Below, piece after piece: positions 1-64,000 of a stretch of 64,000 nt of DNA. This DNA is from Bacillus sp. F19 (GTDB lineage Bacteria; Bacillota; Bacilli; Bacillales; Bacillaceae). The first letter of the stretch is position 1, and every line of letters begins with the position of its first letter. The position numbers and the translations under genes were made by a program. The stretch lies in the NCBI GenBank assembly GCA_023823795.1, contig CP085710.1:4242001-4306000 (forward strand), read 5' to 3'. The notes beneath the pieces are model-generated. The model did not search any database. It was given only the letters and a program-made list of their open reading frames with translations, and was not told the origin of the DNA.

Positions 1-183
1 AGTCTCTTTATATAAATTTTACGTTAATCCTAGGATTTTTTTCTCTTTTCAATGAAAATTACGAACCGCATCGGCTGTTTTCTGGGAATAAGGGACTGTG
101 ATAATCACCCTTTCCTCGTTGAGATAATCCAATCATCATGCATCCAAAAATATATTCTGAAACTTTAGGACTGATTTCTTAAC

Positions 184-222
184 TTTACAAGATCATTAAA
201 ATGATTGTACTCTTACTTAACA
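184..222 (+). promoter_or_regulatory. candidate PhoP box upstream of phoD
   Basis: Four hexamers lie at exact 11-bp spacing: TTTACA (184), ATTAAA (195), TGTACT (206) and TTAACA (217). The first and last fit the Bacillus PhoP half-site TT(A/T/C)ACA fully and the middle two at 4 of 6 positions. The spacing and the position just before a PhoD gene support a PhoP site. This is inference from pattern only. Confidence 0.45.
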
Positions 223-261
223 CTTCGTCTTTAATATTAGGGAGAAGGAGATGAAACAAAC

Positions 262-1902
262 ATGGATCAAGAAAAACTCAATATTTTGCAACGCATGATG
301 AATCTAGACCACCTGAAATCTGGTGAGATGGACCGCCGGAGTTTTCTCAGTACTACAAGCAGGTTAGCCGTTCTATCCTTAGGATTGACGATCTCGAGTT
401 CCCTTGTAGGAAACCGTTCAGTAGAAGCTGCGCCCCAATTTAAAGATTATCCGTTCACCTTAGGAGTCGCATCCGGTGAACCGCTTCCGGACGGAATCGT
501 ACTATGGACCCGATTGGCCCCTGACCCGCTTAATGGCGGTGGAATGAAGTCCCATGACGTTCCTGTAAGATGGGAAGTCGCTCTTGATGAAAGCTTTAAG
601 CATGTTGTCAAGCATGGTGTGGAATATGCTAGACCGGAACTAGGTCACTCTATTCATGTGGAAGTGGAAGGCTTGGAGTCGAACCATGTGTACTATTACC
701 GCTTTAAATCCGGTCCGGATATTAGCCCTATCGGCCGCACCAAGACCACACCGGCCTTTGGGGAAGATGTGGCGAAAATGACATTTGCTTTCGCCTCCTG
801 CCAGCATTACCAAGAAGGCTACTTTACCGCTTATCGCCATATGGCAAAAGAAGACTTAGACTTAGTCGTTCATTTGGGAGACTATATTTACGAGGCTGGT
901 CCTATGGACAATGCAATCCGAAAGCATAACGGACCGGAGATTATCACGCTGGACGATTACCGCAACAGGTATGCGCTTTACAAGAGCGATGCCGATTTAA
1001 GGGCAGCCCATGAGGCATTCCCTTGGCTGGTTTCGATGGACGATCATGAAGTGGAAAATAACTGGGCCGGCGGTATTCCTGAACAAGGCCAGTCCGTAGA
1101 AGACTTTGTTCTCCGTCGGGCCGCTGCTTTCCAAGCCTTCTATGAGCACATGCCCCTGCGGCGCAGCGCTCTTCCGAATGGGGCAAGCATGCAACTGTAT
1201 AGGCGGCTCTCCTACGGCAAGTTAATCGATTTTCATGCCCTCGACACCCGCCAATACCGGGATGATCAGGCCAACGGAGACGGTTTCAAGCCGCCTTCAT
1301 CCGAGTCCATGGATCCGAAACGGACGATGATCGGTGCTGAACAAGAGCGATGGCTGCTGAAAGGGCTGGGCAGCTCGAAAGCGGCATGGAATGTTCTGGC
1401 GCAGCAGGTCTACTTTTCCTATCGGGATTATAGTCCGGCGGAAGATGAACTTTTCAACATGGATACTTGGGACGGCTATCCCGCTTCCCGCGAACGCATC
1501 CTCGATTTTGTGCAAAAGAAGGGGATTTTCAATTTTGTCGTGCTCACCGGGGATGTCCATCAACACTGGGCCAGCGAAATTAAAGCGTCCAAGGATCCAG
1601 AGTCGGAAACAATCGGCGTGGAATTTGTCGGCTCATCCATCACCTCCGGCTTTGACGGCACCGATGAAGCTACAGGAATCTTCAAACGAATTTTAGCTGC
1701 CAATCCGCAGATTAAATTTTTTAATAACCAGCGCGGTTATGTACGTTGTACCGTAACCCCCGATAACTGGCAGAGCGACTACATGGTGCTTCCTTACGTA
1801 AGCAGACCGGATGCGCCGATTTCAACACGGGTTTCCTTCTTGGCGGAAAACGGAAAGCCGGGCTTAACGAAGATTTATGATGCCCTGGTTACAACTCCGT
1901 AA
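262..1902 (+). CDS. phoD: Tat-exported phosphodiesterase/alkaline phosphatase PhoD
   Basis: PhoD-family enzyme of 546 aa, the usual length, which releases phosphate from phosphodiesters outside the cell. The N-terminus carries a twin-arginine signal (DRRSFL at residues 24-29), a hydrophobic stretch and a VEAAP cleavage region near residue 55. The metallophosphatase core shows FASCQHYQEGYF, LVVHLGDYIYE, DDHEVENNW and VVLTGDVHQHW, which hold the metal ligands. The ribosome binding site AAGGAG (245-250) precedes the ATG by 11 nt. tatA follows after 27 bp, as in B. subtilis phoD-tatAd, so the exporter subunit and its substrate are probably co-transcribed. Its GC content looks clearly higher than that of the second PhoD at 39.8 kb. 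Confidence 0.95.
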   Translation: MDQEKLNILQRMMNLDHLKSGEMDRRSFLSTTSRLAVLSLGLTISSSLVGNRSVEAAPQFKDYPFTLGVASGEPLPDGIVLWTRLAPDPLNGGGMKSHDVPVRWEVALDESFKHVVKHGVEYARPELGHSIHVEVEGLESNHVYYYRFKSGPDISPIGRTKTTPAFGEDVAKMTFAFASCQHYQEGYFTAYRHMAKEDLDLVVHLGDYIYEAGPMDNAIRKHNGPEIITLDDYRNRYALYKSDADLRAAHEAFPWLVSMDDHEVENNWAGGIPEQGQSVEDFVLRRAAAFQAFYEHMPLRRSALPNGASMQLYRRLSYGKLIDFHALDTRQYRDDQANGDGFKPPSSESMDPKRTMIGAEQERWLLKGLGSSKAAWNVLAQQVYFSYRDYSPAEDELFNMDTWDGYPASRERILDFVQKKGIFNFVVLTGDVHQHWASEIKASKDPESETIGVEFVGSSITSGFDGTDEATGIFKRILAANPQIKFFNNQRGYVRCTVTPDNWQSDYMVLPYVSRPDAPISTRVSFLAENGKPGLTKIYDALVTTP

Positions 1903-1929
1903 CCTAAAATTCGATGGGAGTGAAGTGCT

Positions 1930-2163
1930 ATGTTCACAAATATTGGGATCCCCGGTTTGATCTTAATTTTGGTCATTGCCTTAATCATTTTTGGCCCTTC
2001 CAAATTGCCTGAGATCGGTCGAGCGTTTGGTCATACCCTAAGTGAATTTAAGAGTGCTACCAAAGGTCTAGTGTCCGGTGAAGATAAAGAAGAAGTGAAG
2101 GTTGAAGAAAAAAAGCCAGAGGTCATTTCTGTGGACAAAAAGCAGGACAAGCCTGCCGTTTAA
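1930..2163 (+). CDS. tatA: Sec-independent translocase protein TatA
   Basis: Pore-forming TatA subunit of 77 aa. It has one N-terminal transmembrane helix ([15 protein letters not shown]), the conserved [14 protein letters not shown] hinge and amphipathic helix, and a charged lysine/glutamate tail. It sits directly behind phoD and likely serves its export. No tatC follows; a terminator comes 14 bp after the stop and then an insertion sequence. Its first 50 residues are nearly identical to those of the second TatA at 43.8 kb. Confidence 0.95.
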
Positions 2164-2176
2164 TAAATAAAAGAAT

Positions 2177-2205
2177 GTAGACGGGAACACTCGTCTACTT
2201 TTTTT
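2177..2205 (+). terminator. rho-independent terminator of phoD-tatA
   Basis: Stem GTAGACG (2177-2183) pairs with CGTCTAC (2192-2198), followed by seven T. Confidence 0.9.
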
Positions 2206-2517
2206 GCGTTATTCAATTAAAACACCTGACTTAATGAAATGGTACTATGAAATGTTTTATAGGTTGGACAGAGCGAGAAAGCGCTCGTATTTTTCCTTCG
2301 AAGCCTATTGTTATTTGCACGATGTTATAGATAAATAAACATATATTTATATTCTTTTACATTAAATTAACAGTAATTTGTAATAGGTTAATATTTTATT
2401 AATTTTACTATAAGGGGTACCGCCACATACCCATCAAGCGAAGTTAAAATCATACCCTCAAAATGAAAAAACGCTATGCTTATCGTAAGAAGTTTACGAG
2501 AAAGGATGGCGTTTTTG

Positions 2518-3849
2518 ATGAATCCTATCATTTCAAATGAACTAAATCTTTTCGCACAAGAGCTACAATACTTTTTATCTCCAGTAGTCCTACAGAACAT
2601 ATCCAAACAAGTTGGCTTTGTACAGCGATCTAGTAAGTATCAAGCAAACGAACTCATTGCCCTTTGCGTATGGCTCAGTCAGGAAATCGCTAGCACATCA
2701 CTTACACATTTGTGCAGTCGGTTAGAAGCTTCCACTGGGGTACTAATTAGCCCAGAAGGACTGAATCAACGCTTTAATCCAGCAGCTGTCGCATTTCTTA
2801 GAGAAGTCTTTACTTCTCTTCTCTCAAAAAAACTCTGTTCAAATCAATCGCTTTCTGCACACATGATTTCTACTTTTAATCGTATCCGTATCTTAGATGC
2901 GACAGTGTTTCAACTGCCTGATCATTTCGCCACTGACTATCAAGGTTCAGGTGGGAGTAGTAATACGGCAGGCGTGAAAATCCAATTGGAATATGATTTA
3001 CTGAGTGGTCAATTTCTTAACATGCAGCTTGGACCAGGAAAGAATAATGATAAAACATACGGTACCACCTGCCTTGAAACCGTTGAGGCAGGCGATTTAT
3101 GTTTGCGTGATCTTGGTTACTTCGATTTAGGAGACTTACAAGCCATTCATGATAAAGAGGCTTACTATATCTCGCGGTTGAAGCTGAATACACGTATTTA
3201 TATCAAAAACCCTGAGCCAGAATACTTCAAAAATGGCACGTTAAAAAAGCAAACAGAATACATCCAACTTGATATGACACAAATGATGTCTGGTCTAACA
3301 CTTGGTGCAACGATGGAAATCCTCGATGCATACATTGGCCAAAATCAGAAGCTTCCAGCACGTGTCATTATCCATCGTTTAACTGATGATCAAACGCAAA
3401 CACGCCTGAAAAACCAAGTGATACGTGAAATGAAGAAAGGCATTGTCATGAAGGATAAAATTAAACGTTTAATGGGCATGAATGTATATATTACAAACAC
3501 GTCGCCAGAAGAAGTAACAACGAACTACGTGCATTCATTGTATTCACTTCGTTGGCAGATTGAGATTTTGTTTAAAACGTGGAAGTCATTCTTCGAAATT
3601 GATGAATGTAAAAATATGAAAAGAGAACGCCTAGAGTGCCATTTATATGGACAACTCATTGGCATTCTCCTCTGTTCTTCTACGATGTTTCAAATGCGAC
3701 AGCTTCTGCTTGAAAAGAAAAAGCAGGAGCTGAGTGAATACAAAGCGATTTATATGATTAAAGATTACTTTCCATTACTGTTTAAGGCGATAGCAGTTGG
3801 TACAGAAGACCTTGGGTACCGCCACATACCCATCAAGCTAATAACGTAA
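2518..3849 (+). CDS. IS4-family (IS231-like) transposase, C-terminus altered by inversion
   Basis: DDE transposase of the IS4 family. The acidic residues sit in RILDATVFQLP, DLCLRDLGYFDLGDL and the YREK signature YSLRWQIEILFKTWK. The start ATG at 2518 is chosen because GAAAGGATGG lies 8 nt upstream. The protein is 443 aa and ends ...LGYRHIPIKLIT, where the family continues with a basic helix. That missing tail is found on the opposite strand (3942-4088). Loss of the tail probably inactivates or weakens the enzyme. Confidence 0.85.
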   Translation: MNPIISNELNLFAQELQYFLSPVVLQNISKQVGFVQRSSKYQANELIALCVWLSQEIASTSLTHLCSRLEASTGVLISPEGLNQRFNPAAVAFLREVFTSLLSKKLCSNQSLSAHMISTFNRIRILDATVFQLPDHFATDYQGSGGSSNTAGVKIQLEYDLLSGQFLNMQLGPGKNNDKTYGTTCLETVEAGDLCLRDLGYFDLGDLQAIHDKEAYYISRLKLNTRIYIKNPEPEYFKNGTLKKQTEYIQLDMTQMMSGLTLGATMEILDAYIGQNQKLPARVIIHRLTDDQTQTRLKNQVIREMKKGIVMKDKIKRLMGMNVYITNTSPEEVTTNYVHSLYSLRWQIEILFKTWKSFFEIDECKNMKRERLECHLYGQLIGILLCSSTMFQMRQLLLEKKKQELSEYKAIYMIKDYFPLLFKAIAVGTEDLGYRHIPIKLIT

Positions 3850-3941
3850 ATTACTAGATACGAAATAATCCTTGTTTCAAAACTAGCGAGTGATGGAAAA
3901 GTAAGCATGCCAAAAAAGCCTTTAAAAACGCGATTTTTTCG

Positions 3942-4088
3942 CTAGGCAGCTTGTCTATGCTTCACCGTCGTTTCATACACAACCCCTAGAATATCAAAGA
4001 CGGTCATCTTCTTATACCGATGACATTTACGACCGTTCTTTTTGAGCAGCTGATAAAGGCGATGCAGAATTTTCAAATGGCGGTACCC
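3942..4088 (-). pseudogene. displaced C-terminal coding segment of the IS transposase
   Basis: Read on the minus strand from GGGTACCGCCA, this encodes [20 protein letters not shown], then [16 protein letters not shown] and a stop. This is the typical basic C-terminus of IS231-like transposases. It joins in frame to the plus-strand gene at the shared codons for GYRH if the segment is turned around, which is the main evidence for the inversion. Confidence 0.8.
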
Positions 4089-4093
4089 CTTAT

Positions 4094-4193
4094 TTGTCTT
4101 TTTCTTTCAGAGGCAGAGAGTCACCTAATTTTGTTTAGTGAGCACCACGAGTTCACCAAAGATAAAATAATGGAATTTTTGAAACATAGATGA
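4094..4193 (+). pseudogene. C-terminal gene remnant beside the IS
   Basis: From the IS boundary an open frame runs 33 codons to TGA, ending with SEHHEFTKDKIMEFLKHR. It reads like a natural protein C-terminus, perhaps of an alpha/beta hydrolase, but the family is uncertain. No matching N-terminal part is seen left of the IS, so sequence was probably lost with or after insertion. Confidence 0.35.
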
Positions 4194-4200
4194 TTATCAA

Positions 4201-4794
4201 TTAATTATCCATTTCTGATTTTCCAACTAGCCCATAGTACAACAGATGATCTAGATCACGAAGCATGGATGAGTTTGTATGCTGAAAAAATCCTGGTTTG
4301 GCTAAAGCTTCTTTAAACATCTGAATATAGAAAATGATGGATTCTAGTGAGATATCAGGATGTATTGAACCTTCCTTTTTTCCTTCTTCCACTAGCTTTT
4401 TGAAAAAAGGAAGTGTTCTTTTTCGATAAAATTCATCCATATGTGCTTTCATGGTCACATCGTCCAAGTGACTTTGTAGCAAGTTTATTTTTAGATTCTC
4501 TGCTGTTTCCTCTTGATCTATCATGATCTTTTTCATCTTCTCGTGAAAAGGGATATCTTGCGATAGGATAGTTTCATACTCAGCTATCCTATTTTCCATG
4601 ATATAAAACAAGGTACTTCGAATCAATTGGTCTTTACTTTCAAAATAATTATAAATGGTTACAGGTGATACATTTGCTTTTTTGGCTACCTCTGAAATAC
4701 TCATTTTTTTAGCTCCATATGTACACAACAAATCAAATGTTGTTCTTACAATCTGTTCTTTTTTCTTTTCCGTACGAAGTAAGTATCCATCCAT
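4201..4794 (-). CDS. TetR-family transcriptional regulator
   Basis: 197 aa with an N-terminal TetR helix-turn-helix (residues ~12-60; MSISEVAKKANVSPVTIYNYF) and a divergent ligand-binding C-terminal domain. GAGGTG precedes the ATG. It is divergent from the cytochrome P450 gene, with a perfect 10-bp inverted repeat between them, so it most likely represses the P450 gene and itself. The ligand is unknown. Confidence 0.9.
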   Translation of the reverse strand: MDGYLLRTEKKKEQIVRTTFDLLCTYGAKKMSISEVAKKANVSPVTIYNYFESKDQLIRSTLFYIMENRIAEYETILSQDIPFHEKMKKIMIDQEETAENLKINLLQSHLDDVTMKAHMDEFYRKRTLPFFKKLVEEGKKEGSIHPDISLESIIFYIQMFKEALAKPGFFQHTNSSMLRDLDHLLYYGLVGKSEMDN

Positions 4795-4813
4795 TCCATC
4801 ACCTCATAATTGA

Positions 4814-4851
4814 ATGTTTTGTAATGATAATCAAAAATTTATACAAAACAT
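4814..4851. promoter_or_regulatory. inverted repeat, probable TetR operator
   Basis: Perfect arms ATGTTTTGTA (4814-4823) and TACAAAACAT (4842-4851) are separated by 18 bp, between divergent tetR and P450 genes. The spacer also holds TGATAATCA, a Fur-box-like core, but the match to a full Fur box is weak. Confidence 0.55.
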
Positions 4852-4930
4852 ATTCCCTTTTTGTCTATTCTAGCATAAAATGAATAATAATCATTAAATC
4901 ATTTCATTTCACTCAAAAGAGGTGCTTCCT

Positions 4931-6346
4931 ATGGGAAGGAAAAATCGTATTACTAGTATAGGGGAGAGAAAAAGTATTCCTGGACCACGATCTTTATTTG
5001 GATGGAAAATTAATATGTTGCGTTTTTATCGTAACCCATTTACCTATTCCCGCTGGTTACATGATACGTATGGAAATATTGTTGCACTGGGACAAGGAAA
5101 GAAACCATCCTATGTATTTGCCTTTGGTCCAGAGTTTAATCAACAGATTCTAACAGATCCAGATCTGTTTCAAATTAGTTCTTCTCTACTTAATGTACCA
5201 GAAGAATCTCTACTTGGAAAAATGTTTTATAACAATTTAATTTTAATGACAGGAGAAAAACACAAAAAACATCGTCGTCTGATGCAACCTGCTTTCCATC
5301 GTCAGCAAATTGTATCTTATTGCAACGATATGATTTCTCTAACTCATCGGCTTGGGGATGACTGGGAAAAGAAACCTCAAATTGAATTAAACCAAGAGAT
5401 GAAAAAGTTGACACAACGTATTGCTGTTAAAACTTTATTTGGATTTTATAACGAAGAAGAATTAGATAAAATGGGTGAGTATATTCATAAGATGACAAAA
5501 TCTCTCCTATGGGTTACCCTTGCTCCTGTTAATATTCCAGGAACTCCTTATCATCAAGCCTTGCGGAGTGCTGAGCAACTAGATAAGCATGTTCGAGACA
5601 TGATAGAAAAAAAGCGATCAGAGGCAAACGCAACCGATGTACTTGCATCGTTGATTCAAGCTCGCGATGAAGACGGTTCTGGGCTAAGTAACGATGAACT
5701 AGTTGGACATACTTTTACTTTGTATGTCGCAGGTCACGAAACAACAGCAAATGCACTTACTTGGTCTATTTTTCTACTAAGCCAGCATCCTGAGATCCTG
5801 TCTAATCTTTTAGAAGAATTAGATGGTACATTAAAAGGTAGCGAACCATCTCTTGAAAATTTATCTTCTTTATCGTTGTTAGAAGGTGTCATAAAAGAAA
5901 GCCTACGACTCTTGCCACCTGCCGGAATAGGCGTAAGAATTACTTCTCAATCCTGTGAATTAGGTGGTTTTACGATTCCCAAAGGAACTAATGTTTTCTT
6001 CAACCAGATGATTACACATCGACTACCTGAACTTTATGATGAACCTGATCGTTTCAAACCAGAGCGCTGGAGTTCTATTAAGCGATCACCATACGAATAT
6101 CTCCCATTTAGTGCTGGACAACACATGTGTATCGGTTGGAATTTTGCTACACAAGAAATGAAAGTAGTACTTGCAGTACTTCTGCAGCGGTTTCGTTTTG
6201 CAATGATTCCCAATTCAAAGATTACTCCCAATATGATGATGCGACCCATTCATGGAATACCTATGCATGTTGTTCCACAAGATGGTCAGTTCAGTAGAGT
6301 TCCTGTCCGTGGGGCAATTAACCAATATATTGATTTACCATTCTAG
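4931..6346 (+). CDS. cytochrome P450
   Basis: P450 monooxygenase of 471 aa. The oxygen-binding I-helix is AGHETTANALTWS (~255-267), the K-helix ExxR is ESLRLLPP, and the heme-thiolate loop is FSAGQHMCIG with the cysteine ligand. The ATG at 4931 is preferred over an upstream in-frame GTG because AAAGAGGTG lies 6 nt before it. It is a single-domain soluble P450 needing separate redox partners, none of which is nearby. The divergent TetR gene suggests induction by a small lipophilic compound. Substrate unknown. Confidence 0.93.
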   Translation: MGRKNRITSIGERKSIPGPRSLFGWKINMLRFYRNPFTYSRWLHDTYGNIVALGQGKKPSYVFAFGPEFNQQILTDPDLFQISSSLLNVPEESLLGKMFYNNLILMTGEKHKKHRRLMQPAFHRQQIVSYCNDMISLTHRLGDDWEKKPQIELNQEMKKLTQRIAVKTLFGFYNEEELDKMGEYIHKMTKSLLWVTLAPVNIPGTPYHQALRSAEQLDKHVRDMIEKKRSEANATDVLASLIQARDEDGSGLSNDELVGHTFTLYVAGHETTANALTWSIFLLSQHPEILSNLLEELDGTLKGSEPSLENLSSLSLLEGVIKESLRLLPPAGIGVRITSQSCELGGFTIPKGTNVFFNQMITHRLPELYDEPDRFKPERWSSIKRSPYEYLPFSAGQHMCIGWNFATQEMKVVLAVLLQRFRFAMIPNSKITPNMMMRPIHGIPMHVVPQDGQFSRVPVRGAINQYIDLPF

Positions 6347-6882
6347 AAAACTCTGGTTCAATCGTTGTTCTGAAGTTTATTGCGGCTGGAAAGTGCTTGA
6401 TGGAAAGGGCCTCTGTGCCCTTTTTACATTTTTTTCTATCTATCGTGCCGCTTTTGGACTTATCTCGGACTACCCCCGTTTATATATAACTAATATTGGA
6501 CCACAAAAATAATAAAAAACGCCCCTAGTCTCCAAACATTTCAGAAGGGGGTCCTGATAGCAAACCGCGTTTTGCTGGCGGTACCCCAGAAGATCATCAG
6601 AACGATTTAAAAGCTGTTTCCGAACACTCCGAGTAGGCTTTTGAAAATTCAATGACAGGTAGTATTTTTTTAAAGGGCAAAAAAAATCTCCACCTTTCCC
6701 ATTGATTTTTCAAATTTCTCGAGCAAACCCAAAAAGGAGGTGTTGATACTCGGCTTGTTCTGAAAAGTATAAAGCGAGAAACCGCCTGCCTACCGTTCAC
6801 AATAGGTTTTTTTCGTTATTCAGATACGCAAAGAGCGACTGCCTCACACCCCAAAAAGAAGGGGAAAAACAAAACCTCCTAA
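6347..6882. other. 536-bp gap with no convincing gene
   Basis: Holds the P450 terminator, then AT-rich sequence with several short unconvincing frames on the minus strand. TGGCGGTACCCC at 6576-6587 is identical to 12 bp of the IS231-like terminal repeat of the 2.4-kb element and may be a residual IS end. The rest reads like a decayed plasmid or phage border. Confidence 0.4.
6404..6427 (+). terminator. terminator after P450
   Basis: AAAGGGC (6404-6410), loop CTCTGT, GCCCTTTT, then more T-rich sequence. Confidence 0.7.
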
Positions 6883-7113
6883 CTACATATCCCAAAAGTC
6901 TGTGTAATCAATGTTAGAATCATGTTTCCTTAATGATTTGATAATTTTCTTTGCATTTTTTATGCTCGGTTCAAACTCTTCTGGATCACATAGCCGACTA
7001 ATAGTACTTTTGCTAACTCCACTTTCCTTTGCTATTTCCTGCTGTGTAATAGAATTTTTATCAAGGTATTTACCGAACCTCGAACGTTTTTTTCCTAAAC
7101 CAAACCAACTCAT
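6883..7113 (-). CDS. small XRE-type helix-turn-helix regulator
   Basis: 76-aa Cro/CI-like protein: basic N-terminus (GLGKKRSRFGKYLDKN), then the HTH TQQEIAKESGVSKSTISRL at ~27-45. GGGAGGGAG precedes the ATG. Proteins of this build are typical of Bacillus plasmids and prophages. It is divergent from the small-gene cluster at 7.27 kb, and the gap holds an inverted repeat that could be its operator. Confidence 0.8.
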   Translation of the reverse strand: MSWFGLGKKRSRFGKYLDKNSITQQEIAKESGVSKSTISRLCDPEEFEPSIKNAKKIIKSLRKHDSNIDYTDFWDM

Positions 7114-7148
7114 ATAAATCTCCCTCCCTTTGCTTATTAGTAGCCATT

Positions 7149-7203
7149 ATGTCCAATACTCCAATTTTTAAAACTTTCTCCAATTCGTAGGAATAGTGGA
7201 CAA
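7149..7203. promoter_or_regulatory. imperfect inverted repeat between XRE gene and small genes
   Basis: ATGTCCAATACTCC (7149-7162) and GGAATAGTGGACAA (7190-7203) are complementary at 11 of 14 positions. Their place between divergent genes suggests an operator for the XRE protein. Confidence 0.4.
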
Positions 7204-7266
7204 CCAGTACCTAATAGCATGTATCAGGACGTCAAAGAAAAGGCGTTACATAAGGGAGGAATTCAT

Positions 7267-7371
7267 ATGACAAAGGAATTGGCTATTTCACTACTTGAAG
7301 GTAAGGACGTCTATCTCACAGAGGAAGGCAAAAAGCTTCTAGAAAAGATGATAAAGGAAACATCTAAATAA
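7267..7371 (+). CDS. 34-aa small protein of a plasmid/phage-like module
   Basis: ATG at 7267 behind AAGGGAGGAATTCAT. It encodes a charged 34-residue peptide (MTKELAISLLEGKDVYLTEE...). Its stop overlaps the next start (TAATG), a sign of translational coupling. No family recognised. The strong ribosome binding site and coupling support a real gene. Confidence 0.6.
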   Translation: MTKELAISLLEGKDVYLTEEGKKLLEKMIKETSK

Positions 7372-7805
7372 TGGTGTATCGCCCCACTGTCCGTTATGCA
7401 GATGAATTTAAGGATTACGTAGACGATTTATTCCATGCAACTAAATTAGATCGTAATCAAATAATGAGGGCAGCATTATTTGTAGCTGCCTTTTCTCCAA
7501 ACTTTGAATTACTACTGAAACAATTTAAAAAGGCAGACGTCCCCCTTCCCCCTCCTAAATGGGATGCTGATCAACATGGATTCTGGCTGGATAGAAACCC
7601 ACCAAAACAAGAGGGAGGTAAGGACGTCAATGCTAACAATCGAAGAGAAAATGATATTGGGAGAGTTTTTGGAACAGCTGCAGGATCACCCGAATATCAG
7701 GAGCAAAGAAATAGATGTGAGCCACAGATTACGAGACGAGAAGGGGAGATTTCTTCCGAACGAATCATCAGAAATCAAGGAGGAATTACCATTAAGATCG
7801 GATAG
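7371..7805 (+). CDS. hypothetical protein of plasmid/phage-like module
   Basis: 144-aa frame coupled by TAATG to the upstream small gene. The first ~85 residues (MVYRPTVRYADEFKDYVDDL..., LDRNQIMRAALFVAA, VPLPPPKWDAD) look like a compact helical accessory protein seen in Bacillus mobile elements. The last ~55 residues are low-grade and overlap another gene in a different frame, so the natural end may have been lost by a frameshift near 7620. Function unknown. Confidence 0.6.
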   Translation: MVYRPTVRYADEFKDYVDDLFHATKLDRNQIMRAALFVAAFSPNFELLLKQFKKADVPLPPPKWDADQHGFWLDRNPPKQEGGKDVNANNRRENDIGRVFGTAAGSPEYQEQRNRCEPQITRREGEISSERIIRNQGGITIKIG

Positions 7806-7935
7806 ACCGAAAAAGATGATAAAAATTGAAGGTAGTTACAATTCATATCTAATAAAAGATCGATGGTTTACGGATGGTGAGATTGATACACTCATAGTTT
7901 TTGGTATCTTCGGAGTGTTGGCTATAATATTTTGA
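7630..7935 (+). CDS. overlapping hypothetical protein with C-terminal membrane segment
   Basis: 101 aa from ATG 7630, behind GAGGGAGGTAAGG, in a different frame from the gene it overlaps. The middle contains RLRDEKGRFLP, a motif common in phage proteins, and the C-terminus is a hydrophobic helix (TLIVFGIFGVLAIIF). The strong ribosome binding site inside the upstream gene supports a separate start. Function unknown. Confidence 0.5.
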   Translation: MLTIEEKMILGEFLEQLQDHPNIRSKEIDVSHRLRDEKGRFLPNESSEIKEELPLRSDRPKKMIKIEGSYNSYLIKDRWFTDGEIDTLIVFGIFGVLAIIF

Positions 7936-7981
7936 TTCGTTGAGAAAAAAGCTCTCTATTTTCCGTTCTAAGGTATGGTTT

Positions 7982-8203
7982 TTAAAAAATGAATACTAAA
8001 CCAGTGAAGGTCATTTTAATCAATATGACCGGATCAATACTTGGACGACCTCGATCTGCGGAATAGACTTTCTCTACTAATGGATAGATGAAAGAAAAAT
8101 CGAGAGCTTGTTCAATTTTACGGACTAAGTGATCTTCCGGCACCAACTGTTCAAGTGTAATCATTTCTAGTTGATCGCGATTCATTTGATTATTTTTAGA
8201 CAA
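7982..8203 (-). pseudogene. truncated IS1182-family transposase (N-terminus only)
   Basis: Starts at TTG 8203 behind AGAGGTG with LSKNNQMNRDQLEMITLEQL, followed by VPEDHLVRKIEQALDFSF and GRPSIDPVILIKM. This is the conserved N-terminal domain of IS1182-type transposases (normally ~450-550 aa). Homology stops after ~65 residues and a short unrelated tail ends it. It lies just outside the left repeat of the pyrophosphorylase cassette. Confidence 0.8.
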
Positions 8204-8248
8204 TATCCAAATCACCTCTGTATTGTTCTATTTTCATTATATAAAAAA

Positions 8249-8311
8249 ACTGCCGACAAATCCCCCAAAAAGGGGTATGGAAACGATTCTGTATTTCAGG
8301 GGCCACTATGG
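8249..8311 (+). repeat. left inverted repeat of the cassette
   Basis: Matches the reverse complement of 9963-10029 at roughly four of five positions. It includes a CCCCCAAAAAGGGG mini-palindrome whose A5 loop is T5 in the other copy. Confidence 0.8.
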
Positions 8312-8419
8312 GGATAAATACCATTTAATCAATTTTGATAAGTGTATTTGAGAAGCTGTAAATCCTTAAAAATCAATAAATCGCTACCTTATCAATAGAG
8401 TAAACCTTATTGATAAAAA

Positions 8420-8451
8420 ATAGACTGAACGGTAAAAACCGATCAGTCTAT
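8420..8451 (-). terminator. terminator of the UDPGP gene
   Basis: ATAGACTGA pairs with TCAGTCTAT and inner CGGT with ACCG, about 68 bp beyond the gene's stop. On the minus strand a T-rich tract follows. Confidence 0.75.
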
Positions 8452-8519
8452 AAATAATTATCTTATTCAATTAAAGCGCCCGATTGTTGAAATACTGTTC
8501 TTTAAATCTTTAAAAATTC

Positions 8520-9731
8520 TTATTGACTTAATAGCATTTTTTTTGCACTTTCCAAGCTGTCTTTTCCAATTCGGTTTTTTATAGGTGCAAATTCCTTTTC
8601 TCTTAGCACTTGTAATATAGACATGCTCTCAGCATATTGAAAAATATCGAAATAAAATCTTTCGAGCTTGTATCCATTTGGTTTGTTAGTTTTAATCGTT
8701 TGACCATTTTCATTGGTTGAGGGGATAATCTTATGAGCAAAGTGATAAGGAAGATTAACATCAACAGTTTTCTCAAGGAATGAAAGACGAAAAAGATGGA
8801 TTCCAATGTTAGAATTATTAAAGTTTTTATCCTCACATTCTTCTTTACTCATTTCAGAATATTCAATAACAGCAGGTTTTCCGTTGGATAAACATAATAC
8901 TCCTACTTTTTCATCTGGTTCTCTCTTTTCAACGGATTTACTTGATACCTCAGACCCTTTTTTATCCGCGAACCCAATAAACAAGGGATCTGCAACTTGA
9001 ACGAGAGCATTATCAATATTATTGAAAAAAACCCACTGTATACCCTTCATTTTTAGTTCCTTAAGCACCCCGCTTGACTTCATTGAAGCAAATACCCCTC
9101 CGTTTCCGTTGGGTGCCATAAAGATTTTCGACTTACTCTCCAGAATAATTTTACCTTGAGGTGTCAATGAAGGAATAAGTCCTTGTTGAAAGAAAAAGAT
9201 TTGGTTTGGATTACAATTAAAATAATTATTTTTGCTGAAAAATTTCTTTGTTTCCTTATCATTTATCGGGCTAGTCATAATATACCAAGGTATTATCGTA
9301 TTTGTTTGTTCCTCTAGTTTTCGTAGTCTTTCAGCCTGCAATGCAAACAGAGACATTTGAGATGAACTGTCAATACTTATGGTACCTTTTGGTCCATCAT
9401 GACCAAGCCGAGTGCCCTGTCCTCCTGCTAATAGTACAACTGCTACTTTCTTTTCTTTCAAAAGTTTAAATCCTTGTTCCTTATACATTCTTATTTCTGA
9501 ATCGGTAAGATTTTGGACGGATTCAGATTCGATTGGGGTAATTTTATGCTTACTTTTGTTGCATGGATTAGATAATTTTTGGGATGCAATTTCTATTTCC
9601 TTGAAATCAATTTCACTTAATTGATTAAGTAATGAATCTTTCTCTACTTGATTTAACTCTTCATAAAAGGAAAGGAGATGGCCTTGTCCGTATTTATTTA
9701 TTTTTTCTTTTACCAACTGATATTTTTCCAA
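8520..9731 (-). CDS. UDPGP-family sugar nucleotidyltransferase (UDP-GlcNAc/UDP-glucose pyrophosphorylase type)
   Basis: 403-aa protein of the UDPGP type 1 family, which makes UDP-sugars from UTP and a sugar 1-phosphate. The nucleotide-binding loop is VLLAGGQGTRLGHDGPKG (~96-113), and PNGNGGVFASM and IQWVFFNNIDNALV follow as in UAP1/AGX-like enzymes. The TTG start is chosen because GAGGAG lies 9-10 nt upstream. It is AT-rich compared with the core genes to its right. No partner sugar gene is near; the inverted repeats on both sides mark it as cargo. Sugar specificity cannot be told. Confidence 0.8.
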   Translation of the reverse strand: MEKYQLVKEKINKYGQGHLLSFYEELNQVEKDSLLNQLSEIDFKEIEIASQKLSNPCNKSKHKITPIESESVQNLTDSEIRMYKEQGFKLLKEKKVAVVLLAGGQGTRLGHDGPKGTISIDSSSQMSLFALQAERLRKLEEQTNTIIPWYIMTSPINDKETKKFFSKNNYFNCNPNQIFFFQQGLIPSLTPQGKIILESKSKIFMAPNGNGGVFASMKSSGVLKELKMKGIQWVFFNNIDNALVQVADPLFIGFADKKGSEVSSKSVEKREPDEKVGVLCLSNGKPAVIEYSEMSKEECEDKNFNNSNIGIHLFRLSFLEKTVDVNLPYHFAHKIIPSTNENGQTIKTNKPNGYKLERFYFDIFQYAESMSILQVLREKEFAPIKNRIGKDSLESAKKMLLSQ

Positions 9732-9962
9732 TTTTTAACTCCTCATTCTCTTCAAAATAATTTTGACTGTTTTCTTTGAATTAACCTACTATATTAAGTA
9801 GTTCTATATTTGAAAAAGTTTTCCTTGTTATATTAACTTATGTTTATTCTGCCTAGTTTAAATTTAATATTTAGCCTACTCCTTTATTCAACAATCTGGC
9901 CCTTTAAATGGAACAATTTTATTGTCATTTAACGTCTAATTTTTCATTTTTGGCTTTGTTTT

Positions 9963-10029
9963 CCATAGTGGCCCCTCATTCTTCGAATCGTTTCCGTACC
10001 CCAAAAAGGGGGGATTTGTCGACAGTCTG
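9963..10029 (-). repeat. right inverted repeat of the cassette
   Basis: Ends TTTGTCGACAGTCTG directly against the terminator hairpin at 10030. The inner boundary is CCATAGTGG. Confidence 0.8.
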
Positions 10030-10056
10030 AAAAGTCCAGCTATATACTGGACTTTT
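10030..10056 (-). terminator. terminator hairpin of the acyltransferase gene
   Basis: AAAAGTCCAG, 7-nt loop, CTGGACTTTT: a perfect 10-bp palindrome just after the stop at 10060. Confidence 0.85.
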
Positions 10057-10059
10057 CAT

Positions 10060-11184
10060 TTATGCAGACTTCTGTACTTTATTCTCAACAAATTCTGACT
10101 GAACAGTACGCTTTGATTTTTTGATTTTCGGTACAGGTATAATAAAGCCGCTAAGCGGTATAAATTGCAGGAGCCGGATAAACAAGACTGCAATCAGCAT
10201 GACCGCTAAAAACATCAGAGGTACATTTGCTACTGTCCAATAATCTTTCGGCATATGATTCGCAAATAGATACAAGATCATCGGATGAATGAGATAAATA
10301 CCCATTGAATATTGCCCAATTAGCTTCAGTGGTTTATTAATCACTCTCCACTTCGACAGCAGAGGATAAATGCCTATTGTAGCAATACATAGGAGCGGAA
10401 TGTTGATCAAATTTGTCAGCCTCCGGTTTGATACTTGTCCAGTAACCTTGTACTCTACAACTGCTCCTGCAGAAATAATCAGAGCAAGAGCAAGCATTTG
10501 CCAAGGACGTTTTGTTGCAAAACGGACAATTTCTTCCCAAAAGTAAGCTAGTACACCGCCAAATGCAAAATAAAACACCCAGATCGGCATAAATGTTTTA
10601 CTGGCTAAAAACTCTCCAAAAGCCCCTTCTATTCCCGGGTTAAATCCAAATAATTTATAACTGATTATGAGAGCCATAAATGCAAAAACAAGCATTAGCG
10701 TCTTTGTCCGAAACAGCTTTTGTATAAAAGGGAAAATAAAATAAAACTGAACAACAATGGCAACAAAATAGAGATGATAAAAAGATTCTCCCATCAGAAT
10801 CTTCTTTAATTCTTCCCAAAGATCTCCGACGGCCTGTTTATCATAATAGTAAGTAAGAACACGGTATACCAAGCTCCAGATCAGAAAAGGTATCAATATT
10901 TTAGAAAAGCGTGATTTGAGAAAGCTTCCCATTTCAAAGCCCTTCCTCTTTACCTGGTAAAAAAGGAGAAAACCGCTGATGACAGCGAATGTCGTAGTAC
11001 CAAACCTGCCTAACTGATTAAGAAAATACGTAAACCAGTGCCATGTTTGTTCATTAGCATAATAATGTGTCGCAGTTACATGTACTCCTACTACTGCGAT
11101 GCAGGCAAATGCCCTTAAAAAATGAATCTCAAAAATGTAATTTCTGCTTTTTTCACTCGTTGCACCTGTTGACTGAGCAGACAT
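10060..11184 (-). CDS. acyltransferase 3 family membrane protein
   Basis: 374-aa multi-pass membrane protein with about ten hydrophobic segments. The N-terminal HFLRAFACIAVVGVHVTAT is the family hallmark (Arg and His in the first helix). The family O-acylates cell-surface polysaccharides; B. subtilis YfiQ and staphylococcal IcaC-like proteins have this build. The basic C-terminal tail (PKIKKSKR) is cytoplasmic. It stands alone between a terminator and a divergent flavoprotein gene. Acceptor unknown. Confidence 0.85.
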   Translation of the reverse strand: MSAQSTGATSEKSRNYIFEIHFLRAFACIAVVGVHVTATHYYANEQTWHWFTYFLNQLGRFGTTTFAVISGFLLFYQVKRKGFEMGSFLKSRFSKILIPFLIWSLVYRVLTYYYDKQAVGDLWEELKKILMGESFYHLYFVAIVVQFYFIFPFIQKLFRTKTLMLVFAFMALIISYKLFGFNPGIEGAFGEFLASKTFMPIWVFYFAFGGVLAYFWEEIVRFATKRPWQMLALALIISAGAVVEYKVTGQVSNRRLTNLINIPLLCIATIGIYPLLSKWRVINKPLKLIGQYSMGIYLIHPMILYLFANHMPKDYWTVANVPLMFLAVMLIAVLFIRLLQFIPLSGFIIPVPKIKKSKRTVQSEFVENKVQKSA

Positions 11185-11531
11185 TCATTTTTTCCCTCCC
11201 TTTATTCTAAAGTCCCATTTTAGTTTAATAGGAATCATCATACAAGTGGTGGCTTTTGTAAAAAAGCGTTCTTTAGAATGGAATCTGCAAAGGTGACATA
11301 TGATACAAGTTTTTATTTTGTAAGCGCTTTATCAACTGTGGCTGTTTGTAAGTTTTTATACCCATAAAAACTCCTTCTGAAAAAGTCGGTTGAATGGTCA
11401 TTGGTATTTGGTAAATGTTTCTTTTTTCTGAGAAATGAAGGAATTTGTTTTCATTGCTAATGAATCTGAAGAATCACATTCCAAAATTAACACATCCTAA
11501 CACTATCTTTTCAACAAAGGCGTGTTAATCA
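11185..11531. other. intergenic, divergent promoters
   Basis: No gene. TGTAAGCGCTTTAT (11319-11332) matches the CcpA cre consensus at 12 of 14 positions but lacks the final CA, so catabolite control is only possible. Confidence 0.3.
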
Positions 11532-12431
11532 ATGAAAAATACATACGAATGCATTATAATCGGCGCAGGTATTGCAGGTCTTCAGGCTGCTATACAGCTT
11601 GGGCGCTATAATCGCAGGGTACTGGTAATTGATTCAGGTTCAGGCCGTTCTTCTCTATGCAGGTGCTACCATAATATTTTAGGATGGCCTGAGGGCGTAT
11701 CCGGAAAAACGCTTCGGGAGCTTGGTAAAGTTCAGGCAGAACGGTCAGGTGTTCATTTTTTAAATGGGTATGTAACAAGTGTCAGTAAAGCTGATTCTAT
11801 CTTTCATGTGAAGACAGAAAATGGTGAGAGGCATGAGGCGATGAGAATTTTAATTGCAACCGGCTTAACTGATCGCCTGCCTCACATACCTAATTTGTAC
11901 CCTTGTCTTGGGATAAGTATTTATGTTTGCCCTGACTGTGACGGCTATGAGGTGCAGGAAAAAAAAACCTTGGTGCTCGGATCAGGGACTTCTGGAGCAA
12001 ATATGGCTCTCACTCTTACATATTGGACAAAAGATCTTACCTATATCAATCATGAAAAAGAGTATTTGCCTGAGGATATAAAAATGAAATTGCGTGAAAA
12101 AGGAATTGGCTGCGTGGATGAAGCTATTGATTCTGTGTTAGTAAATGGAACTTCTGCGTTTACAGGTGTTCAGCTCTCTGATGGAAGAAAGATATACGGT
12201 GACCGTGCATTTGCTGCGTTTGGAGGCAATACTGTTCATTCTGAATTGGCAGGAATGCTCGGAGCAGAAAGACTGGAGAACAAGCATGTGGTGGTGAATC
12301 CAAGGACTAAAGAGACAAGTGTCAAGCATGTCTGGGCTGCAGGAGATGTCGGAGTTCATTCCGAACAGGTTACGATTGCCATGGGAGACGGCTGTCAGGC
12401 CGCAATTTGGATTCACAAGAGTTTGCTTTAG
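11532..12431 (+). CDS. thioredoxin reductase-like FAD/NAD(P) oxidoreductase
   Basis: 299-aa two-domain flavoprotein. The FAD Rossmann motif is IIGAGIAGLQAA (~8-19), the redox-active pair is in CPDCDGYE (~134), the NAD(P) motif is LGSGTSGANMA, and the C-terminal FAD motif is VWAAGDVG. It has the size and order of low-molecular-weight thioredoxin reductases, but the CPDC in place of the usual CATC-type motif points to a paralog rather than TrxB itself. Single gene; partner unknown. Confidence 0.85.
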   Translation: MKNTYECIIIGAGIAGLQAAIQLGRYNRRVLVIDSGSGRSSLCRCYHNILGWPEGVSGKTLRELGKVQAERSGVHFLNGYVTSVSKADSIFHVKTENGERHEAMRILIATGLTDRLPHIPNLYPCLGISIYVCPDCDGYEVQEKKTLVLGSGTSGANMALTLTYWTKDLTYINHEKEYLPEDIKMKLREKGIGCVDEAIDSVLVNGTSAFTGVQLSDGRKIYGDRAFAAFGGNTVHSELAGMLGAERLENKHVVVNPRTKETSVKHVWAAGDVGVHSEQVTIAMGDGCQAAIWIHKSLL

Positions 12432-12536
12432 TGTGGAGAAATTTCTAAAAATGGAAGATAAATAGGGAAAATAGGGAGATATATGGCTTGTATCCATTGA
12501 TATAATACGAAAATCACTTGATAAATTGCATATTTA

Positions 12537-12558
12537 AAGCCGGCTCATCAGCCGGCTT
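12537..12558. terminator. terminator between convergent genes
   Basis: AAGCCGGCT, 4-nt loop, AGCCGGCTT with T-rich sequence to the right. It serves the flavoprotein gene and probably also fabF. Confidence 0.75.
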
Positions 12559-12562
12559 TCTT

Positions 12563-13798
12563 CTAATTATATTTTTTAAAAATCAGCGTCGCATTATGAC
12601 CGCCAAATCCAAGTGAATTGCTTAAAACAGCGTTCAGCTCCTGATTTCTTGCTTCATTCGGAACGTAATCCAAATCAAGTTCAGGATCGGCTGTCTCATA
12701 ATTAATTGTAGGCGGAATCACCTTATCTCTAATAGCCATTACAGAAAAAATAGCTTCTATTGCACCTGCTGCACCCAGCAGGTGACCTGTCATGGACTTT
12801 GTTGAGGAAATCGGGAGCTTATAGGCATGACTGCCGAAGACGGCTTTGATAGCCTGTGTTTCGTAAAGATCGTTATAATGAGTGCTTGTGCCATGAGCAT
12901 TAATATAATCAACATCTTCAGGCTTTAATTCTGCATCCTGCAGCGCCATTATCATCGAACGCTGACCGCCTTCGCCTTCTGGTGCAGGTGTTGTGATATG
13001 GAAAGCATCACCTGTTGCCCCATACCCGGCAATTTCTCCATAGATCTCCGCCCCCCTTGCCAATGCGTGCTGAAGCTCTTCAAGTATTAAAATGCCTGCC
13101 CCCTCTCCGATGACAAATCCATTTCTGTTTTTATCAAAAGGCCTTGAGGCTGTTTGAGGATCAGGATTTGTAGACAAGGCTGTCATATTTGAAAATCCGG
13201 CAACCGTCATTGGAGTAATCGCGGCTTCTGTTCCGCCGGTAATCATGACATCAGCATCTCCCCGCTGTATCACTTTAAAAGCATCGCCAATTGAATTTGC
13301 CCCGCTCGCACAGGCCGTTACTGTACAAGAGTTGATTCCTTTTGCACCAAGCTCAATAGAAACTCTCCCTGCTGCAAGGTCAGGAATCAGCATTGGAATA
13401 ATAAAGGGGCTTACCCGTCTTACACCTTTGTCCAGAAATTTAATGTGCTGCTCTTCAAACTCTCCTAAACCTCCGATGCCTGAACCAATCCAGACTCCGA
13501 CTCTCTCTGCATTGTTTTCATCAATTGTAAGTTCTGCATCTTTAACAGCCATTTTGCTTGCAGCTACAGCCAGCTGTGTAAACCTGCCCATTCTTCGTGC
13601 TTCTTTCATATCCATATACTCTTCGGGTTTAAAATCTTTTACTTCTGCAGCAACTTTCACGTTATAAATACTAGAATCAATATGAGATAAGGGTCCAATT
13701 CCGCTTATCCCTTTTATAATGCGATCAAAGCTTTCTTCCGCTGTATCTCCAACCGGAGTGACGGCTCCAAGACCTGTTACAACAACTCTTTTTTTCAA
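12563..13798 (-). CDS. fabF: 3-oxoacyl-[acyl-carrier-protein] synthase II
   Basis: Condensing enzyme of fatty acid elongation, 411 aa from the TTG at 13798 (GGGAGGGG just upstream; [18 protein letters not shown] is the standard N-terminus), which discards a 27-residue in-frame extension. Catalytic Cys lies in TACASGAN, and the two His in HGTSTHYND and [11 protein letters not shown]. There is no fabH next to it, unlike the B. subtilis fabHA-fabF pair, so this may be the only FabF or an extra one. Confidence 0.92.
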
Positions 13799-14011
13799 GC
13801 TAAATCCCCTCCCTGAAAATGTTTCTGTATAAAGTATTTTACCATCAAGCTTCAGGCACTTGCCACAAATCCTATCCATTAAAGAAATAACAGCTAATCA
13901 TTGAAAAAATAGTTTAAAAGACTTAGTATTTAATTAGTAAAGGAATTTACTATTTTTACATATTTTTGAAATAATTTTATGATAAAATTTACCTAAGGAG
14001 TGAACAATTGA

Positions 14012-15442
14012 ATGGGTGTTACGCTCAGCAAAGGTCAAAAAGTTGATTTAACAAAAACCAATCCTGGTCTTCAGAATGTCATTGTAGGATTAGGATGGGA
14101 TGTGAGCCAGCATGGGTCTGCATACGATCTCGATGCTTCGGCGTTTTTGCTGGGACAATCCGGCAAAGTAAACAGTGATCTTGACTTCGTTTTTTATAAT
14201 AATCCGAACGGCGGAAATAGCTCGATTCTATACACTGGTGATAATCGCACAGGCGCAGGACATCAGGATGATGAACAAATTCAGATTCATTTAACGGCTG
14301 TTCCTCAGTCCATCCACCGCATTGCCTTTACGATAACCATTCATGATGCACAAATGAAGCAGCAAAACTTCGGACAAGTCCAAAATGCATATGTGCGAAT
14401 CTTTAATCCTCTTAATAATGAAGAGCTCATCCGATTTAATCTTGGCAGAGACTTCACTGTTGAAACAGCGATTGTGGCAGCAGAGCTTTATCGACATAAC
14501 GGCGAATGGAAATTCAATGCGATTGCAAGCGGCTTCCAGGGCGGCCTTGCAGCATTGTGCCGCAATTTCGGAGTATCTGTTGATGATGAGCCTGCACCGG
14601 CGGCAGGAATTCATTCACAAGGATTTCAGCAAAACCAGACTCAGCCTTCATACTCTCAGCCTTCACCAGTATACGGGCAGCAGAATCAGGCTTTTGGACA
14701 GCAGAGTCCGTCCTATAATCAGCAAAATCCATCATTTGGTCAACCTGCATATGGTCAAACAAACCAATCTTATTCTCAGCCTCCTGCTCAAGGATCACAT
14801 ACATACAGCGGCGAAAACATCAGCTGTATCCGCTGTCATTCAACAAATGTCCGGACTGGTGAAAAAGGATTTGGTCTTGGAAAAGCGGCTGTCGGCGGTT
14901 TAATTCTGGGTCCTGTCGGTTTATTGGGAGGATTTATCGGAAAAAAAAAGCTGAAGTTCACATGCAACAGCTGCGGAAATTCCTGGTCTCCAAATCAGAC
15001 GGATTATGCAGACTGGGCCAACCAGCAAAAAAGAAAAGCAATGGAATTGTTCCAGAAGTACAAGAGCCAGGACGTGCTTGAAGCTGTTGTTTCCGCATGC
15101 GCACTAGTAGGAATGGCAGATGGCAGATTAGATCCGGCTGAACGCCAAAAAATGATGGAATTTGTGAATCACAGTGAGGAATTGCGCGTTTTTGATACAA
15201 ATAAAGTCATTCAGCAGTTCAATCTATATGTACAGCGAATTGAAAGGGATCCTATGATCGGCCGTGCTGAAGCATTTAAAGCACTTGGCAAAGTCAGATC
15301 AAAGCCTGAAATTGCAAGACTTGTTGCACGCTACTGCATCGCAATTGGCTTTGCTGATGGTCATTTCGACCACAATGAACAAAGAGTGGTAGCTGATATC
15401 TGCAATGAACTCGGATTGAATCCGAATGAATTTCTTTCTTAA
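14012..15442 (+). CDS. TerD - zinc ribbon - TerB fusion protein
   Basis: 476 aa in four parts: an N-terminal TerD calcium-binding domain (1-~185; DLDASAFLL, DFVFYNNP, ILYTGDNRTG), a Gln/Ser/Pro/Tyr-rich linker (~195-270), a split zinc ribbon with CIRC and CNSC pairs separated by a glycine-rich hydrophobic loop (~275-325), and a helical TerB-like domain (~340-476; VSACALVGMADGRLDPAE and CIAIGFADGHFDHNE repeats). Ter proteins act in tellurite and stress resistance, often near membranes. AAGGAG precedes the ATG. It is a lone gene, not in a ter operon. Confidence 0.85.
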   Translation: MGVTLSKGQKVDLTKTNPGLQNVIVGLGWDVSQHGSAYDLDASAFLLGQSGKVNSDLDFVFYNNPNGGNSSILYTGDNRTGAGHQDDEQIQIHLTAVPQSIHRIAFTITIHDAQMKQQNFGQVQNAYVRIFNPLNNEELIRFNLGRDFTVETAIVAAELYRHNGEWKFNAIASGFQGGLAALCRNFGVSVDDEPAPAAGIHSQGFQQNQTQPSYSQPSPVYGQQNQAFGQQSPSYNQQNPSFGQPAYGQTNQSYSQPPAQGSHTYSGENISCIRCHSTNVRTGEKGFGLGKAAVGGLILGPVGLLGGFIGKKKLKFTCNSCGNSWSPNQTDYADWANQQKRKAMELFQKYKSQDVLEAVVSACALVGMADGRLDPAERQKMMEFVNHSEELRVFDTNKVIQQFNLYVQRIERDPMIGRAEAFKALGKVRSKPEIARLVARYCIAIGFADGHFDHNEQRVVADICNELGLNPNEFLS

Positions 15443-15446
15443 AAAA

Positions 15447-15551
15447 AGCGGAAGCTCCGAAAGCCAGATAAGGATCCGACGGAAAAGTCCGGTTTTGAAT
15501 TTATTGGAGGAGCCGTTCTGACCGGTGAGCTAGGCGCTAAAGCAAGACACG
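15447..15551 (+). repeat. dispersed repeat copy A (bcr-like)
   Basis: AGCGGAAG...CTCCGAAAGCCAGATAA...GATCCGACGGAAAAGT...GGCGCTAAAGCAAGAC aligns to the reverse complement of 52483-52607. It is the style of short intergenic repeat families found in many Bacillaceae genomes. Confidence 0.6.
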
Positions 15552-15592
15552 AATGAGCAAACCTATTTACTTGCTTTTCATATAAAAAAATG

Positions 15593-15622
15593 GAACCCCT
15601 GATCGATCAGAGGTTCTTTTTT
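15593..15622 (+). terminator. terminator of the TerD-TerB gene
   Basis: GAACCcCTGATCGATCAGaGGTTC palindrome followed by six T. Confidence 0.85.
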
Positions 15623-15710
15623 ACGTATAAAATAGTCTGTTACATTTTCTCACACAATTGGAGTGTTTATGATTTTTCTATAGTAGAATAAGAGAAAATC
15701 AGAAAAAAAT

Positions 15711-15929
15711 TTATCCTTCCCTGATCATATAAACCCCTCTTCTTGGTTTTACGACAGAAGGATAGCGTTCGATAACCTTTACCATAAATGCGGAGGGAGA
15801 CGATACCCGTTTGCCTGTTTGTGCTTCCAGATCATCTGCAATTTGTTTAGGAGTAGCTACTTTTCTGTTCCTTAAAAGGTGAAAAGCAGCTGCAATCAAT
15901 TCATTTGACTCTTTTTTTGTATATCTCAC
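15711..15929 (-). CDS. small winged-helix-like hypothetical protein
   Basis: 72 aa. The pattern LRNRKVATPKQIADDLEAQT followed by PSAFMVKVIERYPSVVKPRRG and a terminal VYMIREG suggests a small winged helix. It is followed by no clear partner. Function unknown; intact start and composition support a real gene. Confidence 0.65.
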   Translation of the reverse strand: MRYTKKESNELIAAAFHLLRNRKVATPKQIADDLEAQTGKRVSSPSAFMVKVIERYPSVVKPRRGVYMIREG

Positions 15930-15998
15930 AGTTCTCCATCCCTTTCTGATAAAAATCCTATTTTATTTATTTTACTTGGAAATCCCCCTTAAATCTAC

Positions 15999-16014
15999 AA
16001 CGTTTTAAAACGTT
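15999..16014. promoter_or_regulatory. 16-bp perfect palindrome upstream of amidohydrolase
   Basis: AACGTTTTAAAACGTT, followed by another AAAGCGTT, 125 bp upstream of the amidohydrolase start. Operator-like; the binding protein is unknown. Confidence 0.35.
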
Positions 16015-16137
16015 AAAGCGTTGATTCGTATTTTCACTATATTCCTATATTAACTTTTTATAACCTCATATTTTATAAAATTCTCAATCAGAAGGTTGCA
16101 TATAATGATTCATATCACTTTTAGGCGGAGGTTTTCT

Positions 16138-17466
16138 ATGGGCTCTCTTCTTATAAAAAATGCACAAATCATTTCGATGAATGAACAGAATGATATTTTT
16201 ACAGGAGATATTTTCATAAAGAATGATCTGATTGCTGCGATTGGACCAAATCTGCAGAACCCTGCTGAAAAGGTCATTGATGCTGCCAACCGGACCATTA
16301 TTCCTGGATTTGTTCAAACACATATTCACTTATGCCAGACGCTCTTCCGCGGCAGAGGAGATGATCTTGAATTATTGGATTGGCTGAAAAAAAGAATTTG
16401 GCCACTTGAAGCATCCCACGACGGGGAATCTGTCTATTATTCTGCGATGCTTGGAATTGGGGAATTGATTCAAAGCGGTACCACCACCATCGTTGATATG
16501 GAAACCGTACACCATACCGATTTTGCTTTTCAGGCCATTGCCGCAAGCGGAATCCGGGCGTTATCAGGCAAAGTCATGATGGATAAAGGATTTGACGTGC
16601 CTGCAGGACTTAGAGAGAAAACGGAGTCCTCTATCCAGGAAAGTGTTGATTTGCTGTTGAAATGGAATTTATATGATAACGGCAGGATCCGTTATGCTTT
16701 TTCTCCAAGGTTTGTCATTTCCTGCACTGAACAGCTGTTAAAGGAAGTAAGAGAGCTATCGATTGAACATGATGTGAAAGTACATACTCATGCTTCTGAA
16801 AATCAAGCAGAAATTAAGGTCGTGCTTGAAGAAACAGGCATGAGAAACATCGTCTATTTAGATCATCTCGGACTTGCGAATGAACGCCTGATTCTTGCCC
16901 ACTGCGTCTGGCTTGATGAGAATGAGAAGCGGATTATTAAAGAACGCGGCATACATGTAAGCCATTGTCCCGGTTCAAATCTTAAACTCGCTTCCGGTAT
17001 AGCAGATACAAAGGAACTTCTCGATATGAATGTGAGTTTAAGTCTTGGAGCTGATGGAGCTCCCTGCAATAATAACCTGGATATGTTTAATGAAATGAGG
17101 CTTGCTGCCCTTCTTCAAAAGCCGATTCATGGCCCTGCAGCCATGGATGCGAAAACGGTTTTTCAGATGGCGACGATTGGCGGAGCAAAGGCCGCTGGCT
17201 TAGAAAATGAAATCGGCAGCCTTGAGATTGGGAAAAAAGCAGATATGGTCATTCTGAATCTCAATCAGTTCCATACATACCCTTCAGAAGCAGATCCTAT
17301 TTCAAGAATTGTTTACTCTGCCGGACGAGGAGATGTTGAGACAACAATCATCAATGGAAAAATCGTGATGGAAAACGGCATCATGAAAACAATGAATAAG
17401 GAACTCATATTAAGAGAAGCAAACCGCTCCATTCATCGCCTGCTGAAAAGAGCGGCATTGACTTAG
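16138..17466 (+). CDS. metal-dependent amidohydrolase (5'-deoxyadenosine/SAH deaminase-like)
   Basis: 442 aa from ATG 16138 (GGCGGAGG 8 nt upstream; the longer frame lacks a site). It is a TIM-barrel amidohydrolase of the ATZ/TRZ/MtaD group: HIHLCQTLFRGRGDD (metal HxH), VHTHASENQAE, LAHCVWL and LGADGAPCNNNLDMF (metal Asp). The last motif is typical of aminohydrolases acting on adenosine-like or N-heterocyclic substrates. The exact substrate is not determined. Single gene. Confidence 0.85.
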   Translation: MGSLLIKNAQIISMNEQNDIFTGDIFIKNDLIAAIGPNLQNPAEKVIDAANRTIIPGFVQTHIHLCQTLFRGRGDDLELLDWLKKRIWPLEASHDGESVYYSAMLGIGELIQSGTTTIVDMETVHHTDFAFQAIAASGIRALSGKVMMDKGFDVPAGLREKTESSIQESVDLLLKWNLYDNGRIRYAFSPRFVISCTEQLLKEVRELSIEHDVKVHTHASENQAEIKVVLEETGMRNIVYLDHLGLANERLILAHCVWLDENEKRIIKERGIHVSHCPGSNLKLASGIADTKELLDMNVSLSLGADGAPCNNNLDMFNEMRLAALLQKPIHGPAAMDAKTVFQMATIGGAKAAGLENEIGSLEIGKKADMVILNLNQFHTYPSEADPISRIVYSAGRGDVETTIINGKIVMENGIMKTMNKELILREANRSIHRLLKRAALT

Positions 17467-17506
17467 TGAGGTATAATAGAATCATCACCTTAATAGAAAT
17501 GAGTGA

Positions 17507-17935
17507 ATGATTCTGAAAGATTTTATTAAGCTTATAGCTGAAATCGTTAATAATATACACGATATGATCAATGCGGCTGCCTACCAGACGCTTGGACTGA
17601 ACGTGACAGATAAAGACCTGCATTTTTGGATTATGGGCATCATCGGAATGGGCGTATTTGTGTTCGTTTATCTATTATCCAAATGGCTGTCAAAGCTGCC
17701 ATTTGGCATTACTGCTCTCTCATTCTTATATACACTGACATTTATGTTTGTTCTCGTATTTGGAATAGAAATACAGCAGGCCCTGACTAATAGAGGAAAC
17801 ATGGAATTTATAGATGCTATAGTTGGACTTTGGGGTTTTGTTGCCATGTTCTTGATTTATATTGGACTCATTCTTGCATTCTTGATCATCAGAGGTATTT
17901 TCAAGAGCGGCAAAAATAAGGATGTTGATCTGTAA
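17507..17935 (+). CDS. hypothetical membrane protein
   Basis: 142 aa with three hydrophobic helices (IMGIIGMGVFVFVYLL, FLYTLTFMFVLVFG, FVAMFLIYIGLILAFLII) and a basic C-terminus. The ribosome binding site is weak. It follows the amidohydrolase by 40 bp and has its own terminator, so the two may be co-transcribed. Function unknown. Confidence 0.7.
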   Translation: MILKDFIKLIAEIVNNIHDMINAAAYQTLGLNVTDKDLHFWIMGIIGMGVFVFVYLLSKWLSKLPFGITALSFLYTLTFMFVLVFGIEIQQALTNRGNMEFIDAIVGLWGFVAMFLIYIGLILAFLIIRGIFKSGKNKDVDL

Positions 17936-17963
17936 AGAGCTCTCCTGCGGGGGCTCTTTTCTT
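17934..17963 (+). terminator. terminator of the membrane protein gene
   Basis: AAAGAGC and GCTCTTTT arms around a GC-rich loop, then T-rich sequence. Confidence 0.7.
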
Positions 17964-18015
17964 TTTTGTGCTGTTATCGCTGCTTATCTGCCCAACAGTC
18001 TGTGCCTATTAAATG

Positions 18016-18065
18016 TTTATCAGTCTATTTTCAAGTTTTATCAGCGTAAATCGAGAGTTTATCAG
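18016..18065 (+). repeat. three TTTATCAG motifs at 21-bp spacing
   Basis: Copies begin at 18016, 18037 and 18058, two helical turns apart, about 190 bp upstream of licB. They may be activator sites or a decayed short tandem repeat. Confidence 0.4.
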
Positions 18066-18221
18066 ATTTACCCTGAAACCACTCATTTCGGTGCTCCGCA
18101 CCCCTTTTCCAAATTCAGCCTGTCCGCCTTTATTTTTCTATTTTCCCGCAACCAGCTCATACATATTTCGAAAAATTCTCCATACCTATTATTAAGCTCG
18201 TTTATTTTTTTGAACAACTTA

Positions 18222-18235
18222 TGAAATCGCTTACA
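18222..18235 (+). promoter_or_regulatory. CcpA cre site in front of licB
   Basis: TGAAATCGCTTACA fits the cre consensus TGWAANCGNTNWCA at all 14 positions and overlaps the upstream edge of the licB ribosome binding site, a position suited to glucose repression of the lic operon. Confidence 0.75.
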
Positions 18236-18253
18236 AAAGGAGGGGCTGTTTAA

Positions 18254-18568
18254 GTGAATATTTTACTATGCTGTGCTGCTGGGATGTCAACAAGCCTGCT
18301 TGTTTCTAAAATGGAGGCAAGCGCGAAGGAGCAAGCACTTGATTGCAGGATATGGGCTGTTGGCGCCAGTGAAGTGAACAAGCATTTGGATCAGGCGGAT
18401 GTCCTGCTCGTCGGACCGCAAGTCCGCTATTTGCTGCCGCAATTAAAGACAAAGGGGCAGGAACGCGGAATTCCGGTTGATTCCATCAATATGCTTCATT
18501 ATGGAACATGCAATGGTAAGGAAGTTCTAAATTTTGCGTTAGGACTTATTAATTCAGCTAAGGGGTGA
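18254..18568 (+). CDS. licB: PTS lichenan/cellobiose-specific IIB component
   Basis: 104-aa EIIB of the lactose/cellobiose PTS family. The phosphorylated cysteine is in [15 protein letters not shown] near the N-terminus. GTG start behind AAAAGGAGGGG. First gene of a four-gene operon in the order IIB-IIC-IIA-GH4, as in B. subtilis licBCAH. It passes phosphate from IIA to the incoming beta-glucoside. Confidence 0.92.
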
Positions 18569-18573
18569 CTAGA

Positions 18574-19890
18574 ATGGGAAAGGTCAATCGCTTCTTTGAG
18601 GAAAAATTTATGGCGGCAGCCGCAAAGGTTGCGGGGCAGCGGCATCTGCAGGCTTTAAGGGACGGTATTATTCTTACAATGCCGCTCATTATTATCGGTT
18701 CTGTGTTTTTAATACTCGGATTTCTTCCGATCAAAGGGTATCCGGAATTTATGGCAAGCGTGTTTGGGGACCAATGGCTGACAAAGCTTCTCTATCCAGT
18801 CGGGGCCACATTTGACATTATGGCGCTGATTGCATCTTTCGGGATTGCCTATCGCCTTGCTGAAACATATGGTGTTGATGCCCTTACAGCTGGTGCGGTT
18901 TCTGTTGCAGCATTCCTCTTGGCCACTCCCTACCAAGTTCCGTTTCTAGCAGAAGGTGCATCAGAAGCTGTTATGGTCGGCGGCGCCATTCCTGCCGCTT
19001 TAATGGGAAGCAAAGGACTGTTTGTTGCGATGCTTCTTGCCATCCTATCAACTGAAATATTCAGGTTCGTTATTCAGAAAAACCTTGTAATCAAAATGCC
19101 TGACGGTGTACCGCCGGCAGTAAGCCGTTCGTTTACCGCGCTCATCCCTGGATTCTTTATTCTTACATCTGTCTGGCTTTTGCGGTTACTCGTTGAAAAT
19201 ACGTCATTTGAAAGTCTTCATAATGTAGTCGGCATCCTTCTTGGTAAACCGCTCGGCGTCCTTGGAGGAAGTTTGATCGGAAGTCTTGTCGCCGTTATCC
19301 TGATTCAGCTTCTCTGGTCTACAGGACTTCACGGAGCAAGTATCGTCGGCGGAGTCATGGGGCCGATCTGGCTGACTTCTATGGATGAAAACAGGGTTGC
19401 CTTTCAAGCAGGAGAAGCTCTGCCAAATATTTTCACTCAGCAGTTCTTTGACCTATTCATCTATATTGGCGGATCGGGGGCCACGCTGTCACTGGTCTTC
19501 TGTATGCTCTTCCTTGCAAAAAGCCAGCAAATGAAACAGCTTGGGCGGCTGTCTATAGGACCGGGTGTGTTCAATATTAATGAGCCGGTCACGTTTGGAA
19601 TGCCGATTGTCATGAATCCCCTGCTGATCATTCCATTTATCTTAACACCTATTGCGATTACAATCGCAACCTACATTTGCATGACGACTGGACTTGTCGC
19701 TAAACCAGCTGGAATCGGTGTTCCATGGACAATGCCTCCACTCTTTGGCGGGTACTTGGCAACTGGCGGAAAAATCTCGGGGCTCATTATGCAGCTGATT
19801 AATATGGTAATTGCCTTCTTTATCTATTATCCTTTCTTCCGCATGTGGGATAAACAGAAATTCAGCGAAGAAAATCAAGCTGCTTCATAA
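18574..19890 (+). CDS. licC: PTS lichenan/cellobiose-specific IIC permease
   Basis: 438-aa membrane permease (about ten helices) of the cellobiose EIIC family. It shows FNINEPVTFGMPIVMNP, the family substrate-site motif, and GLHGASIVGGVMGPIW. ATG 18574 is chosen, 5 nt after the licB stop, because the in-frame GTG at 18565 lies within the site AAGGGGTG. It transports and phosphorylates beta-glucosides together with LicA and LicB. Confidence 0.92.
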   Translation: MGKVNRFFEEKFMAAAAKVAGQRHLQALRDGIILTMPLIIIGSVFLILGFLPIKGYPEFMASVFGDQWLTKLLYPVGATFDIMALIASFGIAYRLAETYGVDALTAGAVSVAAFLLATPYQVPFLAEGASEAVMVGGAIPAALMGSKGLFVAMLLAILSTEIFRFVIQKNLVIKMPDGVPPAVSRSFTALIPGFFILTSVWLLRLLVENTSFESLHNVVGILLGKPLGVLGGSLIGSLVAVILIQLLWSTGLHGASIVGGVMGPIWLTSMDENRVAFQAGEALPNIFTQQFFDLFIYIGGSGATLSLVFCMLFLAKSQQMKQLGRLSIGPGVFNINEPVTFGMPIVMNPLLIIPFILTPIAITIATYICMTTGLVAKPAGIGVPWTMPPLFGGYLATGGKISGLIMQLINMVIAFFIYYPFFRMWDKQKFSEENQAAS

Positions 19891-19902
19891 TGGAGGGAAT
19901 CT

Positions 19903-20223
19903 ATGAATAAAGAACAGCTATATGAGCTTTCCTTCCATCTGATCGCCCATAGCGGCAATGCAAGAAGCCTTGCGATGGAAGCGATACAAGCATCCAAAAA
20001 AGGAAACTTTGAACTCGCTATTGAAAAACTTGAAGAAGCCGATAAGGAGTTCGTTAAAGCTCACCGGTTCCAAACAGAGCTGATTCAAAAAGAAGCCGGC
20101 GGTGAAAAGTACGACCTTCCTATCATCCTTGTCCATGCACAGGATCATTTAATGACAGCCATGACTGTCAAAGATCTTGCCATAGAAATCGTTGAAATTT
20201 ATCAGCGGACAAAGAAGGTGTAA
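19903..20223 (+). CDS. licA: PTS lichenan/cellobiose-specific IIA component
   Basis: 106-aa all-helical EIIA of the lactose/cellobiose type. The phosphoryl-accepting His is in ILVHAQDHLMTA (~75-86). It lies 12 bp after licC and 2 bp before licH, so tightly co-transcribed. Confidence 0.92.
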   Translation: MNKEQLYELSFHLIAHSGNARSLAMEAIQASKKGNFELAIEKLEEADKEFVKAHRFQTELIQKEAGGEKYDLPIILVHAQDHLMTAMTVKDLAIEIVEIYQRTKKV

Positions 20224-20225
20224 GC

Positions 20226-21548
20226 ATGACGAATAAAAAAGGATTAAAGATCGCAACGATTGGCGGCGGTTCATCCTATACGCCTGAGCTGATTGAGGGG
20301 TTTATTAAACGCTATGATGAACTTCCCGTATCAGAGATATGGCTTGCAGATGTTCCAGAGGGAAAAAGAAAATTAGAGATCGTAGGTAGCCTCGCTAAAC
20401 GAATGGTCGAAAAAGCAAATGTGCCAATTTCCATTCAGATGACACTTAATAGGCGCGAAGCATTGGAAAACGCAGATTTTGTTACCACTCAATTTCGTGT
20501 AGGACTTTTGGAAGCACGGGCAAAAGATGAACGTATTCCCCTTAAATATGGGGTTCTAGGCCAAGAAACAAATGGTCCTGGAGGCTTGTTTAAAGGTTTG
20601 CGCACCATTCCTGTTATCCTCAGCATCTGCAGGGAAATGGAAACCCTTTGCCCCGATGCCTGGCTGATCAATTTTACAAATCCAGCCGGAATGGTAACGG
20701 AGGCCGTCCTGAGATACAGCAATATCCGCAAGGTTGTTGGTCTATGCAATGTGCCGATCGGCATGGAAATGGGTGCGGCAAAGCTATTGAATGTGGAGCA
20801 TAGCCAGATCCGGATTGATTTTGCGGGCTTAAATCACATGGTATATGGACTTGATGTGTATTTAGACGGGGTAAGCGTTAAACAGAAAGTGATTGATCTT
20901 ATTACGCATCCAGAGCAATCCGTCACGATGCAGAATATCGTTGCGCTCGGATGGGAGCCTGAATTTTTAAAAGCCCTGAATGTATTCCCTTGCCCTTACC
21001 ACCAGTATTATTACAAAACGAGGGAAATGGTTGAAAAAGAGATGAAAAATGCGGAAACCTCCGGCACACGTGCAGAAGTTGTGAAAAAGCTCGAGGATGA
21101 GCTGTTTGAACTCTATCAAAATGAGGAGCTTGCGATTAAACCTCCACAGCTCGAAAAACGCGGCGGTGCTTATTACAGTGATGCTGCTGTACGGCTGATT
21201 CACTCCATCTATACAGACAAACGGGACATTCAGCCAGTTAATACAATGAATAATGGGGCGATTGCAAGTCTTCCCCATGATTCTGCAATTGAAATCAGCT
21301 CTGTCATCACAAAGGATGGTCCTAAGCCGCTTGCCATTGGTGATCTGCCTGTTGCTGTCCGCGGTCTTGTTCAGCAAATAAAATCGTTTGAACGTGTCGC
21401 AGCAGAGGCCGCTGTTACCGGAAATTACAGTACAGCTTTGCTCGCAATGACGATTAATCCACTAGTCGCTTCCGATGCAACAGGTAAAAAAATACTTGAT
21501 GAAATGCTTGAAGCTCATAAAGAGCATCTGCCTCAATTTTTCAAATGA
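20226..21548 (+). CDS. licH: 6-phospho-beta-glucosidase (GH4)
   Basis: 440-aa NAD- and Mn-dependent family 4 glycosidase that splits the phosphorylated disaccharide delivered by LicBCA. The NAD loop is IGGGSSYTPELIEGF near the N-terminus; INFTNPAGMVTEA, VVGLCNVPIGMEMG (metal Cys) and FAGLNHMVYG follow as in CelF/LicH. Last gene of the operon, followed by a strong terminator. No licR regulator is in the window. Confidence 0.93.
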   Translation: MTNKKGLKIATIGGGSSYTPELIEGFIKRYDELPVSEIWLADVPEGKRKLEIVGSLAKRMVEKANVPISIQMTLNRREALENADFVTTQFRVGLLEARAKDERIPLKYGVLGQETNGPGGLFKGLRTIPVILSICREMETLCPDAWLINFTNPAGMVTEAVLRYSNIRKVVGLCNVPIGMEMGAAKLLNVEHSQIRIDFAGLNHMVYGLDVYLDGVSVKQKVIDLITHPEQSVTMQNIVALGWEPEFLKALNVFPCPYHQYYYKTREMVEKEMKNAETSGTRAEVVKKLEDELFELYQNEELAIKPPQLEKRGGAYYSDAAVRLIHSIYTDKRDIQPVNTMNNGAIASLPHDSAIEISSVITKDGPKPLAIGDLPVAVRGLVQQIKSFERVAAEAAVTGNYSTALLAMTINPLVASDATGKKILDEMLEAHKEHLPQFFK

Positions 21549-21552
21549 AAAA

Positions 21553-21586
21553 GAACCGGCCTTCTTGGCCGGTTCTCCTCTTTTTA
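21553..21586 (+). terminator. terminator of licBCAH
   Basis: GAACCGGCC, loop TTCTT, GGCCGGTTC, then CTCCTCTTTTT. Confidence 0.9.
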
Positions 21587-21781
21587 TCCTCTGGCATAGG
21601 TAAATCCCTTCTGAAACCAAACGTAAAAAATCCGGATAATCACCAGGATCATAAAATTAACGGTATAAGTAAGCAGCCAGCTGTACCGGGTATACTCCAT
21701 CAAATCTGTATATTCAGCAAGCAGCCACGCTGATAATTGAATGCCGAATGCGGTTAAAGAAAAGTAAAGGAATTTGTCCAA
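21584..21781 (-). CDS. small hypothetical membrane protein
   Basis: 65 aa with two hydrophobic helices, from a TTG with only a weak AAGGG upstream. Its end touches the lic terminator. It may be a real small membrane protein or a chance frame; no family recognised. Confidence 0.4.
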   Translation of the reverse strand: MDKFLYFSLTAFGIQLSAWLLAEYTDLMEYTRYSWLLTYTVNFMILVIIRIFYVWFQKGFTYARG

Positions 21782-21889
21782 AAACCCTTTTTAGGACCGA
21801 TTCAGCTGGGCATCGACTTCGGCAATCTTGCCACATTCGGGCAGCTGAAGCACGCTTTAAAGTTTTTATATAACAAGAATTAAAAAAAA

Positions 21890-21912
21890 GACGTTGAGCA
21901 CGTCCTTTTTTT
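21890..21912 (-). terminator. terminator of doxX
   Basis: GACGT and ACGTC arms with A-run left and T-run right; works on either strand. Confidence 0.7.
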
Positions 21913-22300
21913 AGTCTTTATCTTTAAAGATTACCTGTTCCAGTGAAAGAAATTTACTTCCGCTCAAAACAAGACAAATTGACATAGCAAGTAATGCCAC
22001 ATCCAGCTCGTATCCGCCTATAAAACCGCTGCCAAGCTTAGCTGTAAAGATGGCTCCAAGCATAATCAGCCCAAAGAGCGCAGAAATAATTCGTGTACCA
22101 AGTCCAAGCATTAAGAGAATTCCTCCGGCTGCCTCTATTATGGCCACAGGATAAGCCAGAAAACCAGATACTCCTATACTGTCGAAAAATCCTGCTGTAT
22201 TTTCGACTCCTCCCTGAAATTTCGTTAAGCCGTGCACGAAAAAAATAAATCCTAATGCGATGCGTACAATCAGACCGCCAAGTTCTGCATTCTTTGTCAT
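21911..22300 (-). CDS. DoxX-family membrane protein
   Basis: 129 aa with four membrane helices and the DoxX pattern (GLIVRIALGFIFFVHGLTKF, GFLAYPVAIIEAAGGILLML, LDVALLAMSICLVL). Members include B. subtilis CatD/YfiD-like proteins linked to quinone or thiol redox stress. AAGGAG precedes the start. The promoter region carries a dyad like that before the blaI-type gene, so the two may share a repressor. Confidence 0.85.
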   Translation of the reverse strand: MTKNAELGGLIVRIALGFIFFVHGLTKFQGGVENTAGFFDSIGVSGFLAYPVAIIEAAGGILLMLGLGTRIISALFGLIMLGAIFTAKLGSGFIGGYELDVALLAMSICLVLSGSKFLSLEQVIFKDKD

Positions 22301-22326
22301 ATGTAAAACACTCCTTTTTATTTTAC

Positions 22327-22341
22327 ACTACATATCGTAGT
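22327..22341. promoter_or_regulatory. dyad upstream of doxX, BlaI-operator-like
   Basis: ACTAC-ATATC-GTAGT, a perfect 5-bp-arm dyad resembling BlaI/MecI operators (TACATATGTA core). Confidence 0.5.
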
Positions 22342-22359
22342 TTAATTCCTTAAAAATTT

Positions 22360-23211
22360 TTAGGACAGCTCGATCAAAAACATCATCAGCAGCATGAAGA
22401 ATACAAGCATTGAGACCGCGGCCTTTTTTAACGGCAGATCTAACGGTGTCTCTGCGAATGGATCAATAATTTTTTGGATTCTAAGATTAATCGCTGTATC
22501 TGCAAATGGTGCATACGAGAATGATAGAAGCTTCTTTTTTTGATTTTTTTTCAAGATTTTAAGCAGCGCACTTCCTAAATCTGCTGAAGATTGAAGTCTG
22601 CTGATGGCATAATGATCTGCCAGCAGTTCGCGGATCATTCTGTATTTTTGATAAAACCAGCCGAGAATCGGAATATACCACATCACAGATGAGCACACCG
22701 ATAATACAAAAAGCTTCAAAGGATCCCTGTTTTTTTGATGATAAATTTCATGCAAAAGAACTGCGCGTCTTTCTCCTTCATCAAGCAAATTCAATAGTCC
22801 GGTAGAAAGAATGATTTTCGGACGAAAAAACCCCATCGTCAATGACAGAACAGCATCCTCGTCAATCACCTGGATAGTCTCTTTTGACAGAGAGAATTGC
22901 CGGTTGTATCGAAACGTTAAAGATCTGTTCATTCGTTTAGCCATTTTTTTATGAATGGTATGAGAGAGGTAAAGCTGTTTTATAATCTTGTAAACTGTCA
23001 TGGATACGGTCGCATAAATTATCACTTCAAGTAAATATTCAAGCGACGTAAACCCCAAGGACTGAAGGGCTGTGCTGCACAATTGAATCAGATTAAACTC
23101 AATCGGCAGGCCGAGCAATTTTCGAAAAAGATAGATCGTCATTTGAATAAGCAGAATCATTGAGATGGACACACAAGCTAAAAATACTTGTTTTGATCTT
23201 TTTTCCCACAT
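22360..23211 (-). CDS. M56-family membrane metalloprotease (BlaR1-like, no sensor domain)
   Basis: 283 aa: membrane helices at the N-terminus, a zinc protease site HEIYHQKNRD (HExxH type) in the middle and a final helix. It lacks the extracellular penicillin-binding sensor of BlaR1/MecR1. It starts 1 nt after the stop of the BlaI-type gene, so it is translationally coupled and likely cleaves or controls that repressor. The signal sensed is unknown. Confidence 0.85.
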   Translation of the reverse strand: MWEKRSKQVFLACVSISMILLIQMTIYLFRKLLGLPIEFNLIQLCSTALQSLGFTSLEYLLEVIIYATVSMTVYKIIKQLYLSHTIHKKMAKRMNRSLTFRYNRQFSLSKETIQVIDEDAVLSLTMGFFRPKIILSTGLLNLLDEGERRAVLLHEIYHQKNRDPLKLFVLSVCSSVMWYIPILGWFYQKYRMIRELLADHYAISRLQSSADLGSALLKILKKNQKKKLLSFSYAPFADTAINLRIQKIIDPFAETPLDLPLKKAAVSMLVFFMLLMMFLIELS

Positions 23212-23212
23212 T

Positions 23213-23626
23213 CTATTTTTCCTTTTTCATTTCTTTTATTTTTTGCTCAAGCTTTGCAATCAAGCTCTCATCTGCTTCATCAATGCTGTCAATCATATGG
23301 CTTACGACTATTTGTCCAAACTCGTCAATCAGTCCGTTTGTCAGCTCTTTGGATTGTGCACAAAGAAACTCTTCTTTAGTCAGGACTGGACGGAACAGTG
23401 ATCCTCTGCCCTCCAACCGCTTCGTTAGGACACCCTTTTCAACAAGGCGGTTCATGACTGTCATCACCGTGTTAAAGCTCATTTTTTTCTCTTTTTCAAG
23501 CTTCTGCTGAACGTCTTTTATCGACATCTCAGATGAATTCCAAAGGATATTCATTATCTTAGCCTCTAACGGGCCAAAAAACCGATTTAAGCCTTTTTCA
23601 TTAAATTTAAAATGCTGGATTTTCAC
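23213..23626 (-). CDS. BlaI/MecI-family transcriptional repressor
   Basis: 137 aa winged helix (residues ~15-85; LEAKIMNILWNSSEMSIKDV, FNTVMTVMNRLVEKGVL) with a C-terminal dimerisation part. The family represses its own operon until the M56 partner inactivates it. There is no beta-lactamase gene here; the nearest likely target is doxX, whose promoter shows a related dyad. Confidence 0.88.
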   Translation of the reverse strand: MKIQHFKFNEKGLNRFFGPLEAKIMNILWNSSEMSIKDVQQKLEKEKKMSFNTVMTVMNRLVEKGVLTKRLEGRGSLFRPVLTKEEFLCAQSKELTNGLIDEFGQIVVSHMIDSIDEADESLIAKLEQKIKEMKKEK

Positions 23627-23641
23627 AATGACAACACCTCA

Positions 23642-23660
23642 CACTACACATTGTAATGTG
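23642..23660. promoter_or_regulatory. dyad upstream of the BlaI-type gene
   Basis: CACTACA-CAT-TGTAATG, 6 of 7 arm pairs, overlapping a perfect CACATTGTAATGTG. It shares the ACTACA half with the doxX dyad; probable autoregulatory operator. Confidence 0.5.
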
Positions 23661-23743
23661 CAAATACTCCAGAGTCAAATGATTCTTAAAGTTGTTTCGG
23701 TCCAGTGGTAGATGGTAGATTAGTAGAAAGGGGGAAAAATTGA

Positions 23744-24649
23744 ATGATTCTTACCGGTATGATTCTCGATGTGGAAACAACAGGCTTATCGCCCATTCAG
23801 GATGAAATGATTGAAATTGGTTTCCTGCTGTTCCGTTATGATACAGATACAGATGTCTTTTTAGAAACGCTTGAAGAGCACTCTTTTTTAAGAGAGCCTT
23901 TGTCTCTTTCAGCCAGAAAAAACTATGAATTTGCCTTTCGGATTCATTCGATTCCTTTTGAAGATGTTAAGGGCAAAATGTTCGATGATACAAAGATCAA
24001 GTCAGCGATCCATCAGGCTGATTTTATTATTGCTCATAATGCTTCATTTGACCGGAGCTTCACCGCTAAAATGTACCCTGAGCTTCATTCGAAGAAATGG
24101 TACTGCTCTGCCAGAAATATTCCGTGGAAGAAATACGGATATCAAAGTGCCAAGTTAATCAGCCTATTACATAACCACAAGCTTGCAGCTGTGCAGACTC
24201 ATCGTGCACTGGATGATGTAAAACAGCTTCACCAGCTGCTGAAGTGCTCGAATTACGAAGGCACATCCTACTTGAATATCGCTTTAACAAAACATGCTTC
24301 TGCACCAAAGTCAAAGTCGATTAAATGTTTACTTTCCGGTGTAAAACAAAAAAGGGCAGACGGGATGAATCCGCAGGCATATCTGCCCCATATTACTCAA
24401 AACGAAACTTTGCTGTTAAAAAAAGAAGAGGAAACAGATCGGTTTCATGTGTATACCACGGGCCAAAACTATCTGGGCTTCATTGGCGCTGCCCAAAGCA
24501 AAAAATTAGCTGGCTATATGAAAGAATCTTTTCAGCTCACAGCAAAAGTTCTTGAAATACTTCTTAATGAAAAAGGAGAGCACGGCTGCAGGATTGAAAT
24601 CAGCATCGAAGAACAGGCGAAGAAAAAAGAGCATTCATTTAACCGTTAA
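23744..24649 (+). CDS. DnaQ-like 3'-5' exonuclease (DEDDh)
   Basis: 301 aa. The exonuclease domain (1-~170) has the metal residues in ILDVETTGL (D, E), FIIAHNASFDRSF (D) and HRALDDVKQL (H, D). The remaining ~130 residues carry no recognised domain. Such stand-alone DnaQ-fold enzymes trim DNA or RNA in repair or turnover. GAAAGGGGG precedes the ATG. Single gene with its own terminator. Confidence 0.85.
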   Translation: MILTGMILDVETTGLSPIQDEMIEIGFLLFRYDTDTDVFLETLEEHSFLREPLSLSARKNYEFAFRIHSIPFEDVKGKMFDDTKIKSAIHQADFIIAHNASFDRSFTAKMYPELHSKKWYCSARNIPWKKYGYQSAKLISLLHNHKLAAVQTHRALDDVKQLHQLLKCSNYEGTSYLNIALTKHASAPKSKSIKCLLSGVKQKRADGMNPQAYLPHITQNETLLLKKEEETDRFHVYTTGQNYLGFIGAAQSKKLAGYMKESFQLTAKVLEILLNEKGEHGCRIEISIEEQAKKKEHSFNR

Positions 24650-24650
24650 A

Positions 24651-24678
24651 AGAACAGCATGCAGCTGTTCTTTTTTTA
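24651..24678 (+). terminator. terminator of the exonuclease gene
   Basis: AGAACAGC, ATGCA loop region, GCTGTTCT, then seven T. Confidence 0.85.
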
Positions 24679-24751
24679 TATTTACAAATTGCCGGCAGGG
24701 TTTCTGAATAGACTGAATGTATCGTGAGAAATGAAATGGAGAAGACTGCTG

Positions 24752-25003
24752 ATGACACATAAAACTCCTGATCTTTCTAAGTTTACAGATGCCTTTCCCA
24801 TTATTCCGCTGCTGAGGCCTCATCAAAAAGGAAACAGCTTTACGTATTATAAAGTGAGAATGACCGAATGCAGACTATCTCTTCACCGCGAATTAAATCC
24901 TTCCACTCTGTGGTATTATGAAAACTCCTATCCAGGTCCTGTAATTGAGGTTGAAAGCGGAGAGAAAACCTATATAAAATGGATAAACAATCTAAAGCTG
25001 TTT
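24752..25003 (+). pseudogene. cotA: 5' fragment of spore coat laccase cotA
   Basis: From ATG 24752 (ATGGAGA upstream) the frame reads LSKFTDAFPIIPLLRPHQKG, LWYYENSYPGPVIEVESGEK and TYIKWINNL, the first ~80 residues of CotA-type multicopper oxidase. Homology ends near 25000, before any copper ligand. The next bases belong to an opposite-strand HAD gene, so a deletion fused the two. The intact enzyme would oxidise phenolics in the spore coat; this fragment cannot. Confidence 0.8.
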
Positions 25004-25005
25004 TT

Positions 25006-25443
25006 TTACACCTTCCCATTCCGAAACAATGATCGTTTCAAAATACGTTTTAAACCCAATGCGTTTATGTTATCTATTTGGAACTGGCCTTTTCCGTTTG
25101 TTATGATTCCTAATTTAATGGACTTGCTTTTTAACCCTTTTAACATACTGATTAGATTGGGAAAAGGGATACAGCTATTCTTAAATTGATTTAAGTAATC
25201 TTGAAGTAAACTCTCCCAAGTGATTGCAGTAATGGTAAGCTCATCGACCAATTGCTGATATACTTTATCTTTCCAAACATACCCCCTGCAATCTAATTCT
25301 ATAAACCTGGAAGTATATTTTTCTTTTGGTATATGACCTATCAGTTTATTCATTCTATCGTATTGGCCGGATATAAACTTCTGTACTGAGGCATCCCGAT
25401 TTAACAACGTTCCATCTAAATCAAAGATGACTGCCTTAATCAT
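25006..25443 (-). pseudogene. HAD-superfamily hydrolase, frameshifted and 3'-truncated
   Basis: Begins MIKAVIFDLDGTLLNRDASV (nucleophile Asp motif; GGGAGAG upstream) and holds the second motif LGIITNGKGQFQIDN. About 25044 a one-base shift breaks the frame: the annotated frame ends ILKRSLFRNGKV, while the neighbouring frame gives YFETIIVSEWEGVKK, the expected third motif. Homology then stops at the junction with the cotA fragment, so the last ~90 residues are lost. Confidence 0.75.
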
Positions 25444-25484
25444 TCTTGTATTCTCTCCCATAAACATAATTCTTGTTCCAGTTC

Positions 25485-25520
25485 AAAAGACGCCTTCTTA
25501 TTAAAGAATGGCGCCTTTTT
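25485..25520 (-). terminator. terminator of the AraC-family gene
   Basis: Long hairpin with TTCTT/AAGAA inner stem and CGCC/GGCG outer stem, flanked by A- and T-runs. Confidence 0.65.
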
Positions 25521-25561
25521 CTTGTTAAAAAGAAACCTATAATCACCAGAGATAAACGGGA

Positions 25562-26434
25562 TTACATTTTTAAAATCGGTATCCATATTTCACTTTTAAA
25601 CGCGGGTGAACTTGTATCTTTATTTTCATTCCACAGGATTTCCGGACCTTCTAGTTGTTCATAATTTGAGGATGGAAACCATTCGGAATAAATTCGTCCC
25701 CATACTTCTTGCAGCCTATCAGGAAATGGCCCGATTGCATCAAATACAGCCCATGTTGAGGCTGGAACTTCAAGCTGTGACAGGTTATCTGGACATTCCA
25801 TAGTTGTTGCTGCGCCAATATAGTGATCAAGCTCCCCTTTTTCCTCCATCCTCCCTTCAGAAAAGTTCGTGGAGGCGCTAATTAGCCCAATAGGCTCCAC
25901 ATTAGAAAGTTTTTTTAGCTTATTGATCGTTTCAATATCTAAACTTCGCCACATAGAAGCAATCTCTGGATTAACCCCATTAAATTGAACATGAACTCTT
26001 TTCTTAATACCAACAATGCGAAATGCCTCTTTTTCTTCTATTCGGTAGTTCATTTCACTTCCTCCTTTAATTGATAACTGGAAGGTCATCCGTGGGAAAG
26101 CTTTAAGTGAATGGCCGCTATTTCTGGCTTCTGAAGGTGTGATTCCATGCAAATTTTGAAAAGCCCGTGCAAAAGAATCTGGTGAGCTGTATCTGTATTT
26201 CATTGCAATATCAATGACCTTTACGCCGCTGTCTATAAGCTCAAATGCTGCAAGTGTAAGCCGTCTGCGGCGGATGTATTCTGATAGCGAAATACCTGCA
26301 AGGAATGAAAACATCCTTTTAAAATGATATTCTGAGCATAAAGACAGCCTTGCAACTTCTTTAATGTCAATATCATCAGTAAGGTTTTCTTCAATGTACT
26401 GAATCGCTCTATTCATGTTCTTAAGCAAATCCAT
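25562..26434 (-). CDS. AraC-family regulator with GyrI-like effector domain
   Basis: 290 aa from ATG 26434 (AAAGGAGGT upstream). N-terminal double HTH of the AraC type (~1-105; [40 protein letters not shown]), then a GyrI/BmrR-like small-molecule-binding domain (~130-290; [19 protein letters not shown]...). This architecture is common for regulators that sense lipophilic or cationic drugs. No adjacent efflux gene, so the target is unknown. Confidence 0.88.
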
Positions 26435-26560
26435 TCGGGTGACCTCCTTTATCAATAGATTAACAGGGGAAGACTGTTGCTGCCCGACATTTCGTGCTCA
26501 CTTATGCAGGTTCTTATTATTCGTTTCTCACTATTAATTTTGATTACAATGCAATTGAAC

Positions 26561-27106
26561 TTACCCATTAAACCTCCCCATCAATATAGTATTATAATAA
26601 TTTCCATCAGATAATATTTTGTCTTTTTTCAAGACCCCTTCTACTTCAAAACCAAAGTCCTTATAAAGTTTTATAGCTTTTTCATTGATCTCCAGAACAT
26701 TCAGCGTTATTTTCCTGATTTCATTAGAGTCTGCCCAATAGACAGATTCTTTTAAAAGGTTTTTTCCTATGCCATATCCCCAATATTCTTTTAATATACC
26801 GACTCCAAATTCTGCTTTATGGGAAATTCTTTTTAATTTCCCCCCTTCACATCTTGAAAAACCTACGATGCTTCCATTTACTTCTGCTACTAAAAATAGG
26901 TTATTCATCCTCTCTGTATCATCTTTAATAATCTGTTTAAATCCTGATTCATCTATGTACGCCTCTCCCTTTTCTCTATCTAAATTTTCTGTTTCCCCAT
27001 CTATCTGCAATCTTAGATCAGACAAGTTTTTCGCATCTTCCTCTACTGCAGACCTTACAATATAACGTAAATCATGAACGTAAAACTCTTTTTGAATAAC
27101 TCTCAA
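26561..27106 (-). CDS. GNAT-family N-acetyltransferase
   Basis: 181 aa from TTG 27106; GGAGG lies 8 nt before it, and the longer frame would begin inside this site. The GNAT core is visible: YIVRSAVEEDAKNL at the start, the acetyl-CoA loop GVGILKEYWGYGIGKNLL and ITLNVLEINEKAIKLYKDFG. Substrate unknown. Standing alone. Confidence 0.85.
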   Translation of the reverse strand: MRVIQKEFYVHDLRYIVRSAVEEDAKNLSDLRLQIDGETENLDREKGEAYIDESGFKQIIKDDTERMNNLFLVAEVNGSIVGFSRCEGGKLKRISHKAEFGVGILKEYWGYGIGKNLLKESVYWADSNEIRKITLNVLEINEKAIKLYKDFGFEVEGVLKKDKILSDGNYYNTILMGRFNG

Positions 27107-27237
27107 GTTCAGTGCCTCCATCTATATTATTTACTTCTCCTTCACTGGATTAACTGCCGTTTCTCCATAGCTGCTTCAACGAAAAAAGCATCAACCCTTC
27201 TCAGATCAATGCCCAGTAACTTTATTAAAAATATTAA

Positions 27238-27456
27238 TTATATACGTTTTTTATTTATCAAAATGGTAACTATGGCCGTAACGATCAATAGTGGAATTGC
27301 ATATATTTGTCCAACAAACAATTTCCATCCTAAGAAATTATAGCCTGGATAATCAGGAATTGAGATTACTATTATACAAACAATCAAATAGGCTAATACT
27401 GGCTGAATTATATTTTTTATCCGTTTAAGATCCTTTGGGTAATTAATAAAATTCAA
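27238..27456 (-). CDS. doubtful small membrane protein
   Basis: 72-aa frame from a TTG with no ribosome binding site. Two hydrophobic helices (VLAYLIVCIIVISI, AIPLLIVTAIVTILI). It may be a remnant of a larger membrane protein or a chance frame. Confidence 0.3.
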   Translation of the reverse strand: MNFINYPKDLKRIKNIIQPVLAYLIVCIIVISIPDYPGYNFLGWKLFVGQIYAIPLLIVTAIVTILINKKRI

Positions 27457-27497
27457 TAGAGTTAAAGGGAATTTTTAACTATACTGTGTGCCTGATA

Positions 27498-28202
27498 TTA
27501 ATTTTTTTTTATCTTCCACACTAATTGATCTGGCTCATCTTTTTCAAGGAATGTTAAGCGGTATATGTTTTTAAATCTATCATCAGCAAACTCTATTTTA
27601 TTGTTGAGCTTCCATACGAGGATCCAGTATTCATTGAATAAGTCTTGTTCGTCAGTATTCTCCAAAGAGAAAATTTTCTCCTTGCCTACAACTTTACCGT
27701 TTCTTTTCTTGATTTCCATGTATACATCGATTGTAGACACCTCATGATGACATACGATGCTGCCCACATATTTCTTATTTGGGCTGCTTTTTTTTATAAG
27801 AGGATAGATATTCTGATAATCCAGTTGTTTGACTTTCTCATAAACTTCATCAAGAAGAGATGTGTCCCAGTTAAATTCACAAGCAGCAAGCTTCATCCCT
27901 TCGTGAACGATTTCTAAGGTTTTAACTTTCTTCTTCCTATCAGATAATTCTAAAAACGCCTGAACATCCACCTCTACAAATACAGGAAAATAATTAAATA
28001 TGATGTGATCATAAGGATCCAACTGCTTTACTTTTTCCAGATTTTCTACACAGTTGATCTGAATTCCTCTATCATCCTTCGCCTGCAGTTTTGGCAGAAG
28101 ACGGCTGTACAAAAATGATATACTCCTTGTCTGATTAAAGAATAGCCAATTCTGATCCATATCCGCTGGAACTAAAAGCTGAATATCTTTTATAATCGGC
28201 AT
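27498..28202 (-). CDS. hypothetical cytosolic protein
   Basis: 234 aa, mixed alpha/beta, no signal or membrane helix; AAGGAG in front of the ATG. Not recognised. The ...VGSIVCHHEVSTIDVYMEIK... region and the regular pattern of charged and hydrophobic residues indicate a real folded protein. No informative neighbours. Confidence 0.65.
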   Translation of the reverse strand: MPIIKDIQLLVPADMDQNWLFFNQTRSISFLYSRLLPKLQAKDDRGIQINCVENLEKVKQLDPYDHIIFNYFPVFVEVDVQAFLELSDRKKKVKTLEIVHEGMKLAACEFNWDTSLLDEVYEKVKQLDYQNIYPLIKKSSPNKKYVGSIVCHHEVSTIDVYMEIKKRNGKVVGKEKIFSLENTDEQDLFNEYWILVWKLNNKIEFADDRFKNIYRLTFLEKDEPDQLVWKIKKN

Positions 28203-28947
28203 AATAACAATCTCCTTATGGTCTATGTTGGAATCTTAAAGCCAGTCTTCTTCTTTATTTTCGTTATGCGATTGTACTCGTTAGCGAAGATCGTCGTGGA
28301 ACATCTATGCTGCATGAATATACAAAGAAAACCCCTATTCTGGAAAAGATGGATATTTACTGCTTAGTAATTATTATTTCTTCTCTTTCGGGCATTGAGA
28401 AAGGGACCTGAAGTGAAAAACTTATCGGAAATTGGAGACCAAACTTTATATATCATTTTATTCCGTCAGTTAATAGAAAGAAACTTTTTCTGCCAATCTG
28501 CACGTTTACTTAATGCTGATTATTTCAAAACAAAACAATTTACTCAATACTTTATTTCATTAAGACGGGGAACCTTCGGAAATTTAAGAATTGGAAACTG
28601 CTGCTTTAATTGTCATTTCAAATTCCTCTTGGCAGTTGTACCTATGCCGTTGCATTAAGCCATCCAAACTCCACCTCCAATTGTTAATTGTGTCTAACAA
28701 TTTGCATGCAGTTCATCAATCGGCTGCATATTTATTCAAATTATTCTAAAATAGCCTCCTTTCCCCAAAAATTGAATAATAGCCGAACAGTATATTTCTA
28801 ATAATAGCCATTTTACTGGCTTAAGGGCACCCGATTTTCAAGCAGCTGTATTTATTTTTAAAAATTTAATTTTCATATAATACTAAATAGTGATAAAATA
28901 ATGGAGATTTTATAATTCTGCAAACGCTTACTTATAAGGAGGCCTCC
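28203..28947. other. 745-bp gap, no convincing gene
   Basis: Contains an 87-codon plus-strand frame (28395-28658) without ribosome binding site or recognisable content. GCAAACGCTTAC (28920-28931) just before the permease resembles a cre site (12 of 14 over the full consensus). Confidence 0.4.
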
Positions 28948-30381
28948 ATGTTAAATCAGAATCAGGAATTGAAAAAAGAATTAAAAGAAAGGCATATTTT
29001 GATGATTGCCCTAGGCGGTGTAATCGGTACAGGACTATTCCTGAGCACCGGGTATACCATTGGCGAGGCGGGACCGGGAGGAGCAATTCTCGCATATCTG
29101 ATTGGCGGCTTTGTCATGTATTTGACAATGCTTTGCCTCGGTGAATTGGCCGTTGCAAACCCAACTGTAGGATCTTATCAAACTTACGCAACGAAATTTA
29201 TATCACCGGGAGCAGGCTATGTGGTAGGGTGGATGTCGTGGCTGAACTGGTCCGTCACAATCGGCCTGGAACTGCTTACGGTCAGTATTTTGATGAAGCG
29301 CTGGTTTCCAGATGTTGCGCCGTGGATTTGGTGCATCGTATTCGCCATCCTGCTTTTTGGCATCAATGCATTGTCTACAAAAAGCTTTGCAGAAGTTGAG
29401 TTTTGGTTTGCAGGTATCAAGGTAATTACCGTTATCGCTTTTATTCTTTTAGGCGGAGCAGCCATGTTTGGATTTCTTCAAATGGGGAGCGGGGAGCCTG
29501 CTCCATTTCTAAGCAATTTTACGGATCACGGAGGATTATTTCCAAATGGAATAGCGGCAATTTTAATTACGATGATCGGCGTGAATTTTTCTTTTCAGGG
29601 AACGGAACTCGTTGGAATCGCAGCGGGGGAGAGTGAGAATCCTGAAAAAACAATTCCAAAAGCCATCAATAGTACAGCTTGGCGCATTCTTATCTTCTTT
29701 ATTCTCTCTGTTTTTGTATTGGCTGGACTGTTTCCATGGAAAGAAGCAGGACTTGTGGAAAGTCCGTTTGTGGTTGTATTTGATAACATTGGGATTCCAT
29801 ATGCGGCTGACATTATGAACTTTGTTATTATCACTGCAGTGTTATCGGTCGCAAACTCTGGATTATACGCTACATCCCGTATGCTCTGGTCGATGTCCAG
29901 ACAGGGGATGATTCATGAAAGGTTCGGGAAGCTGAATAAAAGCGGAGTACCTATCAATGCTCTAGCTGCAAGCATGATTGTAGGCTGCTTGTGCCTATTG
30001 TGCGGTTTTTTTGCCGAAGACACAGTATACTTGTGGCTGCTGTCTATCGCAGGTTTTGGAGCAGTGTTTGTATGGGCATCCATCGCTCTTTCCAACTACT
30101 TAGGCAGGAAAAAGTTTTTGAGAAACGGCGGAAAGATCAGTGACCTGAAGTTCAGGACGCCGTTTTATCCGATCGTTCCTCTAGCTGCGCTGTCTGCCAA
30201 TGTACTGGTGATGGTGAGCCTAGCTTTTATTCCAGACCAAAGAATGGCAATTTACTGCGGAATTCCTTTTCTGATAGCGTGCGCTTTATATTATCGTTTT
30301 TCAGCAAAGGACAAGATGGAGAAGAAGCGGCTCGTTCAAGAGCAGGACTTAATGGAATTGAATCGAGAAAAGATCTTATAG
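28948..30381 (+). CDS. amino acid permease (APC family)
   Basis: 477 aa, about twelve helices. The N-terminal ALGGVIGTGLFLSTGYTIGEAGPGG is the APC substrate-site motif, and GTELVGIAAGESENPEKTIPKA follows helix 6, typical of the AAT subfamily (RocE, LysP, AnsP, MmuP types). AAGGAGGCC precedes the ATG. Substrate not determinable. Its terminator has been hit by a MITE. Confidence 0.9.
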   Translation: MLNQNQELKKELKERHILMIALGGVIGTGLFLSTGYTIGEAGPGGAILAYLIGGFVMYLTMLCLGELAVANPTVGSYQTYATKFISPGAGYVVGWMSWLNWSVTIGLELLTVSILMKRWFPDVAPWIWCIVFAILLFGINALSTKSFAEVEFWFAGIKVITVIAFILLGGAAMFGFLQMGSGEPAPFLSNFTDHGGLFPNGIAAILITMIGVNFSFQGTELVGIAAGESENPEKTIPKAINSTAWRILIFFILSVFVLAGLFPWKEAGLVESPFVVVFDNIGIPYAADIMNFVIITAVLSVANSGLYATSRMLWSMSRQGMIHERFGKLNKSGVPINALAASMIVGCLCLLCGFFAEDTVYLWLLSIAGFGAVFVWASIALSNYLGRKKFLRNGGKISDLKFRTPFYPIVPLAALSANVLVMVSLAFIPDQRMAIYCGIPFLIACALYYRFSAKDKMEKKRLVQEQDLMELNREKIL

Positions 30382-30394
30382 CAGGTAAAAAGAA

Positions 30395-30415
30395 AAAGGA
30401 CCTAAAAGGTCCTTT
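30395..30415 (+). terminator. terminator of the permease, left duplicate
   Basis: Perfect hairpin AAAGGACCT-AAA-AGGTCCTTT. The same 21 bp recur at 30575-30595 on the other side of the MITE. Confidence 0.85.
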
Positions 30416-30574
30416 CAGGCTGTCGACAAAGTCGACAGCTATTTTTATACCAAAAGTCAGGCACAAGATATTGTGGTCTTTTTACAAAAAGACATCTAAA
30501 TATACGAATAAAACGAAAGAAAAAACCCTATTTCAACAATATGATATTAGAAAATAGGGTTTGTCTACACTCTG
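30416..30574. mobile_element. 159-bp MITE with IS1182-type ends
   Basis: Terminal inverted repeats CAGGCTGTCGACAAA (30416-30430) and, read inward from 30574, CAGAGTGTAGACAAA match at 12 of 15. The ends resemble CAGACTGTCGACAAA at 10029. Flanking sequence is an exact 21-bp direct repeat that is itself the terminator hairpin, so the target palindrome was duplicated. Inside are two more hairpins, GCTGTCGAC-AAA-GTCGACAGC at the left end and AAACCCTATTT/AAATAGGGTTT at the right. No coding capacity. Confidence 0.8.
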
Positions 30575-30600
30575 AAAGGACCTAAAAGGTCCTTTTCTTT
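30575..30600 (+). terminator. terminator hairpin, right duplicate
   Basis: Second copy of GGACCTAAAAGGTCC with flanking A and T runs, ending in TTTTCTTT. Confidence 0.85.
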
Positions 30601-31085
30601 TATTCAAACAGATATCTTAAATATTCTGGGGCTGATCCAATCACTCCTCCGTCAAGATTCGTTCTATGATTCTTCTAAACACTTATGAAATAGTCCTTTA
30701 TTTTAATGTTATTATTACAAACTGCCCCTTTGGAACATTCTCGTCTATGTTTTTTGTCCTGCAAGAAACCCTCTGCTTAACACCTTGCTGCAGAATATCC
30801 AATCATTAGCAAAGCCTTTCCCGCTAATCATCATTCCAGCGTGAATATTCTTCTTAATCCATTTCCATAATCCTTTAAACATTTTAATTTCTTTATATGA
30901 GCAGTTTATTTCAATAACTGCAGCTGTCAAATTGTATGGTCCTTTTTAGTATCTTCTTTTAAATAAGAGGATATCACTTTAAAAATGTACGTTCTTCCTG
31001 GTTTGATTACAAGTACAATGACATTTATATGTGTTTTATATCATAAGATGAAAATATCATATTAAAGAAAGTATGGAGGAGACTT
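30601..31085. other. 485-bp gap
   Basis: No clear gene. A minus-strand frame (within 30745-30930) could encode a 45-aa peptide starting MFKGLWKWIKKNIHAG, but its ribosome binding site is poor. Confidence 0.35.
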
Positions 31086-32015
31086 ATGAAAGCAATAGTA
31101 TGCACAAAATACGGATCACCAGATGTTCTTCAGCTTAAAGAGGTAGAAAAATCTTCTCCTAAGGACAATGAAATACTGGTAAAAGTTCATGCGACAACAG
31201 TTACAACTGGGGACTGCAGGGTCCGAAGTTTTGAAAGCCCCATCTTGTACTGGATCCCCATGCGAATAGTCTTAGGTCTCATCAAACCAAGAAAACCTAT
31301 ACTGGGTGTGGAATTAGCCGGAGTAATTGAAGCAATCGGCAAAGATGTAATACGATTTAAGAAAGGTGACCAGGTTTTTGCATTAACTGGGATGAGTTTT
31401 GGTGCTCATGCCGAGTATACATGTCTGCCTGAAAACGGATTGGCAGCAATAAAACCTGCCAATATGACCTTTGATGAAGCCGCTGCCGTTCCCTTTGGGG
31501 GAACTACAGCATTGCATTTTCTTAGAAAAGGAAACATCCAAAACGGACAAAAAGTTCTTATCTATGGAGCTTCTGGAGCTGTAGGAACTTCCGCTGTACA
31601 GCTTGCCAAGTACTTTGGGGCAGAAGTTACCGGAGTATGCGGCACCACAAATTTAGAATTGGTAAAATCTCTGGGAGCCGATAAGGTAATTGATTATACT
31701 CAAGAGGATTTTACGAAAAGAGGAGAGCTTTATGATATCATCTTTGATGCAGTTGGGAAAAACTCGAAATCAACTTGCAAGAAAGCCCTGACTCCAAATG
31801 GAAAATACGTATCAGTTGTAGGGCAAGGGATAGCAAAGGTACGCACTGAAGATTTAATTTTCCTTAGTGAGATTATTGAGACGGGGAAGATTAATTCCGC
31901 CATAGATAGACGCTATCCGCTCGAACAAATACCTGAGGCTCACAGATATGTAGAAAAAGGACATAAAAAGGGAAATGTAGTCATAACTTTGGATCCTCAT
32001 AATAACAAAACCTGA
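31086..32015 (+). CDS. NAD(P)-dependent alcohol dehydrogenase/quinone oxidoreductase (MDR)
   Basis: 309 aa zinc-free MDR protein: catalytic N-domain (1-~125), Rossmann NADP site [20 protein letters not shown] (~150-169), C-terminal return to the catalytic domain. It resembles quinone oxidoreductase/zeta-crystallin proteins of bacilli, though ~20 residues shorter than most. TATGGAGGAG precedes the ATG. Likely detoxifies quinones or enones. Single gene. Confidence 0.88.
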
Positions 32016-32058
32016 CAAAGCTCTGCACCTGATTTTCAACTGCACTTTTTACACAAAA

Positions 32059-32092
32059 AATCCACTTATGCTATAAGTGGATTTCCCCTTTT
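32059..32092 (+). terminator. terminator of the MDR gene
   Basis: AATCCACTTAT, 3-nt loop, ATAAGTGGATT, then CCCCTTTTTT. Confidence 0.85.
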
Positions 32093-32167
32093 TTATCTGA
32101 GGTAACTCGATGATCGAAAACCTTGATTAGCATAAAGTAAAATCAAAAAGAAGGAACCTTTTTTAAC

Positions 32168-32609
32168 TTATATAAACTTTCTTTCAATTTCAGCAAAAAA
32201 CGCCTCAGATAATAATTTGAAATCCTTTTCACTCAATTTAATTTCATCTCCAATTTTGTAATTCAGTACTGACTTAGCTGGATCATACTTAATTGTTTTA
32301 TCTGCACTCATTTTATTGTTGTTATTCATAATAGAATCACACAATATCCTCACTTCATTCAGTGGATTGCCATCTTTCTTTTCTAATCCTCTCATTCTAT
32401 GACCAAAATAATCATTTAAAGCTAAAACCATGTTATTGAAGAAATTTGGTTCAAAAGATTCAATAGCAGAATTAAGTAGTTTCTCATTATGAGCACCAAT
32501 ACTTTCTCTCGGGTACCGTCACCAAATCTTTATAAGTCGAGAGCAATCTATTAATTTTTGAACGGCATTCGTCAATATATTCTTGGGGATAGTTTTTGAC
32601 AGCAAGCAT
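32168..32609 (-). pseudogene. frameshifted hypothetical gene
   Basis: ATG 32609 behind AAAGGA opens MLAVKNYPQEYIDECRSKIN and runs to KDLV; then the frame breaks near 32515. In the next frame it continues RYPRESIGAHNEKLLNSAIE and on to ...FFAEIERKFI at 32168. Together about 140 residues. The two halves each look like natural protein, so one indel disabled the gene. Family not recognised. Confidence 0.65.
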
Positions 32610-32754
32610 ACTTTTCATTCCTTTCAGCCTATGCAGGCCTATTTAGCGTTTCAATTTCTCATTCTAGTATTCGTTAATGGCTGGTACATAGATAGCATTA
32701 GTGGTTCCAATCGCTTTATCAGCGAATCTCATCAGCAACCATCAAATCTTAACG

Positions 32755-33177
32755 TTACTTAACTAAAGCTGCTCTTAAATTAACACCATATTCCAAATAT
32801 CCCTTTAAACATGTCAACATATAGACCCAACCCTCTTTATTATCTATCAGTTCACTAATTACCTCATCATCATTTTCTTTAAAACCTTCTTCGTTAACTT
32901 CAATAATTGTAATCGAGTTATCCAGCTCTTTTAGTGTAATTGTAACAATATGTCCCTCGCCCCAATGAAACACAATTTTCTTATTAATATCTATTTCGAT
33001 TACCTCTATATCCCCTTGAGCATTGTATTCATCATACCTCAACGTAACCGTCTTGCCTTGTTCCCATCTTTCAGAACTTGATGAAAACCAAAAATTACCT
33101 ATTTTAGAAGGGTCTACGAAGGCTTCAAATACTTCATTTGCTGGCCTTAATATTTTTAATTTCGTATTGTTGTTCAT
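32755..33177 (-). CDS. SRPBCC/AHSA1-type protein
   Basis: 140 aa START-like fold: KILRPANEVFEAFVDPSKIG and FWFSSSSERWEQGKTVTLRY open the domain, and KEGWVYMLTCLKGYLEYG forms the C-terminal helix, as in AHSA1/YndB-like proteins that bind hydrophobic ligands. Ligand and partner unknown. Single gene. Confidence 0.82.
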   Translation of the reverse strand: MNNNTKLKILRPANEVFEAFVDPSKIGNFWFSSSSERWEQGKTVTLRYDEYNAQGDIEVIEIDINKKIVFHWGEGHIVTITLKELDNSITIIEVNEEGFKENDDEVISELIDNKEGWVYMLTCLKGYLEYGVNLRAALVK

Positions 33178-33735
33178 TTAAAATCAACTCTCTTCCGTTT
33201 AATTATTAATACTTAATAAGTAATAATCTCCCTATTCCAATTAATACAATTCTCGAGGGGCGGGTCAACTTATCTGATACTCAGAGCACATGCGCCAAGT
33301 CTGTTTTGCACTTTCCCTCGATTCTTTCTCTAGAACTCAGTCTGAGTAAGACTATTGGTATGAGAGGATCAAGACAGCTGCTTAGAATTATAACAATGTT
33401 TTGTAATACCCTTAAAAGTTAATTTCGATTTTCTTTCCATAAAACCTTCTATAGTTTAACAGACCTTTAATTAAAACTAGAAAGCATCACTCGGTATATT
33501 TTTTCAATTAAATTGATCTTCCTTTAATGAGACATCAACCTTCAGGCTGCTTCTTTTTTTAAATAAATAGGGTATATTAGTTAACATTTACTAAAATTAT
33601 AATGTTTATAAAGAATTCTTTACTATACCAATACAGCTGCTTAATAAAACCAATTTGTTATTAAAGCAGTTGTTAAAAGTAGATTAGGTTGGGAAAATAT
33701 CTGCCGGTAAGACTGAAATTTAAGGGGGAAAAGGA
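33178..33735. other. 558-bp promoter region of alkaline phosphatase
   Basis: No gene. Single PhoP-type hexamers TTAACA at 33456 and 33581 lack good partners at 11-bp spacing, so a Pho box is less clear than before the phoD and phoX genes. AT-rich. Confidence 0.35.
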
Positions 33736-35052
33736 ATGGTCAAGAAAAGTTTTAAACAGAAGCTATTACCTTTAGCAGTTGTGTCTTCTATTGCGATTGG
33801 CGGTTTAGCTACTACTCTGTCAACACCAACAGCAGAAGCAGAAAATAATCATAACAATGGAAAAGTAAAAAATGTCATCTTTATGGTTCCAGATGGATTT
33901 TCAGCTTCTTATGCAACAAACTATCGTTGGTTTAAAGGTGAGGAATCAATTATGGATTCTATGCTGGTTGGCATGCACCGTACATATTCAGCTAATTCAG
34001 AAGTAACTGATTCAGCTGCTGCAGGAACAGCAATGGCTACAGGTGTGAAAACAAACAATGGAATGATCAGTACATCACCTGATGGCAAAGAACTAAAAAC
34101 AATTCTGGAAGCATCTGAAGAAGCAGGAAAAGCATCAGGTTTGGTTGCGACTTCAACGATTACGCATGCAACTCCGGCTGTTTTCGCTTCGCATGTTGCC
34201 TCACGTGTAAATGAAGCAGATATTGCACCACAATTGCTGGAAAATGAAGTAGACGTTATTCTTGGCGGCGGAAAGAAATACTTTCCTGATTCTCTTTTAA
34301 ATGAAGCAAAAGAAGAAGGATACAAATTCGTTGACGACAGCAAGAAATTAGCTAATGCAGGAAAAACTGACAAGCTTATCGGTCTATTCGCTGAAGAAGG
34401 AATGGCTCCTGAGTTAGACCGCGATGAGATGAACCAGCCCAGCCTGGCAGAAATGACAGAAAAATCCCTAGACGTTCTTAAGAAGGATAAAGATGGTTTC
34501 TTCTTAATGGTGGAAGGAAGTCAGATTGATTGGGCAGGCCACGATCAGGATGCAGCTTGGGCAATGAAGGATTCAGAAGCATTTGAAGATGCATTAGCAG
34601 AAGTATTAGAATTTGCAAAAAAGGATAAAAATACGTTAGTAGTAGTAGCAGGAGATCATGATACGGGTGGTATGTCAGTTGGAGGTTACAGTAAAGGTGA
34701 TGCAAAACTTGAAGTGCTTCGCAATGTAACTGCAACGGGCGATTTCATGGTAAGTAAGTTGAATGCTGACCGCAGCAACGCAAAAGAAGTCGTAAAACAA
34801 TATGCAAACATCGACCTTACAGATGCGGAAAATCAAAAAATTAAAGCTGCCAGCATGCCTGATATCGCCATTAACGAAGTAATTTCTGAGCGTGCATTAG
34901 TTGGATGGTCGAGCACTAACCATACAGGGACAGATGTTCCTCTTTACGCATTCGGACCTGGCTCTAACTTATTTGGAGGTTTACACAATAACACAGATTT
35001 ACCGCAATTAATGGCAAAAGCAATGAATGTTAAGTTTACACCATCTAAATAA
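33736..35052 (+). CDS. phoA: secreted alkaline phosphatase (PhoA family)
   Basis: 438-aa phosphomonoesterase with a Sec signal (KKSFKQKLLPLAVVSSIAIG, cleavage after TAEAEA-type site near residue 35). Active-site features: FMVPDGFS (metal Asp), VTDSAAAGTAMATG (nucleophile Ser), SQIDWAGHDQD, VVAGDHDTGG and STNHTGTDVP (metal His/Asp). AAGGGGGAAAAGG precedes the ATG. Releases phosphate outside the cell; with the PhoD and PhoX genes it fits a Pho regulon. Confidence 0.95.
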   Translation: MVKKSFKQKLLPLAVVSSIAIGGLATTLSTPTAEAENNHNNGKVKNVIFMVPDGFSASYATNYRWFKGEESIMDSMLVGMHRTYSANSEVTDSAAAGTAMATGVKTNNGMISTSPDGKELKTILEASEEAGKASGLVATSTITHATPAVFASHVASRVNEADIAPQLLENEVDVILGGGKKYFPDSLLNEAKEEGYKFVDDSKKLANAGKTDKLIGLFAEEGMAPELDRDEMNQPSLAEMTEKSLDVLKKDKDGFFLMVEGSQIDWAGHDQDAAWAMKDSEAFEDALAEVLEFAKKDKNTLVVVAGDHDTGGMSVGGYSKGDAKLEVLRNVTATGDFMVSKLNADRSNAKEVVKQYANIDLTDAENQKIKAASMPDIAINEVISERALVGWSSTNHTGTDVPLYAFGPGSNLFGGLHNNTDLPQLMAKAMNVKFTPSK

Positions 35053-35103
35053 TGAATTTATGAGTGAAAGACAGCCCCCTTTAGTTAAAAAAGGTTTTAC
35101 AAA

Positions 35104-35134
35104 AAAAGGACAACGTTGAACGTTGCCTTTTTTT
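35104..35134. terminator. terminator between phoA and methyltransferase
   Basis: GG(A)CAACGT and ACGTTGCC arms, A-run left and T-run right; serves both convergent genes. Confidence 0.85.
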
Positions 35135-35135
35135 A

Positions 35136-35840
35136 TTACACTTTTTTTATTATTAACATCGAGTTAGCATTTGCCTGAAATTCATATGGCACTTTAACTT
35201 CTTCGACTGTACATCCATTATCAGCGAGATAACTTATTAATTTATCTAAATGCACGTATCGTTTTCCTTCCAAATCAACTAAAGGGAAAATGCGAATTTC
35301 CTCTTGAGTAACCCTCAATAACTCATTTAGCGCTGCTAAATGAAATTGGTAATCTAATCGGTCCGCATACATAAATAGAAAATGAGCGGAAAGAAGAATA
35401 TCAAATTCTGCATCATTAAACGGTAAAGAAGGTAAAGTGACAGGAACGTATCGTTCACTCGATTCCCTCATATCCTTCGCACAATCTTTTAAGGCTCTCA
35501 GACGATGTTTTCTAAGATCATTTGTATCTTCAAAATAATTCCATATATAATTGTTTTTTGCCTTATCCATGAATTCCATAGTGTGTTCGATATCCTGCAG
35601 TCCTTTATTATAAAGATCTTCCTTTGAATGAAAATATGCAATATCAGCAGCTTTTACATCTAGATCTTGATAGTTGCCAACAGCAGTAAAGGAACAAGCT
35701 CCTGCTGGACAATCCAGTATTTTTTTCCCCTTCAGTGATTCTGCCGAAAGAGAAAACATATCCAAATACTCTTCAAAGGTTCTTCCAATAAAAACAATTC
35801 TTTCTAAATCTAACTTTATACTTTGCTCCACTAAGGTCAC
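35136..35840 (-). CDS. class I SAM-dependent methyltransferase-like protein
   Basis: 234 aa. The SAM-binding motif I is GKKILDCPAGACSFTAVG (~37-54); the post-motif LPFNDAEFDILLSAHFLFMY is the usual motif with the catalytic face, and the C-terminal strands follow. Substrate unknown. Starts behind AGAGGTG; convergent with phoA. Confidence 0.82.
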   Translation of the reverse strand: MTLVEQSIKLDLERIVFIGRTFEEYLDMFSLSAESLKGKKILDCPAGACSFTAVGNYQDLDVKAADIAYFHSKEDLYNKGLQDIEHTMEFMDKAKNNYIWNYFEDTNDLRKHRLRALKDCAKDMRESSERYVPVTLPSLPFNDAEFDILLSAHFLFMYADRLDYQFHLAALNELLRVTQEEIRIFPLVDLEGKRYVHLDKLISYLADNGCTVEEVKVPYEFQANANSMLIIKKV

Positions 35841-36027
35841 CTCTTACAAAAGAATTAAAATAAAACTAGCACAATTTATTGGAAAACTTAATCTTTATTT
35901 AGTATCTTATTTTACTATTCTACCTTTTAAAAATACCAATCTAATAATCAGCCACAACATATATTGTTATATTTTATTGCTCTCACTCATAAAGAATAAG
36001 TAGAAAAAATATAAGGGGGCAGATTCA

Positions 36028-36744
36028 ATGAGAACAAATTACAGAAGATGGTCTGAATATCCTTACCAAGGAGAGCAAACCCCACCTAAAGCTTATATTG
36101 CACCAGCGTATTTTCCAATGTTTTTTATTTTCAGGCAAAGCAACAATAAATTCCTGGATCCCTTTCAGCAGCGTATTAATTGGCAAATTAAAAATCCTAT
36201 TGAGGTTGATTGGGGAACAGAATTACATATCGTAGAACAAACATTATCATCCATAAACCCTCAACAAATACGCATCGCACAATACTGGGGGACGGTCGAA
36301 GTAACTCAGAATATGACTCCTATGATTTTCAGTTTAGCAAAAAAATATAGACTAGGATCACCGCATATTGCCAGAGTACTCGGATATTTTCACGCTGCTG
36401 TTAATGATGCCTTTGTGATGTCGTGGTATTTTAAATATCTTTGGGATGTGGCACGTCCAAATCAATATGGCAGAAACCTATCTCCTGTGTTGAGTACACC
36501 GCGTTTTCCATCCTACCCTTCTGCACACGCCACAGTTGCAGGATGTGCAGAATCGGTATTAAGTTATTTCTTTCCACCAGAAGCATCAGGAATAAAATAC
36601 ACAATGGAACAATGCGCTTTATCCCGTTTGTATGCTGGCGTACATTTTAAAGTAGATAATGATGAAGGGTTGAGATTAGGCAGGCAAATCGGCGGTATGG
36701 CTGTAAGTGTATTGAAAGCACAAAACCTCAACGATTTTCGATAG
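36028..36744 (+). CDS. vanadium haloperoxidase/PAP2-like protein
   Basis: 238 aa. The three phosphate/vanadate-binding signatures occur in order: KYLWDVARP (K-x6-RP, ~138), PSYPSAHATVAG (~158) and SRLYAGVHFKVD (~196). No signal peptide or membrane helices, so more like the soluble haloperoxidase branch than lipid phosphatases. AAGGGGGC precedes the ATG. It may act as an acid phosphatase, which would fit the phosphatase-rich surroundings, but that is inference. Confidence 0.85.
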   Translation: MRTNYRRWSEYPYQGEQTPPKAYIAPAYFPMFFIFRQSNNKFLDPFQQRINWQIKNPIEVDWGTELHIVEQTLSSINPQQIRIAQYWGTVEVTQNMTPMIFSLAKKYRLGSPHIARVLGYFHAAVNDAFVMSWYFKYLWDVARPNQYGRNLSPVLSTPRFPSYPSAHATVAGCAESVLSYFFPPEASGIKYTMEQCALSRLYAGVHFKVDNDEGLRLGRQIGGMAVSVLKAQNLNDFR

Positions 36745-36784
36745 TATAAAAACCCTGTAATTTAGGTTAATTGACACGCAGAAA

Positions 36785-36812
36785 AAAAGCAGCAAGTTAA
36801 ACTTCTGCTTTT
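36785..36812 (+). terminator. terminator of the PAP2-like gene
   Basis: AAAAGCAG(c)AAGT, loop TAA, ACTTCTGCTTTT. Confidence 0.75.
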
Positions 36813-36906
36813 CACTTATAAATCGCATGCCGCTGCTAGAACATCTTCTTGTTCAGCAACAATATCAAATAAAGCTCATCATGCTCCAAATCATTGGTAC
36901 TCGATA

Positions 36907-37715
36907 TTACCTGCCTTTTTTTCTTATTCTATTTTTTATAAAAGCAATACCTAGAAGTATAATTGGTATAATCACCTGAAACGGAAGATGCAAAAATAGT
37001 GTAACAATCTGTAAACCTTCCTGCAGATGACCAGAAAAATTACTCGCCATCGTTATAGACAAAATCAAAATGACGAGACCAATTGGGAAAACCATTCGAG
37101 AAGGTTCTTTGATGTTAAACAAGTTTGCAGTTCCTGAACAGCTGCATAACAAAAGATGCTTATTTTGAAGAAACCGCCAATAATAAGGGCTAGCATAAAA
37201 TATACATCAAGCCGTTCCAAAAAATCTGCAACCTGGATCGTTTGTATTGTACTAAGCGGAGGAAACGCAGAAAGGGTAATAAGATCCACGCCTAGACCAC
37301 TTAATCCCAAAGCAAACAAACCGGTAATTCTCGCCTTTTTCGATTTATTTAAATAAGGCATAATCATTGTAAATACGATGACTTCTCCAAAAGGGACATA
37401 CAAGGTTTGAGTAATTGTGGCTTTTAAAACCGGGAAAATCCCTTCTTCAAGTACTGGTTATAAATTATTAATATCGATTAATCCTGAGACTACAACAAGG
37501 ATGAAGCCTGTAATTGCGAGCAAGTACATTAATACAAACAACAATTCACCTGTTCTTGCTAATACCTCGATTCCTTTTCGAATGGTTTAGACAACAGCCA
37601 CCGTCAATAATGCGTTTAGAATGAACAACGGTGTATCCGGATAAGCAAACGTTACCAATAATTCTCCAAAGTCTCGCAATACCCTTGCAGCGAGATATGT
37701 AAAATATAAAATTTA
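36907..37715 (-). pseudogene. decayed GerB-type spore germination permease (gerKB/gerAB-like)
   Basis: Pieces in order on the minus strand: FTYLAARVLRDFGELLV, an in-frame stop, TIRKGIEVLARTGELLFVLM, a second stop, GEVIVFTMIMPYLNKSKKAR, FPPLSTIQTIQVADFLERLD, then a frameshift near 37140 and GTANLFNIKEPSRMVFPIGL to the end. These are conserved segments of the membrane subunit of germinant receptors. The N-terminal ~80 residues are missing too. Clearly nonfunctional. Confidence 0.85.
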
Positions 37716-37788
37716 AAGAAAGGAAAGGCTGCGCCCGATAATTGAACAGACGAGAGCTGTAACAGTACTATTCTTTGTACATAGAAAA

Positions 37789-37822
37789 TTCCCTGTCTTG
37801 AAACAAGGAGCAGGGAATCTTC
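37789..37822. terminator. hairpin beside the gerKB relic
   Basis: AAATTCCCTG and CAGGGAAT arms with TCTTG/CAAGG inner pairing; terminator-like, owner uncertain. Confidence 0.45.
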
Positions 37823-37952
37823 CATCTTTATATAAATCATGGTAAATCATCCACGATGATTCCTGAGTGTACTCGTTTCACTTAGTGACCACTGAACCAC
37901 ATTCAAGAAGCTTTAAATAAAGCTAATAGCGTGAATTTTTATCCGATGCTTC

Positions 37953-39332
37953 TTAATTTTCCGCTGCCTTTCCCTGATTCGCTTGATTTGCCTTCGTGTT
38001 CCGCATCTTATAAATCGCAATCAGCAAAATAAACCAAACAGGTGTTATGAACAAGGCAACACGAGTATCTTCCGCAAGTGCCAGCACGACAAGAACGAAC
38101 GCAAGAAAAGCAAGGATCAAGTAATTGGAAAATGGATAAAGCGGCAATTTAAATTTGTTCGTTTTTGCCAGGTCTGGTCTTGTTTTACGGTATTTCAAAT
38201 GGCTGATGACAGTAATTCCCCAAATAAATATGAAACATACTGTAGAAATACTTGTAATCAGTGTGAATACGCCTTCTGGCATTACATAGTTCAAAACAAC
38301 GGAAATTAGAATGACAACAGTTGAAAAGAACAATGCATTTGATGGTACTTTACGGGCATCAAGTTTTGCAAATGGTACAGGTGCATTTTTATCTTTGGCA
38401 AGTGAGTATACCATCCGGCTTGTACTGAAGATGGCGCTGTTACATGCCGACGCAGCCGATGTTAGGACGACAAAATTGACGATACCAGCAGCTGCAGCGA
38501 TTCCAACTGCCACGAATACTTGGACGAATGGGCTTTCCGTTGGGATGATTGCGTTCCACGGATAAACACTCATAATGACAATAAGTGCGCCAATGTAGAA
38601 AATGATAATTCGAATAGGGATATTATTGATTGCTTTTGGGATAACTCTTTCCGGATCTTCTGTTTCACCAGCTGTAAGTCCTACAAGTTCAATGCCAACA
38701 AACGCAAACACAACCATCTGGAATGAGAGGATAAAGCCATTTATGCCATTTGGGAACATGCCGTCGTGGCTCCATAGATTCGTGAAACTGGCTGCGCCTG
38801 AATCAGTGGAAAAGCCTTTAATAATCATGAAAATACCGATAACAATTAGTGCTAGAATCGCGATGACTTTAATTAATGCGAACCAGAATTCCATTTCACC
38901 AAAAAGTTTTACGGTTGCAAGGTTCATAAATAGCAAAATAACAAGCGCAATTAATCCTGGCATCCACTGTGGTACACCAGGAAACCAATACTGGGTATAG
39001 AGACCAACTGCTGTTAAGTCGGCCATTGCGATTGAAATCCAGCAAAACCAGTAGGTCCAGCCGGTCATAAATGCTGCCATATTACCTAAATAGTCTCTTA
39101 CAAAGTCAACAAAAGAATGATAGTTCAAATTGCTTAAGAGTAATTCTCCAAGTGCGCGCATGATTAAAAAACAAATAACGCCTGTAATCATGTAAGCAAA
39201 TAAAATCGATGGTCCTGCTAAATGAATTGATTTTCCTGCTCCAAGAAATAACCCCGTTCCTATTGCCCCTCCGATAGCGATTAGTTGGACGTGCCTGTTT
39301 TTAAGGCCTCTCGACAATTCTTGTTCCTGCAT
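37953..39332 (-). CDS. amino acid permease (D-serine/D-alanine/glycine or asparagine type)
   Basis: 459 aa from ATG 39332, about twelve helices. AIGGAIGTGLFLGAGKSIHLAG and GIELVGLTAGETEDPERVIPKA are the AAT-subfamily motifs; NYHSFVDFVRDYLGNMAAFM resembles CycA. Exact substrate open. Different enough from the permease at 28.9 kb to be a separate subgroup. Confidence 0.88.
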   Translation of the reverse strand: MQEQELSRGLKNRHVQLIAIGGAIGTGLFLGAGKSIHLAGPSILFAYMITGVICFLIMRALGELLLSNLNYHSFVDFVRDYLGNMAAFMTGWTYWFCWISIAMADLTAVGLYTQYWFPGVPQWMPGLIALVILLFMNLATVKLFGEMEFWFALIKVIAILALIVIGIFMIIKGFSTDSGAASFTNLWSHDGMFPNGINGFILSFQMVVFAFVGIELVGLTAGETEDPERVIPKAINNIPIRIIIFYIGALIVIMSVYPWNAIIPTESPFVQVFVAVGIAAAAGIVNFVVLTSAASACNSAIFSTSRMVYSLAKDKNAPVPFAKLDARKVPSNALFFSTVVILISVVLNYVMPEGVFTLITSISTVCFIFIWGITVISHLKYRKTRPDLAKTNKFKLPLYPFSNYLILAFLAFVLVVLALAEDTRVALFITPVWFILLIAIYKMRNTKANQANQGKAAEN

Positions 39333-39616
39333 ATAATTTCCCACTCTCTACTATTTCTAGTCTTTTTGCATTTTGCTGATTATAAATATTTTAATAATAA
39401 ATTTAAAATCAGATAATTGCAAATTAATATTTAAATAAAAGTTTAACATATTATTCAGTCAATTCGACCGCAAAAAATATTATCAATTTCGAATTCTTGC
39501 TACAAAAAGCTTTTTGCAATTTCAACAGCTAGATAAATCAGATCAAAATAAGGTATAAAAAAAAGAGGACCTTTTTACGCACTCAATTATTACGTTGTTA
39601 CAGAGGTTTTTTAAGT

Positions 39617-39717
39617 TCGGATCAAAAAAACGGCAGGGAATCAAAATTGCGGCTATTACAAGCAGACAAAACAGGACTCTGGCTGAAATGGCCGACTTGA
39701 TTTTTCCAGTTTTGTAA
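39617..39717 (+). pseudogene. fragment of a SIS-domain (RpiR-type) protein
   Basis: In-frame stretch RQGIKIAAITSRQNRTLAEM then ADLIFPVL and stop. This matches the sugar-isomerase fold segment of RpiR/MurR-like regulators. No start and no remaining domains, so a relic. Confidence 0.4.
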
Positions 39718-39764
39718 AAGCTGAAATTTTAAAATATAAAAAAATAAATATTATCCAATAATAA

Positions 39765-39795
39765 AGAGGTCAATTATTTAAAATAATTGACCTCT
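39765..39795. terminator. terminator of the second phoD
   Basis: Perfect 15-bp arms AGAGGTCAATTATTT / AAATAATTGACCTCT. Confidence 0.85.
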
Positions 39796-39838
39796 AAGTT
39801 TTTGATGATAATAAATGAGGAAAAGAATTTTTGAATTA

Positions 39839-41455
39839 TTAAACCGGAAGCGCTTCCTCTGTCTTTACTTGCTGCAAGCTTGATTTCCCATCTTCCACAA
39901 TGAATGAAGTGCGTGTTTCAATTGGTGCACCCGGTCTAGATACATATGGAACTACCAGATAATCTGTTTGCCATTTTTGCTGGGTTAGTTTGCACCGCAC
40001 ATAACCGCGTTGGTTACTAAAAAATTTAATATGCGGATTTTCTTGTAGTATTTGTTCAGTGTTGCTATTTACATCGGAACCGTCTCCACCAGAGGTAATA
40101 GATGTTCCGACAAACTCAACAGCCACATTTTTTGAGTTTTGATCATCAAAGTTCGCTTTAACCTCATTTGCCCAGCTCGTGTGAACATCCCCGGTCAAGA
40201 CAACGGTATTGGAAATATTTTTCTCCTCTAAAAAGTCCAGAACACGTTGGCGTGCGCCAGGATATCCATCCCAAGCATCCATACTGTAGGACTCCTTCTC
40301 AGGACCAATCGCGCCATCACGTCTGGCAAAGAAGACTTGTTGTGCAAGAACCTTCCATTTTGCTTGTGATGAAGCAAGCCCATCTAATAACCAACGCTCC
40401 TGTTTTTCACCTAGAATGGTACGGGATGGATCCAGCGACTCAGGTGTTGGACTGTCCCATCCGTCACCATTAGCCTGATCATCTCTATATTGACGTGTAT
40501 CAAGCATACTGATATCTACTAAATTTCCAAAGGAGAGTCGGCGGTATATTTGCATACTGCTTCCATTTGGAAAGGATGTACGTCGAAGAGGCATGTGTTC
40601 ATAATAAGCTTGGAAGGCGATAGCCCTTCTTTTTAAGAAATCTTCCTCGGACTGTTTTGCAGGATCTTGGGGAACATCTCCAGCCCAGTTATTATCCACT
40701 TCATGGTCATCAAGTGTTACAAGCCACGGAAAATTGGCATGGGCGGCCTGTAAATCAGTGTCTAATTTATATAAGGCATAACGGTTGCGATAATCGTCAA
40801 TCGTATAGATTTCTGGAAAATCTTTTTCGATAGGCCGAACACCGTTTGAGTTATGAGTACCTTCATAAATATAGTCCCCTAAATGGATAACCAAATCCAA
40901 GTCATCCTTGGCCATATGCTGATAAGCTGTGTAATAGCCAGTTGGCCAATTTTGGCAGGAAGCAAACGCGAAGTTTAACTTTTCTACCTGACTATGTAAA
41001 GCAGGAGCAGTCTTAGTTCGACCAACTGGACTGATCTCAGAACCGGCCTTAAAACGGTAATAATACCAACTTGAAGCATCCAAGCCATTGACTTCGACAT
41101 GGACGGAATGTCCCAGTTGAGGCTTTGAAACCTCTGTTCCTCTTTTTACGACTTTTTTAAATTCTGGATCTAGAGAAACTTCCCATTGTACAGGGAATGG
41201 ATGGGGTGACATGCCTCCTCCATTAAGTGGGTCTGGGGCAAGTCTTGTCCATAAAACAACACTATCTTGCAATGGGTCACCCGAAGCAATTCCTAGTGTA
41301 AAAGGATATGATAAGCCCTTAGACTGTGCAGAGACGAAATTCATCGGTATTGTGTTGACAATCGCAGCGCCAAGTACAATCCCAACTCCTTTTCCTGATT
41401 TCTTTAAAAAATTTCTGCGATTGAACTTTTTCGAATTATGGTTAGAATCTTTCAC
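39839..41455 (-). CDS. phoD: Tat-exported phosphodiesterase/alkaline phosphatase PhoD (second copy)
   Basis: 538 aa PhoD paralog. Tat signal NRRNFLKKSGKGVGIVLGAA near the N-terminus, cleavage after FVSAQ. Metal motifs FASCQNWPTGYY, LVIHLGDYIYEG, DDHEVDNNW and VVLTGDVHTSW. GTG start with AAAGGAGGAC 6 nt upstream. Closely similar to the PhoD at 0.3 kb along the whole length, but with lower GC. A good PhoP-box candidate lies upstream. Not followed by tat genes. Confidence 0.95.
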   Translation of the reverse strand: MKDSNHNSKKFNRRNFLKKSGKGVGIVLGAAIVNTIPMNFVSAQSKGLSYPFTLGIASGDPLQDSVVLWTRLAPDPLNGGGMSPHPFPVQWEVSLDPEFKKVVKRGTEVSKPQLGHSVHVEVNGLDASSWYYYRFKAGSEISPVGRTKTAPALHSQVEKLNFAFASCQNWPTGYYTAYQHMAKDDLDLVIHLGDYIYEGTHNSNGVRPIEKDFPEIYTIDDYRNRYALYKLDTDLQAAHANFPWLVTLDDHEVDNNWAGDVPQDPAKQSEEDFLKRRAIAFQAYYEHMPLRRTSFPNGSSMQIYRRLSFGNLVDISMLDTRQYRDDQANGDGWDSPTPESLDPSRTILGEKQERWLLDGLASSQAKWKVLAQQVFFARRDGAIGPEKESYSMDAWDGYPGARQRVLDFLEEKNISNTVVLTGDVHTSWANEVKANFDDQNSKNVAVEFVGTSITSGGDGSDVNSNTEQILQENPHIKFFSNQRGYVRCKLTQQKWQTDYLVVPYVSRPGAPIETRTSFIVEDGKSSLQQVKTEEALPV

Positions 41456-41522
41456 TTTTAGTCCTCCTTTTTTTACTCATTGACCATTTTATACAAGAAC
41501 TATTTAGAAGTTATGACCTCAT

Positions 41523-41539
41523 TGTGAAAGATTTGTAAA
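41523..41539 (-). promoter_or_regulatory. candidate PhoP box of the second phoD
   Basis: On the minus strand TTTACA-N5-TTCACA, both full PhoP half-site matches at 11-bp spacing, with a weaker GTCATA 11 bp further. Confidence 0.55.
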
Positions 41540-41584
41540 AAATAGAAAATTGTATATTAAAAATATTTTATCAGAAACAAGAAA

Positions 41585-41603
41585 AGAGCCCTTGTCAGGG
41601 CTT
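41585..41603 (-). terminator. terminator of the small ORF/phospholipase relic
   Basis: AGCCCT-GACA-AGGGCT on the minus strand, then CTTTTC. Confidence 0.65.
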
Positions 41604-41645
41604 CGTATCATTTAAGGAGCAGTATCAGATATAAAGTGTGAGTTT

Positions 41646-41789
41646 TTACGCAAAATCCTTTTTATGTATTGTATAACTTTGTACAGGTTCAATGATTTCA
41701 CGGATCGTTAGAAACGAATACGTACCCCTCCCATTCATTTGTACTTTTTCCCGCCACTCTTTGAATAAACGAGCCTGACTATAAGTCAT
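41646..41789 (-). CDS. 47-aa hypothetical protein
   Basis: ATG 41789, encoding MTYSQARLFKEWREKVQMNG then RGTYSFLTIREIIEPVQSYT and a short tail. The sequence looks protein-like and ends before a terminator, but the ribosome binding site is too close to the ATG. It may be a leftover of a longer gene. No family recognised. Confidence 0.35.
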   Translation of the reverse strand: MTYSQARLFKEWREKVQMNGRGTYSFLTIREIIEPVQSYTIHKKDFA

Positions 41790-41813
41790 CGCCTTTTTCG
41801 AATTTCAAATGAA

Positions 41814-42085
41814 TTACCAGTTTATATGTTTTTTCGTTTGTTTGGGGTCATTTTCGTTCAAGTACTTTTGCAGTTCTGGCAGATCGTCTGTAGTAATAAG
41901 ATCCACGCTAGCTTTTAAGAGCTCATCCCATATGGCTTTACGGTTTGGGAGCGGCAAATCTGGTGTTGCCCAAAAACGGACGATCTGCCCGTTTTTATGT
42001 GCCGTTGTAACGATGTGATAGTCTTATTGAAGAGATGTTGGCGAAATATTGAGGTCATGGGGGATGCAGCAGGCTTACATATCAT
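41814..42085 (-). pseudogene. C-terminal relic of a phospholipase C/glycerophosphodiesterase-type protein
   Basis: The frame gives IPHDLNISPTSLQ, a stop (42024-42026), then DYHIVTTAHKNGQIVRFWAT, PDLPLPNRKAIWDELLKASV and DLITTDDLPELQKYL before the natural stop. The end (WDELLKAgVDLInTDDL) is the hallmark of TIM-barrel phosphodiesterases. N-terminal two thirds are gone. In bacilli such genes can be Pho regulated. Confidence 0.65.
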
Positions 42086-42200
42086 TGTTAAAATTACCAG
42101 AAAGATTAAATACTTGAAAGCAGTTTTAATAACAGCAAGTATATTTAAGTAATTTGGAACAAATATTATAACTATTGAAAAACAAAAGGAGGTAACTACA

Positions 42201-42380
42201 ATGAATGCACAACGAGCACAAGAAATTTCTTCTTCGCCAATTATGGCTAATGTAACCTATAATGGAGAAAGTATTTACATTGAGCACGTGGATGAACAAA
42301 ATGGAAAAGCAACAATTCATTCACTAAAAGAACCAAATAATAAACAAAGTGTTTCTGTAACAAGCTTGACTGAACATTAA
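42201..42380 (+). CDS. sspH: small acid-soluble spore protein, H type
   Basis: 59 aa: MNAQRAQEISSSPIMANVTY then NGESIYIEHVDEQNGKATIH, the SspH pattern. AAAAGGAGGT sits 8 nt before the ATG. SspH is a minor spore-core protein made in the forespore, so expression should depend on a forespore sigma factor. It is direct evidence that the host forms spores. Confidence 0.9.
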   Translation: MNAQRAQEISSSPIMANVTYNGESIYIEHVDEQNGKATIHSLKEPNNKQSVSVTSLTEH

Positions 42381-42559
42381 TTTATGAAGTATTTCCCCCG
42401 AGAATGGCTTTCTTTATTAATTACGGCAGAACATTTGATTTCACCAAATAAGATTTTTTCTATTACATGGGCACTCATTGCTATAGCTGATTGCGCAGCT
42501 TTTAGGGATGTATTGAATGAAAAATGTATGGGCATTTTAATCCCGAAGGGGGTGTGCTT

Positions 42560-42715
42560 ATGAAAAAAGAAAATCGCTCATCTGATGAACAAACACTTGC
42601 TGAAGGAATCAATACAGAAGATGAATTGAATAGAGACGCTACTGAAGAAGAAATTGATAAAGGCGATTACACGAAAGTAACCACTTTATCTCTTGATGAG
42701 AACGATCCAAGTTAA
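42560..42715 (+). CDS. small acidic hypothetical protein
   Basis: 51 aa, rich in Glu and Asp (MKKENRSSDEQTLAEGINTE...), from ATG 42560 behind AAGGGGGTG. A 58-codon frame upstream (42384-42561) ends in an ATGA overlap with this start but has no ribosome binding site. Function unknown. Confidence 0.6.
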   Translation: MKKENRSSDEQTLAEGINTEDELNRDATEEEIDKGDYTKVTTLSLDENDPS

Positions 42716-42716
42716 A

Positions 42717-42745
42717 CAATAACACCGTATCTCACGGTGTTTTAT
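42717..42745 (+). terminator. terminator of the acidic protein gene
   Basis: AACACCGT, loop ATCTC, ACGGTGTT, then TTATT. Confidence 0.75.
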
Positions 42746-42753
42746 TATGCTTT

Positions 42754-42891
42754 CAAGGCAAGTTGCAATCTATTGGATTAACCCCTTTAACAAACCCAAC
42801 AGTGATTTCTGAATCGAGCAATTGGATTACAAATGAAAATGATGTAAATGATGAAAACTCACTATTTACTCATGATGCTAATGGTCTTTGA
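42754..42891 (+). pseudogene. C-terminal gene remnant, unknown family
   Basis: 45 codons open to TGA: QGKLQSIGLTPLTNPTVISE then SSNWITNENDVNDENSLFTH. It reads like natural protein but has no start. Not recognised. Confidence 0.3.
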
Positions 42892-43022
42892 TCAAAGGGA
42901 GTAAGGCAAGGCTGAATTGAGGAATTAAGCCAAAAACAATCTAATACCAAAAAAGAGCCAGCATGCAGGCCGCCTCCTTTTTGATTGGGTTTATCAGCTT
43001 ATAACGCAAATGAATATCTGTT

Positions 43023-43760
43023 TCATGAAGAAAGGGTTTCAGTCTTCAGTAATTTTTTCCGATAGATAAAGGATGACAAATTGATACTGACTTCATAGAT
43101 TAATACAAGCGGAACTAATACGAGTATGTCTGATATTAAATCAGGTGGTGTAATTAACACAGACGTTATAAGAATAACAAAATATGCGATTTTTCTGGAT
43201 TTCTTTAACATCTGCGGATTTAGTATTCCTATAGAGGTTAAAAATAGAATGACTACAGGCAGTTCAAACAATATTCCAAAAGGAACGGTCAAGCTAATCA
43301 GAAAACTAAAGTACTTTTCTGACGTATAAAATTGCTGAAATCCTTCTCCTGCTAATTCTTGCATGAATGATAGAACAATAGGAAACACAAGAAAATAACC
43401 AAAGGTAATTCCGAGAATAAATAGTAAAAATAGTGCTGGAATTAGCATAAAGGTTGCTTTTTTTTCATGCTCTTGAAGAGCAGGTAAAACAAACCGCCAA
43501 ACATGGTATGCAGCTAATGGAATGGTAAGAGCAATCGAACAGACAGCTGCTATCTTGAAATAAATCCATAAAACATCTCCTGGTCCAAGTAAGGCGAGCT
43601 TAAATTCTAAGTCTTTAACTAGCCACATATAGATTTGCTCTACAAAAGCAAATGATAAAGCAAAGAAGACCAAAAAACTTCCAAGGATATAGATAAGCCT
43701 TTTTCTCAATTCCTCCAAGTGTACCGTTAATGCAACTTCCTGATCCTTCATGTATTTCAC
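43023..43760 (-). CDS. tatC: Sec-independent translocase protein TatC
   Basis: 245 aa, six membrane helices. Signature residues HLEELRKRLIYILG at the N-terminus and FGILFELPVVILFLTSIGIL with the helix-4 Glu. TatC recognises twin-arginine signals. It lies 53 bp after tatA and behind phoX, forming a phoX-tatA-tatC unit. It is the only TatC in the window and may also serve the two PhoD proteins. Confidence 0.95.
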   Translation of the reverse strand: MKYMKDQEVALTVHLEELRKRLIYILGSFLVFFALSFAFVEQIYMWLVKDLEFKLALLGPGDVLWIYFKIAAVCSIALTIPLAAYHVWRFVLPALQEHEKKATFMLIPALFLLFILGITFGYFLVFPIVLSFMQELAGEGFQQFYTSEKYFSFLISLTVPFGILFELPVVILFLTSIGILNPQMLKKSRKIAYFVILITSVLITPPDLISDILVLVPLVLIYEVSINLSSFIYRKKLLKTETLSS

Positions 43761-43813
43761 CTCTTCAATGAAAAAGAAAAAAGATAAAATAATCCTTTTT
43801 CTCTTTTCAATAT

Positions 43814-43993
43814 TTAAAGTTTTTCATCTTCCTTTTTAGAGTCTGAAGATACTAAATCCTTTGTGGCATTTTTAAATTCCTTTAACGTGTTGCCGAAAGC
43901 ACGTCCAACTTCAGGAAGTTTTGATGGACCAAAAATTATTAGTGCAATGACTAAAATAAGAATTAGCCCTGGAATTCCGATGTTTTGTATCAT
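43814..43993 (-). CDS. tatA: Sec-independent translocase protein TatA (second copy)
   Basis: 59 aa: [20 protein letters not shown] then [27 protein letters not shown] lies 10 nt before the ATG. One membrane helix, amphipathic helix and short charged tail. Nearly identical to the TatA at 1.9 kb through residue 48 but with a shorter tail. Confidence 0.95.
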
Positions 43994-44146
43994 TTCATTT
44001 TCGCTCCTTTATTTTTTGAAAGTATCAACAATCATGTCGAGCTCCAATGCCTGCCCCGACATAGGATTTGCCTTCCTTATAAAACAAGTTTCTTAAGGCT
44101 GGTACTGTGTTTGTCGGGGGTGAATTAGGCGCATATAATTTTCTTA

Positions 44147-45775
44147 TTAAAATCCTGTAATAGCAACAACAGCCGGACGCGGCATATTGTCACCGCTGCG
44201 GTGCGGCCATTTGCTTGTAGGGTTTGCAAGGTCTTTTGTTTCTTCACCTGGATGCTGGATAGAAAGGAATAGTGCTTTCTCATCAGGAGTAAAACAAGGT
44301 CCTGTTAATTCTGCTTGAACTGGGGCTGAAGCAAATTGGAAAGCTTCTCCTTCGTTTTTCCCTTCTGTAGGGATAACAAATAGACCGTTGTTGCCGAATG
44401 GCTCCCAAATTTTTGTGTTAACACTTCCGCTTGAAATGTCTGTAACAGTCCAAAGGTTTCCATCTTCGTCGAATAACAGGTTATCTGGTGCACTAAACCC
44501 GCTTTGAATACCGCCTGCTGCAAAGATTGAAAACTGGAATTCCATTGAGCCGTGATCGTTATCTTTTTCAAAGAATCGAGTAATATGGCCGTGAAAGTTC
44601 CCATGATTACTGTTATTTGTATGAGCAATAAAGATTGAACCATCAAACGGACTGATTTCTAAGTCTTCTGGGCGATCTGTAGGTGTTCCGCCTAAAAGGA
44701 GAGCTGCTTCATGGCAGTTTACAACAACATCTGCCTGTGTCTGGAATTTTTTAAGCAGTTCAGTGTTTCCTTTAGCTGCTTTTTGAACAGCTTCAACCGT
44801 CAGGGCTACCCATCTTCCTTCTCCAAAATTAGCTACGTAAAGAGTTCCTTCTTCTAATAGTTTTGAATTCTCTTTTCCATCTTTTTGGTTATACTTATTT
44901 TTACTGATAAATTTATAGACACAGGCATCTCTCTTATCATCGCCCATGTACACAACAACTCGGTTATCTTTTGAAATACCCATGCATGTATTTTCATGAT
45001 TAAAGCGGCCTAAAGCTGTGTGCTTGCGAACTTGATAGGCAGGATCAAATGGATCCACTTCAATTACCCATCCATAGTGTGTCTCGTCTAAGTTTGCCGA
45101 ATTTGATGTAGATTCATAGTTTTCTTCACAGGATAAAACCGTGTTCCAAAGTGTCTTTCCGCCAGAGCAGTTCGCAAATGTACCTTGAACGATTTCTGCT
45201 CCGTTAACAGCTTTTGATCCTTTTGCAGGTCCGGTTAAAGCGAAAGGAGTAAGTCCTGTTACGCGGCGGGCATATTCAGATGACGTATCCATTTTCCAGC
45301 CATTTTTGTCTTTAACTACTTCGATAATCGAACCGCCTTGATTATAAAGCAATGTTTTTATCTGTTCGGAGTTGTAGCCGCCCTTAATTGTTTGACCGAA
45401 AACAAACAAATCTGAGATATATTCATGATTTACCCATAACAATCCTCGGTCCATTTCATCTTCATATGGAAAGAAGAGAGTAAAGTCGTTATTGTATCCG
45501 AATGTATCTCCTTTTTGATTAATCTTGTCGCCATATGCAGCAATAACTTCATATTTATAGCCTTTTGGAAGAACAAGATCATCCTTTGTTACTGGTTCGA
45601 TTGGCTGGAATTTTAATGGACCGCTTTTTGGCCTTTTATATTCTGGATAGTGAAAAGGACCTTTTGCTTCTGCTGTTTTTACTAATCCATCAAGTCCTGT
45701 ACTTGCTGCTGCTAGTGCAACAGTACCAGTTCCTAAGTATGTTAAAAATTTTTTTCGATTCAATACCGGGGGCAT
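44147..45775 (-). CDS. phoX: PhoX-family (DUF839) alkaline phosphatase, Tat-exported
   Basis: 542 aa from ATG 45775. The N-terminus NRKKFLTYLGTGTVALAAAS is a Tat-like signal with RK in place of RR, cleaved near TAEAKG. The body shows WVNHEYISDLFVFG, NCSGGKTLWNTVLSCEENYE, GRFNHENTCMGISKDNRVVV and FAAGGIQSGFSAPDNLLFDE, typical of PhoX/DUF839 enzymes that use Ca and Fe to hydrolyse phosphomonoesters. First gene of phoX-tatA-tatC. Confidence 0.88.
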   Translation of the reverse strand: MPPVLNRKKFLTYLGTGTVALAAASTGLDGLVKTAEAKGPFHYPEYKRPKSGPLKFQPIEPVTKDDLVLPKGYKYEVIAAYGDKINQKGDTFGYNNDFTLFFPYEDEMDRGLLWVNHEYISDLFVFGQTIKGGYNSEQIKTLLYNQGGSIIEVVKDKNGWKMDTSSEYARRVTGLTPFALTGPAKGSKAVNGAEIVQGTFANCSGGKTLWNTVLSCEENYESTSNSANLDETHYGWVIEVDPFDPAYQVRKHTALGRFNHENTCMGISKDNRVVVYMGDDKRDACVYKFISKNKYNQKDGKENSKLLEEGTLYVANFGEGRWVALTVEAVQKAAKGNTELLKKFQTQADVVVNCHEAALLLGGTPTDRPEDLEISPFDGSIFIAHTNNSNHGNFHGHITRFFEKDNDHGSMEFQFSIFAAGGIQSGFSAPDNLLFDEDGNLWTVTDISSGSVNTKIWEPFGNNGLFVIPTEGKNEGEAFQFASAPVQAELTGPCFTPDEKALFLSIQHPGEETKDLANPTSKWPHRSGDNMPRPAVVAITGF

Positions 45776-45827
45776 ATATGAGCGCACCTCTTTCTATTAG
45801 TCATGCATATCTAATGATAGAGAAAAA

Positions 45828-45855
45828 TAATTAAGCTGCATTTAAGTAATTGTAA
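45828..45855 (-). promoter_or_regulatory. candidate PhoP box of phoX
   Basis: On the minus strand TTTACA, TTAAAT and TTAATT at exact 11-bp spacing, about 55-80 bp upstream of the start. Confidence 0.45.
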
Positions 45856-46446
45856 AGATTCCTATTTTCTTATTTTCAGGAATATATTCATAGAGTTAAC
45901 CTGATAAAAAAGTCACATACTTCTTTATATTCATTCCTGATTTTTACAAAATTATTTAAAATGAGTGTAGAAATACGGGGTTATATAGTCACTTTTTATG
46001 GAATATTTAAGTTGAGAATCATTTCGAAATGTAAATTCATTAAGTTTTTTGTAAGATTTCTTGTCGAAAATTAAGAAAAGGTATATTCTTCTTATATTTT
46101 ATATATGAATTAAGTAAATTCTATTCAGCTCATATTCTATTTGTGTTAACAATATGTCTGTACTGGATAATACACATCTAAGGAGCGGTAACATTGAAAT
46201 TCAGAATGCTGTAAGAGAAGCTGAAAAAGGATGAAGCAGAAGAGAAAGAAAAACGAAGATGGGGAGAGAATGATCCATAACTTCTGCTCTAATCATTCAC
46301 TGTCAGAAATGTCCGATGGATAGGAAACTAGCAGAGAATATGATTAATAGAAATTCCTTGAATGAGGAGTTTGTTATAAAAGGTAAGGTAAACACACCTC
46401 TGAGGTAACTGTAAACATCAGTTGATATTAGAAGATTAAAAAACAT

Positions 46447-46475
46447 AAAAAGGATTGCTGCTGCAATCCTTTTTT
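46447..46475. terminator. strong terminator
   Basis: AAAAAGGATTGC, loop TGCT, GCAATCCTTTTTT; no intact upstream gene found. Confidence 0.8.
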
Positions 46476-46632
46476 GACTGATAATATTCTGTATTATGTA
46501 AACTATCCTCACCATTTAAATATTCAATAAGGTCAAGTTTAAGTGCATCAGCTTCTATCAGCTGGTTTCATTCAATAACAAGAGGAATTAACACGCCTAT
46601 CAACAACCGTCTTTCTCTAAAACTTTTCACCA

Positions 46633-46998
46633 TTAGATATTCAAAATGTTATCCTCAAGTACAGCTGATTTATCTCCGTATACTTTTTCAATATGATGAA
46701 GACCCCAAGCAGATAAAGACTCGAGTATTCCTGTGACACTCCAGCCATACTCGCTTAGTTCATATTCCACTTTTGGAGGAACTTGATTATAGGTCATGCG
46801 ATTGATGATTCCATCTTCCTTGAGCTCCCGAAGCTGCTGAGTCAGCATTTTTTGTATGATGCTGGGCATCAGCTTTTTCAGTTCTCCCGTCCGTTTTTTT
46901 CCCCGCATCAAATGACAAAGGATCACACATTTCCACTTTCCGCCTATTACTTCGAGAGCTGCTTCTACCGGAATGTTATACCGCTTTGTTTCTTTCAT
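46633..46998 (-). CDS. HxlR-family transcriptional regulator
   Basis: 121 aa from ATG 46998 (AAGGAGG 8 nt upstream). Winged helix of the HxlR type: VEAALEVIGGKWKCVILCHL, then RTGELKKLMPSIIQKMLTQQ and a wing PPKVEYELSEYG. Such proteins usually control a nearby oxidoreductase or detoxification gene; the next gene in the same direction upstream is an oxidoreductase. Confidence 0.88.
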   Translation of the reverse strand: MKETKRYNIPVEAALEVIGGKWKCVILCHLMRGKKRTGELKKLMPSIIQKMLTQQLRELKEDGIINRMTYNQVPPKVEYELSEYGWSVTGILESLSAWGLHHIEKVYGDKSAVLEDNILNI

Positions 46999-47081
46999 TT
47001 CATGTTCCTCCTTAGTAAAAGGGGTGTTTACTTTTATTATAGCCAACTGCTCTGAATATCCCCAAAATTAAGCGCATAGAA

Positions 47082-47109
47082 AAACCAATCCTGATGGGAT
47101 TGGTTTAAT
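47082..47109 (-). terminator. terminator of the Gfo/Idh/MocA gene
   Basis: AAACCAATCC and GGATTGGTTT arms overlapping the stop region. Confidence 0.7.
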
Positions 47110-48091
47110 TTTGATCAGCGGGATAAACAACACCAATTTGTTTTCTTGCTTCATCCATGACTTCCATTACCTTGATTGAATTCTCATAAGTATTAATTGT
47201 TGATTCATACAGGTCATTTTGGATTAAGTCGATGAATTCCTTCATTTCATAATACATGGTGTCTTCTTTTTGAGGTTTTGAAATATCCTCTAATCTGCCG
47301 TCCCGGTAGCGAATTTCCACTTTTTCAATTGTACTGATGCGGTCAATAATAATTGTACCTTCTTCACCCTGAATTTCCGATGGAAGTGCTGAGTCTGTTA
47401 TCTTGGAATACATCATCACAGCATCTTTGTCTTTATATTGAAGAAGAATGCTTCCTTCGCCGTCAACACCAGAGCTTAATAGCAGCCCGCTCGCTTTAAT
47501 GGTTTCCGGTTTTCCGAAAAGAACAATCGTTGGATACAGCGCATAGATTCCAATGTCCATCAGTGATCCGTTTGAGAATGTCGGATCAAATGCATTCAGC
47601 ACGGTTCCTGAGCGATAGGCATCATAACGGGATGAGTATTGGCAATAGCTTGCTGTATATCTTCTCACTGTGCCAATTTTGTGCAGGTTTTCCTGAATGC
47701 TTTTAAAGTTAGGCAAGAATGTTGATTTCATCGCTTCCATAAGCAGTACGCGATTTTCTTTTGCAGCCTGTATCATTTCAGTAATCTCTTTAACGTTTGA
47801 TGCAAGAGGCTTTTCACACAGCACGTGCTTTTTGTGATTCATGAATAAAATGGCCTGCTCAGCGTGCAATGAGTTGGGGCTCGCTATGTATACGGCATCA
47901 ATTTCATCGCTTTTTGCCATACTCTCTAAATCTGTAAAGGTGGTCTTCACACCATATTTGGCAGCGAATTCTTCAGCCTTATCGCCATTTCTTGAATAGA
48001 CAGCCTTCAGCGAAAAGTCCTCGATTTGCATCGCAGCTTTTAATAAGCGGTCAGTGATCCAGTTTGTTCCGATAATTCCAAAGCGTATCAA
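47105..48091 (-). CDS. Gfo/Idh/MocA-family oxidoreductase (YulF-like)
   Basis: 328 aa. N-terminal Rossmann domain (FGIIGTNWITDRLLKAA) with the EKPLASN motif holding the catalytic Lys, then the alpha/beta substrate domain with GSLMDIGIYALYP. The family oxidises sugars or cyclitols with NAD(P). It resembles B. subtilis YulF. GGAGGAAGC precedes the ATG. Substrate unknown. Confidence 0.87.
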   Translation of the reverse strand: MIRFGIIGTNWITDRLLKAAMQIEDFSLKAVYSRNGDKAEEFAAKYGVKTTFTDLESMAKSDEIDAVYIASPNSLHAEQAILFMNHKKHVLCEKPLASNVKEITEMIQAAKENRVLLMEAMKSTFLPNFKSIQENLHKIGTVRRYTASYCQYSSRYDAYRSGTVLNAFDPTFSNGSLMDIGIYALYPTIVLFGKPETIKASGLLLSSGVDGEGSILLQYKDKDAVMMYSKITDSALPSEIQGEEGTIIIDRISTIEKVEIRYRDGRLEDISKPQKEDTMYYEMKEFIDLIQNDLYESTINTYENSIKVMEVMDEARKQIGVVYPADQN

Positions 48092-48164
48092 TTTGCTTCC
48101 TCCTAAATACCTTGTTTGCTAACAATACCATATGTCATCTGCATACGTCTTATTTGACGCCTGC

Positions 48165-48860
48165 TCAAATCAGCTCTACTTCAACGGACTCAATACCTTT
48201 TACTTTTTTTATATCCTCATAAACATCTGATGTATAACGGTCATTTTTAATCAGCAGAATTAAGTCTACTGTTCTCAAATCACGGTCAATAACATCTTTA
48301 ATCTTCACATACTTGATTTTCATATCTTTTTTGCGAAGCGAGTGTAAGATATCAGATATATTTACATTTACAGGAACGGTCAGCTTTACCTTTAATTCTT
48401 TCAGTCTCAGCGTTTTAGGACCAAGCTTCTTTACTAACGGAGCAATGATCTCAATGGACCCGATCATGAAAATAAGCGCAATAAGTGCTTCCTGATAAAA
48501 GCCGGCTCCAATGGCAATCCCAAGGCCAGCAGCTCCCCAGATCATCGCAGCAGTTGTAAGACCGCTGATGACATCATTGCTTCTGCGGAGAATCGCTCCC
48601 GCGCCTAAAAATCCGACGCCTGATACGATTTGCGCTGCAAGACGGAGCGGATCCATCGGACGATTATAATCGTTAGAAAACGTATAAGCTGCTTCAATTG
48701 AAATCACGGTCAAAAGACACGAGCTTACCGCAATGATAATTGTTGTTTTCAGTCCCAGCGGCTTTTTCTTAATTTCCCGCTCAAGTCCGATAATAATTCC
48801 GACTAAGAGGGATAAAAACAATTTTATGATTGTATGCTGATGTACAATAATATCCTCCAA
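48165..48860 (-). CDS. MgtC/SapB-family membrane protein
   Basis: 231 aa: about five N-terminal helices (LLVGIIIGLEREIKKKPLGL, VSGVGFLGAGAILRR, MIWGAAGLGIAIGAGFY) and a cytosolic ACT-like C-terminal domain (~150-231). MgtC-type proteins modulate Mg or membrane ATPase function. Starts with TTG. Single gene. Confidence 0.87.
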   Translation of the reverse strand: MEDIIVHQHTIIKLFLSLLVGIIIGLEREIKKKPLGLKTTIIIAVSSCLLTVISIEAAYTFSNDYNRPMDPLRLAAQIVSGVGFLGAGAILRRSNDVISGLTTAAMIWGAAGLGIAIGAGFYQEALIALIFMIGSIEIIAPLVKKLGPKTLRLKELKVKLTVPVNVNISDILHSLRKKDMKIKYVKIKDVIDRDLRTVDLILLIKNDRYTSDVYEDIKKVKGIESVEVELI

Positions 48861-49229
48861 GATCCCTCACCCTCTTCTTTGTCTATAGTTTGCTCTATTT
48901 TTATTTCAATCATTATACCATTCGGCAAGTACGGAATATATGCATATTTTGTCGGGCTTTTAAATAGGTCATGATTTTTGAGTTTATTCTAAGAGCCCTG
49001 ATATTATTCAGTATGGGATTGACATTCGGACAATTTGGCTTGAACTGATACACCCGATTATTAAATCTTTCTGCCTAATTTAGAATCTATACAGCCTTTT
49101 TTCATGAAAAATTCATCTGCCCAAATCCGCCTTTATTTAGCCGGCATTATATTTTTTCAGCCAAAAAACTTAATATGCTTTCTGTTTTAAATAAAAAAGC
49201 ACCCGCCCGGGTGCTTTTTTAATCATGCA
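48861..49229. other. 369-bp gap
   Basis: No gene or repeat seen; ends with the terminator of the RND gene. Confidence 0.5.
49193..49220 (-). terminator. terminator of the RND pump gene
   Basis: AAAAAAGCACCC, loop GCCC, GGGTGCTTTTTT. Confidence 0.9.
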
Positions 49230-52200
49230 TTATTCTTCCTCAACTGTTCTCGTTTTTTTTCGGCTGAATTTACTCATCATCTCATAAACAATTGGCACAA
49301 TTAGAAGTGTCAACAGCGTAGAGCTTGTTAAACCGCCGATTACTGTTACTCCGAGACCTTTTGAAATGATGCCGCTGCCGCCTTCGATTCCAATTGCAAG
49401 CGGAATGAGTGCTCCAATTGTGGCGATCGCTGTCATCAGAATTGGACGCAGACGTGTTGTTCCTGCTTCAAGCAATGCTTCTCTTGTAGACAGACCTTCA
49501 CGTTCTTTGTGAATAACGCGGTCAATCAGGACAATTGCGTTTGTGACAACGATACCGATCAGCATCAATGCCCCAATCATTGCGTTAATACTGATGGTTT
49601 CTCCTGCAATCAATAATCCAACCAATGCACCGATTACGGTAAATGGAAGAGAGAACAGAATCGCAAAAGGCGCAAGTCCTCCGCCGAATGTAATCACAAG
49701 GACAAGGTACACAATGGCTATCGCAGCAAGCATGGCAAGGCCAAGCTGTGTAAAGGATTCCTGAATATCTTCTGTTACTCCGCCTGTGTCTATGTCAACA
49801 CCCGTCGGCAAGTCAAGATCATCCACTTTCTTTTGTACTTCCGAAGATGCTTTTGCCACATCATCCGTTGTCAGTTCTCCGGAAACCTGTACGTAAATGC
49901 GGCCATCACGACGTGTTACAGTATCTGATGTTTTTCCTTCTTCAACTGTTACGACATCACCGATTTTCACTTCTTTCCCAAGCGGCGAAGTGATCGTTTT
50001 TTCGGTTAAATCATCTACATTTTCAAACGTTTCTTTCTCTGTTTGAAGATAAACGTTTAGTTCTTCTCCGTCTTTTTCAACTTGAGTCAGAACTGGACGC
50101 TCTCTTTGCGGGCTAAGCTCCATGCCGATTTGACCGGCTGTCAGGCCAAGCTTGCTGAGTTCTTCCTGATTGGCAACAAGGGTATATTCATCGTATGACT
50201 CGGCAAGGCTTGAACTTACATTTTTAAAGCTGCCATTGTCGTTTAGAATTTTTTCAATTTCCCCGACAGACGGTTCAATGTCTTCTAATTCATTTCCATA
50301 TACAAAGAATTGAACTTGGTTGCTGCCGGCGCTCTGAGTGAAGTCCTGTGAAACCCATTCGCCCTGAGCAGTCTCAGCTTGAAGATCTTCAATTACTTTC
50401 TCTTTTTCCTTATCAAAATTCTCTGTATCATCTTCATATTCAATAAAGAATACGGCACTGTTTGAATCTCCAGGGCTCATTGGATTTTCGCTTCCTAATG
50501 AGAACTGAACTAAAGAAACATCTTTGCGGTCCATTAACAGGTTTTCTGCTTTTGTTACGACTTCTTCTACTTGTTCTTTTGTTTCACCAGGTGCAGGCTT
50601 ATATGTTGCATAGACAAGCTTCTGTTCTTCTGACGGCAAGAAGCTGACGCCGATAGCCGGAACTAGGAATAAGCAGCCGACAAGCATTAAGACTGCAAGG
50701 CCTGATGTCATCCATTTATGATTTAAAGACCAGTTCAAAATGCTTCTGTATACACCAGTCATTTTTCCTGGTTTGTGTTCCTCATGCTTTTTAGCCGTTT
50801 CGCCGTATAGTCCTTTTTTGAAGAGGCTGTGTGCCAGCATTGGCACAATCGTAACGGCAACGACCAATGAAGCAAGCAATGCAAAAACGATGGTTAATGC
50901 AAATGGCAGGAATAATTCTCCAATCACTCCATTTACGAGAGCAAGCGGCAGGAATACTGCGATTGTTACAATTGTTGAAGACATAATCGGAATAAACATT
51001 TCCTTTGTAGCTTCTCGTACTAGGCTCATTCCTTTTAATTTCTCGCCCTGCAGTGACATTCTGCGGTAGATATTTTCTATGACAACGATTGAATCATCAA
51101 CAACACGCCCGATTGCAACCGTCATTGCTCCAAGTGTCATAATATTAAGGGTAATATCCATTTGCTTTAATAAAAGAACAGCAATTAATAAAGATAACGG
51201 AATGGAAACAACTGAAATCAAGGTTGATTTGATATCTCTTAAGAATAAGAGGATAATGATAATTGCGAAAACAGCTCCAAATAATGCTTTGCTCAGCATC
51301 GTGCTGACCGATTCTTCAATAGGTTCAGCCTGATCGAGCGTGAAAAGGATCTCAAGGTTATCATACTTTTTTTCAAAACCGTCAAGCTCATCTTTTACAG
51401 CATTTGCAACATCAACTGTATTTGCATCTGCAGATTTTACGATTTGAAGACCGATTGCTTCTTCTCCGTTTGTTCTGGAAATGGATTCTGCTTCACCGAC
51501 AGTTTTAATATCTGCAAGCTCTGACAGCTTTACCGTCGGGAGTTCTATATTCTGTGCTGCAGGAGGCATCTGGCCAGCTGCTGGTGCTTGAGCTGAGCCC
51601 TGTGCCTGCCCTGGATTCTGCTCTGATCCTGAGGCAGTCTGTCCCGGCATGCTGCTTTGACCTTGTCCAGAAGTATCTCCTCCACCCGGAGTAATCGGGA
51701 TCTCCATATTCTTTAAATCTTCCATTGTCAGGATGTTTCCATCTACAATGACAGATTGTTCTTTATCCCCGAAAGTATACAATCCAAGCGGAAAATTCAC
51801 ATCAGAGCCTTTAATGATATTTTGAACAGTTTCTTCATCTAAACCGTATTCTTCAAGCTTCTCTTCTTTAAAAGAAAACTGGACTTCTTCTACTTGCTGA
51901 CCTGCCACCTGAACAGAAGAAACACCTTCCAGTCCTTTTATTGCCGGAACCATTTCATCCTCTACAAGCGCAGTCAGATCACTCAAAGATCCTTCATCAT
52001 CTGATATACTTAAGGCTAGAATCGGAAAGGCATTGATGCTGAGCCTTGAAACATCTGATTCATTCACTCCATCTGGAAAAGAGAGATCTGATACAGTGCT
52101 TTTCACTTCTTCTTCTGCTTTGTCCATATTTTTTTCAAATTCATATTCAATCTGAATGGATGAGGCATTTTGGAAGGATGTAGAGCTGACAACGTTCACT

Positions 52201-52430
52201 CCATTTAAATTTTGAACTGCCTGTTCTATAGGCTCTGTTACTTTTTCTGCTACTTCTTCCGGCGTAGCACCAGGATAAACAGTTGTGACTGTTACGATTG
52301 GTGTTGTGATGTTCGGAATTGTCTCAAGCTTCATATTCAAACCTGAGTAAAGACCTGCAACTGTCACAATAATAGTAAGAAGCCACACTGCAAATTTGTT
52401 CTTCAAAACAAAATTAATGATTTGTTTCAT
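49230..52430 (-). CDS. swrC: RND-family efflux transporter (SwrC/YerP type)
   Basis: 1066-aa proton-driven exporter with twelve helices and two large external loops. Conserved VVDDSIVVIENIYRRM in helix 4 carries the proton-relay Asp pair. Loop 1 (~250-295) has an unusual Gly/Gln/Pro/Ala-rich insertion (GQGQSSMPGQTASGSEQNPG...). B. subtilis SwrC exports surfactin and antibiotics and is needed for swarming. GGAGGAC precedes the ATG. Divergent TetR gene and operator-like repeat follow, as in yerO-yerP. Confidence 0.9.
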   Translation of the reverse strand: MKQIINFVLKNKFAVWLLTIIVTVAGLYSGLNMKLETIPNITTPIVTVTTVYPGATPEEVAEKVTEPIEQAVQNLNGVNVVSSTSFQNASSIQIEYEFEKNMDKAEEEVKSTVSDLSFPDGVNESDVSRLSINAFPILALSISDDEGSLSDLTALVEDEMVPAIKGLEGVSSVQVAGQQVEEVQFSFKEEKLEEYGLDEETVQNIIKGSDVNFPLGLYTFGDKEQSVIVDGNILTMEDLKNMEIPITPGGGDTSGQGQSSMPGQTASGSEQNPGQAQGSAQAPAAGQMPPAAQNIELPTVKLSELADIKTVGEAESISRTNGEEAIGLQIVKSADANTVDVANAVKDELDGFEKKYDNLEILFTLDQAEPIEESVSTMLSKALFGAVFAIIIILLFLRDIKSTLISVVSIPLSLLIAVLLLKQMDITLNIMTLGAMTVAIGRVVDDSIVVIENIYRRMSLQGEKLKGMSLVREATKEMFIPIMSSTIVTIAVFLPLALVNGVIGELFLPFALTIVFALLASLVVAVTIVPMLAHSLFKKGLYGETAKKHEEHKPGKMTGVYRSILNWSLNHKWMTSGLAVLMLVGCLFLVPAIGVSFLPSEEQKLVYATYKPAPGETKEQVEEVVTKAENLLMDRKDVSLVQFSLGSENPMSPGDSNSAVFFIEYEDDTENFDKEKEKVIEDLQAETAQGEWVSQDFTQSAGSNQVQFFVYGNELEDIEPSVGEIEKILNDNGSFKNVSSSLAESYDEYTLVANQEELSKLGLTAGQIGMELSPQRERPVLTQVEKDGEELNVYLQTEKETFENVDDLTEKTITSPLGKEVKIGDVVTVEEGKTSDTVTRRDGRIYVQVSGELTTDDVAKASSEVQKKVDDLDLPTGVDIDTGGVTEDIQESFTQLGLAMLAAIAIVYLVLVITFGGGLAPFAILFSLPFTVIGALVGLLIAGETISINAMIGALMLIGIVVTNAIVLIDRVIHKEREGLSTREALLEAGTTRLRPILMTAIATIGALIPLAIGIEGGSGIISKGLGVTVIGGLTSSTLLTLLIVPIVYEMMSKFSRKKTRTVEEE

Positions 52431-52482
52431 GTTGTCCTCCGGCAGTTTATTTTTTAAGTTTTAAGAAAGTATAAAGTGTGGC

Positions 52483-52607
52483 GCTTTGATGTCTAGCTCC
52501 AGCGCCCAACTCCTCGGCCCGAACAAATCCGTCAAAAAAGTCAAACCCGTACTTTTCTGCCGGATTCTTATCTGTCTGTCGGAGCTAAACGGGCGTTTAC
52601 GCTTTTC
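52483..52607 (-). repeat. dispersed repeat copy B (bcr-like)
   Basis: Reverse complement reads AAAAGCGTAAACGCC...GCTCCGACAGACAGATAAG...AATCCGGCAGAAAAGT...GGGCGCTGGAGCTAGAC and aligns with copy A at 15447. Confidence 0.6.
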
Positions 52608-52617
52608 TTATTGACTG

Positions 52618-52652
52618 ACTGGTCATAATAATTAATAATATAAATGACCAGT
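52618..52652. promoter_or_regulatory. inverted repeat between swrC and tetR, probable operator
   Basis: Perfect ACTGGTCAT (52618-52626) and ATGACCAGT (52644-52652) with a 17-bp spacer; outer TTGACTGACTGG and GTTACAGTCAA extend the symmetry loosely. Confidence 0.6.
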
Positions 52653-52799
52653 TGGTTACAGTCAATCATATTTAACCATTTTAAAATGATTCTTTTTTAA
52701 ATGTGAACATTCAGTCAGAAAGTTTTGCTTGACTTATATAGTAGCAGAAGCGATTCTGTTCTATACTCATTCTTTACTGTTATATAAGGAGAATACACG

Positions 52800-53651
52800 A
52801 TGAAGGAAAAAGAAAAGCGGATTATTGAAGCGGCTATGAGCCTTTTCGCTAAAAAAGGGGTTACCTCAACGTCCATACAGGATATTGCGAACGAATGCGG
52901 AATTTCAAAAGGGTCTTTTTACCTTTATTTTAAATCGAAGGAAGCTCTCCTGCTTGAAACATTCAAATATCATTTTGAGCTGATTCATTCAAAAATGGAA
53001 GCTGTCAGACAGCGGGATCTCGAACCCCGCGCACTTTTAATCGCCCAGCTATCCTGCCAGCTGAGTGAGATTAATAAACATAAAGATTTCATTATTATGC
53101 AAATGAAGGAGAACGCCATACCAAATAACCCTTCAATGGCAGCTTTCATTCAAAAAATGAATGCAGATTCCAATCTTTTTGTTAAAAATGCGCTTCTAGC
53201 CATTTACGGCGAGTCCATTGAAGAATATATCTGGGATATAAGCACAATCCTTCAGGGCATGATTCATTCTTATTTAAAATTCATTATCTTTGAAAAAGCG
53301 GAATTGGATTTCGATGAACTCGCAGCTTTTCTTTTAAACCGGGTGGATGATGTTGCTTCAGGATTGAAGGTTTCAAAAGAGAAACCCATTCTTTCAAGTG
53401 AAAGAGAAAAAAATCTTTTCTCTTTATGTACAGCCATCGATCGGGATGAACTATTAGCCAAAATCGACCAAAGCAAGCAGCAGCTCTCAGGTGATCTTCT
53501 TGTCACGCTTGAGGTGCTGGAGGCAGAAATTAAAGAGGATTCACCTCGGACTGCTGTAATACAGGGGATGCTTGCGAACTTGAATCAAGATCCGGCTTTA
53601 GCAGAGCTTCAGAAGGGCATTGCTGCTTATTATCAAATTAAACTTTTATAG
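52800..53651 (+). CDS. TetR-family regulator of the swrC-type pump
   Basis: 283 aa, longer than most TetR proteins. HTH at ~8-52 (SIQDIANECGISKGSFYLYF); large C-terminal ligand domain. TAAGGAG precedes the ATG. By position and the shared inverted repeat it is the YerO-type repressor of the divergent RND pump. Effector unknown. Confidence 0.9.
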   Translation: MKEKEKRIIEAAMSLFAKKGVTSTSIQDIANECGISKGSFYLYFKSKEALLLETFKYHFELIHSKMEAVRQRDLEPRALLIAQLSCQLSEINKHKDFIIMQMKENAIPNNPSMAAFIQKMNADSNLFVKNALLAIYGESIEEYIWDISTILQGMIHSYLKFIIFEKAELDFDELAAFLLNRVDDVASGLKVSKEKPILSSEREKNLFSLCTAIDRDELLAKIDQSKQQLSGDLLVTLEVLEAEIKEDSPRTAVIQGMLANLNQDPALAELQKGIAAYYQIKLL

Positions 53652-53670
53652 ATCATTCTATTTCCATGCA

Positions 53671-53711
53671 AAAAAACGAGAGATCTCTTTTATAGAAATC
53701 TCTCGTTTTTT
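53671..53711. terminator. bidirectional terminator
   Basis: AACGAGAGAT and ATCTCTCGTT arms with A- and T-runs, between convergent genes. Confidence 0.85.
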
Positions 53712-54324
53712 ATGATGCTAATGAAATCAGTTTTTTCTTATACAAGACTGCAATAAAATTCATCATGGCAGCTGGTATTCTTTTAGGAAAATAAGTCTTG
53801 CGGTAGTATTTATTAAAAGCTGTCTTTAAATCGTCCCATTGTGTGCAATTTTTTGTTTGACGGAACCTTGCGACATCAATCATTTTGATCTCGCCCCCAT
53901 CGGTAATGAATATATTGCGAAGGTGAATATCAGACGGGTTCAGCCCTCTTTCTTTAGCGTGCATAAGAGCTTTATCGATTTCTGCTATATGCTTATCAGT
54001 AATGGATATTCCCGTGCTGACACAATCAAAGAGAGTGCTTCCTTCTATATAATCTATGACTAAATAGTTTTCTCCCGCTTCATATAGATTGGGGTAATAC
54101 TCAATCCCCTGAAGGGTCCTGTAAATTTCAGCTTCTTCCTTTGCAATATGAGTAAATGAAGGAAAGAACACCTTTAAAGCTTTATTCTCATTCGCAAGTT
54201 TAAAAACAAATGCGCTTCTGCCAGCTCCGATGAAGGTTAAGGAAGAATCATGGCCATATAGCTTGGCACGTGTCCCTTTTCCTCCTATTTTGACGCTATC
54301 TGCAAATTGCTTATATCCTTTCAT
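53710..54324 (-). CDS. protein kinase-like protein
   Basis: 204 aa with a small kinase fold: glycine loop FIGAGRSAFVFKLAN, Lys in KALKVFFP, catalytic loop NPSDIHLRNIFIT in place of HRD...N, and metal loop MIDVARFRQ in place of DFG. It is close to B. subtilis YrzF-type kinases. AGGAGG precedes the ATG. The altered motifs leave activity uncertain. Confidence 0.8.
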   Translation of the reverse strand: MKGYKQFADSVKIGGKGTRAKLYGHDSSLTFIGAGRSAFVFKLANENKALKVFFPSFTHIAKEEAEIYRTLQGIEYYPNLYEAGENYLVIDYIEGSTLFDCVSTGISITDKHIAEIDKALMHAKERGLNPSDIHLRNIFITDGGEIKMIDVARFRQTKNCTQWDDLKTAFNKYYRKTYFPKRIPAAMMNFIAVLYKKKLISLAS

Positions 54325-54357
54325 CCTGAGAACCTCCTTTCCTCTTTACCTTGTTTC

Positions 54358-54804
54358 TCAAGATCCAAGCTGTTCAATTTGATCTAAGATGTTTTGCATT
54401 TCAGACACAGTTTTCACAATTTCTGTGTCTTCAAACAGCTGAAGATTCCACTCTCCGTTTTCAATTTGCTTCAGAGCAGAATCAATTCCGCTTTCAAGTG
54501 ATTCACTGTAGATGACAAGCTGATTATGGGCATCCTCAGCAATTTCCGGCGCATCCGATTCTTTAAATGTATTTATTTCTTCCTTCATACTGTTTAAACT
54601 CTGCTCAAGCTCCGCTCTTGCTTCTTCGTTATTTACAGCCTCTTCAGCAAGAGCAGGAATCTCCTCTGCAAATGTGCTTGCCTCATTAATATAATCCTTT
54701 GCATCATTTGCGTACTGCAAAGAAGAATTAACGCCTTCAAGCAAAGAACACCCGCTTAGGAAAACGATGGATAAAACAGCCAATACTTTAAACATTTTCA
54801 TCAT
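54358..54804 (-). CDS. yybP: DUF6376-type lipoprotein (YybP-like)
   Basis: 148 aa with a lipoprotein signal: hydrophobic helix and lipobox VFLSGCS (Cys ~19). The mature part is helical and acidic. It starts 27 bp after the terminator of a yybP-ykoY Mn riboswitch, which fits B. subtilis yybP, the gene the motif was named after. Expression should rise with Mn. Function unknown. Confidence 0.65.
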   Translation of the reverse strand: MMKMFKVLAVLSIVFLSGCSLLEGVNSSLQYANDAKDYINEASTFAEEIPALAEEAVNNEEARAELEQSLNSMKEEINTFKESDAPEIAEDAHNQLVIYSESLESGIDSALKQIENGEWNLQLFEDTEIVKTVSEMQNILDQIEQLGS

Positions 54805-54830
54805 CGTGCAGCTCCTTTAATTTCATTTTC

Positions 54831-54880
54831 GGAAAAAATAAAAGACGTCAGATCCAATTACTTGGTCATAACGTCTTTTT
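54831..54880 (-). terminator. riboswitch-linked terminator (expression platform)
   Basis: AAAAGACGT and ACGTCTTTT outer arms with GACCAA/TTGG(A)TC inside, then TATTTTTT on the minus strand, between the aptamer and the lipoprotein gene. Confidence 0.75.
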
Positions 54881-54904
54881 CGAAAGAGACTTCACCAAAT
54901 AATC

Positions 54905-54996
54905 GGCAAAGGTCTCGCTAACAGCATCGCTGCCAGCAAAGCCGGGTAACATTCCCGTATTGACGACTTTGCTGTAAAAGCTACTCCCCTTTAAGG
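54905..54996 (-). ncRNA. yybP-ykoY manganese riboswitch aptamer
   Basis: On the minus strand the hallmark blocks occur in order: AAAGGGGAGTAGC, CAAAGTCGTCAATACGGG, ACCCGGCTTTGCTGGCA and GCGAGACCTTTGCC. These form the two coaxial helices and the Mn-binding loops L1/L3. The downstream terminator and lipoprotein gene make a complete regulatory unit. Confidence 0.88.
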
Positions 54997-55060
54997 AAGA
55001 AATATTTAAGTTGCTATTATTATACAATTAATCAAGCTGCGCGGTCAATTTTATAGCTTC

Positions 55061-55375
55061 TTAACTATCCTTGCTGACAGATACTTTTTCTCCCATCACA
55101 AAATAAAAGCCGGCTGTTTTTATATCACGGAAGACACTGTGAAGACCTTCTTCTTCAAGCTTTGAAAATAACCGATCAGTGCTTAGCACATCAAAACTCA
55201 GCATCTCTTCTTTATTCAATCCAGAGATCCGGACATCATCCAAAAGGTGATCAAATTCTTCATCAGCAAACACATTGATGCCGATTTCATAAGCTACAGC
55301 TCCTGTATCAGAACCGTCTAGCTTGATTTCTTCTGATTTCAAATACCAAAAATCGTAATAGATGTGATCTGTCAT
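55061..55375 (-). CDS. hypothetical protein
   Basis: 104 aa from ATG 55375 (GGGAGGAACGACT upstream). Soluble, acidic, mixed alpha/beta (MTDHIYYDFWYLKSEEIKLD...). Not recognised. Lies between the riboswitch unit and fruA, in its own transcription unit. Confidence 0.65.
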   Translation of the reverse strand: MTDHIYYDFWYLKSEEIKLDGSDTGAVAYEIGINVFADEEFDHLLDDVRISGLNKEEMLSFDVLSTDRLFSKLEEEGLHSVFRDIKTAGFYFVMGEKVSVSKDS

Positions 55376-55474
55376 AGTCGTTCCTCCCAGCAATTAAGCA
55401 GATAATCCTTATTATAACAAAAATAGAGGCTCCATGTAAGAATGGCCTATTCATCAAGTGAATATGCCATACAT

Positions 55475-57343
55475 TTATTCTTTTACTTCTTTTTTCATAA
55501 ATCCTACCATGACAGCTGTGATCAGTGATCCGATCAGGATTGCTGCAATGTATAACAATGGATTTCCATCAACAATCGGGATAACAAATGCCCCGCCATG
55601 AGGTGCGCGAAGTCCAATGCCAAAAATCATCGTAAGCGCTCCAGCTGCTGCAGATCCGATAACCGCGGCCGGGATAACACGTGCCGGGTCAGCTGCTGCA
55701 AATGGAATGGCTCCTTCTGTGATAAAAGATGCTCCCATGACGTAATTTGTTTTCCCTGCTTCCCGCTCTGCTTTTGTAAATTTCTTTTTAAAGAAAGTTG
55801 TTGAGAGAGCAAGACCAAGCGGAGGCACCATTCCGCCAGCCATAATGGCTGCATGCGGTGCAAAGTTGCCTGCGTCGATCATCGCAATTCCAAATGTAAA
55901 GGCCGCTTTGTTGATTGGACCTCCCATATCAACTGCCATCATTCCGCCTAAAATCAATCCAAGCAGCACAAGGTTTCCAGTTCCCATTCCTTTAAGCCAA
56001 ACCGTTAATCCATCATTCAATGCTTTAACTGGCTCGATGACAATAAACATCATGATCAGACCTGTCAGTAAAATACCGAACAATGGATAAAGCAGTACAG
56101 GCTTTATGCCTTCAAGAGAATTCGGCAGCCCGCTGAATGCTTTCTTAAGTCCGACAACTAAGTAACCCGCAAGGAAACCGGCGATTAATCCGCCCAAGAA
56201 ACCTGCTCCCCCTGTAGCTGCCATAAGACCACCGACCATACCTGGTGCAAATCCCGGACGGTCCGCAATACTCATCGCAATAAACCCGGCTAAAACCGGA
56301 ATCATGAGATAAAAGGCATTGCCTCCGCCAATTGTGCTTAATGCTTCTGCGATTGGGTGGTAGGATGGATCATCTGGATTTGCGGCATTAATTCCAAAGA
56401 TAAAGGAAATCGCAATCAAGATTCCTCCGCCCACGACAAACGGGAGCATGTTCGAAACACCATTCATTAGATGCTTATAAAAACCGCTTCTTCCTGATTT
56501 AGGTGAGTCAGCCATTTTCTTCTCACCGCTGCTTTTATAAACAGGCGCATCCTGATCCAGCGCTTTTTGAATTAATTCTTGAGGCTTTCGGATTCCTTGG
56601 GCAACAGGCACCTGAATGACATGCTTCCCTGCGAAACGATCCATTTCCACCTGTTTGTCAGCAGCTACGATAATTGCTTCGGCTTCTGCAATGTCTTCAG
56701 CTGACAAACCATTTTTAATTCCGCCGGATCCATTTGTTTCAACCTTGATGCTTACGCCCATCTCTTTCGCTTTTGCATTCAGGGCATCTGCAGCCATATA
56801 TGTGTGTGCGATTCCAGTGGGACATGCTGTGACAGCAAGAATTTTCTTGCCTGAAGAGGATGATGCAGGTTCTTCTTCTGCTTCCGTCTCTTTTTCTTTT
56901 TGATCAACAGCAGCAAGAACTTCTGCTTTTGAAGCGGCCTCTTCAAGCTTCTTTTTAAAAGCCGGATCCATTACAAAACTTGAAAGTCTGGAAAGCGTTT
57001 GCAAATGTTCATTGTTTGCTCCTTCAGAAGCTGCAATCATGAAAAATAGATGAGCAGGCTGGCCATCGAGAGATTCATAGTCTATTCCTTCTGCAGAGCG
57101 GCCAAACGCTATTGCAGGTACTGACACTGCACTTGTTTTTGCATGAGGAATGGCAATCCCTTCTCCGATTCCTGTAGTGCTCTGCTCTTCCCTGGCCAAA
57201 ATCGCTTTTTTATACTCTTCTTTATTTTTTAGCTTGCCTGCCCGATCAAGTGACTCAATGATTTCGTCGATAACATCCGCTTTTGATTCTGCATGCAAGT
57301 TTAGGATAATCGTATCGTTTGTTAATAAATCTGTAATCTTCAT
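55475..57343 (-). CDS. fruA: PTS fructose-specific IIABC component
   Basis: 622 aa with domains EIIA (1-~145; GIAIPHAKT with the phospho-His), EIIB (~168-265; AVTACPTGIAHTYMAADAL with the phospho-Cys) and EIIC (~285-622, membrane). Takes up fructose as fructose 1-phosphate. Last gene of fruR-fruK-fruA, 24 bp after fruK. GGGGGAAG precedes the ATG. Confidence 0.95.
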   Translation of the reverse strand: MKITDLLTNDTIILNLHAESKADVIDEIIESLDRAGKLKNKEEYKKAILAREEQSTTGIGEGIAIPHAKTSAVSVPAIAFGRSAEGIDYESLDGQPAHLFFMIAASEGANNEHLQTLSRLSSFVMDPAFKKKLEEAASKAEVLAAVDQKEKETEAEEEPASSSSGKKILAVTACPTGIAHTYMAADALNAKAKEMGVSIKVETNGSGGIKNGLSAEDIAEAEAIIVAADKQVEMDRFAGKHVIQVPVAQGIRKPQELIQKALDQDAPVYKSSGEKKMADSPKSGRSGFYKHLMNGVSNMLPFVVGGGILIAISFIFGINAANPDDPSYHPIAEALSTIGGGNAFYLMIPVLAGFIAMSIADRPGFAPGMVGGLMAATGGAGFLGGLIAGFLAGYLVVGLKKAFSGLPNSLEGIKPVLLYPLFGILLTGLIMMFIVIEPVKALNDGLTVWLKGMGTGNLVLLGLILGGMMAVDMGGPINKAAFTFGIAMIDAGNFAPHAAIMAGGMVPPLGLALSTTFFKKKFTKAEREAGKTNYVMGASFITEGAIPFAAADPARVIPAAVIGSAAAGALTMIFGIGLRAPHGGAFVIPIVDGNPLLYIAAILIGSLITAVMVGFMKKEVKE

Positions 57344-57367
57344 TTTTCTTCCCCCTTCAATGAATAT

Positions 57368-58279
57368 CTAAATCTCATTGACATTTACTTCATTAATGAG
57401 CTCAGCTGCAAACTCTTTTGTAGTAAGATCTTCTGAAAAAGCAGTTGCGCTTCCGGTTGCAACGCCCTGCTTAAAGGCTTTTTTAAAATCTCCATGCTGT
57501 TTGAATCCTGCAATAAAGCCGGCAACAACTGAATCTCCTGCACCAACTGAATTCTTTACCTCTCCAGATGGTACATTGGCAAAATAAGCTACGTGCTGAT
57601 TAATGAAAATGGCCCCTTTTTCAGCCATTGAAACAATAACATTCTGCACGCCCTCTTCAAGCAGCTTCTTCCCATAATAAACAGCTTCTTGGGCGCTGCT
57701 GACCTTTGTATCGAATAGCTCCCCTAATTCATGATGATTCGGCTTGATCAGGAAGGGATTGCTTGGGAATGTACTTCTTAATGCATTACCTGATGCATCA
57801 ATGACAACTTTCACACCATTTTTCAAGCATTTATCTGCTATTTTTTTATAAAAGCTTTCGTCAAGAGCGGATGGAATACTCCCTGCTAAAACGAGTACAT
57901 CCTCAGCCTGCAATTCATCGATTTTCCCGAGCAGCTCAAGCTTCTGCTCAGTTGTAATCTCTGGACCCTGGCCATTGATTTCTGTTTCTTTAACTGATTT
58001 AAGCTTGACGTTAATTCTCGTTTGATCTGAAACACTGATAAAATCATGTGTAATTCCCTCTGTTGAGAGGAACTCTTTAATGAATTGGCCTGTAAATCCT
58101 CCTGCAAAGCCAAGTGCTGTACTTTCTGTTCCCAGCCGCTTCAGAACTCTTGAAACATTGATTCCTTTCCCGCCCGGAAAAACGCTTGCGCTATCCGTGC
58201 GATTGAGGTGCCCTTCTTTAAAATCGTTTACCTCCACGACATAATCGATGGAAGGGTTCAGCGTACATGTATAAATCAT
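57368..58279 (-). CDS. fruK: 1-phosphofructokinase
   Basis: 303-aa PfkB-family kinase that turns fructose 1-phosphate into fructose 1,6-bisphosphate. N-terminal TLNPSIDYVVEVNDF, GGKGINVSRVLKRLG and the C-terminal GAGDSVVAGFIAGF with the catalytic Asp. Its ATG overlaps the end of fruR by 4 bp, so coupled translation. Confidence 0.95.
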   Translation of the reverse strand: MIYTCTLNPSIDYVVEVNDFKEGHLNRTDSASVFPGGKGINVSRVLKRLGTESTALGFAGGFTGQFIKEFLSTEGITHDFISVSDQTRINVKLKSVKETEINGQGPEITTEQKLELLGKIDELQAEDVLVLAGSIPSALDESFYKKIADKCLKNGVKVVIDASGNALRSTFPSNPFLIKPNHHELGELFDTKVSSAQEAVYYGKKLLEEGVQNVIVSMAEKGAIFINQHVAYFANVPSGEVKNSVGAGDSVVAGFIAGFKQHGDFKKAFKQGVATGSATAFSEDLTTKEFAAELINEVNVNEI

Positions 58280-59028
58280 GCTGTCACAACCTTTATCTCT
58301 GTCTTTTCTTTAATATCATAAGCTGTGTCTTCATCCAGTTCGTTCGTAATTACCGCTGCTTCGTGCAGGCCGGCAATTTTAGAGAACGAAATTTCATTGA
58401 ATTTCGTATCATCTGCAAGAATAAATGCTTCTTGAGACAGGGTGATGGCAAGCCTCTTGATTGCTGCTTCCTCCGGGTCCGGTGTTGTATAGCCTGCTTC
58501 CGGATGAATGCCGTTCACACCCATAAAACATTTATCAAATCTGTATGCGTTGATTCCTGACTGTGCTCCACTGCCTACAAGCGCTCTTGTTTTCGGCTTT
58601 ACAATGCCTCCAATCAGGTAGGTTGGGATCTGATTTTCAAGCAGCATTTCGAGATGTGAAACGCCATTTGTGACGACCGTTATTTCTTTGTCTTTTAAAT
58701 ATGGAATCATTTGCATGGTTGTCGTACCTGCGTCAATGTATATGCTGTCTCCGTTTTTCACAAGATCTGCTGCAAATTTGGCAATCCGTTCTTTTTCAGC
58801 AGCATTTTGTAAGGACTTTTCAATGACACTGAGCTCTTCACCCTTTTGATGAAAAAGAGAAGCTCCGCCGTGAACACGTTTTAATTTTTTCTCTTTTTGA
58901 AGCTGGCTTAAATCTCTTCGGATGGTTGACTCTGAAGAAGAAGTAGCATCAACTAATTCCTGTATCGTTGCGACCTGTTTTTCACCCAGGACCTTAATTA
59001 TGATCCGGTGCCGTTCTGGTGTAATCAT
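58276..59028 (-). CDS. fruR: DeoR-family repressor of the fru operon
   Basis: 250 aa: DeoR HTH (~1-55; VATIQELVDATSSSESTIRR) and a sugar-phosphate-sensing domain (IDAGTTTMQMIP). First gene of the operon; binds probably the repeated TGATTG/TTTTTGA motifs in its own promoter, released by fructose 1-phosphate. GGAGGGTACTGA precedes the ATG. Confidence 0.93.
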   Translation of the reverse strand: MITPERHRIIIKVLGEKQVATIQELVDATSSSESTIRRDLSQLQKEKKLKRVHGGASLFHQKGEELSVIEKSLQNAAEKERIAKFAADLVKNGDSIYIDAGTTTMQMIPYLKDKEITVVTNGVSHLEMLLENQIPTYLIGGIVKPKTRALVGSGAQSGINAYRFDKCFMGVNGIHPEAGYTTPDPEEAAIKRLAITLSQEAFILADDTKFNEISFSKIAGLHEAAVITNELDEDTAYDIKEKTEIKVVTA

Positions 59029-59099
59029 TCAGTACCCTCCAGCTAATCGTTCTAATTGCCTAAAATCTTTTCCTTGAAATCATTCTAACGTAAGCCCTT

Positions 59100-59174
59100 T
59101 CATAAATCAATCAAAAACTTTCAAAAACAATCATTATTAATCATTAATTCTATCATTCAATCAAAAATAGTCAA
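59100..59174 (-). promoter_or_regulatory. fruRKA promoter and operator-like repeats
   Basis: On the minus strand TTGACT (59174-59169), 16-bp spacer, TAGAAT (59152-59147) form a plausible SigA promoter. TTTTTGATTGA occurs twice and TGATTGTTTTTGA once across this stretch, repeated like DeoR-type operator sites. Confidence 0.5.
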
Positions 59175-59221
59175 GAATCCTCTGATTTGCTCTTTTTATT
59201 TTCCAGATCTCCTAAATAAGT

Positions 59222-60783
59222 TGTCATACGCGGTCTATGAGTACCCAAAACTCGAATTTTTACCATTTCAGGGTGTCATAAAAACTCTATGAGTACCCAA
59301 AACTTGGATTTTTACCATTTTAGAGTGTCATTCGAACTCTATGAGTACCCAAAACTCGAATTTTTACCATTTCAGGGTGTCATAAAAACTCTATGAGTAC
59401 CCAAAACTTGGATTTTTACCATTTTAGAGTGTCATTCGAACTCTATGAGTACCCAAAACTCGGATTTTTCTCATTTTAGGGTGTCATACGAACTCTATGA
59501 GTACCTAAAACTCGGATTTTTACCACTTTAGGGTGTCATACGCGGTCTATGAGTACCCAAAACTCGGATTTTTACCACTTTAGGGTGTCATACGAACTCT
59601 ATGAGTACCCAAAACTCGGATTTTTACCACTTTAGGGTGTCATACGCGGTCTATGAGTACCCAAAACTCGGATTTTTACCACTTTAGGGTGTCATACGAA
59701 CTCTATGAGTACCCAAAACTCGGATTTTTCTCATTTCAGGGTGTCATTCGAACTCTATGAGTACCCAAAACTTGGATTTTTACCATTTTAGAGTGTCATT
59801 CGAACTCTATGAGTACCCAAAACTCGGATTTTTCTCATTTTAGGGTGTCATACGAACTCTATGAGTACCTAAAACTCGGATTTTTACCACTTTAGGGTGT
59901 CATACGCGGTCTATGAGTACCCAAAACTCGGATTTTTACCACTTTAGGGTGTCATACGAACTCTATGAGTACCTAAAACTCGGATTTTTACCACTTTAGG
60001 GTGTCATACGCGGTCTATGAGTACCCAAAACTCGGATTTTTACCACTTTAGGGTGTCATACGAACTCTATGAGTACCCAAAACTCGGATTTTTACCACTT
60101 TAGGGTGTCATACGCGGTCTATGAGTACCCAAAACTCGGATTTTTACCACTTTAGGGTGTCATACGAACTCTATGAGTACCTAAAACTCGATTTTTCTCA
60201 TTTCAGGGTGTCATTCGAACTCTATGAGTACCCAAAACTCGGATTTTTACCACTTTAGGGTGTCATACGCGGTCTATGAGTACCTAAAACTCGATTTTTC
60301 TCATTTCAGGGTGTCATACGAACTCTATGAGTACCCAAAACTCGGATTTTTCTCATTTCAGGGTGTCATTCGAACTCTATGAGTACCCAAAACTCGGATT
60401 TTTACCACTTTAGGGTGTCATACGAACTCTATGAGTACCCAAAACTCGGATTTTTCTCATTTTAGGGTGTCATACGAACTCTATGAGTACCTAAAACTCG
60501 GATTTTTACCACTTTAGGGTGTCATACGCGGTCTATGAGTACCCAAAACTCGGATTTTTACCACTTTAGGGTGTCATACGAACTCTATGAGTACCCAAAA
60601 CTCGGATTTTTACCACTTTAGGGTGTCATACGCGGTCTATGAGTACCCAAAACTCGGATTTTTACCACTTTAGGGTGTCATACGAACTCTATGAGTACCC
60701 AAAACTCGGATTTTTACCACTTTAGGGTGTCATAACCGGTCTATGAGTACCCAAAACTCGGATTTTTCTTATTTTAGGGTGTC
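59222..60783. repeat. tandem array, about 30 copies of a 52-bp unit
   Basis: Each unit is CTATGAGTACCCAAAACTCG, then GATTTTTACCACTTTAGGG and TGTCATACGAA (or ...CGCGGT). CTATGAGTAC occurs 30 times between about 59234 and 60741, spaced 51-53 bp. Variants: AACT/CGGT before CTATGAG, ACCAC/CTCAT mid-unit, CCC/CCT, TACG/TTCG. Dimers of 104 bp alternate the CGGT and AACT forms, and multi-unit blocks are repeated. Every frame on both strands meets stops, so the array is noncoding. It fills the gap between fruR and the ABC exporter. Confidence 0.97.
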
Positions 60784-60817
60784 TTTCCTTTTCCAGCAAA
60801 CATCTTTTCACAGCAAA

Positions 60818-60850
60818 AAAAGACCATCTGATCAAAATCAGACAGTCTCA
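60818..60850 (-). terminator. terminator of the ABC exporter
   Basis: GACCATCTGAT and ATCAGACAGTC arms overlap the stop codon region; seven T follow on the minus strand. Confidence 0.8.
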
Positions 60851-62601
60851 TTTAACCTTATATCATTCAGCTTTAATTGCTGAACCGCGAATTCCCTGTA
60901 CATCGGATGAGATTCGAGCAGTTCCGAATGTGTGCCTGTTCCGGTGACTCTTCCTTTATCCAAAAAGATAATCTGATCAGCATCAATGACTGTGGACAGC
61001 CTGTGGGCAATGACGATCGTTGTTCGTCCGGACATTAAGTTTCCCAGTGCTTTTTGAACAACAATTTCAGAATGGCTATCAAGGCTTGAGGTTGCTTCAT
61101 CGAGAAGGAGAATTTTAGGATCCCTTATAAGCGCTCTGGCAATACCGATGCGCTGACGCTGTCCACCTGAGAGTTTAACACCCCGTTCTCCTACTTGAGT
61201 ATTATAGCCGGCAGGATATTCTTCAATGAACTGATCCGCATAGGCCATCTTCGCTGCTTTGGCTATTTCTGAGTCCGTCACTTCTCTTGTTAATCCATAA
61301 CAGATATTTTCTTTAATTGTGCCTGATGTAATGGGACTTTCCTGAGAAACGTACCCAATTTGCTCTCTCCACGAAGCAAGGGTAAAGCTGTCTATTTGTT
61401 CATCCCCAAGAAATATAGCTCCTCCTGTCGGCAAGTAGTAACGTTCAACTAATGAGAACAGCGTTGTTTTTCCGCTTCCGCTCGGTCCGACAATAGCCGT
61501 GGTCTGACCCCGCTTAATCTCAAGAGTAACCTTGTTTAAAATTTTCTCTTCTTTTTTGTAGGCAAAATCAATCTCTTTAAATCGGATCGATTGGTGAATG
61601 TTCTCTACTTCCTTGCCTGAGTGAAGGTTTTCCTCATCTTCTTCAAGAATTTCAATGATCCGCGCAGAAGCACCCATTGCTTTTTGCAGCTGTGTAAAAA
61701 AAGCCGTAAATTGAGTCATTGGAATGACAATCTGAAAGAGATAAAGAATAAAAGCAATCAAATCTCCTGAGGACAGAACTCCGGCTTGAACTCTTAAGCC
61801 TCCGTAGCCAAGGATCACTACGAGGAGCGACATAATCACAAGTGAGATTAACGGGCCAATCCATGCATGAATTTTTGCTTCTGCCAGACCAAATTGAAAA
61901 AGGCGGCCAACTCCGCTTTTCCCTGAGCTGTACTCTCTATGTTCCGCATTGGAGGATTTCACCAATCGGACATGAGATAATACTTCACTTAATAACGCTG
62001 TAAAGCCCGCCGTTTCATCCTGAAGACCTTTAGAGACTTTGTACATTTTTCTTCCCAGCGGAAGCAGTATCAGAATGGAGAGAGGAATTAAGGCAAGCAT
62101 GATTAACGTCATTTTCCAGTCCAGATAAAGGAGAATGCCGAAGGATCCTATTATGGCAATGATTCCTGTAAAGAAGTTTGTAATATGATCTGTAATTAAA
62201 CCTTTTAAAATGGCCGTATCATTTGTCATCCGGCTGATCATTTCACCGGTTTTATGATCGTCGTAAAATCGAACAGGAAGGTGGATATGCTTTTTCCAAA
62301 GTCTTTCCCTTAATCGTGCAACGACATGCTGACCGACATGATTGAGCAGGTAAATCGAAACCCCGCTTGTAATGGCCTGTGCTATGAAAGCTGATATCAG
62401 CAGAAAAATATGTATACTGCCGAATTTGTCAAAGCTGAAATCATCAATTAAATTCTTCGTGAACAATGGGATGACCAGACCGACAACTGTGGATAAAACG
62501 CTGAGCGTACCTGCAATTGCCATTCTTATCTTTGAAGGCTTTGTATTTCGTATCAGCTGAAAGAATACCCGCCAGCTGCTACCTGTCTTTTGTAAAGTCA
62601 T
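60838..62601 (-). CDS. bmrA: multidrug ABC exporter (BmrA-type half transporter)
   Basis: 587 aa from ATG 62601 (TAGGAGA upstream; an upstream ATG at 62625 is possible). Six-helix ABC_membrane domain (~20-310), then the ATPase: Walker A GPSGSGKTTLFSL, signature LSGGQRQRIGIARAL, Walker B ILLLDEATSS, H-loop IAHRLST. Very like B. subtilis BmrA across its length. Works as homodimer to expel lipophilic drugs. Single gene. Confidence 0.9.
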   Translation of the reverse strand: MTLQKTGSSWRVFFQLIRNTKPSKIRMAIAGTLSVLSTVVGLVIPLFTKNLIDDFSFDKFGSIHIFLLISAFIAQAITSGVSIYLLNHVGQHVVARLRERLWKKHIHLPVRFYDDHKTGEMISRMTNDTAILKGLITDHITNFFTGIIAIIGSFGILLYLDWKMTLIMLALIPLSILILLPLGRKMYKVSKGLQDETAGFTALLSEVLSHVRLVKSSNAEHREYSSGKSGVGRLFQFGLAEAKIHAWIGPLISLVIMSLLVVILGYGGLRVQAGVLSSGDLIAFILYLFQIVIPMTQFTAFFTQLQKAMGASARIIEILEEDEENLHSGKEVENIHQSIRFKEIDFAYKKEEKILNKVTLEIKRGQTTAIVGPSGSGKTTLFSLVERYYLPTGGAIFLGDEQIDSFTLASWREQIGYVSQESPITSGTIKENICYGLTREVTDSEIAKAAKMAYADQFIEEYPAGYNTQVGERGVKLSGGQRQRIGIARALIRDPKILLLDEATSSLDSHSEIVVQKALGNLMSGRTTIVIAHRLSTVIDADQIIFLDKGRVTGTGTHSELLESHPMYREFAVQQLKLNDIRLNETV

Positions 62602-62763
62602 CTCATTCTGTCTCCTATCCTGCATGCTTGCGTGCTATCCTTTATTATACATTTTCCCTCATAAAAGTTTAAATTTGAAACTTCGTGTACTCTCCGCATG
62701 TATTTCCATAAAAAAGGAAATGATAAGGTGCATATCAATATATAGAAAGCAGCAGGAAAAAAG

Positions 62764-63543
62764 ATGGATAATTATTCAGGCGCCAATCAGTACAGACGGT
62801 ATAAAGCTCATTTAAGCATGTTTGGAACGACACAATTTCATTTGAGAAACCCGTACATTATTGCATGGTGGTCTGCAGCCCTTCCGGGATTTGGACATCT
62901 GCTCCTGTCAAAATATTCAAGAGGACTGCTTTTATTTGTATGGGAAGTATTTATTAATATGCAATCTCATTTAAACATCGCCATGGTTTACTCTTTTTGC
63001 GGAGAAATTGACAAGGCACGGGATGCACTTGATTACCGCTGGACTCTTCTTTATATTCCTGTTTACATATTTGCAATCTGGGACAGTTACCGGACTACGA
63101 TTGATTCTAATCGTGTTTTTCTGCTTGCTGAACGGGAAAATGCCCCCTTCAATACGTTTTCAATAGGGGCTGTGGAAATCAATTATTTAGATAAAAGAAA
63201 CCCCCGAATGGCCGTCATTTGGTCTTTTCTGATGCCGGGAACAGGGCAGCTTTATATTAACCGCCTCATTACAGGTTTTTTCGCTTTGATATGGACGGTT
63301 GTTTTTGTTTATTATTCTAAGTGCCTGCTTGCCGTTCATTATTTATTTTTGGGGCAAGTACAGCATGCTACAGATATTCTGAATCCTTCATGGCTGATGT
63401 TTGTGCCTTCTGTGTACGGTTTTGCGGCCTATGATGCTTATATAAATACGGTTGAGAATAATAAACTTTTTATTGATGAGCAGAGAAATTTTCTGGTGAA
63501 AAATTATCAGCAATACCGTGTTAAATTTCCAGACAGGGTTTGA
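62764..63543 (+). CDS. hypothetical multi-pass membrane protein with two PGxG repeats
   Basis: 259 aa. Two similar halves: SAALPGFGHLLLSKYSRGLL (~36-55) and SFLMPGTGQLYINRLITGFF (~157-176), each followed by helices and an aromatic DxY/YDAY segment (IWDSYRT, AYDAYIN). The PGxG(H/Q)L motif resembles TM2-like small membrane domains, here duplicated. The next gene follows after 13 bp. Function unknown. Confidence 0.8.
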   Translation: MDNYSGANQYRRYKAHLSMFGTTQFHLRNPYIIAWWSAALPGFGHLLLSKYSRGLLLFVWEVFINMQSHLNIAMVYSFCGEIDKARDALDYRWTLLYIPVYIFAIWDSYRTTIDSNRVFLLAERENAPFNTFSIGAVEINYLDKRNPRMAVIWSFLMPGTGQLYINRLITGFFALIWTVVFVYYSKCLLAVHYLFLGQVQHATDILNPSWLMFVPSVYGFAAYDAYINTVENNKLFIDEQRNFLVKNYQQYRVKFPDRV

Positions 63544-63556
63544 GAGGCGATATCTA

Positions 63557-64000
63557 TTGCAAGTTTTTGCTACGTTTGATCACTCCACATATCTAGAACT
63601 GGCCATTTCTCAAATGGAACAAGAAGGAATACCAAAAGAGAGGATACTGGCCGTCTCATTACAAACAACAGACGATTCAATGAAACTAATGGATTCGATT
63701 CATCACTCTGATGGAATCAGTTTGTTTGATACAGGCGCTGCACTCGCGACCGCTTTTGCTGTAATAGGCGTAAGCATTGGGTTCCGTTTAGCGTGGGGGC
63801 CGGTTTATTGGGGCCTGATCGGAGCTTGCAGCGGACTCTTGCTTGGATTTCTTCTCAATTTATTCTATTATCGGGTGATAAAAAAGAAAAAGGTTAAGCT
63901 TCGGTCTAAAATGAAAGAAACAGAAGTAGTTTTAGTGATTGAATGTCATGAGGATTTTTATAGAAGAATCGAACAAGTTCTTTCGGATAACTATGCCATC
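63557..64000 (+). CDS. hypothetical membrane protein, cut by the window end
   Basis: TTG 63557 behind GAGAGGCG; 148 codons to the edge. Soluble N-terminal ~60 residues (FATFDHSTYLELAISQMEQE), two helices (ALATAFAVIGVSIGFRL, LIGACSGLLLGFLLNLFYY), a basic stretch and a soluble tail. Coupled to the preceding membrane-protein gene. Function unknown. Confidence 0.7.
   Translation, partial: MQVFATFDHSTYLELAISQMEQEGIPKERILAVSLQTTDDSMKLMDSIHHSDGISLFDTGAALATAFAVIGVSIGFRLAWGPVYWGLIGACSGLLLGFLLNLFYYRVIKKKKVKLRSKMKETEVVLVIECHEDFYRRIEQVLSDNYAI

Follow-up and report, generated by a model that had tools for sequence, protein, structure and literature searches.

The window, a stretch of 64,000 nucleotides of the Bacillus sp. 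F19 genome (contig C1, 4242001-4306000), contains a rearranged insertion sequence (IS) between a tatA-like gene and a TetR-like gene (Table 1). The segments 2426-3813 and 3825-4077 are two halves of one element of the IS231 subgroup (IS4 family), and the rearrangement of the right end of this element was confirmed as real.

Table 1. Positions of the rearranged IS231-type element and its parts in the window.
Feature	Position	Strand	Remark
Element as a whole	between tatA-like gene (ORF 1930-2163) and TetR-like gene (4201-4794, minus)		gene names assigned by eye
Left 11-bp target repeat, GGGTACCGCCA	2415..2425	+	read as host target DNA, outside the IS
Left 1388 bp of IS231-type element	2426..3813	+	left end CATACCCATCAAG; transposase gene up to ..GACCTT
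Truncated transposase ORF, 457 aa	2476..3849	+	from the ORF list
Second copy of the 11-bp target repeat	3814..3824	+	came with the inverted tail
Right 253 bp of element, inverted	3825..4077	-	right end at 3825; strand opposite to left half
C-terminal coding stretch	runs leftwards from 4077	-	inside the inverted right 253 bp, which end with CAAA at 4077
Third copy of the 11-mer (TGGCGGTACCC on the plus strand)	4078..4088	-	still joined to the right flank

The family of the element was assigned from three features. First, the terminal 5'-CAT of the IS231 subgroup is present, with CATACCC at 2426 and, for the inverted right end, at 3825. Second, a DDE transposase is encoded by a single ORF with a truncated 3' end (PF01609, E 4.5e-35), and the DDE_Tnp_1 match covers residues 120-382 of the 432 given. 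Third, the Y(2)R(3)E(6)K motif is found in the ORF as YSLRWQIEILFKTWK, as compared by eye with the definition in PMC2266710. PMC2266710 describes 5'-CAT ends and direct repeats of 10-12 bp for the IS231 subgroup, and cut-and-paste transposition with some insertion specificity for IS231A. Compared with IS231A and its relatives as described there, the element is alike in its CAT ends, in direct repeats within the range of 10-12 bp in some of its copies, in the single-ORF DDE transposase with the Y(2)R(3)E(6)K motif and in the GGG-rich target; unlike them, the window copy has its right 253 bp inverted and its transposase truncated. The 11-mers at the outer flanks of the window copy are inverted with respect to each other, and the same is observed, with one mismatch, in L002, another copy in this genome.

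The coordinates and repeats given for this locus in an earlier note were correct. The sequence 2415-2439 is repeated in direct orientation at 3814-3838 (28 nt, 96%), and 3814-3824 and 4078-4088 form a perfect 11-bp inverted pair. The same note described a perfect 30-bp terminal repeat, restored when the tail is turned around. The bases do match, since the outer 16 (2410-2425 and 4078-4093) and the next 14 (2426-2439 and 3825-3838), compared apart from each other, are each identical, but only about 14 of them belong to the IS and the rest is target DNA and flank. The left 11-mer together with G2414 would constitute the tip of a Tn3-type terminal repeat.

In order to define the normal form of the element, the window copy was compared with its relatives. 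In the same genome, BLAST found the halves head to tail in L002 (second contig C2, 98%), L003 (86%) and L004 (85%), unlike in the window, where they lie on opposite strands, and the earlier description of an IS231-like element with an inverted right end is thereby borne out. When the halves were used as separate BLAST queries, the left half was 98.3% and the right half 98.0% identical to L002; both halves are thus equally near to this copy, which fits a single original element. Further copies were taken from a pattern-based scan of genome contigs (54 loci), from genomes of the family and the order, and from plasmid records, of which 6 of 33 hits were used. There were 71 rows at the joint, four of them the window itself, and the 67 others collapsed to 44 distinct sequences; this set comprises copies whose left-half BLAST hit extends to position 1380 or beyond of 1388, with shorter hits dropped and identical sequences merged. 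A comparison with copies in other genomes had been proposed in the earlier note, and in it 42 of the 44 showed the normal joint with zero deviation and the flipped arrangement was seen only in the window. Of the two exceptions, L087 has 1 additional base and L144 lacks a right half at that place. The 11-mer GGGTACCGCCA was present at the joint in none of the 44 sequences.

Wider searches gave the same picture. In a looser locus listing, where L126, L138, L144 and L152 have no joint call, no inverted flag was found beyond the window's own four loci. A 240-base query over the window joint matched end to end in 1 of 81 family genomes, the window itself, with at most nine candidates scored per genome, and in 1 of 397 order genomes, our own one, with at most two; the two genome sets overlap, and at these candidate numbers further rare flipped copies may be missed. 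At least 27 of the order genomes matched the IS, in a count that includes weak matches. No empty site was found among the 61 genomes searched per flank, in which only the F19 genome had both flanks matched nearby, as judged by eye. In the coordinates of the relatives, the two halves of the window copy meet within 1 base, and chance is therefore not a reasonable explanation of the arrangement. Two independently truncated copies were rejected as its source, because the break points coincide to one base. An assembly error might be suspected given the several related copies in the genome, but the genome is in two contigs, both joints are exact to the base, and normal order is seen in all of L002-L004, the only copies near full length with at least 85% identity; we regard such an error as very unlikely.

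We then examined the 11-mer in the 36 copies that have both ends readable, a recognisable end motif and distinct flanks. Identical 11-bp direct repeats stand just outside CAT...ATG in eight of them, including three in one Lysinibacillus macroides genome, and direct repeats with at most one mismatch in 10. Inverted 11-mers with at most one mismatch were found in four copies, L002 included, and 22 copies had flanks with two or more mismatches either way, indicating that the target repeats are often scrambled by other events. The bases outside the CAT end vary from copy to copy, many of the 11-mers have the form GGGTnnnnCCA or its complement, and L004, L053 and L071 have the 11-mer of the window outside their right ends as well. 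Judged from these flanks, the 11-mer is host target DNA outside the IS end, and the element proper starts at CAT. We rejected the 11-mer as a part of the IS end, from which its variation between copies excludes it, and also as a native part of the gene, given its absence from the joint in the 44 other sequences.

The surroundings of the target repeats often contain sequences of Tn3-type transposons. In several copies, the DNA past the 11-mer reads as the tip of a Tn3-type terminal repeat, and 12 places in the F19 genome match such a tip with three or fewer mismatches (control, 0). About 130 bp from the right end of L003 there is a Tn3 transposase match, and the plasmid copy L169 has an annotated Tn3 family transposase whose end is about 100 bp away. 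IS231 is known to favour the ends of Tn4430. Bacillus thuringiensis is the host of both IS231 and Tn4430, according to PMC13001229. Outside the two 12-bp tips that flank the window element there is no matching 5-bp repeat (TATAA and TTATT), and consequently the two tips are not demonstrable as coming from one Tn3-type element. Several of the copies L002, L047, L063, L069, L071, L074, L079 and L140 are located between two outward-facing tips, with 11-mers that are inverted and often different in sequence; this suggests either that IS copies at the two ends of a Tn3-type element, since lost, recombined with each other or that ends were exchanged.

Two side observations concern other regions of the window. 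At 6548-6587 (window 6543-6592), a 40-bp piece consists of two Tn3-type tips (GGGGTCC...GGTACCCC) and is flanked by 5-bp AGAAG direct repeats; it appears to be a Tn3-type element of which just the two tips are left. In addition, imperfect inverted repeats at 8249-8311 and 9963-10026 (40 nt at 80% and 18 nt at 94%) are found on either side of a UDP-sugar pyrophosphorylase-like gene (8520-9731, identified by eye), and a short IS1182-like transposase N-terminus (7982-8215, minus strand, also by eye) lies next to this arrangement. This gene is perhaps trapped between two IS ends.

The flip alters the transposase. As had been noticed before, the protein loses its C-terminus, with 457 aa in the window and 490 aa in L002 if the latter is read from the upstream ATG that corresponds to the start in the window; counted by eye, L002 has 476 aa when it starts at a later in-frame ATG. 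The 44-residue C-terminus of L002 is replaced in the window ORF by 11 residues (GYRHIPIKLIT), which are encoded by the 11-mer and the inverted right end. The transposases of five annotated plasmid relatives have 476, 473, 475, 476 and 476 aa (CDS lengths). A transposase of 480 aa, which the earlier note obtained by turning the tail around, does not correspond to the relatives of 473-476 aa, and has four extra residues (GYRH) that are mostly encoded by the 11-mer. Although the DDE domain match is retained in the truncated ORF, the transposase is, judging from its sequence, probably inactive or impaired. As a correctly placed right end is missing, the element would not be expected to move as a unit.

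Detailed comparison of the breakpoints with the normal joint revealed how the segments were connected. The normal joint reads ..CCTTTTGAAA.., and in the window CCTT is found on one side and TTTGAAA on the other, with one T extra. The right-hand 11-mer, of which there is normally one, has two copies in the window, one on the flank and one inverted with the tail; in normal orientation, this latter copy (3814-3824) stands outside the right end. The breakpoints lie at the borders of the 11-mer, CAAA/TGGCGGTACCC being the IS border and CCTT/GGGTACCGCCA lying 11 bases out. Right-hand breakpoints so placed, one at the IS border and the other precisely 11 bases beyond it, are what remains after excision of an IS that had inserted in this 11-mer.

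These joints bear on several explanations of the flip. In the model of the earlier note, the gene already contained an 11-bp copy of the element's own end, which would amount to a 12-bp in-frame insertion, and the tail was turned around by recombination between inverted 11-bp repeats. Perfect inverted 11-mers are indeed present at both ends of the flipped piece, and the same joints would be expected. However, the 11-mer is variable target DNA rather than the element's own end, so that a copy in the gene, seen at the joint in none of the 44 other sequences, would need an unexplained origin of its own, and 11 bp is very short for homologous recombination. We consider this model unlikely, and the 11-mer in the gene, on our reading a duplicated target repeat, more probably resulted from the inversion than caused it.

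Another explanation is an adjacent inversion made by the transposase, in which the 11-mer at the right end was targeted from a break in the element's own gene. IS10/Tn10 produce adjacent inversions and deletions, with inverted copies of the target repeat around the inverted segment and true transposon ends at the joints; the inside ends of Tn10 make such inversions, and the same mode is invoked here. The predicted end state, inverted 11-bp copies around an inverted segment, is indeed that of the window, and in its inverted target repeats the window resembles IS10/Tn10. Its joints, in contrast, are ordinary gene sequence, and the gene sequences at the breaks (AAGGTC.. and TTTGAAA.., in the inward direction) are, by eye, unlike the IS end CATACCCATCAAG that the transposase should need. 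Such an inversion seems improbable to us. We rejected a direct strand transfer that would have joined the right end to the gene, as the 11-mer stands between the two and no 11 bp of gene sequence have been duplicated. Template switching during replication, or an end-joining event independent of transposition, would agree with the blunt joints and the 1-base duplication, which fit many repair routes, but leaves the exact target-repeat borders of both right-hand breakpoints unexplained, and there is little likelihood in our view that it produced the flip.

The earlier note had offered a one-off accident or a self-inactivating switch. A programmed or reversible switch could draw on the inverted repeats that bound the flipped piece, but these repeats are host target DNA, and the inverted flag and the joint match are limited to the window's own loci and genome. 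Apart from the window's own loci, the inverted orientation was seen neither among the listed loci with a joint call nor in the 397 order genomes with at most two candidates each. A switch is thus extremely unlikely, and the flip looks like a one-off transposition accident.

The F19 genome itself has examples of both steps that an insertion followed by an excision would need. At C1:1209604-1209638 of the F19 genome, the ends of IS231-type elements abut across one 11-mer with 0 mismatches (control, 0), and one of these elements, L004, has TGGCGGTACCC on both sides; two weaker sites of this kind in the same genome have 2 and 3 mismatches. Two sites in this genome have doubled 11-mers and no IS: L175 (C2:14154-14175), a perfect tandem 11-mer at a Tn3-type tip (control, 0), and L132 (tip at C1:2341107), which consists of an 11-mer, one base and an 11-mer. 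Both are probable scars of IS231-type excision. A tandem pair of GGGTAGCGTCA was also observed at a Tn3-type tip in another genome that also matches IS copies (L176, G260:C1:4520895-4520916), and it is likewise a probable excision scar. Tandem 11-mer pairs were found in two of the 397 order genomes, both among the at least 27 with a match to the joint query. Their association with IS content gave p 0.0045 with the F19 genome, whose scar was already known, and p 0.066 without it, and the link is suggestive only. A Ku gene is present in the F19 genome.

We suggest, at about an even chance, that the window element is a defective IS231-subgroup copy next to which a second copy was inserted and excised, after which the right 264 bp were rejoined backwards by end joining. 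The element would first have been located between two outward-facing Tn3-type tips, as L002 is. A second IS231-type copy may then have entered the intact 11-mer beside the right end, a target of the preferred kind, giving an 11-mer on each side of this copy. Its departure by cut-and-paste would leave a double-strand break, both ends of which carry an 11-mer. A further break, this time in the transposase gene (..CCTT / TTTGAAA.., with duplication of one base), would have freed the tail, and end joining would have restored this 264-bp tail (253 bp of IS and the 11-bp target repeat) in reverse. The sequence of these events is inferred, as are the second copy and the joining of the ends. The excision model postulates a second copy that was not observed, as well as another break, 264 bp away, for which it offers no explanation. 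Few genomes have doubled 11-mers, as the searched motif is absent in 25 of the 27 IS-matching ones, and slippage could also make them. By eye, there is no microhomology at the junctions that would favour one repair route.

A natural inversion within an IS has been described for ISWpi1 in Wolbachia (PMC3004938). According to that paper, the whole IS was inverted there by recombination between its terminal repeats, and excision with reintegration at the same site was weighed as an alternative. Unlike in ISWpi1, the tail alone is inverted in the window element and the outer target repeat is duplicated. Among the open-access titles listed for adjacent or internal IS inversion, there were only inversions of whole IS and none of a tail.

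A broader reading would be that the IS231 transposase repeatedly enters and leaves a fresh 11-bp target at its own end, and that the resulting breaks shuffle or invert the IS tail, making self-crippling a regular by-product of the preference for Tn3-type tips; we hold this generalisation to be doubtful. Otherwise, the window contains one broken IS copy, ordinary in kind, with instructive breakpoints, and target-site biology can account for what seemed to be a flip switch. The doubled 11-mers may record, in a bacterium that has Ku, cut-and-paste excisions that were repaired by end joining, and such scars make the repair that follows IS231 excision testable.
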